Positions 1-54,948 of a stretch of DNA of 54,948 nucleotides are shown here, one piece after another (within the stretch, counting starts at the first letter, position 1; each line of letters begins with the position of its first letter). The stretch spans positions 1 through 54,948 of the forward strand of contig JAFMDF010000025.1 of assembly GCA_017857395.1 (NCBI GenBank), written 5' to 3'. The notes beneath the pieces are model-generated. The model did no database searches, had not been told where the DNA came from, and saw only the letters and a list, made by a program, of their open reading frames with translations. The DNA comes from Bacteroidota bacterium. Its GTDB lineage: Bacteria > Bacteroidota > Bacteroidia > Chitinophagales > Saprospiraceae. A program made the translations under genes and the position numbers.

Positions 1-66
1 ACAACTTGGAAGATTTTAGTTGATTTGGCTAATTATTTTTTTCTCTTTGCCTAAAGAGGTACAAGG

Positions 67-103
67 TCAAAGGTATAAAGATATACGCACCTTATACCTT
101 TGA
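67..103. terminator. Perfect 12-bp dyad downstream of zwf
   Basis: TCAAAGGTATAA (67-78) is exactly complemented by TTATACCTTTGA (92-103) around a 13-nt loop. It lies just after the zwf stop codon on the minus strand. There is no clear T-tract, so it is either a terminator or an mRNA-stabilising hairpin. Confidence 0.5.
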
Positions 104-111
104 ACTTATCT

Positions 112-1614
112 CTATAATTCTCTATATGTAAACCAGTGATACCCATCTTTAGCAATTAATCGTGCGGCTGTTTGTGGTCCTTCAGAACCCGCATCATAAT
201 TCGGGAAATAATAAGCTGGATTTTTCTCCCAAGCATTTAAAATGGGCATCAATAAATCCCATGCTTCTTCTACTTCATCCGAACGCATAAACAATGTGGC
301 ATCGGCAGTCATTACATCATGTAACAGCGTTTCGTAGGCCTCTGGTTGAGCATCTTCATACGTCTCACTATAATTGAACTTCATTTCTACAGGATTCAAC
401 ATCATATCTAACCCTGGGCGTTTTGCTTGAAAACGCATTTTTATTCCCGTATCTGGACTAATAGCTATTGTTATCCGATTCGGTCGCACCGTACTAGCGG
501 TTTGTTCGGGAAAAACCTGATGTGGTGCATTCTTGAATTGAATAGTAATAATAGAGGTCTTTTTAGGCATCCGCTTACCAGACCGCACATAAAAAGGTAC
601 GCCTGTCCAACGCCAATTATCTATATGAAATTTTACTGCTGCAAAGGTTTCTGTGTCCGTCTTCGGATTCTTCGTCACTTCTTCTCTGTAAGCTTTTGCG
701 GCTTCCCCTTTAGACCAACCTTTACCATACTGGCCTCGCACTGCATAATCAGAAACTTCATTCTCTTTAATCCGGCGAATGGCTTTCAAAACATCTACTT
801 TTCGATTTCGAATTTCATCTGCCTTGAAAGAACCCGGTGGTTCCATTGCGACAAAACACAATAATTGTAAAACATGATTTTGTACCATATCTCGTAATGC
901 GCCCGATTTGTCATAATAACCACCTCTATCCCCTACGCCAATACTTTCAGATACAGTTATCTGTACGTGTTCAATATAATTATGATTCCATATAGGTTCA
1001 AATAACAAATTGGCAAATCGGAAGACTAGTATATTTTGTACGGCATCTTTTCCTAAGTAATGGTCAATTCTATAAATTTGGCTTTCCTCAAAATAAGTCG
1101 TCAATAATTTATTGAGCGATTTAGCACTTTCTAAATTATGCCCAAATGGTTTTTCTATCACCAATCGAGTACATTCTGGGTCCATACAAATCCCCGATTT
1201 TCCTAAATTCGTGACGACATCATCCATTAAATTTGGTGCAATAGATAAATTAAAAATAACATTAGGAGGAACGCCCCATGCTTTTTCTACTTTATCAATT
1301 TCCTTCCCTAGTTTTTGATAACTCTTTTCATCAAAAATATCACTCACTTGATAATGTACCGATTTAGAAAAAGTATCCCATTTTTCTATTGTTCCTTTCT
1401 GGCGAGAAAAGTCTTTTACACCGCCGTATACTTTATCTCGATATTCTTTGTCCGTAAATTTTGAACGCCCCAACCCAATAATAGAAAATTTTTCGGGCAT
1501 GTAGTCATCCAAGAATAAATTATATAAAGCAGGAATCAATTTTCGATTCGCTAAATCTCCGCTTCCACCAAAAATAAAGATAATGGTAGGTTCTGGTTTG
1601 ATGATGTTATTCAT
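112..1614 (-). CDS. zwf: Glucose-6-phosphate 1-dehydrogenase
   Basis: Oxidises glucose 6-phosphate to 6-phosphogluconolactone with NAD(P)+, the entry step of the oxidative pentose phosphate pathway; cytosolic. At 500 aa it has the usual family length. The N-terminal nucleotide-binding motif GGSGDLANRKL lies at about residues 16-26. The substrate-binding and catalytic motif RIDHYLGKD contains His185. The more common form ends in E, so D here is a mild variant. Downstream of gnd on the same strand with a 221-bp gap, so the two genes probably act together and may be co-transcribed. The lactonase gene (pgl) usually found with them is not in the window and may lie beyond base 1. The ATG at 1614 gives a complete N-terminus. 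Identification is secure. Confidence 0.97.
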   Translation of the reverse strand: MNNIIKPEPTIIFIFGGSGDLANRKLIPALYNLFLDDYMPEKFSIIGLGRSKFTDKEYRDKVYGGVKDFSRQKGTIEKWDTFSKSVHYQVSDIFDEKSYQKLGKEIDKVEKAWGVPPNVIFNLSIAPNLMDDVVTNLGKSGICMDPECTRLVIEKPFGHNLESAKSLNKLLTTYFEESQIYRIDHYLGKDAVQNILVFRFANLLFEPIWNHNYIEHVQITVSESIGVGDRGGYYDKSGALRDMVQNHVLQLLCFVAMEPPGSFKADEIRNRKVDVLKAIRRIKENEVSDYAVRGQYGKGWSKGEAAKAYREEVTKNPKTDTETFAAVKFHIDNWRWTGVPFYVRSGKRMPKKTSIITIQFKNAPHQVFPEQTASTVRPNRITIAISPDTGIKMRFQAKRPGLDMMLNPVEMKFNYSETYEDAQPEAYETLLHDVMTADATLFMRSDEVEEAWDLLMPILNAWEKNPAYYFPNYDAGSEGPQTAARLIAKDGYHWFTYREL

Positions 1615-1835
1615 ATTACAAGATGACAGGATTTTTTAATAAGATTAACAGGATTTCTTTACAATAAGATTTCTTGAAAGATACACTAAGGCCTGATTAT
1701 AAAAATCTTGGAGTGTATTTCAAGCATCCAAGCGTTTTTAGAAACTAACCTATCACTTCAAGTATGGTCAAATACACATTAGTGGTTTCCCTCACTTTTA
1801 AATTTTAGATTTGTAATTTTAAATTGCTAAAACGC

Positions 1836-3236
1836 TTACCATTCGTAATGGAATGTCCCTTCTTGATCTAAGCGTTCATAGGTGTGCGAACCAAAATGAT
1901 CTCTTTGTGCTTGCACTAAATTCATAGGTAGTCTAGCACTTCTATAACTATCATAGTAAGACAAACAAGCCATTAGACAGGGAACAGGAATACCTACTTT
2001 AATCGCTTCTGTAATCACCGTTCTAGTATCTTTTTGCGTTTTATTTACCTTTTTAGCAATCTGTTCATCCATTAATAAATTGGCTAAATCACCTTGCTTT
2101 TTATAAGCTCTTCTAAAATCTTCCAATAATTTTGCTCGAACAATACAGCCGCCTCTCCAAATTCTTGCTACCCCTTCTAAATCTAAATTAAAGTTATATT
2201 CATCAGAACCATCCTTCAACATTGCCATACCTTGGGCATAAGAAACGATGAAAGAAAATAACGTCGCATTCTTTAATCTTCTGACAAAAGTCTTTTGGTC
2301 TTTTTTAATCAATCCTGCTGGCCCATTTAACACCTCCGCTGCTGCGACTCTTTCTGTTTTAAACGCAGAAACAACTCTTGCAATCACCGCTAAATCTATT
2401 GTTGGTACGGCTGCCCCTAAATCAAGTGCCTCTTGAGAAGTCCATTTTCCTGTTCCTTTTTGCTTCCCTTTATCCATGATCATATCAATCAAATCTCCAT
2501 CGCTTAAATTATCTTTAGCTTTGAAAATTTCTGCCGTTATTTCTACTAGAAATGACCGTAATTCTTTACTGTTCCAGTCTTCAAATGCGGCTTGAATCGC
2601 TGCATTATCCATTCCTAATCCTCTGCGCATGACATCATAAGCTTCTGCCAACAGTTGCATTAAGCCATATTCAATGCCATTATGCACCATTTTTACAAAA
2701 TGGCCTACTCCTCCTTCTCCTAAATAAGTCACACAAGCTTGTTTGCCTACTTTGGCAGCAACGGCTTCCATAATTGGCTTGACCTTATTATAAGCTGTTT
2801 TATTACCGCCTGGCATCATACTTGGTCCCCGTCTTGCCCCTTCTGCTCCACCTGATACACCTATTCCTAAAAAATGAATACCCTTTGGGCTTAATTCTTT
2901 TTGCCGACGCATGGTATCTTTAAAATAAGAATTACCTCCATCCATGATAATATCGCCTTTTTCTAAATGCGGCAATAAATCAGCAATCACATAATCTACT
3001 ATTTTCCCAGCAGGCACCAATAAAAAAACTCGACGTGGTTTTTCTAAGGCCCCAACAAATTCTTCTATTGTCTTCGCCCCATATATATCCCCTTCTGCAT
3101 CTTTCAAAGAATCTACCTTACTCGTATCTTTATCATATCCCGCTACTTCAAAGCCATTATCCACCATGTTCATCAAAAGATTTTTACCCATTGTTCCCAG
3201 TCCCACTAAGCCTAAATCATATTTGTTCGTACTCAT
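1836..3236 (-). CDS. gnd: 6-phosphogluconate dehydrogenase, decarboxylating
   Basis: Converts 6-phosphogluconate to ribulose 5-phosphate and CO2 with reduction of NADP+, the third step of the oxidative pentose phosphate pathway; cytosolic dimer. The 466 aa match the usual 465-480. Visible motifs are the N-terminal dinucleotide fold GLGTMGKNLLMNM, then DGGNSYFKDT, then the family signature GIGVSGGAEGARRGPSMMPG, then the catalytic segment HFVKMVHNGIEYG with Lys182. The C-terminal helical domain is complete and ends in HYEW. First gene of a likely gnd-zwf unit; the upstream 363 bp would carry its promoter, divergent from the CotH-like gene. No anomalies. Confidence 0.97.
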   Translation of the reverse strand: MSTNKYDLGLVGLGTMGKNLLMNMVDNGFEVAGYDKDTSKVDSLKDAEGDIYGAKTIEEFVGALEKPRRVFLLVPAGKIVDYVIADLLPHLEKGDIIMDGGNSYFKDTMRRQKELSPKGIHFLGIGVSGGAEGARRGPSMMPGGNKTAYNKVKPIMEAVAAKVGKQACVTYLGEGGVGHFVKMVHNGIEYGLMQLLAEAYDVMRRGLGMDNAAIQAAFEDWNSKELRSFLVEITAEIFKAKDNLSDGDLIDMIMDKGKQKGTGKWTSQEALDLGAAVPTIDLAVIARVVSAFKTERVAAAEVLNGPAGLIKKDQKTFVRRLKNATLFSFIVSYAQGMAMLKDGSDEYNFNLDLEGVARIWRGGCIVRAKLLEDFRRAYKKQGDLANLLMDEQIAKKVNKTQKDTRTVITEAIKVGIPVPCLMACLSYYDSYRSARLPMNLVQAQRDHFGSHTYERLDQEGTFHYEW

Positions 3237-3599
3237 AAATTAGTTTAAGGTTATTAAAAAACATTGAAGCTTTGTGAATAGTAATTTCAATTGCTCCTGC
3301 TTCAATAATATTAGTTATTTTGAACTGCCTAAATTCTTATCTGGCAAAGAAATGATATTTTGTGGAAACTACCTATACTTTAAGCGACTTGGCGTCTAAT
3401 TGTTCCAGAAAAACGCATCTATTTTTTAGTTAAAATTTCTATTGACAGACAGTTGATGTAAATATTTATGTATGATTTTAGCCACTATCTTTAGTTTTCT
3501 TTGTCTTTTTTAAGAAATTAGCTATATCTTATTTGCTTTGTCAATAGACTTATTAAACCATTTTTCGTTTATTATGTACAAAAATCAAAATCAAAACTT
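3237..3599. other. Intergenic divergent promoter region
   Basis: 363 bp, very AT-rich, between divergently transcribed gnd and the CotH-like gene. I see no open frame with coding character and no strong dyad. It presumably holds both promoters, but no convincing -33/-7 pair could be fixed by eye. Confidence 0.5.
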
Positions 3600-4691
3600 A
3601 TGATGTACCCCAATTTTAAAACAAAACCTGCTTCACTTATCATTGCTTTGTTCCTTGCTGTCTTTTTCTTATTGAGCAGCACTAAGGTCATGCTTGCCCA
3701 AGAAACGACCGTTATTGAAGTTGGGCCTACCCTTTTTAAAAATTTTCAAAGAAATGATATTTTAAAAATGACTTTAACAACTGCGACCAAACAGTTAGTC
3801 AACAAAAAATTTAAGGAAGAATGGCAACCGATTAAATTAAGTTTTCAAGATTCAGCAGGAACGGATATGGAGTGGGAAGCAAAAGTCAGAACAAGAGGAA
3901 ATATTCGTAAACAAGTTTGTTATTATCCACCTTTAAAATTAAAATTAAAGAAAAAATGGTTGGTTGAAAATGGTCTCGATTCTAGTTTTAATGATTTAAA
4001 ATTAGTGGTTGGTTGTAAGAAAGGAGATTTTTATGGCAAACTGGTCTTAAAAGAATACTTAGTCTATAAACTATATGAGGAATTAACAGGCATCAGTTTT
4101 AGAACCCAATTGGCAGAAATTGATTTTATAGATACCGAAAACAAATGGAAACCGTTTACAACTTATGCCTTTCTAATAGAAAATGAAGATGAGATGGCAA
4201 CTCGGTTAAATGCCAAATGTGCCAAACCTAAAAGACTCCGTTCCAAATATTTGTATGCCGACCAATTGGACAAAATGACTTTATTTGAATACATGATTGG
4301 CAATACGGATTGGTCAGCTATTGGTAGTCATAATGTTCGAATAATAAAATGTAAAGATTATTCACTTCCTCTGCCTATTGCTTATGATTTCGATTACGCA
4401 GGTTTAGTCGATGCGCCTTATGCTGTTCACGGAAAAGGCATTGACTTAGAACATGTTACCCAAAGATTGTATTTAGGAATGTGCAGAGAGAAAGGTACCT
4501 TAGAAAAACAAATTCCTTTATTTCAAGAAAAAAAGGCTGCTTTCTATAAAATTATCGAAGACTTTCCTCATCTAGCAGCTAAAGACAAAAAAACTATGAT
4601 TAATTATCTTGATGAATTTTATGATATTTTAAATAGTCCTAAGGCTTTTAGACGAAATATTGCAGAGTTATGTCGAGCAGAAGGGCGGTAA
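3600..4691 (+). CDS. Exported CotH-kinase-like protein
   Basis: 363 aa. Residues about 12-34 form a hydrophobic signal segment ending near LAQ, so the mature protein is exported. The body resembles the CotH spore-coat kinase-like fold. An RTRGN motif near residue 101 corresponds to the RGNSS-type motif. It is followed by a basic PPLKLKLKKKW segment, a central block about being able to extend a chain (FYGKLVLKEYLVYKLYEEL), and near residue 260 a GNTDWSA...HN segment and a PIAYDFDYAG segment like the DfD motif of CotH proteins. In this family the Asp residues bind metal/nucleotide. The substrate here is unknown. Monocistronic: divergent from gnd and convergent with the barrel gene, separated from it by a large dyad. 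The family assignment rests on motif resemblance only. Confidence 0.6.
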   Translation: MMYPNFKTKPASLIIALFLAVFFLLSSTKVMLAQETTVIEVGPTLFKNFQRNDILKMTLTTATKQLVNKKFKEEWQPIKLSFQDSAGTDMEWEAKVRTRGNIRKQVCYYPPLKLKLKKKWLVENGLDSSFNDLKLVVGCKKGDFYGKLVLKEYLVYKLYEELTGISFRTQLAEIDFIDTENKWKPFTTYAFLIENEDEMATRLNAKCAKPKRLRSKYLYADQLDKMTLFEYMIGNTDWSAIGSHNVRIIKCKDYSLPLPIAYDFDYAGLVDAPYAVHGKGIDLEHVTQRLYLGMCREKGTLEKQIPLFQEKKAAFYKIIEDFPHLAAKDKKTMINYLDEFYDILNSPKAFRRNIAELCRAEGR

Positions 4692-4697
4692 GATAAA

Positions 4698-4776
4698 GAT
4701 GTCAGAAGCCAGAAATTATTCAGTTAAATTACTGATTTTCATATTTTTACACTTATTAAATCTGACTTCTGACATC
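4698..4776. terminator. Long inverted repeat between convergent genes
   Basis: Arms 4698-4713 (GATGTCAGAAGCCAGA) and 4761-4776 (TCTGACTTCTGACATC) pair at 15 of 16 positions around a 47-nt AT-rich loop. The repeat sits between the stop codons of two convergent genes, the expected place for a bidirectional terminator. The loop is long, so it could also be a dispersed palindromic repeat. Confidence 0.6.
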
Positions 4777-4785
4777 TCCTATATT

Positions 4786-5625
4786 CTAAAAATCTAAAAT
4801 AGAAATCCCTACATTAAAAGGCGTCAATTGCGGTCCTTGTTCGTCCTTAAATAAATCGGTCAAGGCTAATTGTCCGTATAAGGCAAATGGACCAAAACCA
4901 ATTCTTCCAACCACTCCATAGCGAAACTTATTTAAATTAAAATCATCTTTAACCTTTATTTTATTGCCATTATCATCCTTTAATTTTTGCTTAGCACCCA
5001 ATAAAACACCACCATAAACACCACCACTTAGATAAAAAGACCGTCGCTTACCTGGAGAAATAGTCAACATTAATGGCACTTCTAAAAAAGTCGTCTTCAA
5101 TTTATTCTTTTTATATTTAGTTCCATCATCTTCAATGCTAAACGGGATGGTATCTTCCAGAATCCTAAAATCATTAGAAAATTTATACTGTTGCCAAGAA
5201 ACAGTTAGTCCATATTCTAAACCAACATGATTTTTAATAATTGGCAACCGATGTCTAATTACATGCAAGTTTAAATTTAAAGAACCGCCATACGTTTGGT
5301 CAAAATTATCTAATTCAGCAGGTAAATTAAGCGACCCATCATGAAAATAAGTACTAAAACCTATATCAATTAAACCTACTCGAAAATCATCATCCCAATT
5401 ATTGTCCCAATCATTATCCCAATTTCCTCCAAAGTGGATGCCCCAATTATGATAACGTGTCTCCTTTTTTTTCCATCTTCGCTCAAAGTCTTCATCTTTG
5501 GTTATGCTTGTATCGGTGTCTGTTTGAGTCTCCTTGTTATTGTCTTGCGCCATTAATTGGCTACCAAAACAAACCATAAATAATAAAAAGAAAAATTTAA
5601 TAAAATCTGATTTTTGTAAAGTCAT
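4786..5625 (-). CDS. Outer-membrane beta-barrel protein (PorT/OMP_b-brl type)
   Basis: 279 aa with a signal peptide (hydrophobic residues about 8-25, cleavage near LMAQ). After an acidic linker comes a short low-complexity run of alternating Trp, Asp and Asn (about residues 68-80). The remainder shows alternating amphipathic strands typical of Bacteroidota outer-membrane beta-barrel domains: GLEYGLTVSWQQYKF, LKTTFLEVPLMLTISPG, FYLSGGVYGGVLLGAKQKL, and a terminal strand ending in F. It is the last gene after an ECF sigma factor and a membrane anti-sigma-like gene on the same strand, so it is a plausible output or sensor partner of that pair. Exact function unknown. Confidence 0.7.
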   Translation of the reverse strand: MTLQKSDFIKFFFLLFMVCFGSQLMAQDNNKETQTDTDTSITKDEDFERRWKKKETRYHNWGIHFGGNWDNDWDNNWDDDFRVGLIDIGFSTYFHDGSLNLPAELDNFDQTYGGSLNLNLHVIRHRLPIIKNHVGLEYGLTVSWQQYKFSNDFRILEDTIPFSIEDDGTKYKKNKLKTTFLEVPLMLTISPGKRRSFYLSGGVYGGVLLGAKQKLKDDNGNKIKVKDDFNLNKFRYGVVGRIGFGPFALYGQLALTDLFKDEQGPQLTPFNVGISILDF

Positions 5626-5728
5626 GTCGGTTGATTTTTTTAAGTCGAGGTAATAAATTATTCCTTCAATTTATCGCAACGATAATTGAAAATTATTTTT
5701 TAAAATTGATAATTGAAAATTAATGTAT

Positions 5729-6637
5729 TTACTGACCTGTTGATTCTTCTCGATAATAAGAAGGAATCAAGGCTTCTCTTAAATTGTTTACAGGAAACTT
5801 TCCTAAGAAATCTTTGAACGTTCGTTTTCTTTTTAATTGTTGGGCTAATTTTGCTTTGTCCAATGGTAATTCAGCTGCTAATATATTAGTTAAGTCATTC
5901 GAATGATTGGTAGTACTACTAACTTTTGTTCGCATTAAATTCGTGGATGCTAAGGAAGTTAAGGCGATTGCCATGATTTCTTCCACTTGCTTTAATTCCT
6001 TTTGCTTATTATCCAAAGGTACTGGGTTTGTCGCCAAAACAGGAATTTTTTCAGTCGGGTGATTGCTTATTTCATTGACCGCAATTATCGTTTTCTCTTC
6101 TATTACTAATGGCTTTTCAACAGTTTTAGCAATTATCTGAGTCCTATTCTTTTGACTGGTAATAGATTGCTGTTTTACGACTTCAGTAGTCGCAACAACT
6201 TGTTCGTTTGTTGTTTCTTTATTGATTTTTTCTATTTTATCTCCTTCCTTTATTGCCCCTAAAGATTCAATATTGCCATTGCCATTAAAATTCCCATTCT
6301 CCACCACAACCTGCCCTTCCCCATTATTTGTGCCTGCTTGATACCCCATAAAATAGGTCATCAATAATAAAGCAAAACTAGCAGCCATCATTAATGGTCG
6401 AATCCATCTTTTTTGCAACCAAACAATTCGCTCTGGCTTTAATAAGGCTTCCTTCTCCTCATATACGATGGATGTATTTGCTTCTAAAGTCACGAACTCC
6501 ATCATACCTGACAATTCGGATTCAATTGCTGGATGCGTTTTTAGAAAAAACTCCATTTCTTCTACCATCTCTGGTGAAAGATTCCCCTCTAAATAGTCGA
6601 GGGCAAAAGCTTCGTAATTAAATTTATTGATCGTCAT
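5729..6637 (-). CDS. Membrane anti-sigma-factor-like protein
   Basis: 302 aa. The cytosolic N-terminus starts with INKFNYEAFALDYLEGNLSP, the type of short helical segment that begins many Bacteroidota anti-sigma proteins. One transmembrane helix at about residues 82-98 (MMAASFALLLMTYFMGYQAG) follows a basic WLQKRWIRP stretch. The periplasmic part is Gln/Thr/Lys-rich and low in complexity, ending with a conserved-looking basic block (KRKRTFKDFLGKF). There is no FecR domain. It lies 91 bp downstream of the ECF sigma gene and 103 bp upstream of the barrel gene, all on the minus strand. Context and topology support a sigma-sequestering role; sequence homology alone would not. Confidence 0.55.
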   Translation of the reverse strand: MTINKFNYEAFALDYLEGNLSPEMVEEMEFFLKTHPAIESELSGMMEFVTLEANTSIVYEEKEALLKPERIVWLQKRWIRPLMMAASFALLLMTYFMGYQAGTNNGEGQVVVENGNFNGNGNIESLGAIKEGDKIEKINKETTNEQVVATTEVVKQQSITSQKNRTQIIAKTVEKPLVIEEKTIIAVNEISNHPTEKIPVLATNPVPLDNKQKELKQVEEIMAIALTSLASTNLMRTKVSSTTNHSNDLTNILAAELPLDKAKLAQQLKRKRTFKDFLGKFPVNNLREALIPSYYREESTGQ

Positions 6638-6650
6638 TTTTATATGGCTT

Positions 6651-6720
6651 AGGGCGGAGGGCGAAGGGCAGCGGGTATGGAACGCTTTGCGTCCTCAGCC
6701 CTTCTCCCTTTGCCCTCTGC
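6651..6720. repeat. G-rich imperfect inverted repeat
   Basis: AGGGCGGAGGGCGAAGGGCA (from 6651) faces CTCAGCCCTTCTCCCTTTGC followed by CCTCTGC (6694-6720) and pairs imperfectly. It sits between the sigma and anti-sigma genes. The right arm, read on the minus strand, resembles the arm of the repeat at 43677-43765, so the two may belong to one dispersed family. Confidence 0.5.
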
Positions 6721-6728
6721 TATTTATT

Positions 6729-7277
6729 TCAAACTGCTTTATTCAATCGGTTAATTGCTAATTGTAGTTTCTTTCTTCCTCTAAATAAGTAGACTTTTAC
6801 CTGCGAAATAGACAATTCGGATATTCCTGCTATTTCGTCGTAAGTGTAGCCTTCATAATCTCTTAATAAAATTAAAGATTTCTGAATATCACTTAATTCG
6901 GCTAAGCCTTTATCTATCAACTCCTTAGTTTCCATTTGTTGTTGAAAATCTCTTTCTATTCGCTCAGGTGCATTTTCATAATTGCCTACAAATTTCTGCT
7001 TTCGAGTTAAATCTATCATATCATGATAAGCCACCGTATAGGCATAAGATTTAGCTTTTTTGCCTTCTACCTTCTCTCGATTTTTCCAAAGTTTCTCAAA
7101 GGTATTTTGCACAACGTCCGACGCATCTGCTCGATTGGCTATTTGTTTTAGCACAAATCGAAAAATGCCGTCGGCATGTTCTTTTACACATTGATTGTAT
7201 TCTTTAACAGTCACTACGTTGATTTTGAATTTCGGGTGATTTCTTTTGTTTGTTGGCGATTTAAATCGCCTGTCCAT
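6729..7277 (-). CDS. ECF-type RNA polymerase sigma factor
   Basis: About 182 aa. Region 2 is visible around IFRFVLKQIANRADASDVVQ with the downstream NTFEKLWKNRE, and region 4 as LSDIQKSLILLRDYEGYTYD followed by EIAGISELSISQVKVYLFRG. Family members direct core polymerase to envelope-stress or surface-function genes. Start: ATG at 7277 is chosen; GTG at 7283 is in frame. A GTG at 7214 (protein starting VTVKEYNQCVKEHAD) would match the usual N-terminus better, because the first 20 residues from 7277 are Lys/Arg-rich and unlike the family. Followed by an anti-sigma-like gene and a barrel protein: a regulatory triad. Confidence 0.85.
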   Translation of the reverse strand: MDRRFKSPTNKRNHPKFKINVVTVKEYNQCVKEHADGIFRFVLKQIANRADASDVVQNTFEKLWKNREKVEGKKAKSYAYTVAYHDMIDLTRKQKFVGNYENAPERIERDFQQQMETKELIDKGLAELSDIQKSLILLRDYEGYTYDEIAGISELSISQVKVYLFRGRKKLQLAINRLNKAV

Positions 7278-7558
7278 TTTCACAAATTAGCACTATTTTC
7301 AATTTTTCTAAAAATTTCTCTACGGATGTGCTTAATTTATCGGTAGAATTTAAAATCTTTAGGTTTTTAGAAATACTGCACAAAGTCAAAAAATAAATGT
7401 TTAAACTTATGAAATTGACACTTAATTTTCTGTAGTTTACGAATTCATCGTTTATCATTTATATTTCATCATTCTATCAAATATTCCTCCTTTGTAAAAA
7501 TTTCGGTGCTAAGACGGCTGAGGATTGCAAAAAGTTACAGGAGGTAAAAATATTTTTT

Positions 7559-8485
7559 ATGCTGCGCACTATTTTACTACTAATTTTTACGATGATTATC
7601 GTGCCTTTGGTTTCCTTTAATTACTCCGAACCTTTGAGTGCTGAACAATGGGCAATTTTAAAAAATGCAGCCGCTATTGCTTTAGGCGTTGCACTTTTAT
7701 GCTTCATTATCAGCGAATTAACCAAGAACTATAGTCAAACAGACAAGATTTGGAGTACCGCCCCAATCCTATATGTTTGGTATATGACGCATGCTGCGAA
7801 CTATGATGACCGTATGATTTTAATGGCTATTTTAGTTACCATTTGGGGGCTAAGATTAACGTATAATTTTTCTAGAAGAGGTGGCTATCATTGGAAATTT
7901 TGGGAAGGCGAAGAAGATTATCGTTGGGCGATTCTCCGAAAAGAGCAAACTTTTTTACAACCCAATTGGGCTTGGCGACTCTTTAATTTTTTCTTTATCG
8001 CAGGCTATCAAAATGGGTTGATTTTTTTGTTTACCACCCCTATTCTTGCAGCATATACGGGCGAAGATACCATCTTAACTTGGGTAGATTATAGTTTAGC
8101 TTCTTTATTTGTCTTCTTTCTCCTTTATGAAACAGTAGCAGATAATCAACAATGGGATTTTCAAAATAAAAAACACGCTTTAATCAAAGTAGGCGAACCT
8201 TTATTTGATGATTATGCCAAAGGGTTTCTAGCAAGCGGTTTATGGAGTCGTTCTCGGCATCCTAATTATTTTGCGGAACAGGCCATTTGGATTGTCTTTT
8301 ATTTATTTAGTGTCGTTGCAACTGGGGAATGGATTAATTGGTCAATGATTGGTTGTTTGTTGCTCTTGCTTTTGTTTTATAATAGTTCGGAATTTAGTGA
8401 GGATATTTCAGCTAGAAAATATCCATTGTATAAAAAATATCAGGAAGAAGTACCTCGTTTTTTTCCGAAGTTGATTCAATCCTAA
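7559..8485 (+). CDS. DUF1295 (steroid 5-alpha-reductase-like) membrane protein
   Basis: 308 aa integral membrane protein with about seven hydrophobic segments (first at residues 3-20, next at 37-55). It carries the C-terminal signature of the family: GLWSRSRHPNYFAEQAIW near residue 225, the NADPH-binding SRHPNYF type found in steroid reductases and isoprenylcysteine methyltransferases, followed by a YPLYKKYQEEVPRFFP tail. The reaction is unknown for DUF1295 members; reduction of a lipid or steroid-like substrate is a family-based guess. Transcribed alone, convergent with the AraC gene at 8618. Confidence 0.85.
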   Translation: MLRTILLLIFTMIIVPLVSFNYSEPLSAEQWAILKNAAAIALGVALLCFIISELTKNYSQTDKIWSTAPILYVWYMTHAANYDDRMILMAILVTIWGLRLTYNFSRRGGYHWKFWEGEEDYRWAILRKEQTFLQPNWAWRLFNFFFIAGYQNGLIFLFTTPILAAYTGEDTILTWVDYSLASLFVFFLLYETVADNQQWDFQNKKHALIKVGEPLFDDYAKGFLASGLWSRSRHPNYFAEQAIWIVFYLFSVVATGEWINWSMIGCLLLLLLFYNSSEFSEDISARKYPLYKKYQEEVPRFFPKLIQS

Positions 8486-8559
8486 TGAAGTGAATGAAGT
8501 AGGAAATAAATTATTCAACCACTTTTGATAGGTAAAAAATAACTTCAATAACTATAATC

Positions 8560-8607
8560 CGTGGGGAATTAAATACAAAATGTCCAACTTGTTTTTTATC
8601 CATTACT
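8560..8607 (-). repeat. 48-bp element, copy 1, just 3' of an AraC gene
   Basis: Starts CGTGGGGAATTAAAT on the plus strand and is 44/48 identical to the reverse complement of 23180-23227. It begins 10 bp after the stop codon of the minus-strand AraC gene (8618-9505). Copy 2 has the same orientation relative to its own AraC gene. It may be a 3'-UTR element or a small dispersed repeat. Confidence 0.75.
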
Positions 8608-8617
8608 AAATCTAGTT

Positions 8618-9505
8618 TTATTCTAACACTCGTTTAAAATCTTTACGGTATTCTGATGGGCTTTTGCCTGTTACTTGTCGAAAAGAACGACTAAAATGAG
8701 AAAAATTATTAAATCCACAAATAAAGCTAATTTCAGTAATACTACTGGTTTCTTCAACTAGCAATTTACAAGCATGAATTATTCGAAATTCATTGACAAA
8801 CTGAGTAAAAGTTTTTCCTGCTGATAGTTTTTTAAAAAAACGACAAAAGCTAGGAGTTGTCATATTCACTTTTTCCGAAATCTCCTTTAAAGTAATAGGT
8901 CTTTGGAAATGAAGCCGAACATATCCATAAATAATATCAGCTCGATCATTATCTTGTTGCTGTACTTCAAAGGTAAAACCTACCGCATTTAGCAAACGAT
9001 ATTCTTCCGAAAGTGCTAAATCATGTAAGACCTGAAGGAATTCGACTAAGCGTTTTGACGGGTTATTTTTAGGTAACTGCTCTAATCGCTTGCCAATTTC
9101 TTTTTTGGTCTTCCCAAAAAATGAAATGCCTGATTTTGCTCTTTCAAATAATTGTCCTATGGCTTTCATTTCTGGCACTTGAAAAAAATCACTTCCTAGA
9201 AAATCTTTCCGCATTTGTATAACGGTCTCTGCACAATTGCCTGTTAGCCTATCCGTAAATCCATAATGGGGCAAATTTGAGCCAATTAATATCAAATCCC
9301 CTCTATTGAAATAAGAAAGGTGATTGCCAATATGACGTTTTCCGCTTCCTCCATTGACAAAAACCAGTTCTAACTCAGGATGAAAATGCCAAAATGGTTG
9401 GTGATTCTGTTTATCCCCTGTACTTTCAAAATACTGTTTCATCGAAAAGGAACTACCAAATTCAGGACTAATTTTTTCCAGCGCTGGCTTTAATATTCTA
9501 CTCAT
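8618..9505 (-). CDS. AraC-family transcriptional regulator with cupin domain
   Basis: 295 aa. An N-terminal cupin sensor domain (about residues 30-120) contains HFHPELELVFVNGGSGKRHI and GDLILIGSNLPHYGF. The C-terminal double helix-turn-helix (about 195-290) contains ITLKEISEKVNMTTPSFCRF and ITEISFICGFNNFSHFSRSF, then QVTGKSPSEYRKDFK. Probably senses a small molecule, often a sugar in cupin-AraC proteins, and activates nearby genes. The divergently transcribed small secreted protein at 9723 and the GH2 enzyme further on are candidate targets, by position only. Complete; ATG at 9505. Confidence 0.92.
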   Translation of the reverse strand: MSRILKPALEKISPEFGSSFSMKQYFESTGDKQNHQPFWHFHPELELVFVNGGSGKRHIGNHLSYFNRGDLILIGSNLPHYGFTDRLTGNCAETVIQMRKDFLGSDFFQVPEMKAIGQLFERAKSGISFFGKTKKEIGKRLEQLPKNNPSKRLVEFLQVLHDLALSEEYRLLNAVGFTFEVQQQDNDRADIIYGYVRLHFQRPITLKEISEKVNMTTPSFCRFFKKLSAGKTFTQFVNEFRIIHACKLLVEETSSITEISFICGFNNFSHFSRSFRQVTGKSPSEYRKDFKRVLE

Positions 9506-9670
9506 ACCACTTTTTTACAGTAAAAATAAGCCCTTTCTTCCTATCATAAATGAACAAATTTGTCCAAAACATACACTATATTAACCTTTATACACTCTAT
9601 TACCAATACTGTTGTTAAAATAGTATATATACTAGAAAATTTCAGCAAAGCAGCCTGCCTTTACCTCCTC

Positions 9671-9678
9671 TATCTTTG
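9671..9678 (+). promoter_or_regulatory. Bacteroidota -7-like box (TATCTTTG)
   Basis: TATCTTTG matches the Bacteroidota TAnnTTTG consensus exactly and lies 45 bp upstream of the ATG at 9723. No good TTTG -33 box is visible at the right spacing, so this is a partial promoter match. Confidence 0.4.
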
Positions 9679-9722
9679 TGGCATCATTCATCTAATAAAT
9701 TAATCTTTCAAATTTATCTATC

Positions 9723-10361
9723 ATGAAATTATTAACAAGATGTATTTATGCTTTTCTTTTTATGGGGATTTCACTAAGTCTAGATGCGAGTGTTGAACCA
9801 ACGGTGAGTATTAGATGCCAAAAGGGTCAATCTTTTAGTCTACATCTAAAAGGCATGAAAAATGAGGCTTATAATATCAAACTTAGTGATGAGTCTGGCT
9901 TTGTTTTTATAAATGAAAGCGTCGAAGACCAGGATGATTACCTAAAGTTCTTTAACCTCAAAAAATTACCCGCTGGCAGTTATATTATACGGATAGAAAG
10001 TGAACGTAAAATTTCCTTGCAGACTATCAGTATCAATAATCGAAAATTATCTATTAAAACTAGTGCAAAAAAAGAAATATACAAACCAACTGTAAAGTTT
10101 GAAAACCCTTATCTAGATTTGAATATGATTCATTTCGAAGATGACGGAGTAGCCATGCTCATTAAAGATAAAAAAGGGTATGTTTTACATAAAGATAAAA
10201 TTTTTCTTACGGGTAGTATTACTAAGCGATTTATAGTTAGTGCTTTACCAGTTGGAAATTATATTGTTGAAATAAACACGAACAACTATTCTTTTGAACA
10301 GGAATTTTCTATTAATGCAGATAACAAAGTCAATTTAAGCCCCCTAATCACAGGCGAATAA
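9723..10361 (+). CDS. Small secreted protein of unknown function
   Basis: 212 aa with a signal peptide (hydrophobic residues 8-20, cleavage near LDAS). The mature part is Lys-rich and appears to contain two copies of a beta-sandwich-like unit of about 85 residues. Each ends with a G-S-Y or G-N-Y turn and a strand: LPAGSYIIRIESERKIS and LPVGNYIVEINTNNYSF. This pattern resembles the C-terminal Ig-like modules of secreted Bacteroidota proteins, but I see no T9SS sorting signature. Divergent from the AraC gene at 8618 and followed by a strong terminator, so it is a single-gene unit. Confidence 0.7.
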   Translation: MKLLTRCIYAFLFMGISLSLDASVEPTVSIRCQKGQSFSLHLKGMKNEAYNIKLSDESGFVFINESVEDQDDYLKFFNLKKLPAGSYIIRIESERKISLQTISINNRKLSIKTSAKKEIYKPTVKFENPYLDLNMIHFEDDGVAMLIKDKKGYVLHKDKIFLTGSITKRFIVSALPVGNYIVEINTNNYSFEQEFSINADNKVNLSPLITGE

Positions 10362-10418
10362 ATTTGAATAAAAAAGAATATAAGCTGATTTTAGTTTCAT
10401 ACATTCAATGAGTTTAAC

Positions 10419-10457
10419 GAGCGTTCTTTATCAAAGAGAACGCTCTTTTTTATTTTT
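10419..10457 (+). terminator. Rho-independent terminator
   Basis: GAGCGTTCT pairs with AGAACGCTC around a 9-nt loop, followed directly by a T-rich tract (TTTTTTATTTTT). It terminates the secreted-protein gene ending at 10361. Confidence 0.85.
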
Positions 10458-10529
10458 GGAAGCTATTATAGGAATTTGTTTTATACAAAAAAAATGCTAA
10501 TAATGACCTCCAATTTCCTCCAATAATTG

Positions 10530-11135
10530 CTATTGATGCTGCCAATTATCCGCATCACTCATATCCCCAGGAGACAACCCAATAATATCGCCTGTTGTAT
10601 TAATCCCTAAACCAACCACCATTCGATTGGCGTAAGCAAAATAACTAATCACTTGATTGGCTTCTAAGATTTCCCCATCCTTTAAACCTATTTCTCTTAG
10701 GTCTGTTATCCAAGATTCCACTGCTTCGGTTGGCGTTACGGTCAATCGTTGGGCATACTGCATCAAAGCGAGTTTTTTACCAGAAAAGGCTATTTTTAAT
10801 AGATCACTCTCAATGGCTGATTTGATTTTATTCGACTTTTCTTTCGCGCCTATCAATCGTTCCATCCCCGCAAAGTGATGGTCAAAACAATAGCGGCAAC
10901 CATTCAAATGACTGACATAAACGCCTAGTGCCTCTAAAAACCATTTTGGAAAAGTATTTTGACTATGGTGTAATACGTTTTTGTAAATAGCCATGTGCCC
11001 TTTCATGGTATGTGGTCGCAGACTATGCGTCATCATAATATTGTCCACGTTATTATCTGGGCCTTTTACCTTATCGTATAATCGCTTTAAAGCGCCTGTA
11101 GCTGCTTCGTAGGGAATGGTTTTAATCCAAGACAT
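10530..11135 (-). CDS. AhpD-like / carboxymuconolactone decarboxylase family protein
   Basis: 201 aa from the ATG at 11135. Contains the AhpD-type redox motif CRYCFDHH (Cys80, Cys83, His86/87), preceded by PKWFLEALGVYVSHLNG; annotated elsewhere as peroxidase-related enzyme. Family members are alkyl-hydroperoxidase-like or disulfide-relay proteins. Start: an in-frame GTG at 11210 overlaps the beta-galactosidase stop codon as GTGA, but the extra 25 residues lack family character. MSWIKTIPYEAATGALKRLY matches the usual N-terminus. It follows the beta-galactosidase gene on the same strand with a 71-bp gap and is possibly co-transcribed. Confidence 0.85.
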   Translation of the reverse strand: MSWIKTIPYEAATGALKRLYDKVKGPDNNVDNIMMTHSLRPHTMKGHMAIYKNVLHHSQNTFPKWFLEALGVYVSHLNGCRYCFDHHFAGMERLIGAKEKSNKIKSAIESDLLKIAFSGKKLALMQYAQRLTVTPTEAVESWITDLREIGLKDGEILEANQVISYFAYANRMVVGLGINTTGDIIGLSPGDMSDADNWQHQ

Positions 11136-11206
11136 ATTTTTATTTTTAGTACTTCCGTCGATAAAATCCAAAGGTAAGCAATTTTTTATCTGGCTTTCTA
11201 ATAATA

Positions 11207-14422
<3,216 letters not shown>

Positions 14423-14487
14423 TTACTAACGGATTTTTTTTGCCACGGATGACTTTTAATACGGATGCTTTTTTTGCTAAACCGTTA

Positions 14488-14571
14488 AAATCTCAGCTAA
14501 TTAAATAATAAAAATTAATATCTAAAAATAGATTTTCCCCTTAAATCCCCCTACCTTCGTAGCTGAGATTT
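14488..14571. promoter_or_regulatory. Perfect 12-bp dyad upstream of FG-GAP gene
   Basis: AAATCTCAGCTA (14488-14499) is exactly complemented by TAGCTGAGATTT (14560-14571), ending 9 bp before the ATG at 14581. The 60-nt spacer is AT-rich. If transcribed, the hairpin could occlude the ribosome-binding region; alternatively it is a two-site operator. Confidence 0.45.
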
Positions 14572-14580
14572 AATAATTCC

Positions 14581-16719
14581 ATGACTCCATACACTTACAT
14601 ATCACATCCCTTCACTACCAAAAGGAGGTGGGCGCAATTCCAAAAGCTCCTCAAACGATTGCAAAAATCTATTCAAACGGGTCGTTTTCAGCAACTAACT
14701 AAATTCCAGCAAAAGCAATTCATTCAAACTTTAAGTCGGTATTTAAAACGCTTTTCCAACACCACTTTTGCTATTAAAAAAATAGCCATTGGCACGACGT
14801 TATTAGCAACTTTAATCACCGCAACAACGGGAAATGCCCAAGTTTTTGTGCAACCACCTTGTTCCAATTCCTTAGGCAATGTGAATGTGGGTGCTAATTC
14901 CTATCCCGTTTTTGCAGATTTAAATAATGATGGGATTCAAGATGCTTTTATTGGCAATGAGGATGGTGAAATTCGTTTTTTCAGCAATACAGGTACTTCT
15001 ACTGTTCCCAATTTTGTAGAAGATGCAGCCAATAATCCTTTTACAGGGGTCGACATTGGCAGTAATGCGATTCCCTTTTTTGTGGATATTGATGGAGATA
15101 TGGATTTAGATGCTTTTATTGGGAATAAAGCAGGTACCGTAGATTTTTATCAAAATGATGGAACGATTAGTAGCCCCATATTTACCTTACAAGTACCTGC
15201 CAGTAATCCATTAAATGCTGTCAATACAGGGACTTTTGCAGCGCCTAATTTTGTGGATATTGATAATGATGGAGATGTAGACGCTTTTGTCGCTTTTAAT
15301 GCCCCTATGGGTGGCCCTGGACAAATCGCTTTTTATCGAAATGATGGGACTAATTTAGCGCCTTCCTTTACACTAATTACAGGTGCTGCTAGTCCAACCG
15401 ACGCCTTACCAATTGGTAGAAATCCATTAATTTCTTTTGCGGATAATGATCAAGATGGTGATTTGGATTTATTTGTGGGGTCTCAATTAGGCATGATTCA
15501 ATATTACGAAAATATTGGTAGTGCCACAACGCCGACCTATCAATTAGCTGCTGCTGCGGACAACCCTTTTTCGGGCATTGATGTGGGTCGAAATATTGGC
15601 ATTATTCCGAACCCTTGTTTTGTCGATATTAACGGCGATGGGAATAAAGATGTCTTTCTAGGAAGTGTAGATGGCGTAATTAATTATTTAGAAAGTGACC
15701 CTGATATTATTTGTCCCGATTTTACCTATCAGAAAATAGACAATTCAGAAAATCCAACAAATACTATTGATGTCAGCACCTATGCTAAACCCGAATTTGT
15801 AGATATTGATGCAGACGGAGATGCGGATTTATTCGTAGCTGATAGTTTGGGGCAAATCAACTTCTTTCAGAATGATGGGACTATTACTACGCCCAATTTC
15901 ACCCCTATTAATGGCGCAAATAATCCCTTCGATGGCATAGATGTTGGGAGTATTGCCACCATTGATTTTGTCGATATTAATAATGATGGGTTACAAGATG
16001 CTTTTATCGGAGAAGCAAGCGGAAATATTAATTTTTTTCAAAATAATGGGACGGCTACCAATCCCAATTATGTGCAAGTCATTGGTGCTGCTAATCCTTT
16101 TAATGGGATAACTGCGGGCACTCAATCCAGCCCTACTTTTGCTGATATTGACCAAGACGGAGATTTGGATGCTTTTGTCGGAAATCTGGATGGGCAAATT
16201 TTATTTTTCAGAAATGAGGGTACGCCTACAGTGCCGAGTTATACGCAATTTACGGATACGAATAATCCATTTTTTGGCGTAGATTTAGATGGTAAATTTA
16301 CCCCCACCTTTGGGGATATTGATAAGGACGGTGATTTGGATGCCCTTATTGGTAATAAATCTGGTACGCTGTATTTTTTTAGAAATGATGGCACCGCTAC
16401 GAATCCAAAATTTGTGGGCTTGTATGGTGCTTGTAATCCCTTCCATAATACCTTACCAGTAACTACTACCGGCGAAGAATTCTCTGCGCCTTCTTTTGTA
16501 GACCTTAATAATGATGGCAATTTAGAGGTTGTTGTTGGGCAATTTAGTGGTCGGCTGTGTTTGTTAGCACCGATTATTAATCAAATAGTTGCCCCGCCCG
16601 AAGAACCAATCCCTACGATGAGTGAGTGGGGACGATTGATTTTTGGCTTATTGGTTTTGAATTTGGGTCTGTTTTTTTTGCGGCGATTGGAGTGGTTGAA
16701 GGGTAATTACACTTCCTGA
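14581..16719 (+). CDS. FG-GAP/VCBS repeat surface protein with IPTL-CTERM-like tail
   Basis: 712 aa. A long basic N-terminal extension (about 65 residues, rich in Lys, Arg, Gln) precedes a hydrophobic signal segment (AIGTTLLATLITATTGNAQ), so this is an extended signal peptide. Residues about 95-660 hold about ten repeats of some 57 residues. Each has a Ca-binding-type motif such as FADLNNDGIQDAFIGN, followed by aromatic GxIxFFxNxGT and NPFxGxDxG, forming a predicted beta-propeller. Residues 677-712 are PTMSEWG, a hydrophobic helix, then RR: the layout of the IPTL-CTERM sorting signal rather than a T9SS tail. The role, probably surface adhesion, is inferred. Confidence 0.85.
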   Translation: MTPYTYISHPFTTKRRWAQFQKLLKRLQKSIQTGRFQQLTKFQQKQFIQTLSRYLKRFSNTTFAIKKIAIGTTLLATLITATTGNAQVFVQPPCSNSLGNVNVGANSYPVFADLNNDGIQDAFIGNEDGEIRFFSNTGTSTVPNFVEDAANNPFTGVDIGSNAIPFFVDIDGDMDLDAFIGNKAGTVDFYQNDGTISSPIFTLQVPASNPLNAVNTGTFAAPNFVDIDNDGDVDAFVAFNAPMGGPGQIAFYRNDGTNLAPSFTLITGAASPTDALPIGRNPLISFADNDQDGDLDLFVGSQLGMIQYYENIGSATTPTYQLAAAADNPFSGIDVGRNIGIIPNPCFVDINGDGNKDVFLGSVDGVINYLESDPDIICPDFTYQKIDNSENPTNTIDVSTYAKPEFVDIDADGDADLFVADSLGQINFFQNDGTITTPNFTPINGANNPFDGIDVGSIATIDFVDINNDGLQDAFIGEASGNINFFQNNGTATNPNYVQVIGAANPFNGITAGTQSSPTFADIDQDGDLDAFVGNLDGQILFFRNEGTPTVPSYTQFTDTNNPFFGVDLDGKFTPTFGDIDKDGDLDALIGNKSGTLYFFRNDGTATNPKFVGLYGACNPFHNTLPVTTTGEEFSAPSFVDLNNDGNLEVVVGQFSGRLCLLAPIINQIVAPPEEPIPTMSEWGRLIFGLLVLNLGLFFLRRLEWLKGNYTS

Positions 16720-17047
16720 TGCCTATTCCTAAACCGATTAGGAGAAACCTCAAAGGTCTTTTTAAAAACCCTATTAAAAGCCGAAGGAGAGTTATAACCT
16801 ATCTCCTCCCCAATTAGCCCTATAAATAGCTTCATCTTTAAATAGATTTATTTTTGCAGGAGATTGACTTAAATAATAATGCCTTAAAATAGAAACGAAT
16901 AGAATTTCAGCAAAGCGTATAATGATACTTTGATGCCCTATTTGTTCCTGTCCAAGTTCGGCTATAATATGGTTTAACACATTATCTATTAAATCAAACC
17001 TCCCATATTCATCGTCTTTGATTAGGATAAATTCAGGTAAATCAGCT
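16707..17047 (-). pseudogene. AraC-family regulator remnant (5'-truncated, internally deleted)
   Basis: Read on the minus strand, 17047-16810 encodes part of a cupin-type AraC sensor domain: LPEFILIKDDEYGRFDLIDN, then AELGQEQIGHQSIIIRFAEI and KINLFKDEAIYRA. After about 16805 the frame changes and the sequence continues as the second helix-turn-helix (IGEEIGYNSPSAFNRVFKKT, then FEVSPNRFRNRHQEV and stop). The first DNA-binding helix-turn-helix and linker are missing, consistent with an internal deletion. The 5' part is lost at the join with the YHS fragment near 17046. Its last 13 bp overlap the 3' end of the FG-GAP gene. Non-functional. Confidence 0.8.
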
Positions 17048-17281
17048 AAAGACCCAAGTGCTTATCAACCTGTTTATGGTGGATATTGTGCGTTTGCAAT
17101 GGCAATGAAAGGTGCAAAAGTCCCTTCAGACCCTCAGACTTTCAAAATTAGAGATGGAAAATTATACCTCTTCTTTAATGATTATTATGAAGGTACGCCA
17201 TTCAACACCATCGTTCCTTGGAATGGGAATGAAGCAGAAATGATGGCTAAAACAAATACTAATTGGAAAAATCAAAAATAA
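17046..17281 (+). pseudogene. YHS-domain protein remnant (C-terminal half)
   Basis: The encoded peptide (DPSAYQPVYGGYCAFAMAMK, then FKIRDGKLYLFFNDYY and MMAKTNTNW) is the C-terminal half of a YHS-domain family protein, normally about 150 aa with an N-terminal signal peptide. The first half is absent. The ATG at 17018 upstream lies in sequence that reads as AraC on the other strand, so it is not a genuine start. A strong terminator follows at 17365, consistent with this being the 3' end of a former transcription unit. Confidence 0.8.
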
Positions 17282-17364
17282 TTGTCAATCCTAATTGGAT
17301 GGAAAGAGCAGAACCAAGTGACGTTTTGAGTCATTTATAGATGCTTCAAGGTTAAATCTGAAGT

Positions 17365-17405
17365 AAAGCCCTTGCAATTTTGTAAATTGCGAGGGCTTTT
17401 TATTT
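17365..17405. terminator. Strong bidirectional terminator
   Basis: AAAGCCCTTGCAATTT pairs with AAATTGCGAGGGCTTT around a 3-nt loop with one mismatch, with T-rich sequence after it on the plus strand. It lies between the YHS remnant and the convergent hxlR-type gene and probably serves both. Confidence 0.85.
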
Positions 17406-17420
17406 GATATAAAAAATAAT

Positions 17421-17744
17421 TTAATCCCGAGACATTTGCTTTACCCCCCAATCTCTCATTTGACTAATAAATGGTATTAATTCCGCTCCTGTTTTGGTAA
17501 GTGCATATTCAACTCTTGGAGGAACTTCTAAATATACTTTTCTTGAAACCAATTCATCTGCTTCTAATTCTCTTAGCGTTTGGGTAAGCATTTTAGGGCT
17601 AATTCCAACTATAGCTCTTTTTAATTCCCCATTTCTCCTAACCCCTTCTCTGAGCACCCATAAAATTCGTCCTTTATACTTACCCCCAATTCTTTGAAAG
17701 GCATAATCAACTGGACAAGCTGCAATTCTATTTATTTTATTCAT
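17421..17744 (-). CDS. HxlR-family transcriptional regulator
   Basis: 107 aa winged-helix protein. Contains CPVDYAFQRIGGKYKGRILW with the conserved N-terminal Cys used for thiol or electrophile sensing in characterised members (residue 9), then RRNGELKRAIVGISPKMLTQ, then LRELEADELVSRKVYLEVPP and VEYALTKTGAELIPF. HxlR proteins usually regulate a divergent or adjacent detoxification gene. Here the CPBP protease is divergent, with repeated operator-like boxes in the 135-bp gap. Complete, ATG at 17744. Confidence 0.93.
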   Translation of the reverse strand: MNKINRIAACPVDYAFQRIGGKYKGRILWVLREGVRRNGELKRAIVGISPKMLTQTLRELEADELVSRKVYLEVPPRVEYALTKTGAELIPFISQMRDWGVKQMSRD

Positions 17745-17779
17745 TTTTCAACTTTAATAACCTGATAATCAACATTAGT

Positions 17780-17818
17780 ATACTTTTAGTAAGTACCATA
17801 CTTTTTAGTAAGTACTTG
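17780..17818. promoter_or_regulatory. Repeated operator-like boxes between hxlR and CPBP gene
   Basis: TTAGTAAGTAC occurs at 17786-17796 and again at 17805-17815. The sequence TACTTTT precedes both copies, and AAGTA-CCA-TACTT (17791-17803) is a palindrome nested between them. The position in a divergent intergenic region fits binding of the neighbouring HxlR dimer to both promoters. Confidence 0.65.
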
Positions 17819-17879
17819 TCATAAAGATATATAATTCTTTTATTTACACAAGGAATTAAATTAAAAAAAACGGAATACT

Positions 17880-18716
17880 ATGCATACTACTAAAGAACCT
17901 GCTCCATTTATATTCGCCTTCATTATGTTATCCTTTATAGCCGCTATAATGCTATTACCACTTGAAGGCATTCTTAAAAAATTAAACCTGTCTGATTTTC
18001 AAATAGAATATATAACCCTAACCTTAAAGATGGGCGTTCTTTTTGTTATTAGTCTCAAGATGATTCAAAAACTTAAGATACCAATCATCGCAGGTTTGTC
18101 TGCCAAATATCCTTGGAACTATAAGTATTTGAACCTTATTCCTGTATACCTTTTTATAATTGGCCTTTCAAGCATCGTGTCTAAAGACGTATCTCAAATC
18201 GAAGTGTCAAATTTATTATTGTTGTTAATTGCTTGTCTAACTGTTGGATTTGCAGAAGAGTTTATGTTTAGAGGATTGCTACAGTCTCTTTTTTTAAGAA
18301 AATTTATTGCTCATAAGAATGGCGTTTTGAAAAGTGTATTTATTGCTGCTTTATTTTTTGGGTTGTTTCATCTTATTAATTTATTGAAAAATGACAACTC
18401 TATGGCTGTATTAATTCAAGTAGTTTATGCTACCTTTATAGGGTTCTTTTTTGGCGTTTTACTACTTAAAACAAACAAGCTTATTCCATTAGTTATTACG
18501 CATGGACTTATAAATTTTTTCTTTTCTCTTAGTCTACTCCCAAGCATGAAAAATATTGAAAATGACGCAACTAACACAACATCTATGCAAATGGGCGCTT
18601 TAATCGCACCACTTATTTTATTTTTGCCCCTTTTTATAATTGCGTTTTTAGTAATTAGAAAAGTTAAAAAAGAGGATATAGCAAAAAAAATAGCTAATCA
18701 CCATACAGATAAATGA
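17880..18716 (+). CDS. CPBP-family intramembrane metalloprotease
   Basis: 278 aa with about eight hydrophobic segments. The CPBP (Abi/CAAX protease) signatures are intact: EEFMFRG with Glu126, Glu127 and Arg131; FGLFHLIN with His164; and THGLINF with His208. In the family these residues form the metal-dependent active site that cleaves prenylated or other peptides in the membrane, and bacterial members are often tied to bacteriocin self-immunity. No bacteriocin gene is visible nearby. Divergent from hxlR, which likely controls it. Confidence 0.88.
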   Translation: MHTTKEPAPFIFAFIMLSFIAAIMLLPLEGILKKLNLSDFQIEYITLTLKMGVLFVISLKMIQKLKIPIIAGLSAKYPWNYKYLNLIPVYLFIIGLSSIVSKDVSQIEVSNLLLLLIACLTVGFAEEFMFRGLLQSLFLRKFIAHKNGVLKSVFIAALFFGLFHLINLLKNDNSMAVLIQVVYATFIGFFFGVLLLKTNKLIPLVITHGLINFFFSLSLLPSMKNIENDATNTTSMQMGALIAPLILFLPLFIIAFLVIRKVKKEDIAKKIANHHTDK

Positions 18717-18741
18717 AGAGGCGCTTATTAAAATTAAAAAA

Positions 18742-19109
18742 ATGAAAGTAATTTCTTATTCAATTTTACTGCTTGTATCTACTACTGTTTTCTCGCAATC
18801 CTCTGGGCTAGATTTCTTTGTAGGAAAAAGCTTCGTTATTCAATCAGAAATAATGGGGATGAAAGAGTAATCCAAGTCTTTTTACCTGAAGGTTATGAAG
18901 AAAATAAAATAGCCTATCCTGTCCTTTATCTATTGGATGGACAAAGATATTTTTTACATGGCGTAAGCCTGCAACAGTCATTTTTAGACTTCAAACAAAC
19001 GACACCATTTATCATAGTTGGCATTTCTAAAAACCGAGTGGATAGAAATAGAAATTATAGTAGCAATGCTAAAAACTATTTATCATTTATTGAGCAGGAA
19101 ATCAATTAA
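18742..19109 (+). pseudogene. Putative-esterase (alpha/beta hydrolase) remnant, frameshifted and truncated
   Basis: ATG at 18742 opens a signal peptide (hydrophobic ILLLVSTTVFSQ), then FFVGKSFVIQSEIMG, then a premature stop at 18868. The homologous sequence continues in another frame as DERVIQVFLPEGYEENK, YPVLYLLDGQRYFLHGVSLQ and FIIVGISKNRVDRNR up to FIEQEIN, where it stops. This is the first third of an Esterase_D-like secreted hydrolase (normally about 380 aa). The catalytic Ser, Asp and His regions are missing. The frameshift lies within about 18855-18866. Directly joined to an unrelated MBL-fold fragment. Confidence 0.8.
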
Positions 19110-19111
19110 TA

Positions 19112-19321
19112 GAAATTAATAATCAATCTAGCATTCCTATTGCTCCATTGGAATCGGTCATAGATATTTTTGGCGATGGGTCTTTTCTTGCAATTCCTAC
19201 GTCTGGACATTCTGCCAGTCATCTTTCCTATATTTTGATGACCAATGAAGGCGCAATCTTATTAACTGGAGACGCCAGTCATACTAAATATGGATTTCAA
19301 AACAATATTGAACCTGATTGA
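19112..19321 (+). pseudogene. MBL-fold hydrolase fragment (internal part)
   Basis: One open stretch of 69 codons reading IPIAPLESVIDIFGDGSFLA, then IPTSGHSASHLSYILMTNEG, then AILLTGDASHTKYGFQN. The GHSxSHLSY His motif and the LLTGDASH Asp/His motif are the C-terminal half of the metal site of lactonase-like metallo-beta-lactamase-fold proteins. The N-terminal HxHxDH motif is absent and the C-terminus is cut short. It begins right after the esterase fragment. A hairpin terminator follows at 19376. Confidence 0.8.
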
Positions 19322-19375
19322 GTTGATAATAAAGAATTAGCGGAGTGTAATAACCCCTTAAATAGGCAGACAGAG

Positions 19376-19402
19376 ATTACAGATAAAAATCTGTAATTTT
19401 TA
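19376..19402 (+). terminator. Rho-independent terminator
   Basis: ATTACAGAT pairs perfectly with ATCTGTAAT around a 4-A loop, followed by TTTTTA. It probably belonged to the gene now reduced to the MBL-fold fragment. The remaining 247 bp up to the next gene show nothing else recognisable. Confidence 0.75.
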
Positions 19403-19649
19403 CCTGATTAATAGAACAACGGATTTAAAAAGATTTATAAAAAAACAGCGCAATAAAAATAATATCTTCTTTTATCATTTTTAATCTGATTATCTATAAT
19501 GAGGAAAAACAATATTGTATTTTAGCTAAATTTGATTTCAAAATCAATTCTTAGACTATTTTCCTATATAATTTTTTCTGTCTCTTCGAAACAATTCCTT
19601 CCGATAGGAGTCGTGCAAAAAATTAAAATCCATAGACCTATTTCTATAA

Positions 19650-20486
19650 ATGAGCTTTACCATAAAAACCCTTACTTACAAAAATAAAGTCGTCTTTGAA
19701 AAAGTAAAGATGAAAACTTTTGAAAGGATTCCTAAACTGTTTCAGGGAAACGAAGCCTGTTTTATGTTTATACAACAAGGCAGTTTTTCAATTAGGATGC
19801 CAGATAAGTTTATTAATTTTTCTGAAGGGCAAGGTTTTCTGGCAAAGTGTTTCGACTATTTCTTTGAAACCAATCCTCTACAGCGAGTTCAACACGAGTA
19901 TATTGAAGTAATTGGCGTTTTACTCTTTCCTGAAGTGGTCAAAGAAATTTTCCAAATAGATATTATTCCAACCAAACGAAAGGGCGATTTTAACCTAAAA
20001 AAAATAGCCGTTGACCGATTGCTCGAAAACTTCAAGACTAGTATCGATATCTTATTAGATAACCCAGAATTGGCAGATGACCAAATGGTAAAAACAAAGC
20101 TTAAAGAGTTTATTTTATTAATCCTCCGAACCGAACAAGGGGTCTCTCAACAAGCTTTCCTCTCCAGTTTATTCCAAATAGAAGCAACCGAATTTAAGAA
20201 AACTATTTTAGCCAATATATATTCCACTCTTTCTATTACGGAGTTTGCCCACCTTTGTAACATGAGTGAGTCTACTTTTAAAAGAAAATTTAAACAAACA
20301 TTTGACGCAAGTCCCATCCAATATTTAAAAGCTAAAAAATTGGAAAAATCCGCCGCCTTATTGAAGGTTAAAAATCTCCGAATCTCAAATATTGCCTATG
20401 ATTGTGGCTTCAATTCTATTGCTTCTTTTAGTCGAGTCTTCAAAGAAAAATATGGAAAAAGCCCTTCCGCCTATAGGTTGACCTAA
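19650..20486 (+). CDS. AraC-family transcriptional regulator (type A)
   Basis: 278 aa. An N-terminal sensor domain (KVVFEKVKMKTFERIPKLFQ, EACFMFIQQGSFSIRMPDKF) is followed at about residues 180-278 by the AraC double helix-turn-helix (ITEFAHLCNMSESTFKRKFK, ISNIAYDCGFNSIASFSRVF, GKSPSAYRLT). It is a clear paralogue of the gene at 24606: the same opening motif, the same AKC motif near residue 70 and the same spacing. It precedes the lipoprotein gene at 20581 by 94 bp on the same strand and probably controls it. Complete. Confidence 0.93.
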   Translation: MSFTIKTLTYKNKVVFEKVKMKTFERIPKLFQGNEACFMFIQQGSFSIRMPDKFINFSEGQGFLAKCFDYFFETNPLQRVQHEYIEVIGVLLFPEVVKEIFQIDIIPTKRKGDFNLKKIAVDRLLENFKTSIDILLDNPELADDQMVKTKLKEFILLILRTEQGVSQQAFLSSLFQIEATEFKKTILANIYSTLSITEFAHLCNMSESTFKRKFKQTFDASPIQYLKAKKLEKSAALLKVKNLRISNIAYDCGFNSIASFSRVFKEKYGKSPSAYRLT

Positions 20487-20580
20487 ATTGATAAACCTTT
20501 GACCTAATCTGCCAACCTATCTTATAACGCTTTCCTCACCTTTGTATCAGTAATAATAATTTTTAATTATAAAAACTGAT

Positions 20581-21492
20581 ATGAATAATTTATTAGCTCA
20601 AAAATTCAATTGCTCCATCGCTTTAATTTTAGCCGTCTTCCTTTTTCAAAGTTGCGGTATCAAAGATTTACGTACAACAGCTATCAAACGAAATGGTATC
20701 CAAGCTACTAATATCGAAAAAGGAAAGCGGCTATTAGACAAAGCGTGGAAAGCGCAAGGTATGGATAAACTTTCTAATTTTAAGACCTACTCTTTTAATG
20801 GGAAAGACACTTGGAAAGGGATGATGGGAAGTATGGGAAAAGTTTGGAAAGACAAACAATCAGAAGTGGCATTTAAATATCGTGTCAAAACATTCGATGG
20901 ACAGGTTAGCTTTTTGGATGGTAAAGATAAAGGTACTTCCTCAGGTCTCCAGAATTGGAATTATTACGATGTTAAAAATGGTCAACCTCTTTTTTCAGAC
21001 AAGGATAAAAAAGAAAACAAACGAAAAGTATTTGGGATAGCAGCCTATCAATTTTTTACAGAAATGGTGGATAGACTCAGAAATGCACCAATTATAATTT
21101 ATGCTGGAGAAAAAGAATTTAGAGGCCAAAAATATGACTTAGTCTTTTGCACTTGGCATAAACCCGAACCACACATGGAAAACGACCAATATATCGGCTG
21201 GATTAATCAAAAAACAGGCTTATTAGACTTTGCAGAATACACGCTTCGGGAATCTTACCTCAAACCTCCTGGCTATAAAAAAGTGGGCGGAGGAGTTGAA
21301 TTTACAGACTTCAGAGAAATTGACGGAATTCTTGTTCCACATCAACAAATTATCTATGCGCTTAAATTGAGAAAAAATCCTAAAAAGCACTTACACGAAT
21401 TATATCTATCCGATTTTCAATTTGATGATTTTGAGGAAACTGAATTACAGGTCAATAAAAAAATTCCGTTAGGTACTGCATCAAAAAAATAA
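20581..21492 (+). CDS. Outer-membrane-type lipoprotein of unknown function
   Basis: 303 aa with a lipoprotein signal peptide: hydrophobic IALILAVFLFQSC, lipid-attachment Cys at residue 26. The mature part is rich in Lys, Trp and aromatic residues (RLLDKAWKAQGMDKLSNF, WKGMMGSMGKVWKDK, DFREIDGILVPHQQI). It resembles the predicted beta-sheet lipoprotein-carrier-like proteins (LolA/LolB-like fold) common in Bacteroidota, where a conserved L-DF motif and a FTDFREIDG motif occur. A lipid-binding role is only a guess. Downstream of and co-directional with an AraC gene. Confidence 0.75.
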   Translation: MNNLLAQKFNCSIALILAVFLFQSCGIKDLRTTAIKRNGIQATNIEKGKRLLDKAWKAQGMDKLSNFKTYSFNGKDTWKGMMGSMGKVWKDKQSEVAFKYRVKTFDGQVSFLDGKDKGTSSGLQNWNYYDVKNGQPLFSDKDKKENKRKVFGIAAYQFFTEMVDRLRNAPIIIYAGEKEFRGQKYDLVFCTWHKPEPHMENDQYIGWINQKTGLLDFAEYTLRESYLKPPGYKKVGGGVEFTDFREIDGILVPHQQIIYALKLRKNPKKHLHELYLSDFQFDDFEETELQVNKKIPLGTASKK

Positions 21493-21614
21493 ATTTCTAA
21501 AATTGCTAACGCTAAGAAAGAGCAGAACGAAAAAATATCCATTTCAAAGCATAAATCATCCATTCTAAAATGATTAATAATGCGTCAATTTTGCCTTGTC
21601 AATATCGACGCATC

Positions 21615-22289
21615 ATGAAAATCATTGAACAAATGGATTCCGCAAATTATTTGATAACCACCTATTACGTGCTATTACTGAATAGTATTTTAGCATTGGT
21701 TTTATTATTGCTGCTTAAGATTGGACAAGCAAATAAAAATACGATTTCCATCACAGGCATTATTTCCTTGCTCTATATTGCTTTTGATCATTGGGGAATT
21801 GGAGGTGGACATTTTTTTCCAAAAGATATTTCAGGTATCAGCTATTTTATCATTATCTTAGTGAGTGCCACTTTAGGGGTAGGCTTCCTATTTCTAACTT
21901 TAAGAAAGCCTTTTTTCAACCTATCGCAAGAACATTTGCAAATGACACAAGGTTTGCGTGTTTTTGTTTCAGCAGGATTTTTTACAGAAGCCGCTTTAGG
22001 TATTATTCCGCTTGCATTTGGAATTATGGATGGTTTCCTGCACGCTGCTTCCGCCTTTTCAGCTTTGATTGCAGCAACCTTATATGTCAAAAATTCCACT
22101 TTTAAAAATACGGCATTGTGGACCGCCAATATAATTGGTGTTGCAGATATTTTGATAATTGTTACGAGTATCTGTTTTTGGGTTTGGGAAGACATTGGGC
22201 CAAATCATAATATGCAATATGTGGTATTTTTTGGAGGCATAATATTCCTTTGGATTCACTTTGTTTCCATCGCTAAACTGCTAAAATAA
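21615..22289 (+). CDS. Seven-helix membrane protein of unknown function
   Basis: 224 aa from ATG at 21615; an ATG at 21570 would add 15 polar residues with no family support. About seven hydrophobic segments are evident, with short polar loops (ALVLLLLLKIGQANKN, ISYFIIILVSATLGVGFLFL, GIIPLAFGIMDGFLHAASAF, FGGIIFLWIHFVSIAKLLK). No catalytic motif recognised; the acidic/His loop FDHWGIGGGHFFP (about residues 57-69) is striking and could be a ligand or metal site. It ends 6 bp before the AraC gene at 22296, so the pair is an operon. Confidence 0.75.
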   Translation: MKIIEQMDSANYLITTYYVLLLNSILALVLLLLLKIGQANKNTISITGIISLLYIAFDHWGIGGGHFFPKDISGISYFIIILVSATLGVGFLFLTLRKPFFNLSQEHLQMTQGLRVFVSAGFFTEAALGIIPLAFGIMDGFLHAASAFSALIAATLYVKNSTFKNTALWTANIIGVADILIIVTSICFWVWEDIGPNHNMQYVVFFGGIIFLWIHFVSIAKLLK

Positions 22290-22295
22290 CCACTC

Positions 22296-23177
22296 ATGGA
22301 GGAACAACATATATTTACGCTTATCAACCAACAAAATGGAAATTTAGCATTCAAGTTATTTTCATTTCAAGACAATAGCCATTTTGACCATTTACAACGC
22401 AATAACTTTTATACCGTTTTGCTGCTACAAAAAGGAAATGGTTTGCTAAAAGTTGATTTTTCTGAATATCCTATACAATCAAATACCTTTTTCGCTTTCG
22501 CTCCTTTTCAACCTTTTATGTTTTCTACTAATGAAAAATTATCAGGAGTTGCCGTTCAATTTCATTCAGATTTCTATTGTATCCATCGGAATCCCAACGA
22601 AACCAATTGTGATACGGTGCTTTTCAGTAACATCTATCAAGCTCCGTTTTTTGATACAAACAAAGCCGAAAGTTCAAAATTAGAAATGTTATTAGCGCAA
22701 CTTAAATCAGAGTTTACGAACAATGATTCAGGCAATCAGGAATTATTAATTCCAAGCCTTAAAATACTTTTAGGCACCGCTTCAAGAATAAAATTGAAAA
22801 AGAAAGCCGAACAACCTAAATTTATTAAAAATGAAGTGCCATTCATTCTGGAAAAATTGAAAAATGAAATTGAACATAACTTTAGATTAAAACATTCTCC
22901 TAGTGACTATGCTAAGTTATTAAACATATCACCAAACGCTTTAGCCAAATTGGTGAAGACGCATTATAATAAAACACTAACCAATCTTATTAAAGAAAGA
23001 ATTATCATTGAAGCGAAACGAGAATTATATATGACCTCTAAAACCATAAAAGAAATTGCTTGGTCTTTAGGGTATTCCGACGAATATTATTTTAGTCGAT
23101 TATTTAAAGCTAATTCGGATATTTCGCCTCAAATGTATAGGGATACCGTAGGATTTGGTAAAGCAGAATTGAATTAA
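22296..23177 (+). CDS. AraC-family transcriptional regulator (type B)
   Basis: 293 aa. N-terminal cupin-like sensor (FYTVLLLQKGNGLLKVDF, FAFAPFQPFMFSTNEKLSGV), then at about residues 185-290 the DNA-binding part with HSPSDYAKLLNISPNALAKL, IIIEAKRELYMTSKTIKEIA and WSLGYSDEYYFSRLFKANSD. The second half has the family's FxRxFK motif. It starts 6 bp after the membrane-protein gene, so it is probably autoregulated with it. A 48-bp repeat starts 2 bp after its stop codon. Not closely similar to the 19650/24606 pair. Confidence 0.92.
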   Translation: MEEQHIFTLINQQNGNLAFKLFSFQDNSHFDHLQRNNFYTVLLLQKGNGLLKVDFSEYPIQSNTFFAFAPFQPFMFSTNEKLSGVAVQFHSDFYCIHRNPNETNCDTVLFSNIYQAPFFDTNKAESSKLEMLLAQLKSEFTNNDSGNQELLIPSLKILLGTASRIKLKKKAEQPKFIKNEVPFILEKLKNEIEHNFRLKHSPSDYAKLLNISPNALAKLVKTHYNKTLTNLIKERIIIEAKRELYMTSKTIKEIAWSLGYSDEYYFSRLFKANSDISPQMYRDTVGFGKAELN

Positions 23178-23179
23178 TA

Positions 23180-23227
23180 AGTAACGGATAAAAAATAAGT
23201 TGGATATTTTGGATTTAATTCCCCACG
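23180..23227 (+). repeat. 48-bp element, copy 2, just 3' of an AraC gene
   Basis: 44/48 identical to the reverse complement of 8560-8607 and starts 2 bp after the AraC stop codon at 23177. Includes GGATAAAAAATAAGTTGGA and ends ATTCCCCACG. Orientation relative to the AraC gene is the same as in copy 1. Confidence 0.75.
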
Positions 23228-23319
23228 AACCCGCCCGCATGCGCAGTCGTGCTGGTTTACTCCCCCCACGAACTAAAATTGTTCAAGTTATTTTCCCAGC
23301 GTTACTAAAATAGAAAAAG

Positions 23320-24384
23320 ATGTCCATTTACGATTTAGGATTTAACGAACATTTGGAACAATTCAGAATAGCACAAAAATTAGATTCATTTGACGTTGGG
23401 CGAGTCATATCGGAACATAAAGATAGGTATATTGTCAAAACGCCTACGAAGGAATTGAATGCCGAACTCATTGGCAATTTAAGATTTACCGCAAATGATA
23501 GATATGACTTGCCTGCGGTTGGAGATTGGGTGGCATTCTCTGAATACGATGAAAATAAAGGGCTTATCCATGCTATCTATCCACGACATTCGATTATAGA
23601 AAGAAAAGCCGTTGGTAAAGCGGGGCAAGTACAAATAATTGCCACCAATATTGATTATGGGTTAATCGTCCAAGCCGTCAATAGAGATTTTAATTTAAAT
23701 AGATTAGAAAGGTATTTAATCATTTGTAATGCTTCTAAAGTTGAGCCCATCATTGTCTTAAGTAAAGTAGATTTGATTAATACTACCGCATTGGAAACTA
23801 TTCTAACTCAAATTAAAAGTAGAATTAATAAAGTACCAATAATTACCGTAAGCAGCGAAACCATAGGCTATGATACATTAAAAGAAGTCATAAAAGCAGG
23901 GAAAACTTATTGTTTATTGGGTTCTTCAGGCGTTGGAAAATCTACCATCCTTAATAATCTATCAGGCAAACTACAAATGAAAACGGGTGAAATAAGTTCG
24001 AGTGTCAATAAAGGAAGGCATATTACCAGTCACCGAGAATTGATTGTTTTGGACACAGGAGGCATTCTAATAGATAATCCTGGAATGCGAGAAGTTGGCA
24101 TTGCAGATACAACTGGAGGATTAGAAATTACCTTTGAAACTATTTTGGAATATGCGCAAAACTGTAGGTATAAAGACTGTACCCATACGCATGAAGCAGG
24201 CTGTGCGGTTCTTTTGGCAGTAGAAAGTGGGGATATTGACAAAGATGCGTATGCTAATTTTCAAAAAATGGAGAAAGAAAAACATCATTTTGAGTCGAGT
24301 GTGCAAGAAAAGAGAAAGAAGGATAAAAAATTTGGTAAATTGATTAAGCGGGTTTTAAAAGAGAAAAAAAAGAATAAGTATTAA
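23320..24384 (+). CDS. rsgA: RsgA-type ribosome small-subunit-dependent GTPase
   Basis: 354 aa circularly permuted GTPase that checks or matures the 30S subunit. An OB-fold covers residues about 25-85. The G4 motif (VLSKVDL) comes first, near residue 147. The G1 P-loop GSSGVGKS lies at 201-208. The G3 equivalent is LIDNPGMRE near residue 253, with DNPG rather than the common DTPG/DSPG. A Zn-binding segment follows: Cys282, Cys287, His289 or His291, and Cys295, then a basic C-terminal tail. The subtype is the longer one found in Firmicutes and some Bacteroidota. It sits among accessory genes, so it may be an additional copy; whether the genome has another cannot be told. Confidence 0.93.
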   Translation: MSIYDLGFNEHLEQFRIAQKLDSFDVGRVISEHKDRYIVKTPTKELNAELIGNLRFTANDRYDLPAVGDWVAFSEYDENKGLIHAIYPRHSIIERKAVGKAGQVQIIATNIDYGLIVQAVNRDFNLNRLERYLIICNASKVEPIIVLSKVDLINTTALETILTQIKSRINKVPIITVSSETIGYDTLKEVIKAGKTYCLLGSSGVGKSTILNNLSGKLQMKTGEISSSVNKGRHITSHRELIVLDTGGILIDNPGMREVGIADTTGGLEITFETILEYAQNCRYKDCTHTHEAGCAVLLAVESGDIDKDAYANFQKMEKEKHHFESSVQEKRKKDKKFGKLIKRVLKEKKKNKY

Positions 24385-24605
24385 TTTATGAAGAGTAGCG
24401 ATTAGAGATTAGAGATTAAGGAAAATTCAATTTTCAATTTCAAATTTTCAACCACCTATGGTGGGAATTGCAGTTGAATTTGAAGTTGAAGTTAAAAATT
24501 ATCGACATTTTAAAATATCGATTCCGATTTGTATCGGAATTAGTTTTAAAATTTGTGTAAGAGCCTAAAACTCATCAAGAAAATAAAGTCTATTTATACA
24601 ACTAT

Positions 24606-25454
24606 ATGAGAAAACAGCGCATTCGATATCAAGGAAAAGTCGTCTTCGAAAAAGTACACATGGAAGGTACTTTCCAACGGTTTCCTAAATTATTTCAAGA
24701 GGAGGAAGCCTGTTTCTTATACATGGGCGAAGGTACTTTTTCCTTTAGAACGCCGACGAATTTAATTGAAATTAAGGCAGGAGAAGCGATTGTCGCCAAA
24801 TGCGGAAATTATTTTATTGAACAATCCTTAAACCATAATCAAGCAGAAGAAATTATTGCATTTGGCGCCTATTTTTATCCCGAAATGGTCAAAGACTTTT
24901 TTCAAACAGATTTAAAGTTAGTTGATTTTAAACGAAATTTTGATGTGAGTACGACTAAGGTAGAACCATTGATGAAATTTTTTATCGATAGCATTAATTA
25001 CTTAATTGAAAATCCAGAATTAACAGATGACAATCTGATTTCCAGTAAGTTGAAGGAACTATTATTATTATTGGGAAAAACAGAAAACTCTATTCATGAT
25101 TTTGTTAATTCGTTATTCACGCCTTTCGAATACGATTTTAAAGAAATCATTCTTCAAAATATCTATACCAATCTTTCCTTGACGGAAATCGCTAAACTTT
25201 GTGGATGTAGTTTAGCTACTTTTAAACGCCGATTTAAAAAATATTTTGACCAATCTCCTGCCAAATATTTTTTGCAAAAAAAACTAGCAAAAGCCTATCA
25301 ATTGCTTTCCATTGAATCCAATTCAATTTCAGAAATTGCTTATGATTGTGGATTTGAAAATACCAATCATTTTAATAAAGCCTTCAAAAAACATTACGGA
25401 TTTACGCCTTCCCACCTACGTTTGAGCCAAAAGGACGAGAATTTGAGCTTTTAG
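24606..25454 (+). CDS. AraC-family transcriptional regulator (type A paralogue)
   Basis: 282 aa, paralogue of the gene at 19650. The sensor domain opens with KVVFEKVHMEGTFQRFPKLF, then EACFLYMGEGTFSFRTPTNL; the DNA-binding domain reads LTEIAKLCGCSLATFKRRFK, ISEIAYDCGFENTNHFNKAF and FTPSHLR. It is followed after 67 bp by the CMD-type gene and then the broken hydrolase, so it is the likely activator of that short operon. Complete. Confidence 0.93.
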   Translation: MRKQRIRYQGKVVFEKVHMEGTFQRFPKLFQEEEACFLYMGEGTFSFRTPTNLIEIKAGEAIVAKCGNYFIEQSLNHNQAEEIIAFGAYFYPEMVKDFFQTDLKLVDFKRNFDVSTTKVEPLMKFFIDSINYLIENPELTDDNLISSKLKELLLLLGKTENSIHDFVNSLFTPFEYDFKEIILQNIYTNLSLTEIAKLCGCSLATFKRRFKKYFDQSPAKYFLQKKLAKAYQLLSIESNSISEIAYDCGFENTNHFNKAFKKHYGFTPSHLRLSQKDENLSF

Positions 25455-25521
25455 GCAACTTTTCCAACGGCTATAATTGCCAATTTTGTGATAGTTATTT
25501 ATTCAATAAACAATCACCATT

Positions 25522-26088
25522 ATGGCAAACTTAAAGTTGACTACCCATATCTCATCCGAGATTAGCAATAAAATTTTAGCGAAAACAAAAGCTAAAATGG
25601 GCTTTGCACCGAACATGTATTTAAAGATGGGACAAAACCCTGCCCTGCTTGATTCCTATGCTTATGCGTATAATAGTTTTAGGCAAAATGCAGGATTTAC
25701 ACCCGTTGAACAAGAAGTTATTCTCCTCTCCGTAGCTTACGAAAATGCTTGTACTTATTGTATGGCAGCTCACAGTTTTGTGGCAGATAACATGACAAAA
25801 GTCCCTACGGAAGTGACGGATGCCATTAGAGATAATACGCCCATTAAAGCCGAAAAGTTAGCGGCATTATCCAAGTTAACCAAAGAACTTACCCGTAATC
25901 GAGGAATCGTACCTCCCGAACTTATCAATGAATTTCTTAGTGTAGGTTATTCAGAAAATCATGTTTTGGGAATTATCGCAGGTATAGCGGTAAAAACGAT
26001 GAGTAATTACGCCAATCACAATACCGCTCCTGAGATAGATGAAGTTTTTGCTTCTAGAAAATGGACACCAACCGAAAAAAATAAATAG
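25522..26088 (+). CDS. Carboxymuconolactone decarboxylase family protein (AhpD-like)
   Basis: 188 aa. The AhpD-type active site CTYCMAAH (Cys77, Cys80, His84) lies in a helix after FTPVEQEVILLSVAYENA. N-terminal AKMGFAPNMYLKMGQNPAL is typical. The family includes alkylhydroperoxidase-like and decarboxylase-like proteins; the CxxC form suggests a peroxidase or disulfide role. Only distantly related to the other CMD-type protein at 10530. The stop codon lies 1 bp before the start of the truncated dehalogenase-like gene, so they were co-translated. The AraC gene upstream probably regulates both. Confidence 0.9.
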   Translation: MANLKLTTHISSEISNKILAKTKAKMGFAPNMYLKMGQNPALLDSYAYAYNSFRQNAGFTPVEQEVILLSVAYENACTYCMAAHSFVADNMTKVPTEVTDAIRDNTPIKAEKLAALSKLTKELTRNRGIVPPELINEFLSVGYSENHVLGIIAGIAVKTMSNYANHNTAPEIDEVFASRKWTPTEKNK

Positions 26089-26089
26089 T

Positions 26090-26659
26090 ATGACAAACAA
26101 AATAAACTTATTGCTTGGGCTCTTAGTATTGCTGGTATTCACAACTATGGGAATCGCTCAAAAATCTGAAAAGGATATTTCCGACGCCTTTTCTCATACT
26201 TACCAATTTCAAAAAGTCGATGATATCAAATTGGCCTATTATGAGCAAGGTAATGGAGGCCCAGTTTTATTTTTACACGGCATTCCTGACAACTCCTACT
26301 TGTGGCGCAACGTCGTCCCAATAGTAGCCAAAAATAATCGAGCAATCGCCCTAGATTTAGCAGGCTATGGACAATCAGACATTCCAAATCATACGGATTA
26401 TTCTATCGAAAGACACCACCAATACATCAAGGGATTTATAGATAGCTTGCACCTCAAAAATGTCACTTTAGTCGTGACGGATATAGGCTCTCTTTACGGA
26501 TTAAAATATGCCATAGAAAACGAGCCAAACATCAAAGGAATTGTATTAATCGAAGCCATGTATATGCCTGCGAAGGAATGGCATAAAAGTTTGAAAATGA
26601 TGCAAAAAATGATGTTCGGGATGATGCAGAACGAAAAGCGGGCATACAACCTACTTTAA
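26090..26659 (+). pseudogene. Haloalkane-dehalogenase-like hydrolase, 3'-truncated
   Basis: 189 residues: signal peptide (LLLGLLVLLVFTTMGIAQ), then the N-terminal half of an alpha/beta hydrolase of the dehalogenase group. It has PVLFLHGIPDNSYLWRNVVP with the oxyanion HG.P motif, ALDLAGYGQSDIP, and the nucleophile elbow VVTDIGSLYG with Asp131. The cap domain and the catalytic acid and His are missing; the family is about 300-320 aa. The frame ends at 26659 in sequence that does not continue the family, close to an unrelated methyltransferase fragment. Its start overlaps the context of the preceding gene by 1 bp, so the 5' end is original. Confidence 0.8.
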
Positions 26660-26684
26660 ATTGTGCTTGATAGATAATTTTTAA

Positions 26685-26942
26685 TACCCGAAATCCGCTA
26701 ATCAACCGAGTTGGATTATTCAAAAAATTAATAGTATGCGCCACCAAACCGAACAAGAGTATAAGGCTTTCCCCATGATAGAAAGAAGAAATTATACCCA
26801 AGAATGGATTGAAGTACCTCTCGTCATTAAAACAATGGCTATTCCATCTGGAAAAGCGATGCTTGAAGTAGGTTGCGGACCTGGCATTGCCTTATCTCCA
26901 TTTTATAAACATTGTCAACCGAGTCAATTGGTGGGTTTTTGA
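26685..26942 (+). pseudogene. Class I SAM methyltransferase fragment
   Basis: Reads KSANQPSWIIQKINSMRHQT, FPMIERRNYTQEWIEVPLVI and then the SAM-binding motif I MLEVGCGPGIALSPF, ending LVGF and stop at 26942. This is the first third of a class I methyltransferase of about 200 aa. There is no ATG at the proper N-terminus (a stop precedes at 26682-26684) and the Rossmann fold is cut after motif I. The final codons lie inside the terminator dyad 26931-26969. Part of a composite scar with the hydrolase above. Confidence 0.78.
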
Positions 26943-26969
26943 AAATCCAGAGAAAAAATAAAAACCCAC
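26931..26969. terminator. Bidirectional terminator between convergent units
   Basis: GTGGGTTTTT (26931-26940) and AAAAACCCAC (26960-26969) form a perfect 10-bp stem with a 19-nt loop, placed between the methyltransferase remnant and the convergent GNAT gene. Confidence 0.75.
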
Positions 26970-26974
26970 TTTTC

Positions 26975-27862
26975 CTAACTATCCAATACCTTACAACTAT
27001 AAAACCCCACCGTACAAAAAACATCGGTCACCTTCCCGCCTCGCTCTATCAATTTAGCCACAGGATTGCCATCCATTTTTGAAGTCGCTAAAAATTTAGG
27101 AATACCTAAAATCAATTGCTTTCCCAAAACAGTATGAATCATCCGATAAGCCAATCTATAAGAACGATATTTTTCATCAATAAAAAAGGCAGTAATTTCA
27201 TTTAAATCAGGTCGCAAACGATGGGAAACTATCCAACCAATGATTTCTTTTTCCTTTTTTATTAAAAAACTACATGCTGGGTGAATGGTAGATTGTTCCA
27301 TAAATGGATGTAATTCAGGAGCAAACCATTGAGTATTTGTTTGTTTTTTTCGAATAAATTCTAAATCAGATTTTTTTAACTGAGTAAAAAATAAAAAAGA
27401 AAAGGTATTTGATAGTTCGCCGGATTTATCAAAATAAGTTAAAGCATCTGTTACTTTCCCATTGGCAAAAATCAGTTGTGCTTTAGGTTTGCTCCATTGC
27501 TGTCGCTTAATTATTTGATGAATAAAAGGCGTCGATTTCCAATGATTCCGATAGATACCTTCTATTTTTTTGCCGCCTCTTAGTTTGATATTTTGTTCTA
27601 ATTGTTGGACTAATGTAGTACCAATTTGCTGTTGTCTGAGGGAGGGATGGACGAAAAAAGAATGGATGCGATAAATGGTTTGGGTGGATTCTGATGAAGC
27701 TAAAATTAAACCAATGGGCTGCCGACTTTTAATAGCTAATACGCCCATAAATGGTTTATGAATTCTAGCTTGTTGTTTAGACAAATCTGGAAATAAAAAC
27801 TGTAGCATATTTTTGACCAACCAGTCTATGGTAATTTGATCGCTGAATTGGTAGGTTATCAA
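26975..27862 (-). CDS. GNAT-family N-acetyltransferase
   Basis: 295 aa with two GNAT-like halves. The N-terminal half has GVLAIKSRQPIGLILASSES and the acetyl-CoA loop type FVHPSLRQQQIGTTLVQQLE (about residues 75-95), then GGKKIEGIYRNHWKSTPFI. The C-terminal half contains KEIIGWIVSHRLRPDLNEIT and FFIDEKYRSYRLAYRMI. The substrate is unknown. Monocistronic, convergent with the methyltransferase remnant. Complete; ATG at 27862. Confidence 0.85.
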   Translation of the reverse strand: MITYQFSDQITIDWLVKNMLQFLFPDLSKQQARIHKPFMGVLAIKSRQPIGLILASSESTQTIYRIHSFFVHPSLRQQQIGTTLVQQLEQNIKLRGGKKIEGIYRNHWKSTPFIHQIIKRQQWSKPKAQLIFANGKVTDALTYFDKSGELSNTFSFLFFTQLKKSDLEFIRKKQTNTQWFAPELHPFMEQSTIHPACSFLIKKEKEIIGWIVSHRLRPDLNEITAFFIDEKYRSYRLAYRMIHTVLGKQLILGIPKFLATSKMDGNPVAKLIERGGKVTDVFCTVGFYSCKVLDS

Positions 27863-28202
27863 AATTAGTGATGCGTTATAAATGATGAGTGATGAGTAGG
27901 GAACTCCTTTTTATTTATAGGATACGAGTAATTAAGTAGATTGTTTTTCATCTTTAAAACAAGTAATTCAGTGTTCTTTCTATAACCGAATTATTAAAAA
28001 TAAGAAAAAAAATATTTTGCTAAAAAACTAATAATCAACCTATTAAAATCAAAATAGCAACTTAATGACAAAGCTATTTAAAAATAAAAATGGGGGATAA
28101 AAAAAATTGAACTGTCTGGTGTTCGTATTCGACAAATACACAAAACAAAGTTGGCCACTTGTTTTCGCACATTTAACTAATCACCAAAACAGTTCAAAAC
28201 TT
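27863..28202. other. Intergenic promoter region
   Basis: 340 bp between the divergent GNAT and lipoprotein genes. An in-frame TTG at 28107 would add 32 residues to the lipoprotein but would put non-signal sequence before the signal peptide. No dyad, repeat or RNA gene recognised; AT-rich throughout. Confidence 0.5.
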
Positions 28203-29414
28203 ATGACGAATTTAAAAAGTTTTTTTGGATTATTCCTTATTTCCTTACTTTTCTTTACCGCTTGTAAAAAAGACCGCATTACACCTGAAACCGTAGAAAA
28301 TAATTCCCCTGAAAATATCATCAATATTACCATTGATGCCGCTACCCAAACAAGAGCCATGGCAGCAGCTACTATGGCGAATTCTCGCGATAACAGTAAT
28401 CCAGATACGACTGATTGTGGTTGCTACGATTTATTTGATGACGTTGACTTTGACGCCTCCCATAAAGTAGTGGAAGCAGCAGTTGATGCTATTTTAGCAA
28501 CACTTTCTGAGGCAGAAATAACTCGCTTATTTGAGCCTGTTTGTACCGAAGATGGCGAAATTTATGAAAGTGCTTGTATCGCCGATTGTGAAGGCATCAC
28601 TAATTACCATATTTGCTCTGAAGAAGAATTAGATGACTATTTCTTTGGAGATTTTGATTGTAATGATTTGGATAATTTAACTTTCCCTACCGAAATTGAA
28701 TTGCCTGATGGCACAACGGTCACCGTTAATAGTGAAGAAGAGTTATTTGAAGCTTTAGAAAATTGGTTTGAGGAGCATGGCGAAGATTATGAGGAAGAAT
28801 GGGAAGGCGAAGATTATGACGACGATTTTGAAGATTGCTTTACTTTAGTATACCCCATTCAAATTCTATTTCCTGGTGGAGAAACGATTAGTTATGCCAA
28901 CGAAGAAGACCTCTATACAGGTATAGAAGCTTGGTATGATATCAATCCTGAAAGTGAAGATGATCCAATGCCTGTTTATCCTTTTGACGTTTTATTAGAA
29001 GATGGAACTACCCAAACTGTCAGCAACGAAATGGAAGAAGAAGCGCTGTGGGAAACTTGTTACGGAGATATTGATTTTGATATTTGCTTTGAATTGAATT
29101 TTCCGATTACTTTGATTTATCCTGATAGTAATACAGTTGATGTAAATTCTGAAGCCGAATTATTTACTACTATAGAGGCTTATTATGAAGCGAATGAAGA
29201 TTCGGAAGAAGATATTGATGTCCAATTTCCGATCAGTATTACTTTGAGTGACGGCACTGTCCAAGCCATTAATAACGAAGAAGCATTGGAAGCTGCTTTA
29301 GAAACTTGTTTTGATGATTTGGGCACAGGTAAAATTGGGCAAATAAGTCGAAAATCTGCCTTGTCTGCTAAACGAGTTATCAAAGGGGCGGTCTTAAATG
29401 GACAGTCAAATTAA
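28203..29414 (+). CDS. Acidic-repeat lipoprotein
   Basis: 403 aa from ATG at 28203. Lipoprotein signal FGLFLISLLFFTACKKD with the lipid-attachment Cys near residue 18. After a Thr/Asn linker come Cys-containing segments (DTTDCGCYDLFDDVDFDASH, CTEDGEIYESACIADCEGI), then about four to five tandem repeats of some 50 residues (about residues 155-380). The repeats follow the pattern FP-hydrophobic-LxDG-hydrophobic-NxEEEL, ending in WY/F followed by an acidic tail; examples are FPTEIELPDGTTVTVNSEEE and FPISITLSDGTVQAINNEEA. Very rich in Asp and Glu, so probably Ca-binding or a surface stalk. The function is unknown. Strong terminator at 29627. Confidence 0.8.
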   Translation: MTNLKSFFGLFLISLLFFTACKKDRITPETVENNSPENIINITIDAATQTRAMAAATMANSRDNSNPDTTDCGCYDLFDDVDFDASHKVVEAAVDAILATLSEAEITRLFEPVCTEDGEIYESACIADCEGITNYHICSEEELDDYFFGDFDCNDLDNLTFPTEIELPDGTTVTVNSEEELFEALENWFEEHGEDYEEEWEGEDYDDDFEDCFTLVYPIQILFPGGETISYANEEDLYTGIEAWYDINPESEDDPMPVYPFDVLLEDGTTQTVSNEMEEEALWETCYGDIDFDICFELNFPITLIYPDSNTVDVNSEAELFTTIEAYYEANEDSEEDIDVQFPISITLSDGTVQAINNEEALEAALETCFDDLGTGKIGQISRKSALSAKRVIKGAVLNGQSN

Positions 29415-29470
29415 CCACCAGCATCTGTACTTAACAACTAAGTAACTGACAAATTGTCGTTTATAAAAAT

Positions 29471-29543
29471 GGTATCTGGTATTAGGTACTTGGTGACAGG
29501 CTAGGCGTGTTCACCTCACGCCTGACGCCTAGTACCCGATACC
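29471..29543. repeat. Imperfect inverted repeat
   Basis: GGTATCTGGTATTAGG (from 29471) faces CCTAGTACCCGATACC (ending 29543), with GGCGTG/CACGCC at the centre. It lies between the lipoprotein stop codon and its terminator. It may be a dispersed palindromic repeat; not coding. Confidence 0.45.
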
Positions 29544-29626
29544 TAAAGCCTAAAATGACTTAGGTTTATTTTGTCCAAATAAGCACTTAAATCTTAATAC
29601 GCTATCAAATAAACTAGTTGGATAAG

Positions 29627-29662
29627 AAGCGGTAGTTTTCCTAGGAAAGCTGCCGCTTTTTT
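29627..29662 (+). terminator. Rho-independent terminator
   Basis: AAGCGGTAG...CTGCCGCTT forms a stem with a T6 tail (TTTTTT). It lies about 210 bp after the lipoprotein stop codon, so either a long 3' UTR or a small unannotated unit ends here. Confidence 0.7.
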
Positions 29663-29797
29663 AGTGCTAACGACTTAAAATGTCAAAAAAGTCCAGATTT
29701 TGAACAAATAATGCTAGTTTTTGCAAGAATTGTGCTAGATTTTTCTTCGTTGTTTTCCTAGATTTGTTGGACTAAAAACTTTCAAAAAACAACTTCT

Positions 29798-30247
29798 ATG
29801 AGAAAATTACACACCACCATCTTGGGCATAGTTTGTCTATGCACTACTTCTTCCCTTTTTTCACAAACTCATCCAGAAGCTGAATTAGCTAGGCAAGCTT
29901 CTAATTTATATCGCTCTGCTAATGTAGATGCTTTTTTTTCCTGGTTTACTTCTTCAACTTGTAGCAATCTACTTTTCTTTTTAATTATTGCTTTTGGGTT
30001 TTATTTTTTGAGTATGCTTACGCTATTTTTATTAGTTAATAAAGAAGTCATTAGCTTGAAAGAAAATGCCTTATTGCATATCTTATTAGAAGATTGGTTA
30101 GCAGAAAAAACCACCCTAATATCCGCTAAAGAAGTCGAACCAGTCGTCACAACAGATTTGCTTACGGAAACCATTATTCAATTAGATTTACCAAACTTGG
30201 ATATTTTAAGTATGGAGACGGAATCGGCAAAAATGGTGGTTAGCTGA
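29798..30247 (+). CDS. Small exported membrane protein, unknown
   Basis: 149 aa: signal peptide (TTILGIVCLCTTSSLFS), a short exported segment (LARQASNLYRSANVDAFFSW), one transmembrane helix at about residues 55-80 (LLFFLIIAFGFYFLSMLTLF), and a C-terminal cytosolic or periplasmic tail. It has no family I recognise. A possible -7 box TAGATTTG at 29759-29766 precedes it. It converges with the large MG2 protein gene (stop at 30277, 29 bp away). Confidence 0.65.
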   Translation: MRKLHTTILGIVCLCTTSSLFSQTHPEAELARQASNLYRSANVDAFFSWFTSSTCSNLLFFLIIAFGFYFLSMLTLFLLVNKEVISLKENALLHILLEDWLAEKTTLISAKEVEPVVTTDLLTETIIQLDLPNLDILSMETESAKMVVS

Positions 30248-30276
30248 TTCAAGAATTATCAAAGACCCCAATAAAC

Positions 30277-33200
30277 TTAATCCTCCACTGCCAAATTCAT
30301 TGTCTTAAATATAATTTGGCCATCTTCGGTTACGCCTTCTACCCGAACCTCATAAGTCGTAGGTGTGTCCGCTGCATAAAAGGAAAGTTGAGTGGGTTCA
30401 TCTTTTGTTAATTGAATATTAGGCGCCCAATGAATAGCTGTTCGCAAATCGGGGGCTTGATGAATGGGCAAGTTTTTCGAATAATCGGGTGCGTAGAATG
30501 CTCTTGCATTTATATAGCCTGGATGGTCTACATTTAGAATCCCGCTCTCTAATTTTATTTGTAAACTTCTAGGAATTTTTCGAGTGGTAATCGAAATGCA
30601 GGAGCATTTTCTATCAAAAAAAATATAATCAATCCAGTCTGCGGTTAGAGATAAGAATCGGGCTGGATTAGACCCATTTCGGTCTGCCCCCACCCCATTA
30701 ATGGAAATAGATAAAGGCTGTTTCGTACCATCTTTTTTAAGTAAATAAAATTTGCCCGTCTGAAAATCTATTTCATAATTAAATCGAGGGTATAAATACG
30801 ACAAAAGGCTTGTCCCGTTTTTTTGCGGATGCACCCAATCCATCTGGTTTAAATCATAAGTATTACCAAATTTAAACGATTTTTTTCGCTTGGCTTTGAC
30901 GACAATTGCTTGGTCAAAGTCTATTTTCCAAATACTATTATAAATAGAATCTAAGGTGTTCGATTGTTTTTCATACCCTAAATACTTTTCCAACCTATGG
31001 CTATCTAATTCTCTTCTTACTTTTTTTCTTAAAGGTTGAATCGCTGGTTTGTCGGTAGCTGCAAAATGAAAATCAATCATTCGCTCCCCTTTCATTTTCA
31101 TGGTTTCGGTACTATTATCTAAACTATTTTTTCGGTTTTTAATTCGACCTTGAATAATAAAAGAAATGGAATCTAAATAAGGCAAATTTTGAAAATTAAA
31201 ATTACCAAATTCATCAGTTGACTGCGTTTCATAGATAAAATCTTTGTCTAAAGAAGTCAACATCACTTGGGTTGGCAACCGTTTATCGGGATTTTTCTTT
31301 TCAGTTGTGTAGCCTTTTAAAGAATAGCCTGTTTCTGGTAAAAATGCCACCGATGGCTTTTCGGTTGCTACGATATCTGCCCATTTAAACCGTCGCCATC
31401 CGTAGGTCATCAGGTATAAATCTAACCAATAACGTTTGGATTTATCCATCGCTTGCAGGTAAAAATTAGCGTTTGGAATGGCATTCATTAAATCCGAATT
31501 TAGCAATAAATAACTTGGTAAATTATCTATTGAGGGCGCATAATTAACTACCGATTGGTCGGTTACCGAAACTGATACATTCGCGCTTGTTGCTATTTGG
31601 GAAGTAGATAAGGTCAACTCGATTTTCTCTCTCGGTTCGTATTTATTTTTAGTCCTATTTACATTCAATAAGGTTGAATCTATGCCAACTTCATTAAAAA
31701 TTAATCGCTCCGCAATAGGCAAATGTTTACTATTGAATAGGGTAAAGTGGGCGATGCCCGTTGGTAAAGTTGCCTTATTAAAAACAATAGGCGTTGTACT
31801 ATCAATTTCTTCTAGAAAACAGAAAATTTGCCCCCTTACATGTCCTACTAAATAAACCCCATCTAATAACGCCTCTTTCGTTGCGTGAATCTCTATAAAT
31901 AACTTCGCAGCATCTCGATTATTGACCCGCATTACCATTCCTTTTGGTTGAACCTTAGGCAATTCAAATTGAAAAACCTCCCCTTCGTATTCCAAAGTGG
32001 CCGTATAAGCTGTTCCTGCAATTGGGGTCAAATTAAACAAGCCTAATCCTTTATGTTGGGTCTTTATTTTTGTAATTAATTGACCTTTTTCATCTAAAAT
32101 AGTGCCTGTAATAGGTTTTGCTTGCCCAGTCTCGTCTGCTATTTGAAAAGCAACGTTATTCGATAAGCTACTAACTAATGCGCCGCCTTCTGGAAAGAAA
32201 TTTAGGGTTAATTTAGCCCTTTGTGTAGTTTGGCTTACTTTTAAAGCATCCCTTTCTTGTTTAATACTATAATCATACACCCAAAATGATTTTTGAAAAA
32301 AAAATTCGGGTGCTTGATTCCGCATGTGTTGGGTATAGGCTCGAATTTGATACTGCCCAGCTACATTTGTGCTATTAAATCTAAAATTGCCATCCATTAC
32401 TTTCTCCTTATGCAATGTCCAAGATTTAGTAATTTCACCAGTTGGGTCAATTAAATCTACGTAAACGACCTTACTCAAAGCCTTATCGCTATGATTATGC
32501 GCATTCAATAAATAAGCCTTAAACCAAATACTTTCTGTCAGGCTATAAAAGGGTTTGTTTAAATGTACATATACTTTTTCTTGTGGTAATTCATTGATAC
32601 TTTTTGCCAATTCGCTGACCACATCTTCTGCTTCTTTTTCTACAGTGATTGGTCGGGTGAAATTATATTCCATAGGCATCAAATTCGCTAACCTTCTACC
32701 TGTCCAATAGCCTACTTCAACAATCTCTTTAGGATTCAATATCTCCCCTGAATGGTCTAAAACAATTTGCCCCTTTTTAGCATGTAACAAACAGGTAGCA
32801 TAATTATTTATTTTAGCCGATTGCCCCCATTCCGTGACTATTTTTTTATTAGAAAAAGCGAAAAAATTATCCGTCAATAAGGTATCTTGAAATTGACCTC
32901 GGAGAATTATCAAACTATCCATTGTTAGGTGAGTAAAATGAATCACTTGTTGATTGTCATCCAAAATCGCTTCCCCAAAAGGAAACTGTTTACGATCCAA
33001 GTTTCCTGTTAATAAAGAACGGAAAAAATATTTTTTTGACCGCTGATACGTCTTTTTTCGCCGCTTATCAATTTTTAGCGCATTCCTGTGCTTCTTAATA
33101 GCTAAAGGAGTTTTTTTATCTTCAAAATACACCTTTCCAATATAATCAATATGGTCTTCCTCGGTTCTAAATGCTTCTAAATAAAAACGCAATTGATACC

Positions 33201-34032
33201 CCAAGGATGGATTATAAATGGATAAATAATCTACCGCCTCTGCCAACAAAACACCATCTTTCTCCTGAAACCAAACCGCTTCTGGATTCAGTAATTTCAT
33301 ACCTCTACGATTATTGCCTTCCCCAAAAAGTGCGGTAGTAAATTGCTTCAACCACTGCTTTCTTTTTTTGGATTTCATTCGTTTTGCTTTTACTTTCACT
33401 TCTGCAAAAGCTAAATTCTTGGGTGTTAATGGTATCTCTTCGGGCAAACTAGCAATATCCGCCAAAGAAAAAGTCAGCGTTTGATAATTTAGATGCGTAA
33501 TCACCAATTCTCCTCTTGAAAAATCGCCCACTGCTAATTGAAAGAAACCCGATAAATCACTTGTGGTGCTAATAGAGGTATTCCGAATAAAAATAAAGGC
33601 ATCTGAAACAGGCAGGTTTTCTTCGGCATCTATTAAAATACTGCTCAATAGTTTTTGTATTTTTTTCTTAGATTTTGGCTTTTTAGCTGGTTCTTTTTGA
33701 ATAGGAAGATTGGTTGGCCGCTCATACCCTTTTTGATAAATAACATAATATTTCTCTTCAAATCGGTCATAACTAAGTCCTACTTTTGTCAATAATCTTT
33801 CAATGGCCACTTCTGAGGTTTCGGTTTCCTTTAGTTCAAAAAGGACTTGCTCTTTTGATAATAAATCAGCGTCATAAGAGAAAAATACTTGGTACTGCTC
33901 GCTCAAAGATTCCAAAATGGTCGTTAATGAACGAGTCTGTGCTTCTATATTTTGGATAAATAATAGTCCCAAAATGATAACCCAGCATCGATAATTTAAC
34001 TTAAACAAGTCTATTTTATTTTTTTGCCACAT
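30277..34032 (-). CDS. STN/carboxypeptidase-like/MG2-domain envelope protein (non-barrel)
   Basis: 1251 aa from ATG at 34032; an earlier in-frame start at 34071 adds 13 basic residues. Order: signal peptide (WVIILGLLFIQNIEAQ); STN domain (LTTILESLSEQYQVFFSYDA, about 33-105); carboxypeptidase-like beta-sandwich (SDAFIFIRNTSISTTSDLSG); a DUF5686-like block (LKQFTTALFGEGNNRRG region, then GYQLRFYLEAFRTEEDH); an MG2 macroglobulin domain (EKVYVHLNKPFYSLTESIWF, RFNSTNVAGQYQIRAYTQHM); more beta-rich domains with LYLMTYGWRRFKWAD; and a degenerate plug-like end (LSISINGVGADRNG). No beta-barrel follows. STN domains normally touch FecR, whose gene is upstream and overlaps by 17 bp. Probably the surface partner of that FecR/sigma pair. 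Confidence 0.8.
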   Translation of the reverse strand: MWQKNKIDLFKLNYRCWVIILGLLFIQNIEAQTRSLTTILESLSEQYQVFFSYDADLLSKEQVLFELKETETSEVAIERLLTKVGLSYDRFEEKYYVIYQKGYERPTNLPIQKEPAKKPKSKKKIQKLLSSILIDAEENLPVSDAFIFIRNTSISTTSDLSGFFQLAVGDFSRGELVITHLNYQTLTFSLADIASLPEEIPLTPKNLAFAEVKVKAKRMKSKKRKQWLKQFTTALFGEGNNRRGMKLLNPEAVWFQEKDGVLLAEAVDYLSIYNPSLGYQLRFYLEAFRTEEDHIDYIGKVYFEDKKTPLAIKKHRNALKIDKRRKKTYQRSKKYFFRSLLTGNLDRKQFPFGEAILDDNQQVIHFTHLTMDSLIILRGQFQDTLLTDNFFAFSNKKIVTEWGQSAKINNYATCLLHAKKGQIVLDHSGEILNPKEIVEVGYWTGRRLANLMPMEYNFTRPITVEKEAEDVVSELAKSINELPQEKVYVHLNKPFYSLTESIWFKAYLLNAHNHSDKALSKVVYVDLIDPTGEITKSWTLHKEKVMDGNFRFNSTNVAGQYQIRAYTQHMRNQAPEFFFQKSFWVYDYSIKQERDALKVSQTTQRAKLTLNFFPEGGALVSSLSNNVAFQIADETGQAKPITGTILDEKGQLITKIKTQHKGLGLFNLTPIAGTAYTATLEYEGEVFQFELPKVQPKGMVMRVNNRDAAKLFIEIHATKEALLDGVYLVGHVRGQIFCFLEEIDSTTPIVFNKATLPTGIAHFTLFNSKHLPIAERLIFNEVGIDSTLLNVNRTKNKYEPREKIELTLSTSQIATSANVSVSVTDQSVVNYAPSIDNLPSYLLLNSDLMNAIPNANFYLQAMDKSKRYWLDLYLMTYGWRRFKWADIVATEKPSVAFLPETGYSLKGYTTEKKNPDKRLPTQVMLTSLDKDFIYETQSTDEFGNFNFQNLPYLDSISFIIQGRIKNRKNSLDNSTETMKMKGERMIDFHFAATDKPAIQPLRKKVRRELDSHRLEKYLGYEKQSNTLDSIYNSIWKIDFDQAIVVKAKRKKSFKFGNTYDLNQMDWVHPQKNGTSLLSYLYPRFNYEIDFQTGKFYLLKKDGTKQPLSISINGVGADRNGSNPARFLSLTADWIDYIFFDRKCSCISITTRKIPRSLQIKLESGILNVDHPGYINARAFYAPDYSKNLPIHQAPDLRTAIHWAPNIQLTKDEPTQLSFYAADTPTTYEVRVEGVTEDGQIIFKTMNLAVED

Positions 34033-35056
34033 AGTAAATTTGGTTGTCTTTCTTCTCAATTTCCACCCCAAGGGTTCGTTCCAAAATAGGTAGTATCACT
34101 TCAAGGTTTTTCATAGGAATTGCCAAAGTTTTTCGTTCTGCCAATAAACTTTTTCGTTGAACCTCAAAAGAACACCCGTAGATTTCTTCTAATCGTTGTA
34201 AGATTGTTGCTACCGTTTGCTCAGATAAAATCAAGGTCCCATCTTTCCAAGAAGTCTTTTCTTTTTTGATAATTTGTGGACTCACTTTTAATGCCGCTTG
34301 CCCTTTTGTGTAATCAATAAAATCATTGGGTTTTAAAGCTAATTGTTGAGTTTTTGTTGTCAATTGGATTTCACCTTCCTCTAAAAAAACCTGTGTATTT
34401 TCCCCCTTTGATTTCACATTAAATTGCGTCCCTAATACTTCTATTGCCAAAGCATCGGTCACTACCTTAAATTTCGCTTGAGTAGCGGGCTTTTTCTCCA
34501 CTTCAAAAAAAGCTTCTCCTTTTAACCAAACTTGTCGGTCTGCTCCAATTGCCCAATCTCTATTTAATTTCAATTCCGCATTCGCATTCAAATGAACAGT
34601 AGATCCATCTGGTAATTGTAATTTTTTCCATTCACCAAACTCCGTTGTATGCACGACCCAATTATCTCCCGTTTCCGTGTCATTCGCCGCCAAAAACCAA
34701 AGTCCAACACTAAGCAATGCTGCAATAGTTGCCGCAATCATCCATCTGCGTTGAACTTTTGGTTTTGTCAGCGTCCGTTGTTGTTCTGCCTTATCTAAGC
34801 GAACAATATTCGTCAATAATTTGGCGAAATTTGGGTCAGGCGCAATAGAGTCGGGTAACTCCTTTTCGTAATATTGATTGAGTTCTAAAATTATTTTTTG
34901 GGCTTTTTCTAATTTTTCCCGCTCGGTTGGATTGGCTTTTATATAGGCTTCCCAAAGCTGATTTTTTTCTTCCGTTGGTTGACTTACCCATTGCCTAAAG
35001 TCTGGATCGTCTATTAGTGTCTCGAAAGTGAATTGCTGATATTTTTTTAAGGACAT
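34016..35056 (-). CDS. FecR-type anti-sigma factor
   Basis: 346 aa from ATG at 35056; an extended frame reaches 35218 but its 54 extra residues look like translated repeat DNA. The cytosolic N-terminal region (QQFTFETLIDDPDFRQWV), a single transmembrane helix at about residues 103-120 (WMIAATIAALLSVGLWFLAA), then the FecR domain (VHTTEFGEWKKLQLPDGSTV, LNANAELKLN, LKGEAFFEV, ALAIEVLGTQFNVKS) and a C-terminal STN-contact domain (VATILQRLEEIYGCSFEV) are all visible. It transmits the surface signal to its ECF sigma factor (next gene upstream). Overlaps the start of the MG2 gene by 17 bp, implying translational coupling. Confidence 0.92.
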   Translation of the reverse strand: MSLKKYQQFTFETLIDDPDFRQWVSQPTEEKNQLWEAYIKANPTEREKLEKAQKIILELNQYYEKELPDSIAPDPNFAKLLTNIVRLDKAEQQRTLTKPKVQRRWMIAATIAALLSVGLWFLAANDTETGDNWVVHTTEFGEWKKLQLPDGSTVHLNANAELKLNRDWAIGADRQVWLKGEAFFEVEKKPATQAKFKVVTDALAIEVLGTQFNVKSKGENTQVFLEEGEIQLTTKTQQLALKPNDFIDYTKGQAALKVSPQIIKKEKTSWKDGTLILSEQTVATILQRLEEIYGCSFEVQRKSLLAERKTLAIPMKNLEVILPILERTLGVEIEKKDNQIYYVAKK

Positions 35057-35444
35057 ACTAGTTGGATTTTCTGTAGCGCCAAGCTCTGCTCGGTGAATTA
35101 TATTTCGGATGCTTCTTCCCCCACGAATTTGCCTCCCCACGAATTTTTTATATCGAATGCAATCTAACACAATTAATAAAGTACCACGGATATTTTTTAT
35201 CTCGGATTTTAAAACCATCTATCAACTAATGAAGATTGCCTATTTTTTGTAACCCTAAAAAAGTATTTTTTTTTAAAATAATAAATCATCCAAGGATTCT
35301 GCATTACATACTACTCGGACAAGAATGTCCAAGCTACGGTAAACTATCCGTGGTATTAAAAATCCGTGGGAAAAACACCTGAGATATATACATTCTTAAT
35401 AAAAAATTCGTGGTATTTTATTAATTCGTGGGGAAGACCATTCG
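35057..35444. repeat. Intergenic mosaic of CGTGGGG/CCCCACG repeat fragments
   Basis: 388 bp between the FecR and sigma genes. It contains several copies of short motifs CCCCACGAATTTT, TTCGTGGGG, ACCACGGATATTTTTTATC and AATCCGTGGGAAAAA in both orientations. An arm (35311-35336) resembles one half of the long inverted repeat at 42937-43018. Same motif core as in the 48-bp element. No coding content seen; the apparent frame upstream of 35056 is translated repeat. Confidence 0.55.
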
Positions 35445-36041
35445 TTAATACAGGAAGGAAGTCATTTTATTCCGCAAAACCGTCAAAGCCCGATAAACAT
35501 AATTCCGAGCCACCTGCGCATTCACCGATAAAATCTCCGCAATCTCTTTATAACTGCGATTTTCATAAAAACGGAGGTATAAGACTTCTTTTTGATAAGC
35601 AGGTAAATCATGGATAGCAGTATCCACTAAGGCTTTATTAATAGCCTGTACTTCTTTTGCTAAATAATCTGTTTCTGGAGAAACTTGGTGCGGGTCTATA
35701 TTCGGCGTATTTCTTTGTAAATAACGTTGTTGGGATTTTGCTTTTGCTTGCTGGGCTTGCAATTGCTGTTGTAAATTTCGGCGGATAGATTGGTAGAGAT
35801 AGGCTTCAAAATTGTCGTTTAAATTGACTTTTCGATAATTTTTGGCTAACCAAATAAAGAAATCTTGAATCGTTCCTTCTACTAGCGTTTGTTCATGTTT
35901 GCCTGCTATTTGGAGGCCGAAATGATATAATTTTTGGTAGGTCGTGGTATATATTTCGGAGATGGCATTTGGGTCGCCTTCGGCTAAATTCGCCGCTAGT
36001 TGTTGGGTTTTTTCAGTATGCCTTGGTGATTGTTTGATAAT
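35445..36041 (-). CDS. ECF sigma factor (FecI-like), start irregular
   Basis: About 199 codons of homologous sequence. Region 2: LAANLAEGDPNAISEIYTTT, FGLQIAGKHEQTLVEGTIQD, FFIWLAKNYRKVNLNDNFEA. Region 4: IHDLPAYQKEVLYLRFYENR, SYKEIAEILSVNAQVARNY. The first canonical start in frame is a TTG at 35762, deep inside. Upstream the frame is open to a stop at 36054-36056 but contains no ATG, GTG or TTG; ATT at 36041 is a possible start. An ATG at 36087 opens a different frame that stops at 36013, so either a +1 frameshift or a rare start is involved. Neighbour of the FecR gene, its likely partner. Confidence 0.75.
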   Translation of the reverse strand: MIKQSPRHTEKTQQLAANLAEGDPNAISEIYTTTYQKLYHFGLQIAGKHEQTLVEGTIQDFFIWLAKNYRKVNLNDNFEAYLYQSIRRNLQQQLQAQQAKAKSQQRYLQRNTPNIDPHQVSPETDYLAKEVQAINKALVDTAIHDLPAYQKEVLYLRFYENRSYKEIAEILSVNAQVARNYVYRALTVLRNKMTSFLY

Positions 36042-36305
36042 GAAGGTTATTGTTTATTTCCTCAAAGTACGTTGTTTTTAAGTTCATTTAATAATCCGAG
36101 GACGCAAGATAATCAGGTATACTAATTATAAAGAAAAAAACTTCGATTATGTTGTAATTTAGGAGAACCTATTCCTATCAAAACATATTGGTATAAATTA
36201 TTTGCTCAAGAACTTACACTTTTTCCTAACCAATCTTTACCTTCGCCAAACTAATTGATTTTCCATAATACACGCCATTTGAAAATTATAAATTAAAAAT
36301 TACAA

Positions 36306-38960
36306 ATGACCAGATTCCACCGTATTACCCAATCTATCCTTTTCGTTTGCTTATTGCTAATCAGTAGCCAGTTATCCGCACAAGTCGATTTAACACCCGA
36401 CCGCTTTGCCTTCGAGCCAGACCTTACTTATAATGCAGCTATCCCCTCCCCTGCTCAAGTCCTTGGGTATGAATTAGGCGAACGCTTTACAGAATACGCT
36501 GCAACGGTGGATTACATGGAAAAATTAGCCGCAGCTTCGGATAAAATTACGATTGGCAATTATGGAGAAACCTATGAAGGTAGGCCGCTGATTTATTTGG
36601 TCGTTACCTCCGCTAAAAACCAGCAAAACATCGAGCAAATTCGCTTGAATAATTTAAAATTAGCCGATCCAATTAATACTTCGGAAGCAGAAGCAGCGGA
36701 GATTAGAAAAAACCATCCAGTTGTCGTTTCCTATAGTTATAATATTCATGGTAACGAAGCCGCTTCTACGGAGGCGGCACATCAAGTCGCTTATCGTTTG
36801 GCAGCGGCAACGGATGCTGCAACAGCTGATTTATTGGATAATTTAGTCTTTGTGATGTTTCCTTGTATCAATCCAGATGGGCGTTCTCGTTATGTGAGTT
36901 GGTATAATAGTATGGCTAGAGATGTTATTGGTTTTGAACCAAAAGATTTGGAACATTATGCGCCTTGGCCGAACGGGCGGACGAATCATTATTGGTTTGA
37001 CTTAAATCGGGATTGGATTTGGGGCATTCATCCAGAAATGCGAGGGGTGACTAAAGTTTACCAAGAATGGATGCCGCAAGTGCATACGGATTATCATGAA
37101 CAGGGCTATAATAGCAACTATTTTACGATGCCAAGTCCAACCCCTAGAAATAAGATTTTGCCAGACCGTTATGAGGCTTTAAGTGATACTTTTGGAATGG
37201 CAAATATTGCAGCTTTTGACCGTCATAAAATGGGCTATTTTACAAGAGAAGCTTTTGATCTTTTTTATCCAGGTTATGGATCTTCTTATCCGAGTGTAAT
37301 GGGCGCTATTGGGATGCTGGTAGAGCAAGGAGGTATTGCTGGTGGACGTGCGGTAGAAACTTCTGACGAACATATTTTAACCATTCGCCAACGCTTATTT
37401 GACCATTATTTAACCTCTATTGCTACGGTACAAAAAGCGGTTGAACATAAATCCACTTTTCAAAAATACACTTATGATGCCTTAAATCCGGAAAATGCTA
37501 AAGACCCTACCAAGGCTTATATTTTGCCAGCAAATGGCGATAATTATTTGAATCAAGTGCTTGAAATGTTATTGCGACAAGGCGTAAAAGTGGAGCAAGC
37601 GCAAAGTGGGTTTACCGCATCCAATGTCCGCAATTATCGAGATAAAAAAACCAGCAATCAATCTTTTCCAAAAGGCACTTATATTGTTTCAACCAATCAA
37701 CCTCGGCATTTGTTTCTGAATAGCATTCTATCTCCTTCTTTGGCAATTGAAGATTCGGTGATGTATGATATGTCGGCTTGGTCAGCGCCTCTAGCTTATA
37801 ATTTGGATGCATTTCAAAGTAATAAAACCCTCAATGTTAAAACGCAAGTCATTACGACTGCCCCACAATATGCGCGTGGCGTAACTAATCCCGATGCGAC
37901 TTATGCTTTTACGATTGATTGGCATCAACAAAATGCACCAAAAGCTTTGGCGATGCTTTGGCAGAAGAAATACCGAGTTCGTTCAGCTAGAAAAACATTT
38001 AATGATGGAAAAAAGGAATATTCTGAGGGTTCGCTGATTGTTTTGATGGGTCGAAATATGGCAAAATTGGATAAAGTCAAAGCAGATATGCAGGAAATTG
38101 CAGCAACGGCTGGCGTTATTATAGATGGACATCATACTGGGCGAATGAAATCTGGCATCGACTTAATGTCAAATAATGCTCGACCTGTTAAACAACCTAA
38201 AGTTGCGATGTTAGTCGAGCCGCCTTTTGATACTTATACTTCAGGACAATTATATTTCTTATTTGACCAAGTCACGGCTTTACCTATAGAGCGGATTCGG
38301 ACGTCTGCTTTTGCTCAAACGGCTATTCCTAAATTGGGCAGTCGCTACGGTTATGCTAATTTACAAGATTATGATGTGTTGATTTTACCAGGTGGTGGTA
38401 CTAATTTAAAAAAATTATTCGGTAAAGCACAAATTAAAATATTAAAAGATTGGGTCAGTGCAGGTGGTGTATTGATTGGTACAGAAAGTGCCGCTGATTT
38501 CTTGACTAAAAAAGCTTCTGCTTTGACCAATGTGGAATTGATTAAAGCGCCTAAAGACTCTACTGAAATTGCCAAATTTATTCCGTTTGCCGATCGTCGA
38601 GATTATAGTGGTAAAAAGAATATCCCTGGTGCCGCTTTAAATGCGACTTTAGATACGACTAATCCTTTGGCTTTTGGCATGACTTCGGATGTTTATTCGC
38701 TGAAATTTGGTTCGAATGCTTTGAAATCTAGTGCTGATTTTCAGACAGTTGGACGCTATGCTCCATATTCTGACATTTTAGTTTCTGGTTATGCTGCTGC
38801 TGATAATTTAAAACGGATGGCTGGGAATACTTTTGCTGGAGTCCAGCCTATGGGGCAAGGAAAAGTGGTTTTTCTATTGGATAATACGCAGTATCGGATG
38901 TTTTGGCGTGGGCCAAGTCGGATGATGCAGAACGCTGTTATGTTGGTAGGGGGGATGTAA
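36306..38960 (+). CDS. Secreted M14-family zinc carboxypeptidase
   Basis: 884 aa with a signal peptide (ILFVCLLLISSQLSAQ). Catalytic domain (about residues 55-380): zinc ligands His148 and Glu151 in NIHGNEAAS, and His260 or His264 in QVHTDYHEQGYN; general base Glu340 in GMLVEQGG. The C-terminal half (about 420-880) has a glutamine-amidotransferase-like fold segment (DYDVLILPGGGTNLKKLFGK, VLIGTESAADFL). It cleaves C-terminal residues of peptides, outside the cell or in the periplasm. Common in marine Bacteroidota. Divergent from the FecI-like sigma gene and convergent with the TonB receptor gene (stop codons abut at 38960/38961). Complete. Confidence 0.95.
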   Translation: MTRFHRITQSILFVCLLLISSQLSAQVDLTPDRFAFEPDLTYNAAIPSPAQVLGYELGERFTEYAATVDYMEKLAAASDKITIGNYGETYEGRPLIYLVVTSAKNQQNIEQIRLNNLKLADPINTSEAEAAEIRKNHPVVVSYSYNIHGNEAASTEAAHQVAYRLAAATDAATADLLDNLVFVMFPCINPDGRSRYVSWYNSMARDVIGFEPKDLEHYAPWPNGRTNHYWFDLNRDWIWGIHPEMRGVTKVYQEWMPQVHTDYHEQGYNSNYFTMPSPTPRNKILPDRYEALSDTFGMANIAAFDRHKMGYFTREAFDLFYPGYGSSYPSVMGAIGMLVEQGGIAGGRAVETSDEHILTIRQRLFDHYLTSIATVQKAVEHKSTFQKYTYDALNPENAKDPTKAYILPANGDNYLNQVLEMLLRQGVKVEQAQSGFTASNVRNYRDKKTSNQSFPKGTYIVSTNQPRHLFLNSILSPSLAIEDSVMYDMSAWSAPLAYNLDAFQSNKTLNVKTQVITTAPQYARGVTNPDATYAFTIDWHQQNAPKALAMLWQKKYRVRSARKTFNDGKKEYSEGSLIVLMGRNMAKLDKVKADMQEIAATAGVIIDGHHTGRMKSGIDLMSNNARPVKQPKVAMLVEPPFDTYTSGQLYFLFDQVTALPIERIRTSAFAQTAIPKLGSRYGYANLQDYDVLILPGGGTNLKKLFGKAQIKILKDWVSAGGVLIGTESAADFLTKKASALTNVELIKAPKDSTEIAKFIPFADRRDYSGKKNIPGAALNATLDTTNPLAFGMTSDVYSLKFGSNALKSSADFQTVGRYAPYSDILVSGYAAADNLKRMAGNTFAGVQPMGQGKVVFLLDNTQYRMFWRGPSRMMQNAVMLVGGM

Positions 38961-41645
38961 TCAGAACTTTATACTATACCGCAAAGAAGGAAAAATAGGC
39001 AATCCAGGGAAATCTTCATTTTCAAAAGTCTCTCCATTGCCATCTAAATTTTTGACCCGAATAGCAAAAAGAGGATTCGTTCGGTTATAAACATTTTTTA
39101 GGCCAAAAGTAAAAAAATGATCTACATTTTTTCTAGGCCAATGCCAATTGAAACTAATATCCAGTTGGTGATTAGCAGGCAAGCGGAAAGTATTTAAAGG
39201 ACCATCTGAGCCAAGCAAGTCTAAGTCAAAACCGTCGAAACTAGTACCGTCGCCATACACTTCAATAAATCTAGGCGTCGTGTATTGTCCCGAGCCATAC
39301 GTCCAAGTGGCAAACACATTGAATTTAGGCGTAAATTCTTGGCTTAGGCCAATCTTTATCACATGTCTTCGATTGTATCGAAAGGGGAACCGTTGGTCAT
39401 CGCTCAAACCATCAAATCGACGGGTTGCTTTGGATAAGGCATAATTGATATACCCATTGGTTTTACCTTTTGTTCTCTTTAAGGACGCTTCTATCCCATA
39501 ATTCCAACCTTCTCCAAAAGTAACCTCATTTTCCCAATCAAATACTTCTTCTGTACCTGAAAGCACAGAATTGACCCCTGCTCGATAAGTAATTAAGTTA
39601 TCCAATTTTTTAAAATAAGCTTCCGTACTAAAAGCAAAAGATTGAGGCAATTTCCAATCTGTTCCTATTAAAAATTGATTGGCTACTTGCGGGCGAACTT
39701 TTTTAGTAGAAGGCACCCATAAATCAAAAGGCATACTGACTCCCGCAGGGCTTAGTACGTGTAAAAATTGCCCCATTCTGCTATATGCAGCATAAATAGT
39801 TCCTGATGGATGAATTTGATATTGTACCGAAAGTCTAGGCTGAAAGGACATCCAAGCAGCATTTGCCGCTGTAAAAACAGCATTGTGAAAACCCAATTGG
39901 GCGCTTAATTTATCAGTAAATTTTATATCATCCTCTACATAAAAATTAAGTTCTGTAGCATAGTAAGGAATGGTTGTAAAACTATCCGAAGCGATGTAAC
40001 CTTCCTCTAGATTAAATTCATCGGCCTCTAAATCTTCTAATTCCAGCAACTCGAACGTTGGTGCAAAAATTCGTCCTAGAATACCTCCACCAAATTCGAT
40101 ATGATGTTTGGGATTAGGGATATAATCAAAATCAATTTTAAGGGCTATATCTTGAATATCGGAATCAAAAATATATTGGTCTACACTAAAAAGATTTCCT
40201 TCCATCTTTTCAAATTCTGTAGCACCTACTGTGAATAATTGAAAACCAAATTCGCTAAAGGTAGCCGTCATATTGGAAAATAGTTTATTATTCCAAATTC
40301 TATTCCAACGGGTAGAAATAATTGTATTTCCCCAATTGATGTTCACAAAATCACTTTGTTCAGAAAGCGTTATTAAAGGCTCCGTCTCCTCGTTATCGAT
40401 TACAAAATCTTCATCAAAAGAACTAATGGATTGCAAATTATCTGCTCCTTTATAAAAACTTATATAAACCTTATCTTTATTCGAAAACGTATGATTCAAT
40501 TTAGCATTAATATCATAAAAATAATAGCCAATTTTATCCACATTACCCGTTCCTGGTTCTTCTTCTAATACCACATTAAATAAAGGGTCTAAATGCGTTC
40601 TTCTACCCGATACAAAAAAAGAAGTTTTCTCTTTTTTAATCGGCCCTTCGGCAAAAAGACTGGTGGCAAATAAGCTAACCGCCCCCCCAAATTTAAACTC
40701 CTTATCATTGCCTTCCTTGGTCTGTATATCCACTACAGAAGATAAACGTCCACCATACTTTGACGGGAATTTCCCTTTATACAACCGAGCATTTTTAACA
40801 ATGCTTTCATTAAAAATAGAGAATAATCCCAAGGCATGAGATGAGTTATAAACTGGTACACCATCCAATAAAACTAAATTTTGGTCGGCTTCTCCCCCTC
40901 TAACATGCATACCGCCAAAACTTCCTGCGCCTGCTTCCACCCCAGGCAAAGTTTGGAAATATCGGATAATATCAGGCTCCCCTCCAATAGAAGGCATTTT
41001 TGCTAATTTTCCAGAAGCATAGTTCGGTGCATCTGTTACAGATAAGCCATCTTTTATTTGATATTTGCTATCCACTACTACGACTTCCGCTAAGGTAATT
41101 GCCGCTTTTAAGGGCACATTAAAATGTAAATTTTTCTTAATATTAATTTGGTAGGTCTTCGGATTAAATCCTAAATAAGAGAAGCTTAAAGCTGCTTTTC
41201 CTCTTGATATAGACAGGCTATAAAAACCATATTCATTCGTGGTTGTTCCTTTTCCTGAAATATTATCATACACATTTGCAGCTACTAATCTTTCTCCTGA
41301 CAAACTATCTTCTAAAAAACCGCTAATCGTAAAAACCGGTGGTGGTTTCTCATAAAGGGCAACCCGATTGTTTTCCCATTTAAAGCCAATTTCTGTCTCT
41401 TTTAGGCAAGCAGTTAATAAATATTTTACGGTTTTATTGGTATGTTGGAAAGTAATTTTTTGGTCATCTGAGAACAAACGACTTTGGAAAGAAACGCTAA
41501 TATCTGCCTTTTCACATAATGATAAAAGGGCGTCTGAAATCGGTATATTGTCTGCTGAAAAATCCATGCGCATATCTAACTTTGATTGTCCCATAGCGGT
41601 GAACGCTATGAAAAGACCAGTTAGTATTAACAGGATTCTTTGCAT
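38961..41645 (-). CDS. TonB-dependent receptor with STN domain (FecA-like)
   Basis: 894 aa: signal peptide (ILLILTGLFIAFTAMGQ), STN domain (residues about 35-95, ISVSFQSRLFSDDQKITFQH), carboxypeptidase-like domain (about 105-190, ANVYDNISGKGTTTNEYGFY), plug (about 210-320, GGMHVRGGEADQNLVLLDGV), then a long 22-stranded-type beta-barrel ending in the aromatic FPSLRYSIKF. It imports a substrate such as a siderophore, peptide or sugar and signals via STN to FecR. FecR and an ECF sigma factor are the next two genes upstream on the same strand. The M14 peptidase converging with it hints at a peptide substrate, but that is inference. Confidence 0.95.
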   Translation of the reverse strand: MQRILLILTGLFIAFTAMGQSKLDMRMDFSADNIPISDALLSLCEKADISVSFQSRLFSDDQKITFQHTNKTVKYLLTACLKETEIGFKWENNRVALYEKPPPVFTISGFLEDSLSGERLVAANVYDNISGKGTTTNEYGFYSLSISRGKAALSFSYLGFNPKTYQINIKKNLHFNVPLKAAITLAEVVVVDSKYQIKDGLSVTDAPNYASGKLAKMPSIGGEPDIIRYFQTLPGVEAGAGSFGGMHVRGGEADQNLVLLDGVPVYNSSHALGLFSIFNESIVKNARLYKGKFPSKYGGRLSSVVDIQTKEGNDKEFKFGGAVSLFATSLFAEGPIKKEKTSFFVSGRRTHLDPLFNVVLEEEPGTGNVDKIGYYFYDINAKLNHTFSNKDKVYISFYKGADNLQSISSFDEDFVIDNEETEPLITLSEQSDFVNINWGNTIISTRWNRIWNNKLFSNMTATFSEFGFQLFTVGATEFEKMEGNLFSVDQYIFDSDIQDIALKIDFDYIPNPKHHIEFGGGILGRIFAPTFELLELEDLEADEFNLEEGYIASDSFTTIPYYATELNFYVEDDIKFTDKLSAQLGFHNAVFTAANAAWMSFQPRLSVQYQIHPSGTIYAAYSRMGQFLHVLSPAGVSMPFDLWVPSTKKVRPQVANQFLIGTDWKLPQSFAFSTEAYFKKLDNLITYRAGVNSVLSGTEEVFDWENEVTFGEGWNYGIEASLKRTKGKTNGYINYALSKATRRFDGLSDDQRFPFRYNRRHVIKIGLSQEFTPKFNVFATWTYGSGQYTTPRFIEVYGDGTSFDGFDLDLLGSDGPLNTFRLPANHQLDISFNWHWPRKNVDHFFTFGLKNVYNRTNPLFAIRVKNLDGNGETFENEDFPGLPIFPSLRYSIKF

Positions 41646-41775
41646 AAAATCTTTTATATTTCGGGTGATACTATTATTTGATAACTTCGGGTTATCCAGT
41701 AATTTTAACTAATAGAAAACGTTTCTCATTAGATTAAACTCAATTTTTCCAGTAACAAGAAGTTAATGGAAAAAA

Positions 41776-42846
41776 TTACTTTTTACAAGTTCCACCAATT
41801 AACTCAAAAGTAGTGTTCCCTGATGGTTTTACCTGCATGTCAAATGTTCTGGCAATTGTTTGCAAAATAGTGGTAATACCATCTTCCATTTTTTCTCTAC
41901 CAGAATATTCACAAGTATTCAAATTCGCATTTGATAATTTAATATCTACTTCAAATTGTTTATTTAAGTCTTCTAGTACTTCTTTTAATGGAGTATCTTT
42001 AAATAATAACCTGCCACTCTGCCAAGCAATTTCATTCATATCTTCTTCCACTAACTCTTCGATGGTGTTATCGACAGCGTTATAAACTCCTTTTTCATTA
42101 GGGGTCAACTCCACTTGTTTATCTCCTTCCTTACTTTCAAACCTTACTTTACCTGTTTTCACCACTACTTCTGTCACGCTTTCTGCCGTTATAGCCCTGA
42201 CATTAAACGACGTTCCCAATACGGTCACTTTTGATTTATTGGTGTTGATAATAAAAGGTTGGTTTGGATTTTTAGCTACCTCAAAAAAAGCTTCTCCAGT
42301 TAATTCCACCATTCTATTTTCTCCTTTAAAGCCAGCAGGATAAGTCAATTGACTATTACCATTTAACCATACTATAGTACCATCTGCTAAGGTAATTGTT
42401 TTGTGTTCTTTGTGTTTGGTATTCGCCGCTAACATTTCTACGTCTCCTAAAATGGGTTGACTAGTAAACCAAAATCCTACCGCCAATGCCACCGCCGCTG
42501 CTGCTGCCCAGCCTATCCATCGACTAGCCAATTTATTCTTTTTTAAACCAACGACTTTACCTATAGGTTGATGGGCTATTCTTAAATTATCTTGAACTGT
42601 TCTTACAATATCTTCATCTTGCTGGATTCGTTGTTGCAGCAATTTAAAATCAGCAGCCACATCTACTTCTATGTCGCTTGGCGCTTCGTATTGTTCGGTT
42701 AATTGCCAATCTTTTTCTACTTGCTTAAATAGCTTTTCGTTATCGGCGGATTGACTTGTCCAAACATCCAACATCGACTGTTCTTCCAGCGAAATATCGC
42801 CTTTGAGTTTTTTAAAAAGTAGCGTTATGTAATTGTCTTTATTCAT
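41776..42846 (-). CDS. FecR-type anti-sigma factor
   Basis: 356 aa; ATG at 42846 is preferred to one five codons earlier. N-terminal cytosolic sigma-binding region (YITLLFKKLKGDISLEEQSM), transmembrane helix at about residues 112-132 (WIGWAAAAAVALAVGFWF), FecR domain (HKTITLADGTIVWLNGNSQL, LTGEAFFEVAKNPNQPFII, KVTVLGTSFNVRA) and C-terminal STN-contact domain (DTPLKEVLEDLNKQFEVDI). Regulates the upstream ECF sigma factor in response to the TonB receptor at 38961. Paralogous in plan to 34016. Confidence 0.95.
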   Translation of the reverse strand: MNKDNYITLLFKKLKGDISLEEQSMLDVWTSQSADNEKLFKQVEKDWQLTEQYEAPSDIEVDVAADFKLLQQRIQQDEDIVRTVQDNLRIAHQPIGKVVGLKKNKLASRWIGWAAAAAVALAVGFWFTSQPILGDVEMLAANTKHKEHKTITLADGTIVWLNGNSQLTYPAGFKGENRMVELTGEAFFEVAKNPNQPFIINTNKSKVTVLGTSFNVRAITAESVTEVVVKTGKVRFESKEGDKQVELTPNEKGVYNAVDNTIEELVEEDMNEIAWQSGRLLFKDTPLKEVLEDLNKQFEVDIKLSNANLNTCEYSGREKMEDGITTILQTIARTFDMQVKPSGNTTFELIGGTCKK

Positions 42847-42936
42847 TTTTATAATGGTCATTAGTCATTGGTCGCCAATCATTAGTGTTCTTAACTAATG
42901 ACTAATAATGGAGAACCAATTTTTATGATTACTTTT

Positions 42937-43018
42937 AAAGTAGCTTGGGCTTCCTGCCCGAGTAATGTTTTTTAATGTGTTTTATTTTGCTACTCGGGCT
43001 GGAAGCCCAAGCTACTTT
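42937..43018. repeat. Long near-perfect inverted repeat (28-bp arms)
   Basis: The core arm 42940-42964 (GTAGCTTGGGCTTCCTGCCC, then GAGTA) pairs with 42991-43015 (TACTCGGGCTGGAAGCCC, then AAGCTAC) at 24 of 25 positions. The stem extends by three more pairs to 42937 and 43018, around a 26-nt T-rich loop. It lies between the sigma and FecR genes, which are co-directional. Could act as an attenuating hairpin, or be a palindromic dispersed repeat; see the related arm at 35311. Confidence 0.8.
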
Positions 43019-43072
43019 CTACTTACTTAGACAGTTATAAATGAAGTTTCCCCCATTGCGAAGGATTATATT

Positions 43073-43663
43073 TTAAAAAATGTTTAGTAATAAAACCAAT
43101 AAACCTAAAGCATCATACTTTTCCACGGCTAATCGAACAATCTTTAAAGCCTTAGTTATTTGATTTTCAATGGTTTTAGTAGAAATCTCTAATTTAGCTG
43201 CAATTTCTTTATGCGATAATTTTTCGTACCGACTTAACATAAAAATAGCTTTACACTTAGCAGGTAAACTATCAATGGCCTTATTCAGCGCTGATTTTAA
43301 ATCTTGCCCTTCCAATATTTTTTGTGCCGAAACTGCTTGATCAGGCGTTTGGGCGTCAAAGTTTTCATCCCCAAAGTCAAATCGCTTTTGGGTTTTAATA
43401 TAATTTAAGGAACGATTGACAACTGCTCGGCGCAAGTAAGATTTTAGGGAAGATTGAATGTCTAATTGTACTCGCTTTTTCCATAATTCAAAAAAGACAT
43501 CTTGTACTAGGTCTTTGGCTTTTTCATTATCTCCTGTAATATTATACCCCGTTACGACTAAATACTTATAATAGTGATTAAATATTCGTTGCAAAGCAAT
43601 TTCCTTGCCCGCTTTCAGCGATTGCAGCCATTCTTTTTCTTCGACGGAAATGGGTTGGAGCAT
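43073..43663 (-). CDS. ECF sigma factor (FecI-like)
   Basis: 196 aa. Region 2: LQRIFNHYYKYLVVTGYNIT, DNEKAKDLVQDVFFELWKKR. Region 4: IDSLPAKCKAIFMLSRYEKL, SHKEIAAKLEISTKTIENQI. The usual Bacteroidota ECF length of 175-200 aa. The next genes on the same strand are FecR (226 bp downstream of its stop, with a large inverted repeat between) and the STN-containing TonB receptor, forming a sigma-FecR-receptor cascade. Start ATG at 43663. Confidence 0.95.
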   Translation of the reverse strand: MLQPISVEEKEWLQSLKAGKEIALQRIFNHYYKYLVVTGYNITGDNEKAKDLVQDVFFELWKKRVQLDIQSSLKSYLRRAVVNRSLNYIKTQKRFDFGDENFDAQTPDQAVSAQKILEGQDLKSALNKAIDSLPAKCKAIFMLSRYEKLSHKEIAAKLEISTKTIENQITKALKIVRLAVEKYDALGLLVLLLNIF

Positions 43664-43676
43664 ATTCTTTTATTTA

Positions 43677-43765
43677 GCAGAGGGCATTGGGCTGAGGACG
43701 GAGACAACTTTAACTTCAATCGAAATATCAATTGTAGCCTCCGCCCTCAGCCCAATGCCCTCTGC
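43677..43765. repeat. Long inverted repeat (27-bp arms)
   Basis: The arm 43677-43703 (GCAGAGGGCATTGGGCTGAG, then GACGGAG) pairs with 43739-43765 (CTCCGCCCTCAGCCCAATGC, then CCTCTGC) at 26 of 27 positions around a 35-nt loop. It lies between the der stop codon and the sigma start, on the path from der to sigma on the minus strand, so it may separate the two transcripts. Similar to the arm at 6651-6720. Confidence 0.8.
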
Positions 43766-43777
43766 AAGCTAATTTTC

Positions 43778-45082
43778 TTATTTCTTTCTAAAGAACACAC
43801 TAATAGGTACGCCTTTAAAATTAAAATTCTTACGCAATTGATTCTCTAAATAGTTCCTATAACTCTCCTTAACATGCTTTGGATAATTACAGAAAAAAGC
43901 AAATGCAGGATAGTAGGTAGGTAATTGGGTGATGTATTTTATTTTAATAAACTTACCTCTATGCGAAGGTGGTTCGTACGCTTCAATCGCATCTCCAATC
44001 ACTTCATTTAAGACAGAAGTCTTAATTTTTTGACTTCGATTCTCAAATACTTCTAAGCCTGCTTCTATTGCTTTAAAAATCCGTTGTTTTTCTAAAGCAG
44101 AAATGAAAATAATTGGTAAATCTACGAATGGCGCCATCTTCTTTTTCATCTCTTGTTCAAAATCTCTAGCCGTGTTCGTTTCCTTCTCTATTAAATCCCA
44201 TTTATTAACTAGGACCACAATGCCTTTATTTCTTTTCTTCGCTAAATTAAAGATACTCATATCCTGTGCTTCTATTCCTGTCTGCGCATCTATCATCAAG
44301 AAAATGACATCACATTCTTCAATAGCTCGAATGGCACGCATCACTGAATAGAATTCTAAATCTTCATGTACTTTCGCTTTTTTCCGAATTCCTGCTGTAT
44401 CAATTAGCATAAATTCTTTGTCAAACTTAGAATAAGTAGAATGAATTGGGTCACGAGTGGTCCCCGCTATAGGCGTAACAATATTCCGTTCTACTCCTAA
44501 AAGCGCATTTGTTAAAGAAGATTTCCCTACGTTTGGGCGACCAACAATAGCAAATTTTGGAATACCACCATCATCTGGTTCTGCCTCCGCTTCCAATTTC
44601 TCGGTAACCGCATCCAATAAATCTCCCGTTCCACTCCCTGAAATGGAAGCTAAAAAGTAGGTCTCCTCAAAGCCTAAGCTCCAAAATTCATTGGCATCAA
44701 TCATTCTTTGATGATTGTCGACTTTATTGACTGCCAATAAAACAGGCTTATCTGACCGTCTTAGCATTTGTGCCATTTGATCATCCAAATCGGTAATACC
44801 TGTTGTCACATCTACCATAAAAATAATCACGCCTGCTTCTTCGATGGCAATTTTTACTTGGTCTCTAATCGCCACTTCAAAAACTTCATCCGAATCTCGA
44901 ACGAATCCACCCGTATCAATGACTGTAAAATGCTTGCCATTCCAATCGCAAGTACCATACATTCGGTCTCTTGTCACGCCACTTACATCATCCACGATTG
45001 CTTGTCTTCCTCCAACCATTCGATTGTAAAAAGTCGATTTCCCTACGTTGGGTCTCCCCACTATTGCTACTATATTTGCCAT
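43778..45082 (-). CDS. der: GTPase Der (EngA), double G-domain
   Basis: 434 aa essential 50S-subunit assembly factor. Two tandem G domains: the first with GRPNVGKSTF (about 8-17), DTGGF and NKVDN; the second with GRPNVGKSSL near residue 180, DTAGIRKKAK and NKWDL. A KH-like C-terminal domain ends in FKGVPISVFFRKK. Complete. It is followed on the same strand by a repeat and then the sigma gene; upstream is the acyl-CoA reductase gene. Confidence 0.98.
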   Translation of the reverse strand: MANIVAIVGRPNVGKSTFYNRMVGGRQAIVDDVSGVTRDRMYGTCDWNGKHFTVIDTGGFVRDSDEVFEVAIRDQVKIAIEEAGVIIFMVDVTTGITDLDDQMAQMLRRSDKPVLLAVNKVDNHQRMIDANEFWSLGFEETYFLASISGSGTGDLLDAVTEKLEAEAEPDDGGIPKFAIVGRPNVGKSSLTNALLGVERNIVTPIAGTTRDPIHSTYSKFDKEFMLIDTAGIRKKAKVHEDLEFYSVMRAIRAIEECDVIFLMIDAQTGIEAQDMSIFNLAKKRNKGIVVLVNKWDLIEKETNTARDFEQEMKKKMAPFVDLPIIFISALEKQRIFKAIEAGLEVFENRSQKIKTSVLNEVIGDAIEAYEPPSHRGKFIKIKYITQLPTYYPAFAFFCNYPKHVKESYRNYLENQLRKNFNFKGVPISVFFRKK

Positions 45083-45098
45083 TTTTAAACTGTCAAAG

Positions 45099-45194
45099 GT
45101 CAGACCGTTATATTGTCAGACCGTTAATTTCATTAACTGTCAGCCGTCAGATTTGTCGAAAGCTATCTCCTTTCCGATAGCAAAACGGTCTGAC
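45099..45194. terminator. Nested dyads with repeated GTCAGACCGTT
   Basis: GTCAGACCGTT occurs at 45099-45109 and 45115-45125 and is exactly complemented by AACGGTCTGAC at 45184-45194. A second stem GCTATC (45162-45167)/GATAGC (45176-45181) lies inside. It sits after the acyl-CoA reductase gene on the minus strand's downstream side, immediately upstream of der. May be a terminator or alternative-hairpin leader of der. Confidence 0.5.
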
Positions 45195-45203
45195 TACTAA
45201 AAT

Positions 45204-46220
45204 TTATAAATTAATTAAAAATTCCATGGTATCCACGCCATCTGCATAATCAGTCAAACTTGGTTGTTGGGCTTTGCCAAAAGCCACGGTTTGGATATTA
45301 GGTAAATTCATTTTACTAACCACGCATTGAATCTCTTCAACTCGATTATTTAGTGCGTCTACTAAATTATCAGCTTTATCATAATATTCATAATGCAAAG
45401 AAGCTATTCTTGACGTAATCGCTTCGTTTTCGATTAAAAGGATGCACCCATTGGCTTTATACTTCACTTTGTTGAGCATAAACATGGCATAATTATAATC
45501 GAAATTATTCTTGTACTTTGTATTTAAGACAATACTATTATATTCGTGAAATGCTTCTAAAAGCGGTTCAAATTTAAACCCTCTAGGGATATAAATTTTA
45601 GAAACATTCCGACAACCTAAACCAAAATATTCAAAGACATCATTGCCTAAGGCATATAATTCAGCTTTCGTTTCTGTCCCATCTAAAACGGCTATCGCAT
45701 TTCTATTTTTTCTAATTATATTAGGATATTTTCCAAAATATTGCTCAAAATAACGAGCAGAATTATTACTACCAGTCGCTATAACTGCCTCAAATCCAGT
45801 TAATCTTTCTATTACCTCAAAATAAGGTGTTGATTGCGCTTCCCAATCCCCCATTTTTTTAATCAAATGAGGCATTAAAAATTTATCCTTATCAGATAAT
45901 TTGATAATGGCTTGATGACCCGCTAAAAACACCGCTAACAAATCATGAAATCCCACTAATGGAATATTTCCTGCCATCACTATCCCTACTTTTTTAGGCG
46001 TAGGTTCATCCTTTACTTCATATTGCTTTGCCCAATTTTCTAAGGTTGCTTTTTGTAAAAAACTTTGGGCAATAGCTTTAACTGCTTTTTCGCAATTTTC
46101 TATAGTCAACCAACGGTTATTATAATGGGTACGGTGCATGACTGCATGCAAGAATTCATCTCCCGATACTAAATATTCGCCTAATTGGACTAATAATGCT
46201 ATGCGTTGTGCTAAAGTCAA
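45204..46220 (-). CDS. Acyl-CoA reductase, LuxC-like
   Basis: 338 aa, a length typical of the Bacteroidota acyl-CoA reductase subfamily (LuxC/DUF1487). Contains KKVGIVMAGNIPLVGFHDLL, IATGSNNSARYFEQYFGKYP, the active-site Cys203 in YFGLGCRNVSK, and KYKNNFDYNYAMFML. It reduces fatty acyl-CoA or acyl-protein to aldehyde with NADPH; the physiological role in Bacteroidota is not established. Between DUF1415 and der genes, all minus strand. Gap of 156 bp to the DUF1415 gene. Confidence 0.88.
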   Translation of the reverse strand: MTLAQRIALLVQLGEYLVSGDEFLHAVMHRTHYNNRWLTIENCEKAVKAIAQSFLQKATLENWAKQYEVKDEPTPKKVGIVMAGNIPLVGFHDLLAVFLAGHQAIIKLSDKDKFLMPHLIKKMGDWEAQSTPYFEVIERLTGFEAVIATGSNNSARYFEQYFGKYPNIIRKNRNAIAVLDGTETKAELYALGNDVFEYFGLGCRNVSKIYIPRGFKFEPLLEAFHEYNSIVLNTKYKNNFDYNYAMFMLNKVKYKANGCILLIENEAITSRIASLHYEYYDKADNLVDALNNRVEEIQCVVSKMNLPNIQTVAFGKAQQPSLTDYADGVDTMEFLINL

Positions 46221-46376
46221 ATAATTGAGTTATGAGTGATAAATTGTCGCTAATAAATAGAGCATCAGCTAAAAAAATGATATTAAAAATCTCGGCTAGC
46301 TCGTCAAATCTAAAAATCCATAATCTTCAAATTCAATTAGTTGTCACCAAATTCACTTTACTCGATTAATAAATCA

Positions 46377-46886
46377 TTACTTTTTAAAAATTCGTCGCAT
46401 CGTCTCCATATTCTGTTCAGGAATGCTTTCTGGTTCTTCATAATACCTTAAAGCAGCTTCCACACTTTCTTCTCTTAATAAATGAAGTAGAGGAAAAGGA
46501 GACCGATTTGTATAGTTGGTTACGTCTTCCATTTCTGTTCCATCAAATTGATAATCAGGATGAAAAGAAGCAATTTGTAACACTCCGTCCAAATCGAGCG
46601 CAAATATAAGCCTATTAGCGAATGCTAAGAAGTCTAAGTAGTCATTAAAGTCATTTAAAGCATTAGGAATGATAAGAATCGTCGTTTCTGTAGTCGATTT
46701 TGGCGTATTTTTTAAAAAAATAGCTTCATTTTGTAAAATAATTCCTAGTTCTTCCCAATCCGTTCCTTCATAAATTTCATATCGAATGGTCTTTTGTAAA
46801 TACGGTTTTTTAGCAAATGGGCAAAGATTATGTCGAATAACAAAGGTCTCCATCCATTTTTTAGTCGCCTCAATATAATTCGCCAT
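46377..46886 (-). CDS. DUF1415 family protein
   Basis: 169 aa. Matches the DUF1415 pattern: NYIEATKKWMETFVIRHNLC then PFAKKPYLQKTIRY at the N-terminus, LALDLDGVLQIASFHPDYQF in the centre and YTNRSPFPLLHLLREESVEA near the C-terminus. A cytosolic protein of unknown function. It is divergent from the symporter gene at 46989 and co-directional with the acyl-CoA reductase gene. Confidence 0.85.
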   Translation of the reverse strand: MANYIEATKKWMETFVIRHNLCPFAKKPYLQKTIRYEIYEGTDWEELGIILQNEAIFLKNTPKSTTETTILIIPNALNDFNDYLDFLAFANRLIFALDLDGVLQIASFHPDYQFDGTEMEDVTNYTNRSPFPLLHLLREESVEAALRYYEEPESIPEQNMETMRRIFKK

Positions 46887-46935
46887 GATTATTTTTTAGT
46901 AAGTATTAAAAATTGAAAGTAATAATACTAAAAAC

Positions 46936-46965
46936 TTTGACAAATTTCATTACCTTCTCGCTTTG
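46936..46965 (+). promoter_or_regulatory. Predicted -33/-7 promoter of symporter gene
   Basis: TTTG at 46936-46939 followed by 18 bp and TCGCTTTG at 46958-46965 resembles the Bacteroidota TTTG and TAnnTTTG boxes with one mismatch. Distance to the ATG at 46989 is 23 bp. Confidence 0.4.
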
Positions 46966-46988
46966 ATTTTTTTAAGTAAAACAAAACA

Positions 46989-48773
46989 ATGACTTTATCA
47001 ACTTTAGATTGGTCTATCATGGGCCTATATTTTTTATTTGTGCTGATTGTTGGCCTAATGGTATCCAGAAAAGCAGGAGATAGTGTAGATGACTTCTTCT
47101 TGTCTGGTAGAAATATGACTTGGTGGTTACTAGGAGTGTCTATGGTCGCCACGACCTTCTCCGCAGATACGCCCAATTTAGTAGCAGACTTAGTCAGACA
47201 AAATGGCGTTTCTGGCAACTGGGGCTGGTGGTCTTTCTTATTGACAGGTATGCTAACCGTTTTCGTCTATGCTAAATTATGGCGGCGCTCCAATGTGCTG
47301 ACAGATGTTGAATTTTATGAGTTGCGGTATAGTGGCAAAGAAGCTGCATTCTTGAGAGGCTTTAGGGCTTTATATTTAGGCTTAGTCTTTAATGTGGTAG
47401 TCATGGGCGCTGTTTCTTTGGCGGCGGTCAAATTTGGAGAAGTCGTACTAGGCATGCCTGGATGGCTCACCTTACTAATTGCGGGTTCCATCACCGTGGC
47501 TTACAGTACATTTGGAGGATTAAAAGCGGTAATTATTACGGATTTTGTGCAATTTGTTGTAGCAATGATAGGCTCTATTTGGGCTTGTATTTATATTTTA
47601 AACTTAGAAGAAGTCGGTGGCTTAACCAATTTAATTCAACACGAAAATGTAGTGGATAAATTAAGTCTTTTACCCGATTTAAACAATCCTAATGCATGGG
47701 TCCCTGTTTTATTAGTTCCACTCGCTGTTCAATGGTGGGCTTCTTATTATCCAGGGTCAGAACCTGGTGGTGGTGGCTATATTGCTCAAAGAATGTTTTC
47801 GGCAAAAGATGAAAAAAATGCAGTCGGCGCTACTTTATTGTATAATGCTGCTCATTATGCTTTGCGACCTTGGCCTTGGATTATCATAGCTTTAGCATCG
47901 CTTGTTGTCTTTCCTGAAATTAGCGATTTAAAGACTGCTTTTCCTAATTTATCGGACGATAAATTAGGACATGATGTCGCTTATCCTGCGATGTTGACTA
48001 AATTACCTTCTGGTTTATTAGGTTTGGTAGCCGCTAGTTTAGTCGCCGCTTTTATGTCTACTATGTCCACTCAATTAAATCTAGGTGCTTCTTATTTAGT
48101 CAATGATTTTTACCAACGTTTTTATAAGCCAGAGGCGACCCAAGGTGAATTGGTTTGGGCAGGGCGTTTATTCACCGTCGTTTCTGCCTTCTTGGGATTA
48201 GGCTTAGGGCTATATTTAACGAGTGCAAGTCAAGCCTTTGATTTATTACTCTTATTGGGTGCGGGGACTGGATTGATTTATATTTTACGATGGTTTTGGT
48301 GGCGAATTAATGCCATGACAGAGATTGTGGCAATGGTTGCCTCTTTAATTATTGCTAGTTATTTTACGTTTATCCATGATGGTTTAGGCATGTTACCGAT
48401 GGAAGGCTGGCAAAAAACAGTTACAGGCGCATTACTTACGACCATTATATGGATAATTGCTACTTATTATACTAGACCTACGGACGATGCCACTTTACGG
48501 AAATTCTACCGTTTGATAAAACCGGGTGGAAATGGTTGGAATGCAGTGCTTGATAAGGCTAATGCGGAAGGAGATACTATGCAAAAAGAGCAAGGCCAAT
48601 TGCCGCTAGAATTATTTTGCTTTTTCATTGGTTGTATAACTGTTTACAGCGCGCTTTTTGCCACAGGTAACTGGATTTATGGCAATACAACGCCTGCTAT
48701 TATTTTAACTGGAGTTACTGGCATTGGTACTTTTATTTTATTTAGAGCATGGGGCAGTTTACAGCATGAGTAA
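46989..48773 (+). CDS. Sodium:solute symporter (SSS family)
   Basis: 594 aa integral membrane protein with about 13-14 hydrophobic segments. Characteristic motifs: LSGRNMTWWLLGVSMVATTF near residue 35, a glycine-rich YYPGSEPGGGGYIAQRMFS segment near residue 255, and ASLVAAFMSTMSTQLNLGAS near residue 355. It imports a sugar, amino acid or vitamin-like solute with Na+; the substrate is not predictable. It starts 102 bp from the divergent DUF1415 gene. Complete; ends HE, stop at 48773. Confidence 0.92.
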   Translation: MTLSTLDWSIMGLYFLFVLIVGLMVSRKAGDSVDDFFLSGRNMTWWLLGVSMVATTFSADTPNLVADLVRQNGVSGNWGWWSFLLTGMLTVFVYAKLWRRSNVLTDVEFYELRYSGKEAAFLRGFRALYLGLVFNVVVMGAVSLAAVKFGEVVLGMPGWLTLLIAGSITVAYSTFGGLKAVIITDFVQFVVAMIGSIWACIYILNLEEVGGLTNLIQHENVVDKLSLLPDLNNPNAWVPVLLVPLAVQWWASYYPGSEPGGGGYIAQRMFSAKDEKNAVGATLLYNAAHYALRPWPWIIIALASLVVFPEISDLKTAFPNLSDDKLGHDVAYPAMLTKLPSGLLGLVAASLVAAFMSTMSTQLNLGASYLVNDFYQRFYKPEATQGELVWAGRLFTVVSAFLGLGLGLYLTSASQAFDLLLLLGAGTGLIYILRWFWWRINAMTEIVAMVASLIIASYFTFIHDGLGMLPMEGWQKTVTGALLTTIIWIIATYYTRPTDDATLRKFYRLIKPGGNGWNAVLDKANAEGDTMQKEQGQLPLELFCFFIGCITVYSALFATGNWIYGNTTPAIILTGVTGIGTFILFRAWGSLQHE

Positions 48774-48830
48774 CCAAGAGATTGCAGCTAGTTAATATCT
48801 TAATTATTCAAAAAATCTGGAAAAAAGATT

Positions 48831-49002
48831 CCTATATCCCTGTAATTCTGAACAGCCTAGCTTGAAGGTAGGTTGTTCAGAATGCGGGATAAAGCTCCCC
48901 TGATTTTGAGAGGACGGAAAAAATCATACATCATTATCTGTTCAAAAATACGGAGTAAAAAATGCCTATATCCCCGTAATTCTAAACAGCCTACCTCAAA
49001 GG
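48831..49002 (+). repeat. Direct repeat with hairpin in gene-free region
   Basis: CCTATATCCCTGTAATTCTG (from 48831) recurs in diverged form from 48965 (CCTATATCCCCGTAATTCTA), about 38 bp each. The first copy forms a hairpin with 48869-48880 (CTGAACAGCCTA against TAGGTTGTTCAG). The rest of 48774-49138 shows no supported gene; a 78-codon frame at 48873 is repeat-derived and not protein-like. Confidence 0.55.
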
Positions 49003-49138
49003 TTCATAGACCTTCATCTTGCGGAATCATTCCTCCCACATATTCTAAAGAAGTGCAAGAGGAAAGACTGACTTTCAATGTCCAAATTTTGCAAAACTCA
49101 GTTATTTGAATAGTAGCCCGCAATAATATTTTTCAAAT

Positions 49139-49177
49139 AAAAATGGCATCTCAACCAAGGTCGAAACGCCATTTTTT
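49139..49177 (-). terminator. Terminator of first RRM gene
   Basis: AAATGGC pairs with GCCATTT around a loop containing CAACC/GGT elements; a T tract follows in the minus-strand direction of transcription. It shares the CAACCA-GTCGAA-GC-CCATTT layout with the terminator at 49627-49652. Confidence 0.7.
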
Positions 49178-49211
49178 TATAGCTTATCTAGGATATAGAT
49201 AAAATAGTTGC

Positions 49212-49595
49212 TTAGTAACGACCGCCACCACCACCATAGCCGCCGCCACCGCCGCCATAACCTCCTCGGCCGCCGCCACCGCCGCCGTAACCTCCTCGGC
49301 CACCGCCGCCACCATAACCACCTCTTCCTCTGCCGCCGCCGCCACGACTATCACTTCTTGGCTCTGCTTTCTTTACTACTATTGTTCTACCATCTAGATC
49401 CATTCCATTTAAATCATCAATAGCCGCTTGTCCTTCTACATCATCATCCATCTCTACAAATCCAAATCCTTTTGATCTTTGTGTATCTCTATCCATAATA
49501 ATTTTCACACTAGACACTTCTCCATATCCTTCAAATAACTCACGCAATTGATGTTCTTGCGTATCATAACTTAGTTTTGCAACAAAAATATTCAT
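49212..49595 (-). CDS. Glycine-rich RRM RNA-binding protein
   Basis: 127 aa. One RNA recognition motif (residues 1-80): RNP2 NIFVAKLSYDT, RNP1 SKGFGFVEMDD, with KIIMDRDTQRSKGFGF between. The C-terminal tail is Gly/Arg/Tyr-rich (RGG-like, about residues 88-127). Cold-shock-type RNA chaperone in Bacteroidota and cyanobacteria by family knowledge. A near-identical gene lies immediately upstream at 49692, so this is a tandem duplication including the terminator. Function inferred from family. Confidence 0.93.
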   Translation of the reverse strand: MNIFVAKLSYDTQEHQLRELFEGYGEVSSVKIIMDRDTQRSKGFGFVEMDDDVEGQAAIDDLNGMDLDGRTIVVKKAEPRSDSRGGGGRGRGGYGGGGGRGGYGGGGGGRGGYGGGGGGYGGGGGRY

Positions 49596-49626
49596 AATAA
49601 AAAATTAAATAAAAAATTAAAATCAA

Positions 49627-49652
49627 GGTGCTTCAACCAGAGTCGAAGCACC
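49627..49652 (-). terminator. Terminator of second RRM gene
   Basis: GGTGCTTC pairs perfectly with GAAGCACC around a 10-nt loop, with A/T-rich flanks. It precedes the first RRM gene start and ends the upstream RRM transcript. Confidence 0.75.
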
Positions 49653-49691
49653 ATTTCTTTATATATCTCAACAGATATTTATCAGTTTTGA

Positions 49692-50072
49692 CTAGTAACG
49701 TCCACCGCCGCCGCCGTAGCCACCACCGCCGCCGTAGCTTCCGCCACCGCCACCGTAACCTCCTCGGCCACCGCTGCCACCGCCGCCATAACCGCCTCTT
49801 CCTCTGCCACCGCCGCCACCACGACTATCATTTCTTGGCTCTGCTTTTTTCACAACGATTGTTCTACCGTCTAGTTCTGAATCGTTTAAATCATCAATAG
49901 CTGCTTGTGCTTCATCATCATCATCCATCTCTACAAATCCAAACCCTTTTGATCTTCCTGAAAATTTGTCAGTAATTACTTTTACACTACTTACTGTACC
50001 GAAACCTTCAAATGTTTCTCTTAAAAGGTCTTCATCTGTATCCCAACTTAGTTTTGCAACAAAAATATTCAT
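49692..50072 (-). CDS. Glycine-rich RRM RNA-binding protein (tandem copy)
   Basis: 126 aa. RRM at residues 1-80 with RNP2 NIFVAKLSWDT and RNP1 SKGFGFVEMDD, then a Gly/Arg/Tyr-rich tail. Shares most residues with the protein at 49212, notably the start, RNP1 and the tail; differences cluster around residues 12-48. Its leader, like that of the other copy, is a very T-rich (on the transcript) AT stretch, a feature sometimes linked to cold-regulated 5' UTRs. Preceded by a 1-kb gene-free region. Confidence 0.93.
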   Translation of the reverse strand: MNIFVAKLSWDTDEDLLRETFEGFGTVSSVKVITDKFSGRSKGFGFVEMDDDDEAQAAIDDLNDSELDGRTIVVKKAEPRNDSRGGGGGRGRGGYGGGGSGGRGGYGGGGGSYGGGGGYGGGGGRY

Positions 50073-50876
50073 AATAAAAAATTAAAAAATAAAAAATAAA
50101 AAATTAAAAAAAGGTAAATCAACTTCTTTGTTGTATTACCATATCCATAATAACAAGTAAATTATATAATCAATATTGACAAAGTAAAATATGCTTAGCC
50201 CTTGCAATGATTGCAACTATGTCTAAACTTTATTTTTCATAAAAATATGTGTTTCCGTTATTCAGTATCACTCAATTCGCTAATGGTATTTTCTAATTCA
50301 TCATTTCTTGTCATTTCTACAAATCTCAATATGTCATGTAATTTGTTGTCTATTTACAATCAGATTTGTATCAAAAATTTTCTAGATAATCATAGAATAA
50401 AGATAAAAACTTTATTCTTAACTTAAACGGTCTCATGACAAATCATTAATACCTTGATGCTCAGCGAGAGCATTCTTAATAATGTAACCCAGCAAAACGA
50501 TTAAAAGGGAAAAGAAATATAGGCAGGAAAAAATTCAAACTTTTATTTCAGAATCGGTCTTTTAAATATCTACTATACCGTTAAAAATAATTACGAAGCA
50601 AAAAACTTTTTTAATACTAAACAAAAATAATAGAAATATTTGTGTAAATCCACTTTTACAAAAAATATTTACACATTTAACTACTCTTATGACTAATTTA
50701 TGGTTACAAAGTCACTAAATTATTTAGCTTATCCTACTTTTTTTATAAAAAAAATGTTATTTTCAACAATTCTCTATTTAGCCTGTCCACCAATCAAGTT
50801 GTACGGTTACGCATTCGACTTATCTTAAGTCGTATATCATTACAAAAATTACTATAAAGCTTTTCTCAACAAAAAA

Positions 50877-50906
50877 TCCAGATTACTCCTGATGAATAAT
50901 CTGGGA
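50877..50906. terminator. Hairpin with A/T flanks
   Basis: CCAGATTA pairs with TAATCTGG around a 10-12-nt loop, flanked by A6 on the left and A7 on the right, so a T tract follows the stem on the minus strand. Possible terminator of the helix-repeat gene or of a small RNA. Confidence 0.5.
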
Positions 50907-50994
50907 TAAAAAAAGTGTACAAAGATTCTTAGGGGTTGGACAGAAGTTCCTTATTGAAAAAGTAGGTTTGTTTTCAGCGTTTCGCATAAAAAAA

Positions 50995-51022
50995 CCCACA
51001 CTTTTCTTGTAAAAAGTATGGG
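50995..51022 (-). terminator. Likely terminator of helix-repeat gene
   Basis: CCCACACTTTT pairs with AAAAGTATGGG around a 6-nt loop and is followed, on the minus strand, by TTTTTTTATG. It lies about 95 bp beyond the stop codon of the gene at 51118 and fits its terminator. Confidence 0.7.
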
Positions 51023-51117
51023 ATTCTTTTATTATACCTATGAAATGAAGGCATTTAAACGATTGATGTTTAGAATTTATTCAGCCCACCAATTTTTATT
51101 TCCTGCCATCCTTAACT

Positions 51118-51597
51118 TTAAGACCGATTAACTAAATCTTGAATCCCCTGTGCATATTTTTGCCCCAAAGCACGAAGATCTTGGTCATATTGTTGTTGAA
51201 TCTGCTGTAAAGTACTTCGATTTAATTGCCTTACATCCAAATTATATTCTTCAATAATTCTACGAATACCAGCACTCGCCGTTCTTTTAGGTTTTTCTTC
51301 TACCTTCTTAAGAATACTATCAAAAATATTGCTATCTGCTGTTGGCGTAGCTGGATCTTTTTGATTATGCTGTCGAGCAGCCTCAATTTGATTTTTTATT
51401 AAATCCAAAATACTAATTGGACTTTTTCCTTTTTTTGCTCGATTATCTTGGATTTTCTTATCTAATCCACCAATTTTATCTTTGATTAAATCAAAAACAT
51501 TTGGATGTGCTGTCTTTTGTTTTGGATTATTTGCATTTTTCTGCTTAACGTCATTGATCGTTTTTAGAATGACTTCTAGAATATTAGCTTTCGCCAT
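51118..51597 (-). CDS. Helical-repeat protein of unknown function
   Basis: 159 aa, strongly basic and acidic, with no signal peptide or membrane segment. It contains four roughly 30-residue units, each with an I/LD-I/LIK amphipathic helix: ANILEVILKTINDVKQKN, NVFDLIKDKIGGLDKKI, SILDLIKNQIEAARQHN, NIFDSILKKVEEKPKRT. These are joined by polar Lys/Asn/Pro/Gln linkers, followed by a fifth degenerate helix and a C-terminal coiled-coil-like segment (LNRSTLQQIQQQYDQDLRAL). No known family recognised. Transcribed alone, far from other genes, with a terminator on one side and AT-rich sequence on the other. Possibly a filament, phase-separating or anhydrobiosis-type protein; this is speculation. Confidence 0.8.
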   Translation of the reverse strand: MAKANILEVILKTINDVKQKNANNPKQKTAHPNVFDLIKDKIGGLDKKIQDNRAKKGKSPISILDLIKNQIEAARQHNQKDPATPTADSNIFDSILKKVEEKPKRTASAGIRRIIEEYNLDVRQLNRSTLQQIQQQYDQDLRALGQKYAQGIQDLVNRS

Positions 51598-52066
51598 AAT
51601 AGTAGCTTTTTAATATGATAAAATGTAATTTGTCTGAAAATTGAGACGAAATTAATCTAATAAAGTGACATTTTTTATTGGTTTAAGAAAAAATAATTGC
51701 TTCTTTGTAAAAAATTAGTAAAGAAACGAAATCAAAGGTTATCCTTTCAACCAAATTAAAACGGGAAAACACTACCAAAAACAACTAAAAAATAATTTTA
51801 ATTTCCCCAATTACTAAAAATATTAATTATTATTTGGTAACTTTCCGCAACACTCAAGGATAGTTCGTTATCAAAAAACTATTACTTTGCCCCTAAAAAT
51901 AAGATAAAAACAGTAGCTTACATTTTTTTTCAAAAATTAATTATTAAACAAAGTAACGTTTAAAAAATAAATTCCAATTCACAAAAACACAACTACTTAG
52001 CTATCAGCTAACTAACTGCTTTTTTATTAGAACTTGTTTTTTGAGTTTTACTATATACTTATTCCT
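51598..52066. other. AT-rich intergenic region
   Basis: 469 bp between divergent genes (helix-repeat protein and desaturase). Only AT-rich sequence is seen, without a clear -33/-7 pair or dyad. A frame beginning at 52034 would add 11 hydrophobic residues to the desaturase, but ATG at 52067 is the better start. Confidence 0.5.
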
Positions 52067-53161
52067 ATGAATATAACTGCTGTTAAATTCAATAAGCAAG
52101 ACCGACCTGAATTTTATAAGGTCTTACAAAAAAGAGTAAATCTACACTTCAAAGAAAATAACCTCGCTAAAACAGCCAACTTTAATATGAAATTCAAAAC
52201 AACATTTATGTTGAGTTTGTATTTCCTCCCTTTTGTATTAATGTTATCTGGCTATATTTCCACATTCTGGCCAATGCTTATTGCTTGGGCAATGATGGGA
52301 TTAGGTATGTCTGGGATTGGTTTAGCCATTATGCATGATGCCAATCACGGCTCCTACTCTAAACACAAAATGGTGAATGAAGCATTAGGATTTACTATGA
52401 ACTTTATTGGTGGATACCATATTACTTGGAAGATTCAGCATAACGTTTTACATCATTCGTTTACTAATATTCATGAATTTGATGAAGACTTAGACCAAAA
52501 AATGTTTTGCATGTCGCCTTGCCAAGACCGAAAAGGTTTTCATAGATTTCAAGCTTTTTATGCCACTTTTTTGTATTCCTTCTTGACTGTTTTCAGATAT
52601 TTAATAAAAGACTTCCAGCAAGTACATCGCTATCATAAAATGGATTTATTAACGGGCCAAGGTTTGACTTATCCCTTAGCTATTGCGCAAGTTGTTTTTT
52701 ATAAAACAGCTTATCTATTAATGATGTTAGTCTTACCATTATTAATAATGGATTTCCCTTGGCAGCAAATTTTATTAGGTTTTGGTATTATGCATATTAT
52801 ATGTAGCTTAATTTCTGCATTTGTTTTTCAATTAGCTCATGTCTTAGAAGAAACTCATTTTTATGAAACGGACGAACATGGGAGCGTAGAAAATAATTGG
52901 GCGATTCATCAGTTACAAACAACCGCTAATTTTTCTAAAAGTAGTAGTCTTTTTTCTTGGTTTATTGGCGGGCTCAACTATCAAGTTGAGCATCACTTAT
53001 TTCCAAATATTTGTCATGTACACTATCAACAGCTTTCTCCTATTGTTAAGGCAACAGCTACAGAGTTTGGGCTTCCTTATCATCAACATGATACTTTTTG
53101 GGAAGCAATGAAAAGTCATTTTTCTCTATTGCATAATTTAGGACAAAAGGCCACAGCATAA
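52067..53161 (+). CDS. Fatty acid desaturase (acyl-CoA/lipid type)
   Basis: 364 aa integral membrane diiron enzyme. Histidine boxes: HDANHGS (His90, His94), HNVLHHS (His125, His129, His130) and QVEHHLFPN (His309, His310), with FxHxLE-type HVLEETHFYETDEHG between. Four hydrophobic segments are visible. It introduces a cis double bond into fatty acyl chains, which adjusts membrane fluidity; the nearness of RRM cold-shock-type genes fits a cold-adaptation neighbourhood but is not proof. Start at ATG 52067; strong terminator at 53209. Confidence 0.94.
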   Translation: MNITAVKFNKQDRPEFYKVLQKRVNLHFKENNLAKTANFNMKFKTTFMLSLYFLPFVLMLSGYISTFWPMLIAWAMMGLGMSGIGLAIMHDANHGSYSKHKMVNEALGFTMNFIGGYHITWKIQHNVLHHSFTNIHEFDEDLDQKMFCMSPCQDRKGFHRFQAFYATFLYSFLTVFRYLIKDFQQVHRYHKMDLLTGQGLTYPLAIAQVVFYKTAYLLMMLVLPLLIMDFPWQQILLGFGIMHIICSLISAFVFQLAHVLEETHFYETDEHGSVENNWAIHQLQTTANFSKSSSLFSWFIGGLNYQVEHHLFPNICHVHYQQLSPIVKATATEFGLPYHQHDTFWEAMKSHFSLLHNLGQKATA

Positions 53162-53208
53162 TTAATAAACTTGTTTAGTTATACGAAATTTTAAAGGGTT
53201 ACAACAAA

Positions 53209-53244
53209 AAAAGCACCTAGCCTTCCCACAGGCTAAGTGCTTTT
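53209..53244 (+). terminator. Strong Rho-independent terminator
   Basis: AAAAGCACCTAGCCT pairs with AGGCTAAGTGCTTTT around a 6-nt loop (one mismatch), with A-rich and T-rich flanks, about 48 bp after the desaturase stop codon. Confidence 0.85.
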
Positions 53245-53987
53245 GATTTTCTTCGTTAGATCAACAGTTGATTAGACCATTCTAAATCTTTGACAATTTT
53301 TGTTCATTGTGCTAAAATTATCTAGAAATCTATTTATTCCAAATAACCTTAGGGTTTCATAAATATTTGTTGTAATCAATGTTTACGTTTAATGATTCTC
53401 TCTCCAATAGCTACACGCAGTGTTCCGAATCTATTGGAAATTTGATTTAGTTTTAGCCTTTTCTGTTTCTATTAGCAAAGAATTCCCATTAATATATTTG
53501 TAAAATCCTAAATTTCTATTTTGTCTATTATATATATACTGCATTAAGTTAAGTAATAAGTTTTTCGTAAATGCTCATTAAATACGAACCTTGTACAATA
53601 GAATAATTAGTATTTCATAATTTCCTATTTCCGTTTTTCAGCTCAATGCTTTGTTTAGAGCATGATTCCTCATTTCAATTTTTTAGTGTTTCATAATGCA
53701 ATGCTATCAGCACTAAATAAGTAGCGATTTAAATCATTATTTATTTAATCATCGCTACTTACTTGCTGATATTAACGCTATATACCAATGTAAGTAGTTA
53801 TCTCTCTTTAACAATTTTTTCAACTGTGTATTTTTGCTCTATTGAACTTTAGTAATTAACAGTTCCCCTTATGCTTCTCTCCAAAACAATGATTGTTTGT
53901 AAACCTAGAATCAAATCTCTATTTGACTATGATATATAATAATTTCACGCTAGTTCCTTTGTAATAATTATGTTAGGCTACTCTTTA
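53245..53987. other. Gene-free region with large palindrome
   Basis: 743 bp without any supported gene. It holds a long dyad at 53705-53771: TATCAGCA...AAGTAGCGAT pairs with ATCGCTACTT...TGCTGATA with a few bulges. The rest is AT-rich and featureless to my eye. Confidence 0.55.
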
Positions 53988-54371
53988 TTATTTAATAATC
54001 ACTTCTTCTGCTATTTCTTTATCTTCTATTGTTACTAAGGTAATTGTAAACGCTCCTTTTCCATAAGTATTCAAATCTACCTCATAAATACTATCTATTG
54101 CTAAATCACCTACGCTATCTTCCATTAGTAATTGACCTGCTTGACTTACAGTTATCTTTGACAATTTGCTACTAACTTCTTTAAAATCAACTAGTAATAT
54201 ATTATTATCTGGGTCTTTATAAAAAATATTCCCTTCTATGTTAATAGTCATTAGTCCACCATAGGTCATATCTATTCCTTGCAATTGTAATTGTGGTAAA
54301 TTCTCACTAAATAACAAACTGGTAAAAGTAGTGATTAGGATCACTGTTAAACATAATGTTAACATCTTCAT
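53988..54371 (-). CDS. Small exported protein
   Basis: 127 aa from the ATG at 54371; an earlier in-frame start at 54470 adds 33 residues containing no signal-peptide improvement. Signal peptide: LTLCLTVILITTFTSLLFSE. The mature part reads IEGNIFYKDPDNNILLVDFK, ITVSQAGQLLMEDSVGD and GKGAFTITLVTIEDKEIAEE. It forms a single beta-sandwich-like unit resembling the modules in the secreted protein at 9723. Not a standard T9SS tail. Unknown function. Confidence 0.7.
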   Translation of the reverse strand: MKMLTLCLTVILITTFTSLLFSENLPQLQLQGIDMTYGGLMTINIEGNIFYKDPDNNILLVDFKEVSSKLSKITVSQAGQLLMEDSVGDLAIDSIYEVDLNTYGKGAFTITLVTIEDKEIAEEVIIK

Positions 54372-54564
54372 CTTTTTTTGCTTTAAAAAATATATTAAAA
54401 TTGTAAGGAGGGGTTGGCATCTTAATAGGGAGCAATAAAATAATCGTTTACTTGTGCTTCTGTATAACACTGATCCTAAATAATCAATTAGTTCTAGTAA
54501 TCTTTTCAGTCCACCTTTCTAAGATATTGCGGTAATAAGTGTCTTGATTTGAATTCAGTAGTAA

Positions 54565-54948
54565 ATGTTTGTGTCTTTAATGCATCGCAATGTTTGTCCG
54601 TACCTGTTTTTAAATGTTTGTTCGTAGCCCTTAATGAACCCTAATGTTTGCCTGTGTTTGTTGTCAAGTGTTTGTTCTAGTTCTCTCTGAGTGTTTGTTC
54701 GTAGCCCTTAATGAATCTTAATGTTTGACTGTGTTTGTTGTTAAGTGTTTGTTCTAGTTCTCTCTGAGTGTTTGTTCGTAGCCCTTAATGAATCCTAATG
54801 TTTGACTGTGTTTGTTGTTAAGTGTTTGTTCTAGTTCTCTCTGAGTGTTTGTTCGTAGCCCTTAATGAATCCTAATGTTTGACTGTGTTTGTTGTTAAGT
54901 GTTTGTTCTAGTTCTCTCTGAGTGTTTGTTCGTAGCCCTTAATGAATC
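54565..54948 (+). repeat. 77-bp tandem repeat array
   Basis: Unit starts GTGTTTGTTCGTAGCCCTTA, period exactly 77 bp, with copies at 54614, 54691, 54768 and 54845 and a fifth cut at the window end (54922-54948). A degenerate partial copy precedes at about 54565. The copies at 54768 and 54845 are identical; divergence rises to the left. Each unit contains four TGTTTG motifs. 77 is not a multiple of three and stop codons occur, so it is non-coding. Confidence 0.92.

What the first reader, a model, noticed from the sequence alone, without database searches (positions are those of the whole stretch)
30277..36053. STN domain fused to a macroglobulin-type scaffold instead of a beta-barrel, in a sigma/FecR locus
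STN domains normally sit at the front of TonB-dependent receptors (or secretins) and pass signals to FecR. Here the STN is followed by carboxypeptidase-like, DUF5686-like and MG2 modules with only a degenerate plug-like end and no barrel. With FecR directly upstream (overlapping by 17 bp) and an ECF sigma factor next, this looks like a cell-surface signalling system using a non-transporter sensor. I have not seen this architecture described.
Basis: partly seen in the sequence, partly recalled or inferred. Interest (0 to 1): 0.75.

Follow-up and report, generated by a model that had tools for sequence, protein, structure and literature searches.

The report
STN-macroglobulin partner of FecR without barrel
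In a Saprospiraceae bacterium, a gene pair that normally listens to an outer-membrane nutrient transporter is instead linked to a large complement-like (macroglobulin) protein that carries the transporter's signalling domain but no recognisable pore, which suggests that such envelope signalling circuits can be rewired to sense things other than transported nutrients.

Summary
The 1251-aa protein (30277-34032, minus) has a signal peptide, an STN domain, a CarboxypepD-like domain, an unnamed domain, a complement/alpha-2-macroglobulin-type MG scaffold, a degenerate TonB plug and an A2M-like end; no barrel is recognisable. It overlaps a FecR gene by 17 bp, with an ECF sigma frame upstream. The triad recurs in one other genome of the genus (G005, where the contig ends as the MG part begins). 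It is a chimera: FecR and STN descend from operons of large TonB receptors, mostly SusC (FecR clade support 99/98); everything from the CarboxypepD domain on belongs to an STN-less fusion family found without FecR nearby. The DUF5686 label has no support, and 'cell-surface' is unlikely: no surface device was found, so a periplasmic FecR partner is the better reading. FecR partners other than TonB receptors are not unique: of 90 FecR loci surveyed, 9 have STN plus LA_2272-like repeats and 2 are STN-MG2. Separately, MG2 proteins with one predicted TM near the front lie directly behind a sigma gene in eight genomes. I file this as a new variant of sigma/FecR signalling. The signal and the STN-FecR contact are inferred, not shown.

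The parts
35445..36053 (-). ECF sigma-70 factor; stop-to-stop frame 202 aa; start codon possibly ATT/ATC at 36036-36041
   Evidence: Pfam Sigma70_r4_2 45.5 bits over cut-off, Sigma70_r2 18.6 below; TIGR02937 70.6 bits over cut-off, TIGR02985 76.9 below; 121 of 201 positions identical to the sigma of the G005 triad
34016..35056 (-). FecR-type single-pass anti-sigma factor, 346 aa from the internal ATG (the longest ORF, 400 aa, starts at 35218); TM-like segment near residue 107; C-terminal FecR_C (STN-like) domain
   Evidence: Pfam FecR 63.9 bits, FecR_C 35.8 bits; TM scan; choice of start is my reading
30277..34032 (-). STN-CarbD-MG-plug protein, 1251 aa (the focal gene), overlaps FecR by 17 bp
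33940..34032 (-). signal-peptide region (residues 1-31), no lipobox seen
   Evidence: direct reading; no 19-residue window at KD>=1.6 anywhere in the protein; cleavage site is an inference
33715..33945 (-). STN domain (residues 30-106)
   Evidence: two-row profile matches STN domains of large TonB receptors, best E 5e-21; FecR_C 27.0 bits in the orthologue
33397..33648 (-). CarboxypepD regulatory-like domain (residues 129-212)
   Evidence: Pfam PF13715 31.1 bits, just below cut-off; closest to STN-less fusion proteins, up to 59 bits
32653..33396 (-). unnamed domain (residues 213-460); together with the CarbD domain it forms a separate 375-aa protein at G000:C18
31411..32586 (-). macroglobulin-type MG scaffold (about residues 483-874), MG2 at 486-573
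   Evidence: Pfam MG2 23.7 bits, below cut-off; PDB profile; Foldseek and VIA matches to C3/A2M
30574..30828 (-). degenerate TonB-plug-like domain (about residues 1069-1153)
   Evidence: hhalign to six TonB receptors prob 77.6, E 1.9e-5, 58 columns; relatives L176, L177 pass the Pfam Plug cut-off
30280..30540 (-). C-terminal A2M-like segment (residues 1165-1251)
   Evidence: resembles by eye the Pfam A2M segment (28.4 bits, cut-off 21) of the distant relative L179; inference

Best explanation
A sigma/FecR envelope-signalling cassette in which the usual large TonB receptor has been replaced by a periplasmic macroglobulin-type protein. The STN domain of such a receptor became joined, in front of the CarboxypepD domain, to a pre-existing fusion protein without a barrel. 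The product is exported and stays in the periplasm or at the inner face of the outer membrane. Its STN domain pairs with the STN-like C-terminal domain of FecR, which keeps FecR intact and the sigma factor silent; an event on the MG scaffold (binding of a partner or polymer, or proteolytic cutting) removes or alters that contact, FecR is degraded and sigma transcribes its targets. Shown here: domain order, chimeric origin, recurrent gene triad, no recognisable barrel. Inferred from PupB/PupR and FoxA/FoxR: the STN-FecR contact and its protective sign. Guess: the signal.
For: Sigma-FecR-STN triad in two genomes, close together (17-bp overlap here, 18-bp gap in G005). Both FecRs lie in a clade of 18 rows: 14 beside TonB receptors of 970 aa or more, 1 beside a receptor cut by a contig end, 1 at a contig edge, and these 2; SH-aLRT 98 among 91 rows, bootstrap/SH-aLRT 99/98 among 40 rows. 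Of those 14 receptors, 9 pass the NCBIfam SusC cut-off, L070 (read only in part) passes the SusC signature, and 4 are other large TonB receptors. STN: the eight best non-orthologue hits are such large receptors and the ninth is the cut one. CarbD: nine fusions score 25-59 bits against 22.5 for the best receptor. FecR carries FecR_C. [quoted passage not shown] PMC7186176, passages). MG2 scaffolds also occur directly behind sigma genes elsewhere.
Against: No expression, binding or knock-out data. The STN part is poorly modelled (pLDDT under 50), so the STN-FecR interface was not tested. Only two genomes carry it, and in G005 the protein is cut by the contig end after 492 aa, just as the MG part begins (MG fragment match E 2e-7). 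The signal is unknown. The sigma gene lacks an ordinary start codon in the window. Three more distant fusions do not fit the CarbD contrast: L181 scores 16.1 bits, and L176 and L177 were not listed.
Confidence: 0.6

Rival explanations
1. Effector rather than sensor: the MG protein is simply the regulated product of the sigma factor, and the STN domain is a hitch-hiker that only sets basal FecR stability.
For: STN-less versions of the same fusion exist with no FecR in the stretch held, in nine loci examined, so the MG part has a job of its own.
Against: STN is kept (43 of 77 positions identical) with its FecR in both genomes although the linker behind it has diverged (4 of 13 aligned positions).
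Confidence: 0.2
2. Split receptor: the plug-like end docks into a barrel encoded elsewhere, so the system is still a TonB-type receptor whose barrel is supplied in trans.
For: Plug homology through relatives, and an E-V-x-V-like stretch just before it in several relatives (resemblance to a TonB box is my reading).
Against: The plug in this protein and its nearest fusions lacks the YGxxGxxGVI-like segment that several other relatives keep; the only barrel gene near the locus is the TonB receptor with its own FecR.
Confidence: 0.1
3. Artefact: misassembly or a decaying chimeric gene.
For: Fragmented assembly of 631 contigs; sigma lacks a usual start codon.
Against: Same STN-CarbD junction and same neighbours in G005 at 65% protein identity with most fourfold sites changed; frame open for 1251 codons.
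Confidence: 0.04

Closest known systems
FecIRA / PupIRB / FoxIRA cell-surface signalling
   Same: ECF sigma, single-pass FecR-type anti-sigma with C-terminal STN-like domain, STN-bearing partner encoded next to it
   Different: Partner is not a recognisable TonB-dependent beta-barrel receptor
SusC and other large TonB receptors of sigma/FecR operons in Saprospiraceae
   Same: FecR and STN belong to this branch; STN is followed by a CarboxypepD domain
   Different: Plug and barrel present there; here the unnamed domain, MG scaffold and degenerate plug follow
Bacterial alpha-2-macroglobulin / complement C3 scaffold
   Same: MG2-type domain with matching fold
   Different: No CxEQ thioester motif; carries STN, CarbD and plug-like modules
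MG2-plug proteins of Bacteroidia (unnamed; a CarbD protein beside an 825-aa MG2-plug protein, or a ~1140-aa fusion)
   Same: Everything from the CarbD domain on
   Different: No STN, and no FecR in the nine fusion loci examined
STN + LA_2272-like repeat proteins next to FecR
   Same: STN followed by something other than a TonB receptor, beside FecR
   Different: Repeats, perhaps with a small barrel of their own (not tested), rather than an MG scaffold

Membership tests
TonB-dependent transducer (CSS receptor) | N-terminal STN signalling domain | tested here: met
   E 5e-21 to a SusC STN; orthologue; Pfam STN itself not reached
TonB-dependent transducer (CSS receptor) | plug domain | tested here: inconclusive
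   hhalign prob 77.6, E 1.9e-5; no Pfam Plug hit in this protein
TonB-dependent transducer (CSS receptor) | C-terminal beta-barrel | tested here: not met
   no PF00593 hit at E<=1; C-terminus aligns with MG2-plug proteins; none in two low-confidence models. Caution: the SusC receptor L065 also misses PF00593 at E<=0.1, though it passes the full-length SusC model, which this protein does not reach at E<=1
TonB-dependent transducer (CSS receptor) | TonB-dependent uptake of a ligand | not testable with these tools
   needs experiment
Sigma/FecR envelope-signalling cassette | ECF sigma gene beside FecR gene | tested here: met
Sigma/FecR envelope-signalling cassette | FecR with one TM, FecR domain and STN-like C-terminus | tested here: met
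Sigma/FecR envelope-signalling cassette | STN-bearing partner gene adjacent | tested here: met
Sigma/FecR envelope-signalling cassette | partner controls sigma activity | not testable with these tools
   needs experiment
Alpha-2-macroglobulin family | MG-domain scaffold | tested here: met
Alpha-2-macroglobulin family (thioester type) | CxEQ thioester motif | tested here: not met
   absent in this protein and in 15 relatives scanned
Alpha-2-macroglobulin family | protease-trapping bait region | tested here: inconclusive
   A2M_BRD 16.4 bits, below cut-off 22.7
DUF5686 family | Pfam DUF5686 match | tested here: not met
   no hit at E<=1

The most novel reading that the evidence does not exclude
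Macroglobulin scaffolds are a general class of envelope sensor for ECF sigma factors in this order of Bacteroidota, recruited at least twice: as an STN-bearing periplasmic partner of FecR (window, G005), and as the periplasmic part of single-pass anti-sigma factors encoded directly behind a sigma gene (five genus-g49 genomes, G213, G011, G246). If the MG part is cut or gripped as in complement, they would report proteolysis or partner binding in the periplasm.
Probability: 0.3. Interest if true: 0.75.

Novelty: new variant of a known kind. Interest (0 to 1): 0.57.

Why it matters
FecR systems are usually described as readouts of TonB-dependent transporters. This locus shows, with a traceable domain-swap history, that the STN/FecR/sigma output module can be moved onto a different, complement-like scaffold, and the survey suggests that FecR partners other than TonB receptors (11 of 90 loci in and near this genome) are not rare. 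That makes it testable whether STN-FecR signalling needs a barrel, TonB or transport at all, and offers the MG2-plug proteins of Bacteroidia, for which my searches found no described role, a first plausible function as sensors.

Tried and rejected
DUF5686: no Pfam hit. Hidden barrel: no support. Type 9 secretion Plug protein (Fjoh_1759; a passage of PMC9127263 seen) as a relative: considered only; the A1 profile listed no such PDB chain at E<=10. Fold search with the C-terminal model gave no match at E<=0.001, uninformative because the model is poor. The VIA look covered mainly model residues 453-844; families absent from its list are not excluded. STN-MG2 elsewhere: among the rows listed for 398 family genomes and 395 class genomes only G000 and G005 match across the STN; these lists were cut and the two best candidates per genome were scored; one more match to residues 29-132 (G022:C141) is the STN of a SusC receptor. 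Twenty further MG2 proteins with frames of 871-964 aa (L182-L201) and six other loci (L176-L181) showed no STN at E<=0.05 and no FecR at E<=1e-3; L180 has a sigma upstream, and L196 a weak sigma match downstream. Of the 90 FecR loci, 7 had no partner because of contig ends and 7 another neighbour; they stay in the count. My tree label 'SusC' meant a receptor of 970 aa or more; when tested afterwards, 4 of the 14 in the clade (L064, L125, L137, L148) proved to be other large TonB receptors, and three labelled rows outside the clade (L166, L075, L103) were not tested. For the second tree 3 of the 36 rows of the wider clade were left out (L161, and the short L164 and L169) and 7 of the 55 other rows were kept. 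Promoter comparison upstream of sigma gave nothing I would claim. Against the parallel: of 27 loci with long MG2 proteins checked for an upstream gene (two pairs overlap), 18 have no ORF of 80 aa or more ending within 200 bp upstream, 7 have some other ORF (not tested by Pfam) and 2 have a sigma (L023, L226); L027 has a similar front without an upstream ORF.
Full report
What is there. On the minus strand the window holds an ECF sigma frame (35445-36053), a FecR gene (34016-35056 from the internal ATG) and a 1251-aa gene (30277-34032) whose start overlaps the FecR stop by 17 bp. Sigma and FecR are recognised by Pfam and NCBIfam. FecR has one TM-like segment near residue 107 and a FecR_C domain (35.8 bits), which corresponds to the STN-like domain that in PupR and FoxR contacts the receptor's STN (PMC7186176, passages; PMC11637429, abstract and sections 9 and 12; the equation of FecR_C with that domain is mine).

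The long protein. Pfam gives only sub-cut-off hits: CarbopepD_reg_2 31.1 bits, CarboxypepD_reg 25.9, MG2 23.7, Surface-like_ins_dom 16.6, A2M_BRD 16.4, FecR_C 13.4; no STN, Plug, barrel or DUF5686 at E<=1, and NCBIfam lists nothing at E<=1. The STN is nevertheless well supported: the G005 orthologue passes FecR_C (27.0 over 24.4), and a two-row profile finds the STN of the SusC receptor L070 at E 5e-21 and of four more large receptors at 6e-14 to 4e-12. The scaffold is macroglobulin-type: a profile of this protein and nine relatives matches complement C3 (E 4e-4) and A2M (E 1e-3) in PDB. An AlphaFold2 model of residues 31-1230 (pLDDT 59.5, pTM 0.32) matches C3, C4, C5 and bacterial A2M by Foldseek (best E 4e-11, whole-chain TM-scores about 0.1) and the A2M MG2 domain by VIA (Z 12.7, rmsd 2.4 over 100 aa). 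The STN part of that model is under pLDDT 50. The end holds a degenerate plug (hhalign prob 77.6, E 1.9e-5 over 58 columns against six TonB receptors); relatives L176 and L177 pass Pfam's Plug cut-off (25.6 and 51.4 bits over 23.9). There is no CxEQ motif in it or in 15 relatives.

Recurrence. In the window's genome the protein has split homologues: at G000:C18 a 375-aa CarbD protein and an 825-aa MG2-plug protein lie side by side. Among 398 family genomes 139 have a match to some part at E<=1e-30, and among 395 class genomes 111 at E<=1e-15. Nine family genomes have a fusion of about 1110-1155 aa that begins at the CarbD domain, without STN; G151 has a contig-cut one, and G743, outside the family, another. 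The nine loci were searched for FecR and none has one in the 6.8-14 kb held; one has a sigma match about 4 kb away. The named-genome scan returned nine loci: six titled Saprospiraceae, two Lewinella and Flavilitoribacter nigricans; contig lengths show that several are the G genomes of family f1, so the window's family is Saprospiraceae by inference. STN plus FecR plus sigma is seen only in the window and in G005:C84, of nine genus genomes including this one; some of these are incomplete, and in G005 the contig ends after 492 aa of the protein. Between the two, identity is 60% for sigma, 56% FecR, 56% STN, 75% CarbD and 70% for the unnamed domain, while 57 of 71 fourfold sites in identical residues differ.

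Origin. In a tree of 91 FecR proteins the two FecRs are sisters (100) and lie in an 18-row clade with 14 rows beside TonB receptors of 970 aa or more, one receptor cut by a contig end and one contig edge (SH-aLRT 98). A careful tree of 40 rows gives 99/98 for that clade, 100/100 for the pair, and 90/89 for joining the pair with L070 and four more. Of the 14 receptors 9 pass the NCBIfam SusC cut-off, L070 (first 464 aa read) passes the SusC signature with 352.6 of 368.25 bits for the family, and L064, L125, L137 and L148 are other large TonB receptors. STN points the same way: the eight best non-orthologue hits among the surveyed partners are in this set and the ninth is the cut receptor. The CarbD domain instead scores 25-59 bits against nine fusions and 22.5 against the best receptor; three more distant fusions (L181 16.1 bits; L176, L177 not listed) do not share this. 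So the gene is best read as a chimera joined between STN and CarbD, residues about 107-128, the stretch least conserved between the two genomes (4 of 13 aligned positions).

How unusual is a partner that is not a TonB receptor? FecR was sought in 30 genomes, the own one included; 22 have it, with 90 loci. Downstream partner: TonB receptor 65 (six of them cut by contig ends), STN plus LA_2272-like repeat protein 9, STN-MG2 2, contig edge 7, other 7. LA_2272 repeats were tested on L074 only (NCBIfam 43.3 bits over cut-off 25); the other eight are grouped by similarity to L074 (E 8e-33 or better), and all eight match an STN profile that they helped to build (39-66 bits). Whether their ends form a small barrel was not tested.

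A parallel. L179 (G056) has a sigma-like gene (Pfam just below cut-off) whose stop lies 1 nt before a 1117-aa protein with an ~80-aa front, one predicted TM and then MG2 and A2M (50.5 and 28.4 bits, above cut-off). All five genus-g49 genomes found by a search of 298 order genomes have that sigma-like gene in the same place; in L203 it too is below Pfam's cut-offs. A divergent pair is in G213 (frames overlap by up to 29 bp, sigma above cut-off), and two more long MG2 proteins have a sigma (above cut-off) directly upstream: G011 (L023) and G246 (L226). Of 27 loci checked, the other 25 showed no sigma. That the front is an anti-sigma domain is inferred from position and topology; Pfam finds no domain in the first ~150 residues of the three fronts scanned.

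Function. The best reading is a periplasmic FecR partner whose MG scaffold takes the signal. The contact and its sign are borrowed from PupB/PupR and FoxA/FoxR; the signal is unknown. Nothing found predicts surface exposure, so 'cell-surface' should be dropped until tested.

Literature. Ten full-text searches of an open-access library listed no paper that I recognised from title or abstract start as describing STN-MG2 proteins or macroglobulin-linked ECF sigma factors; two of them matched thousands of papers and showed only the top 10 and 15. Subscription papers are mostly absent. Also seen in passages: PMC9249621, PMC7782687, PMC9127263, PMC12704123, PMC12611786.

Noticed in passing
L179:1525-5509 (-); L202-L206; L180:1267-5149 (+); L023; L226: Sigma gene directly followed by a protein with a short cytoplasmic-looking front, one predicted TM and an MG2 scaffold: a second link of macroglobulin scaffolds to ECF sigma factors, in eight genomes; in the g49 genomes the sigma is below Pfam's cut-offs where scanned.
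   Followed up: partly
L074:2375-3904 and eight relatives (L130, L132, L133, L136, L141, L143, L163, L173): STN domain followed by LA_2272-like repeats instead of a TonB receptor, encoded next to FecR: 9 of 90 FecR loci surveyed.
   Followed up: partly
window 35060-35444: The gap between sigma and FecR carries an interspersed repeat; stretches of it match 53 other places in the genome (40 of 218 candidates scored), several as close inverted pairs. Looks REP/MITE-like.
   Followed up: partly
window 36036-36041: The sigma gene has no ATG/GTG/TTG near its N-terminus; the G005 frame has a TTG near that position, here ATT/ATC. Rare start codon or sequence error.
   Followed up: partly
window 38961-43663 (-): A second, ordinary sigma-FecR-TonB receptor cassette (sigma 43073-43663, FecR 41776-42861, receptor 38961-41645) lies next door, separated by an M14 peptidase gene on the plus strand.
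   Followed up: no
window 28107-29414 (+): 435-aa acidic protein with weak Kazal-type and fimbrial (Mfa1) matches, all below cut-off.
   Followed up: no
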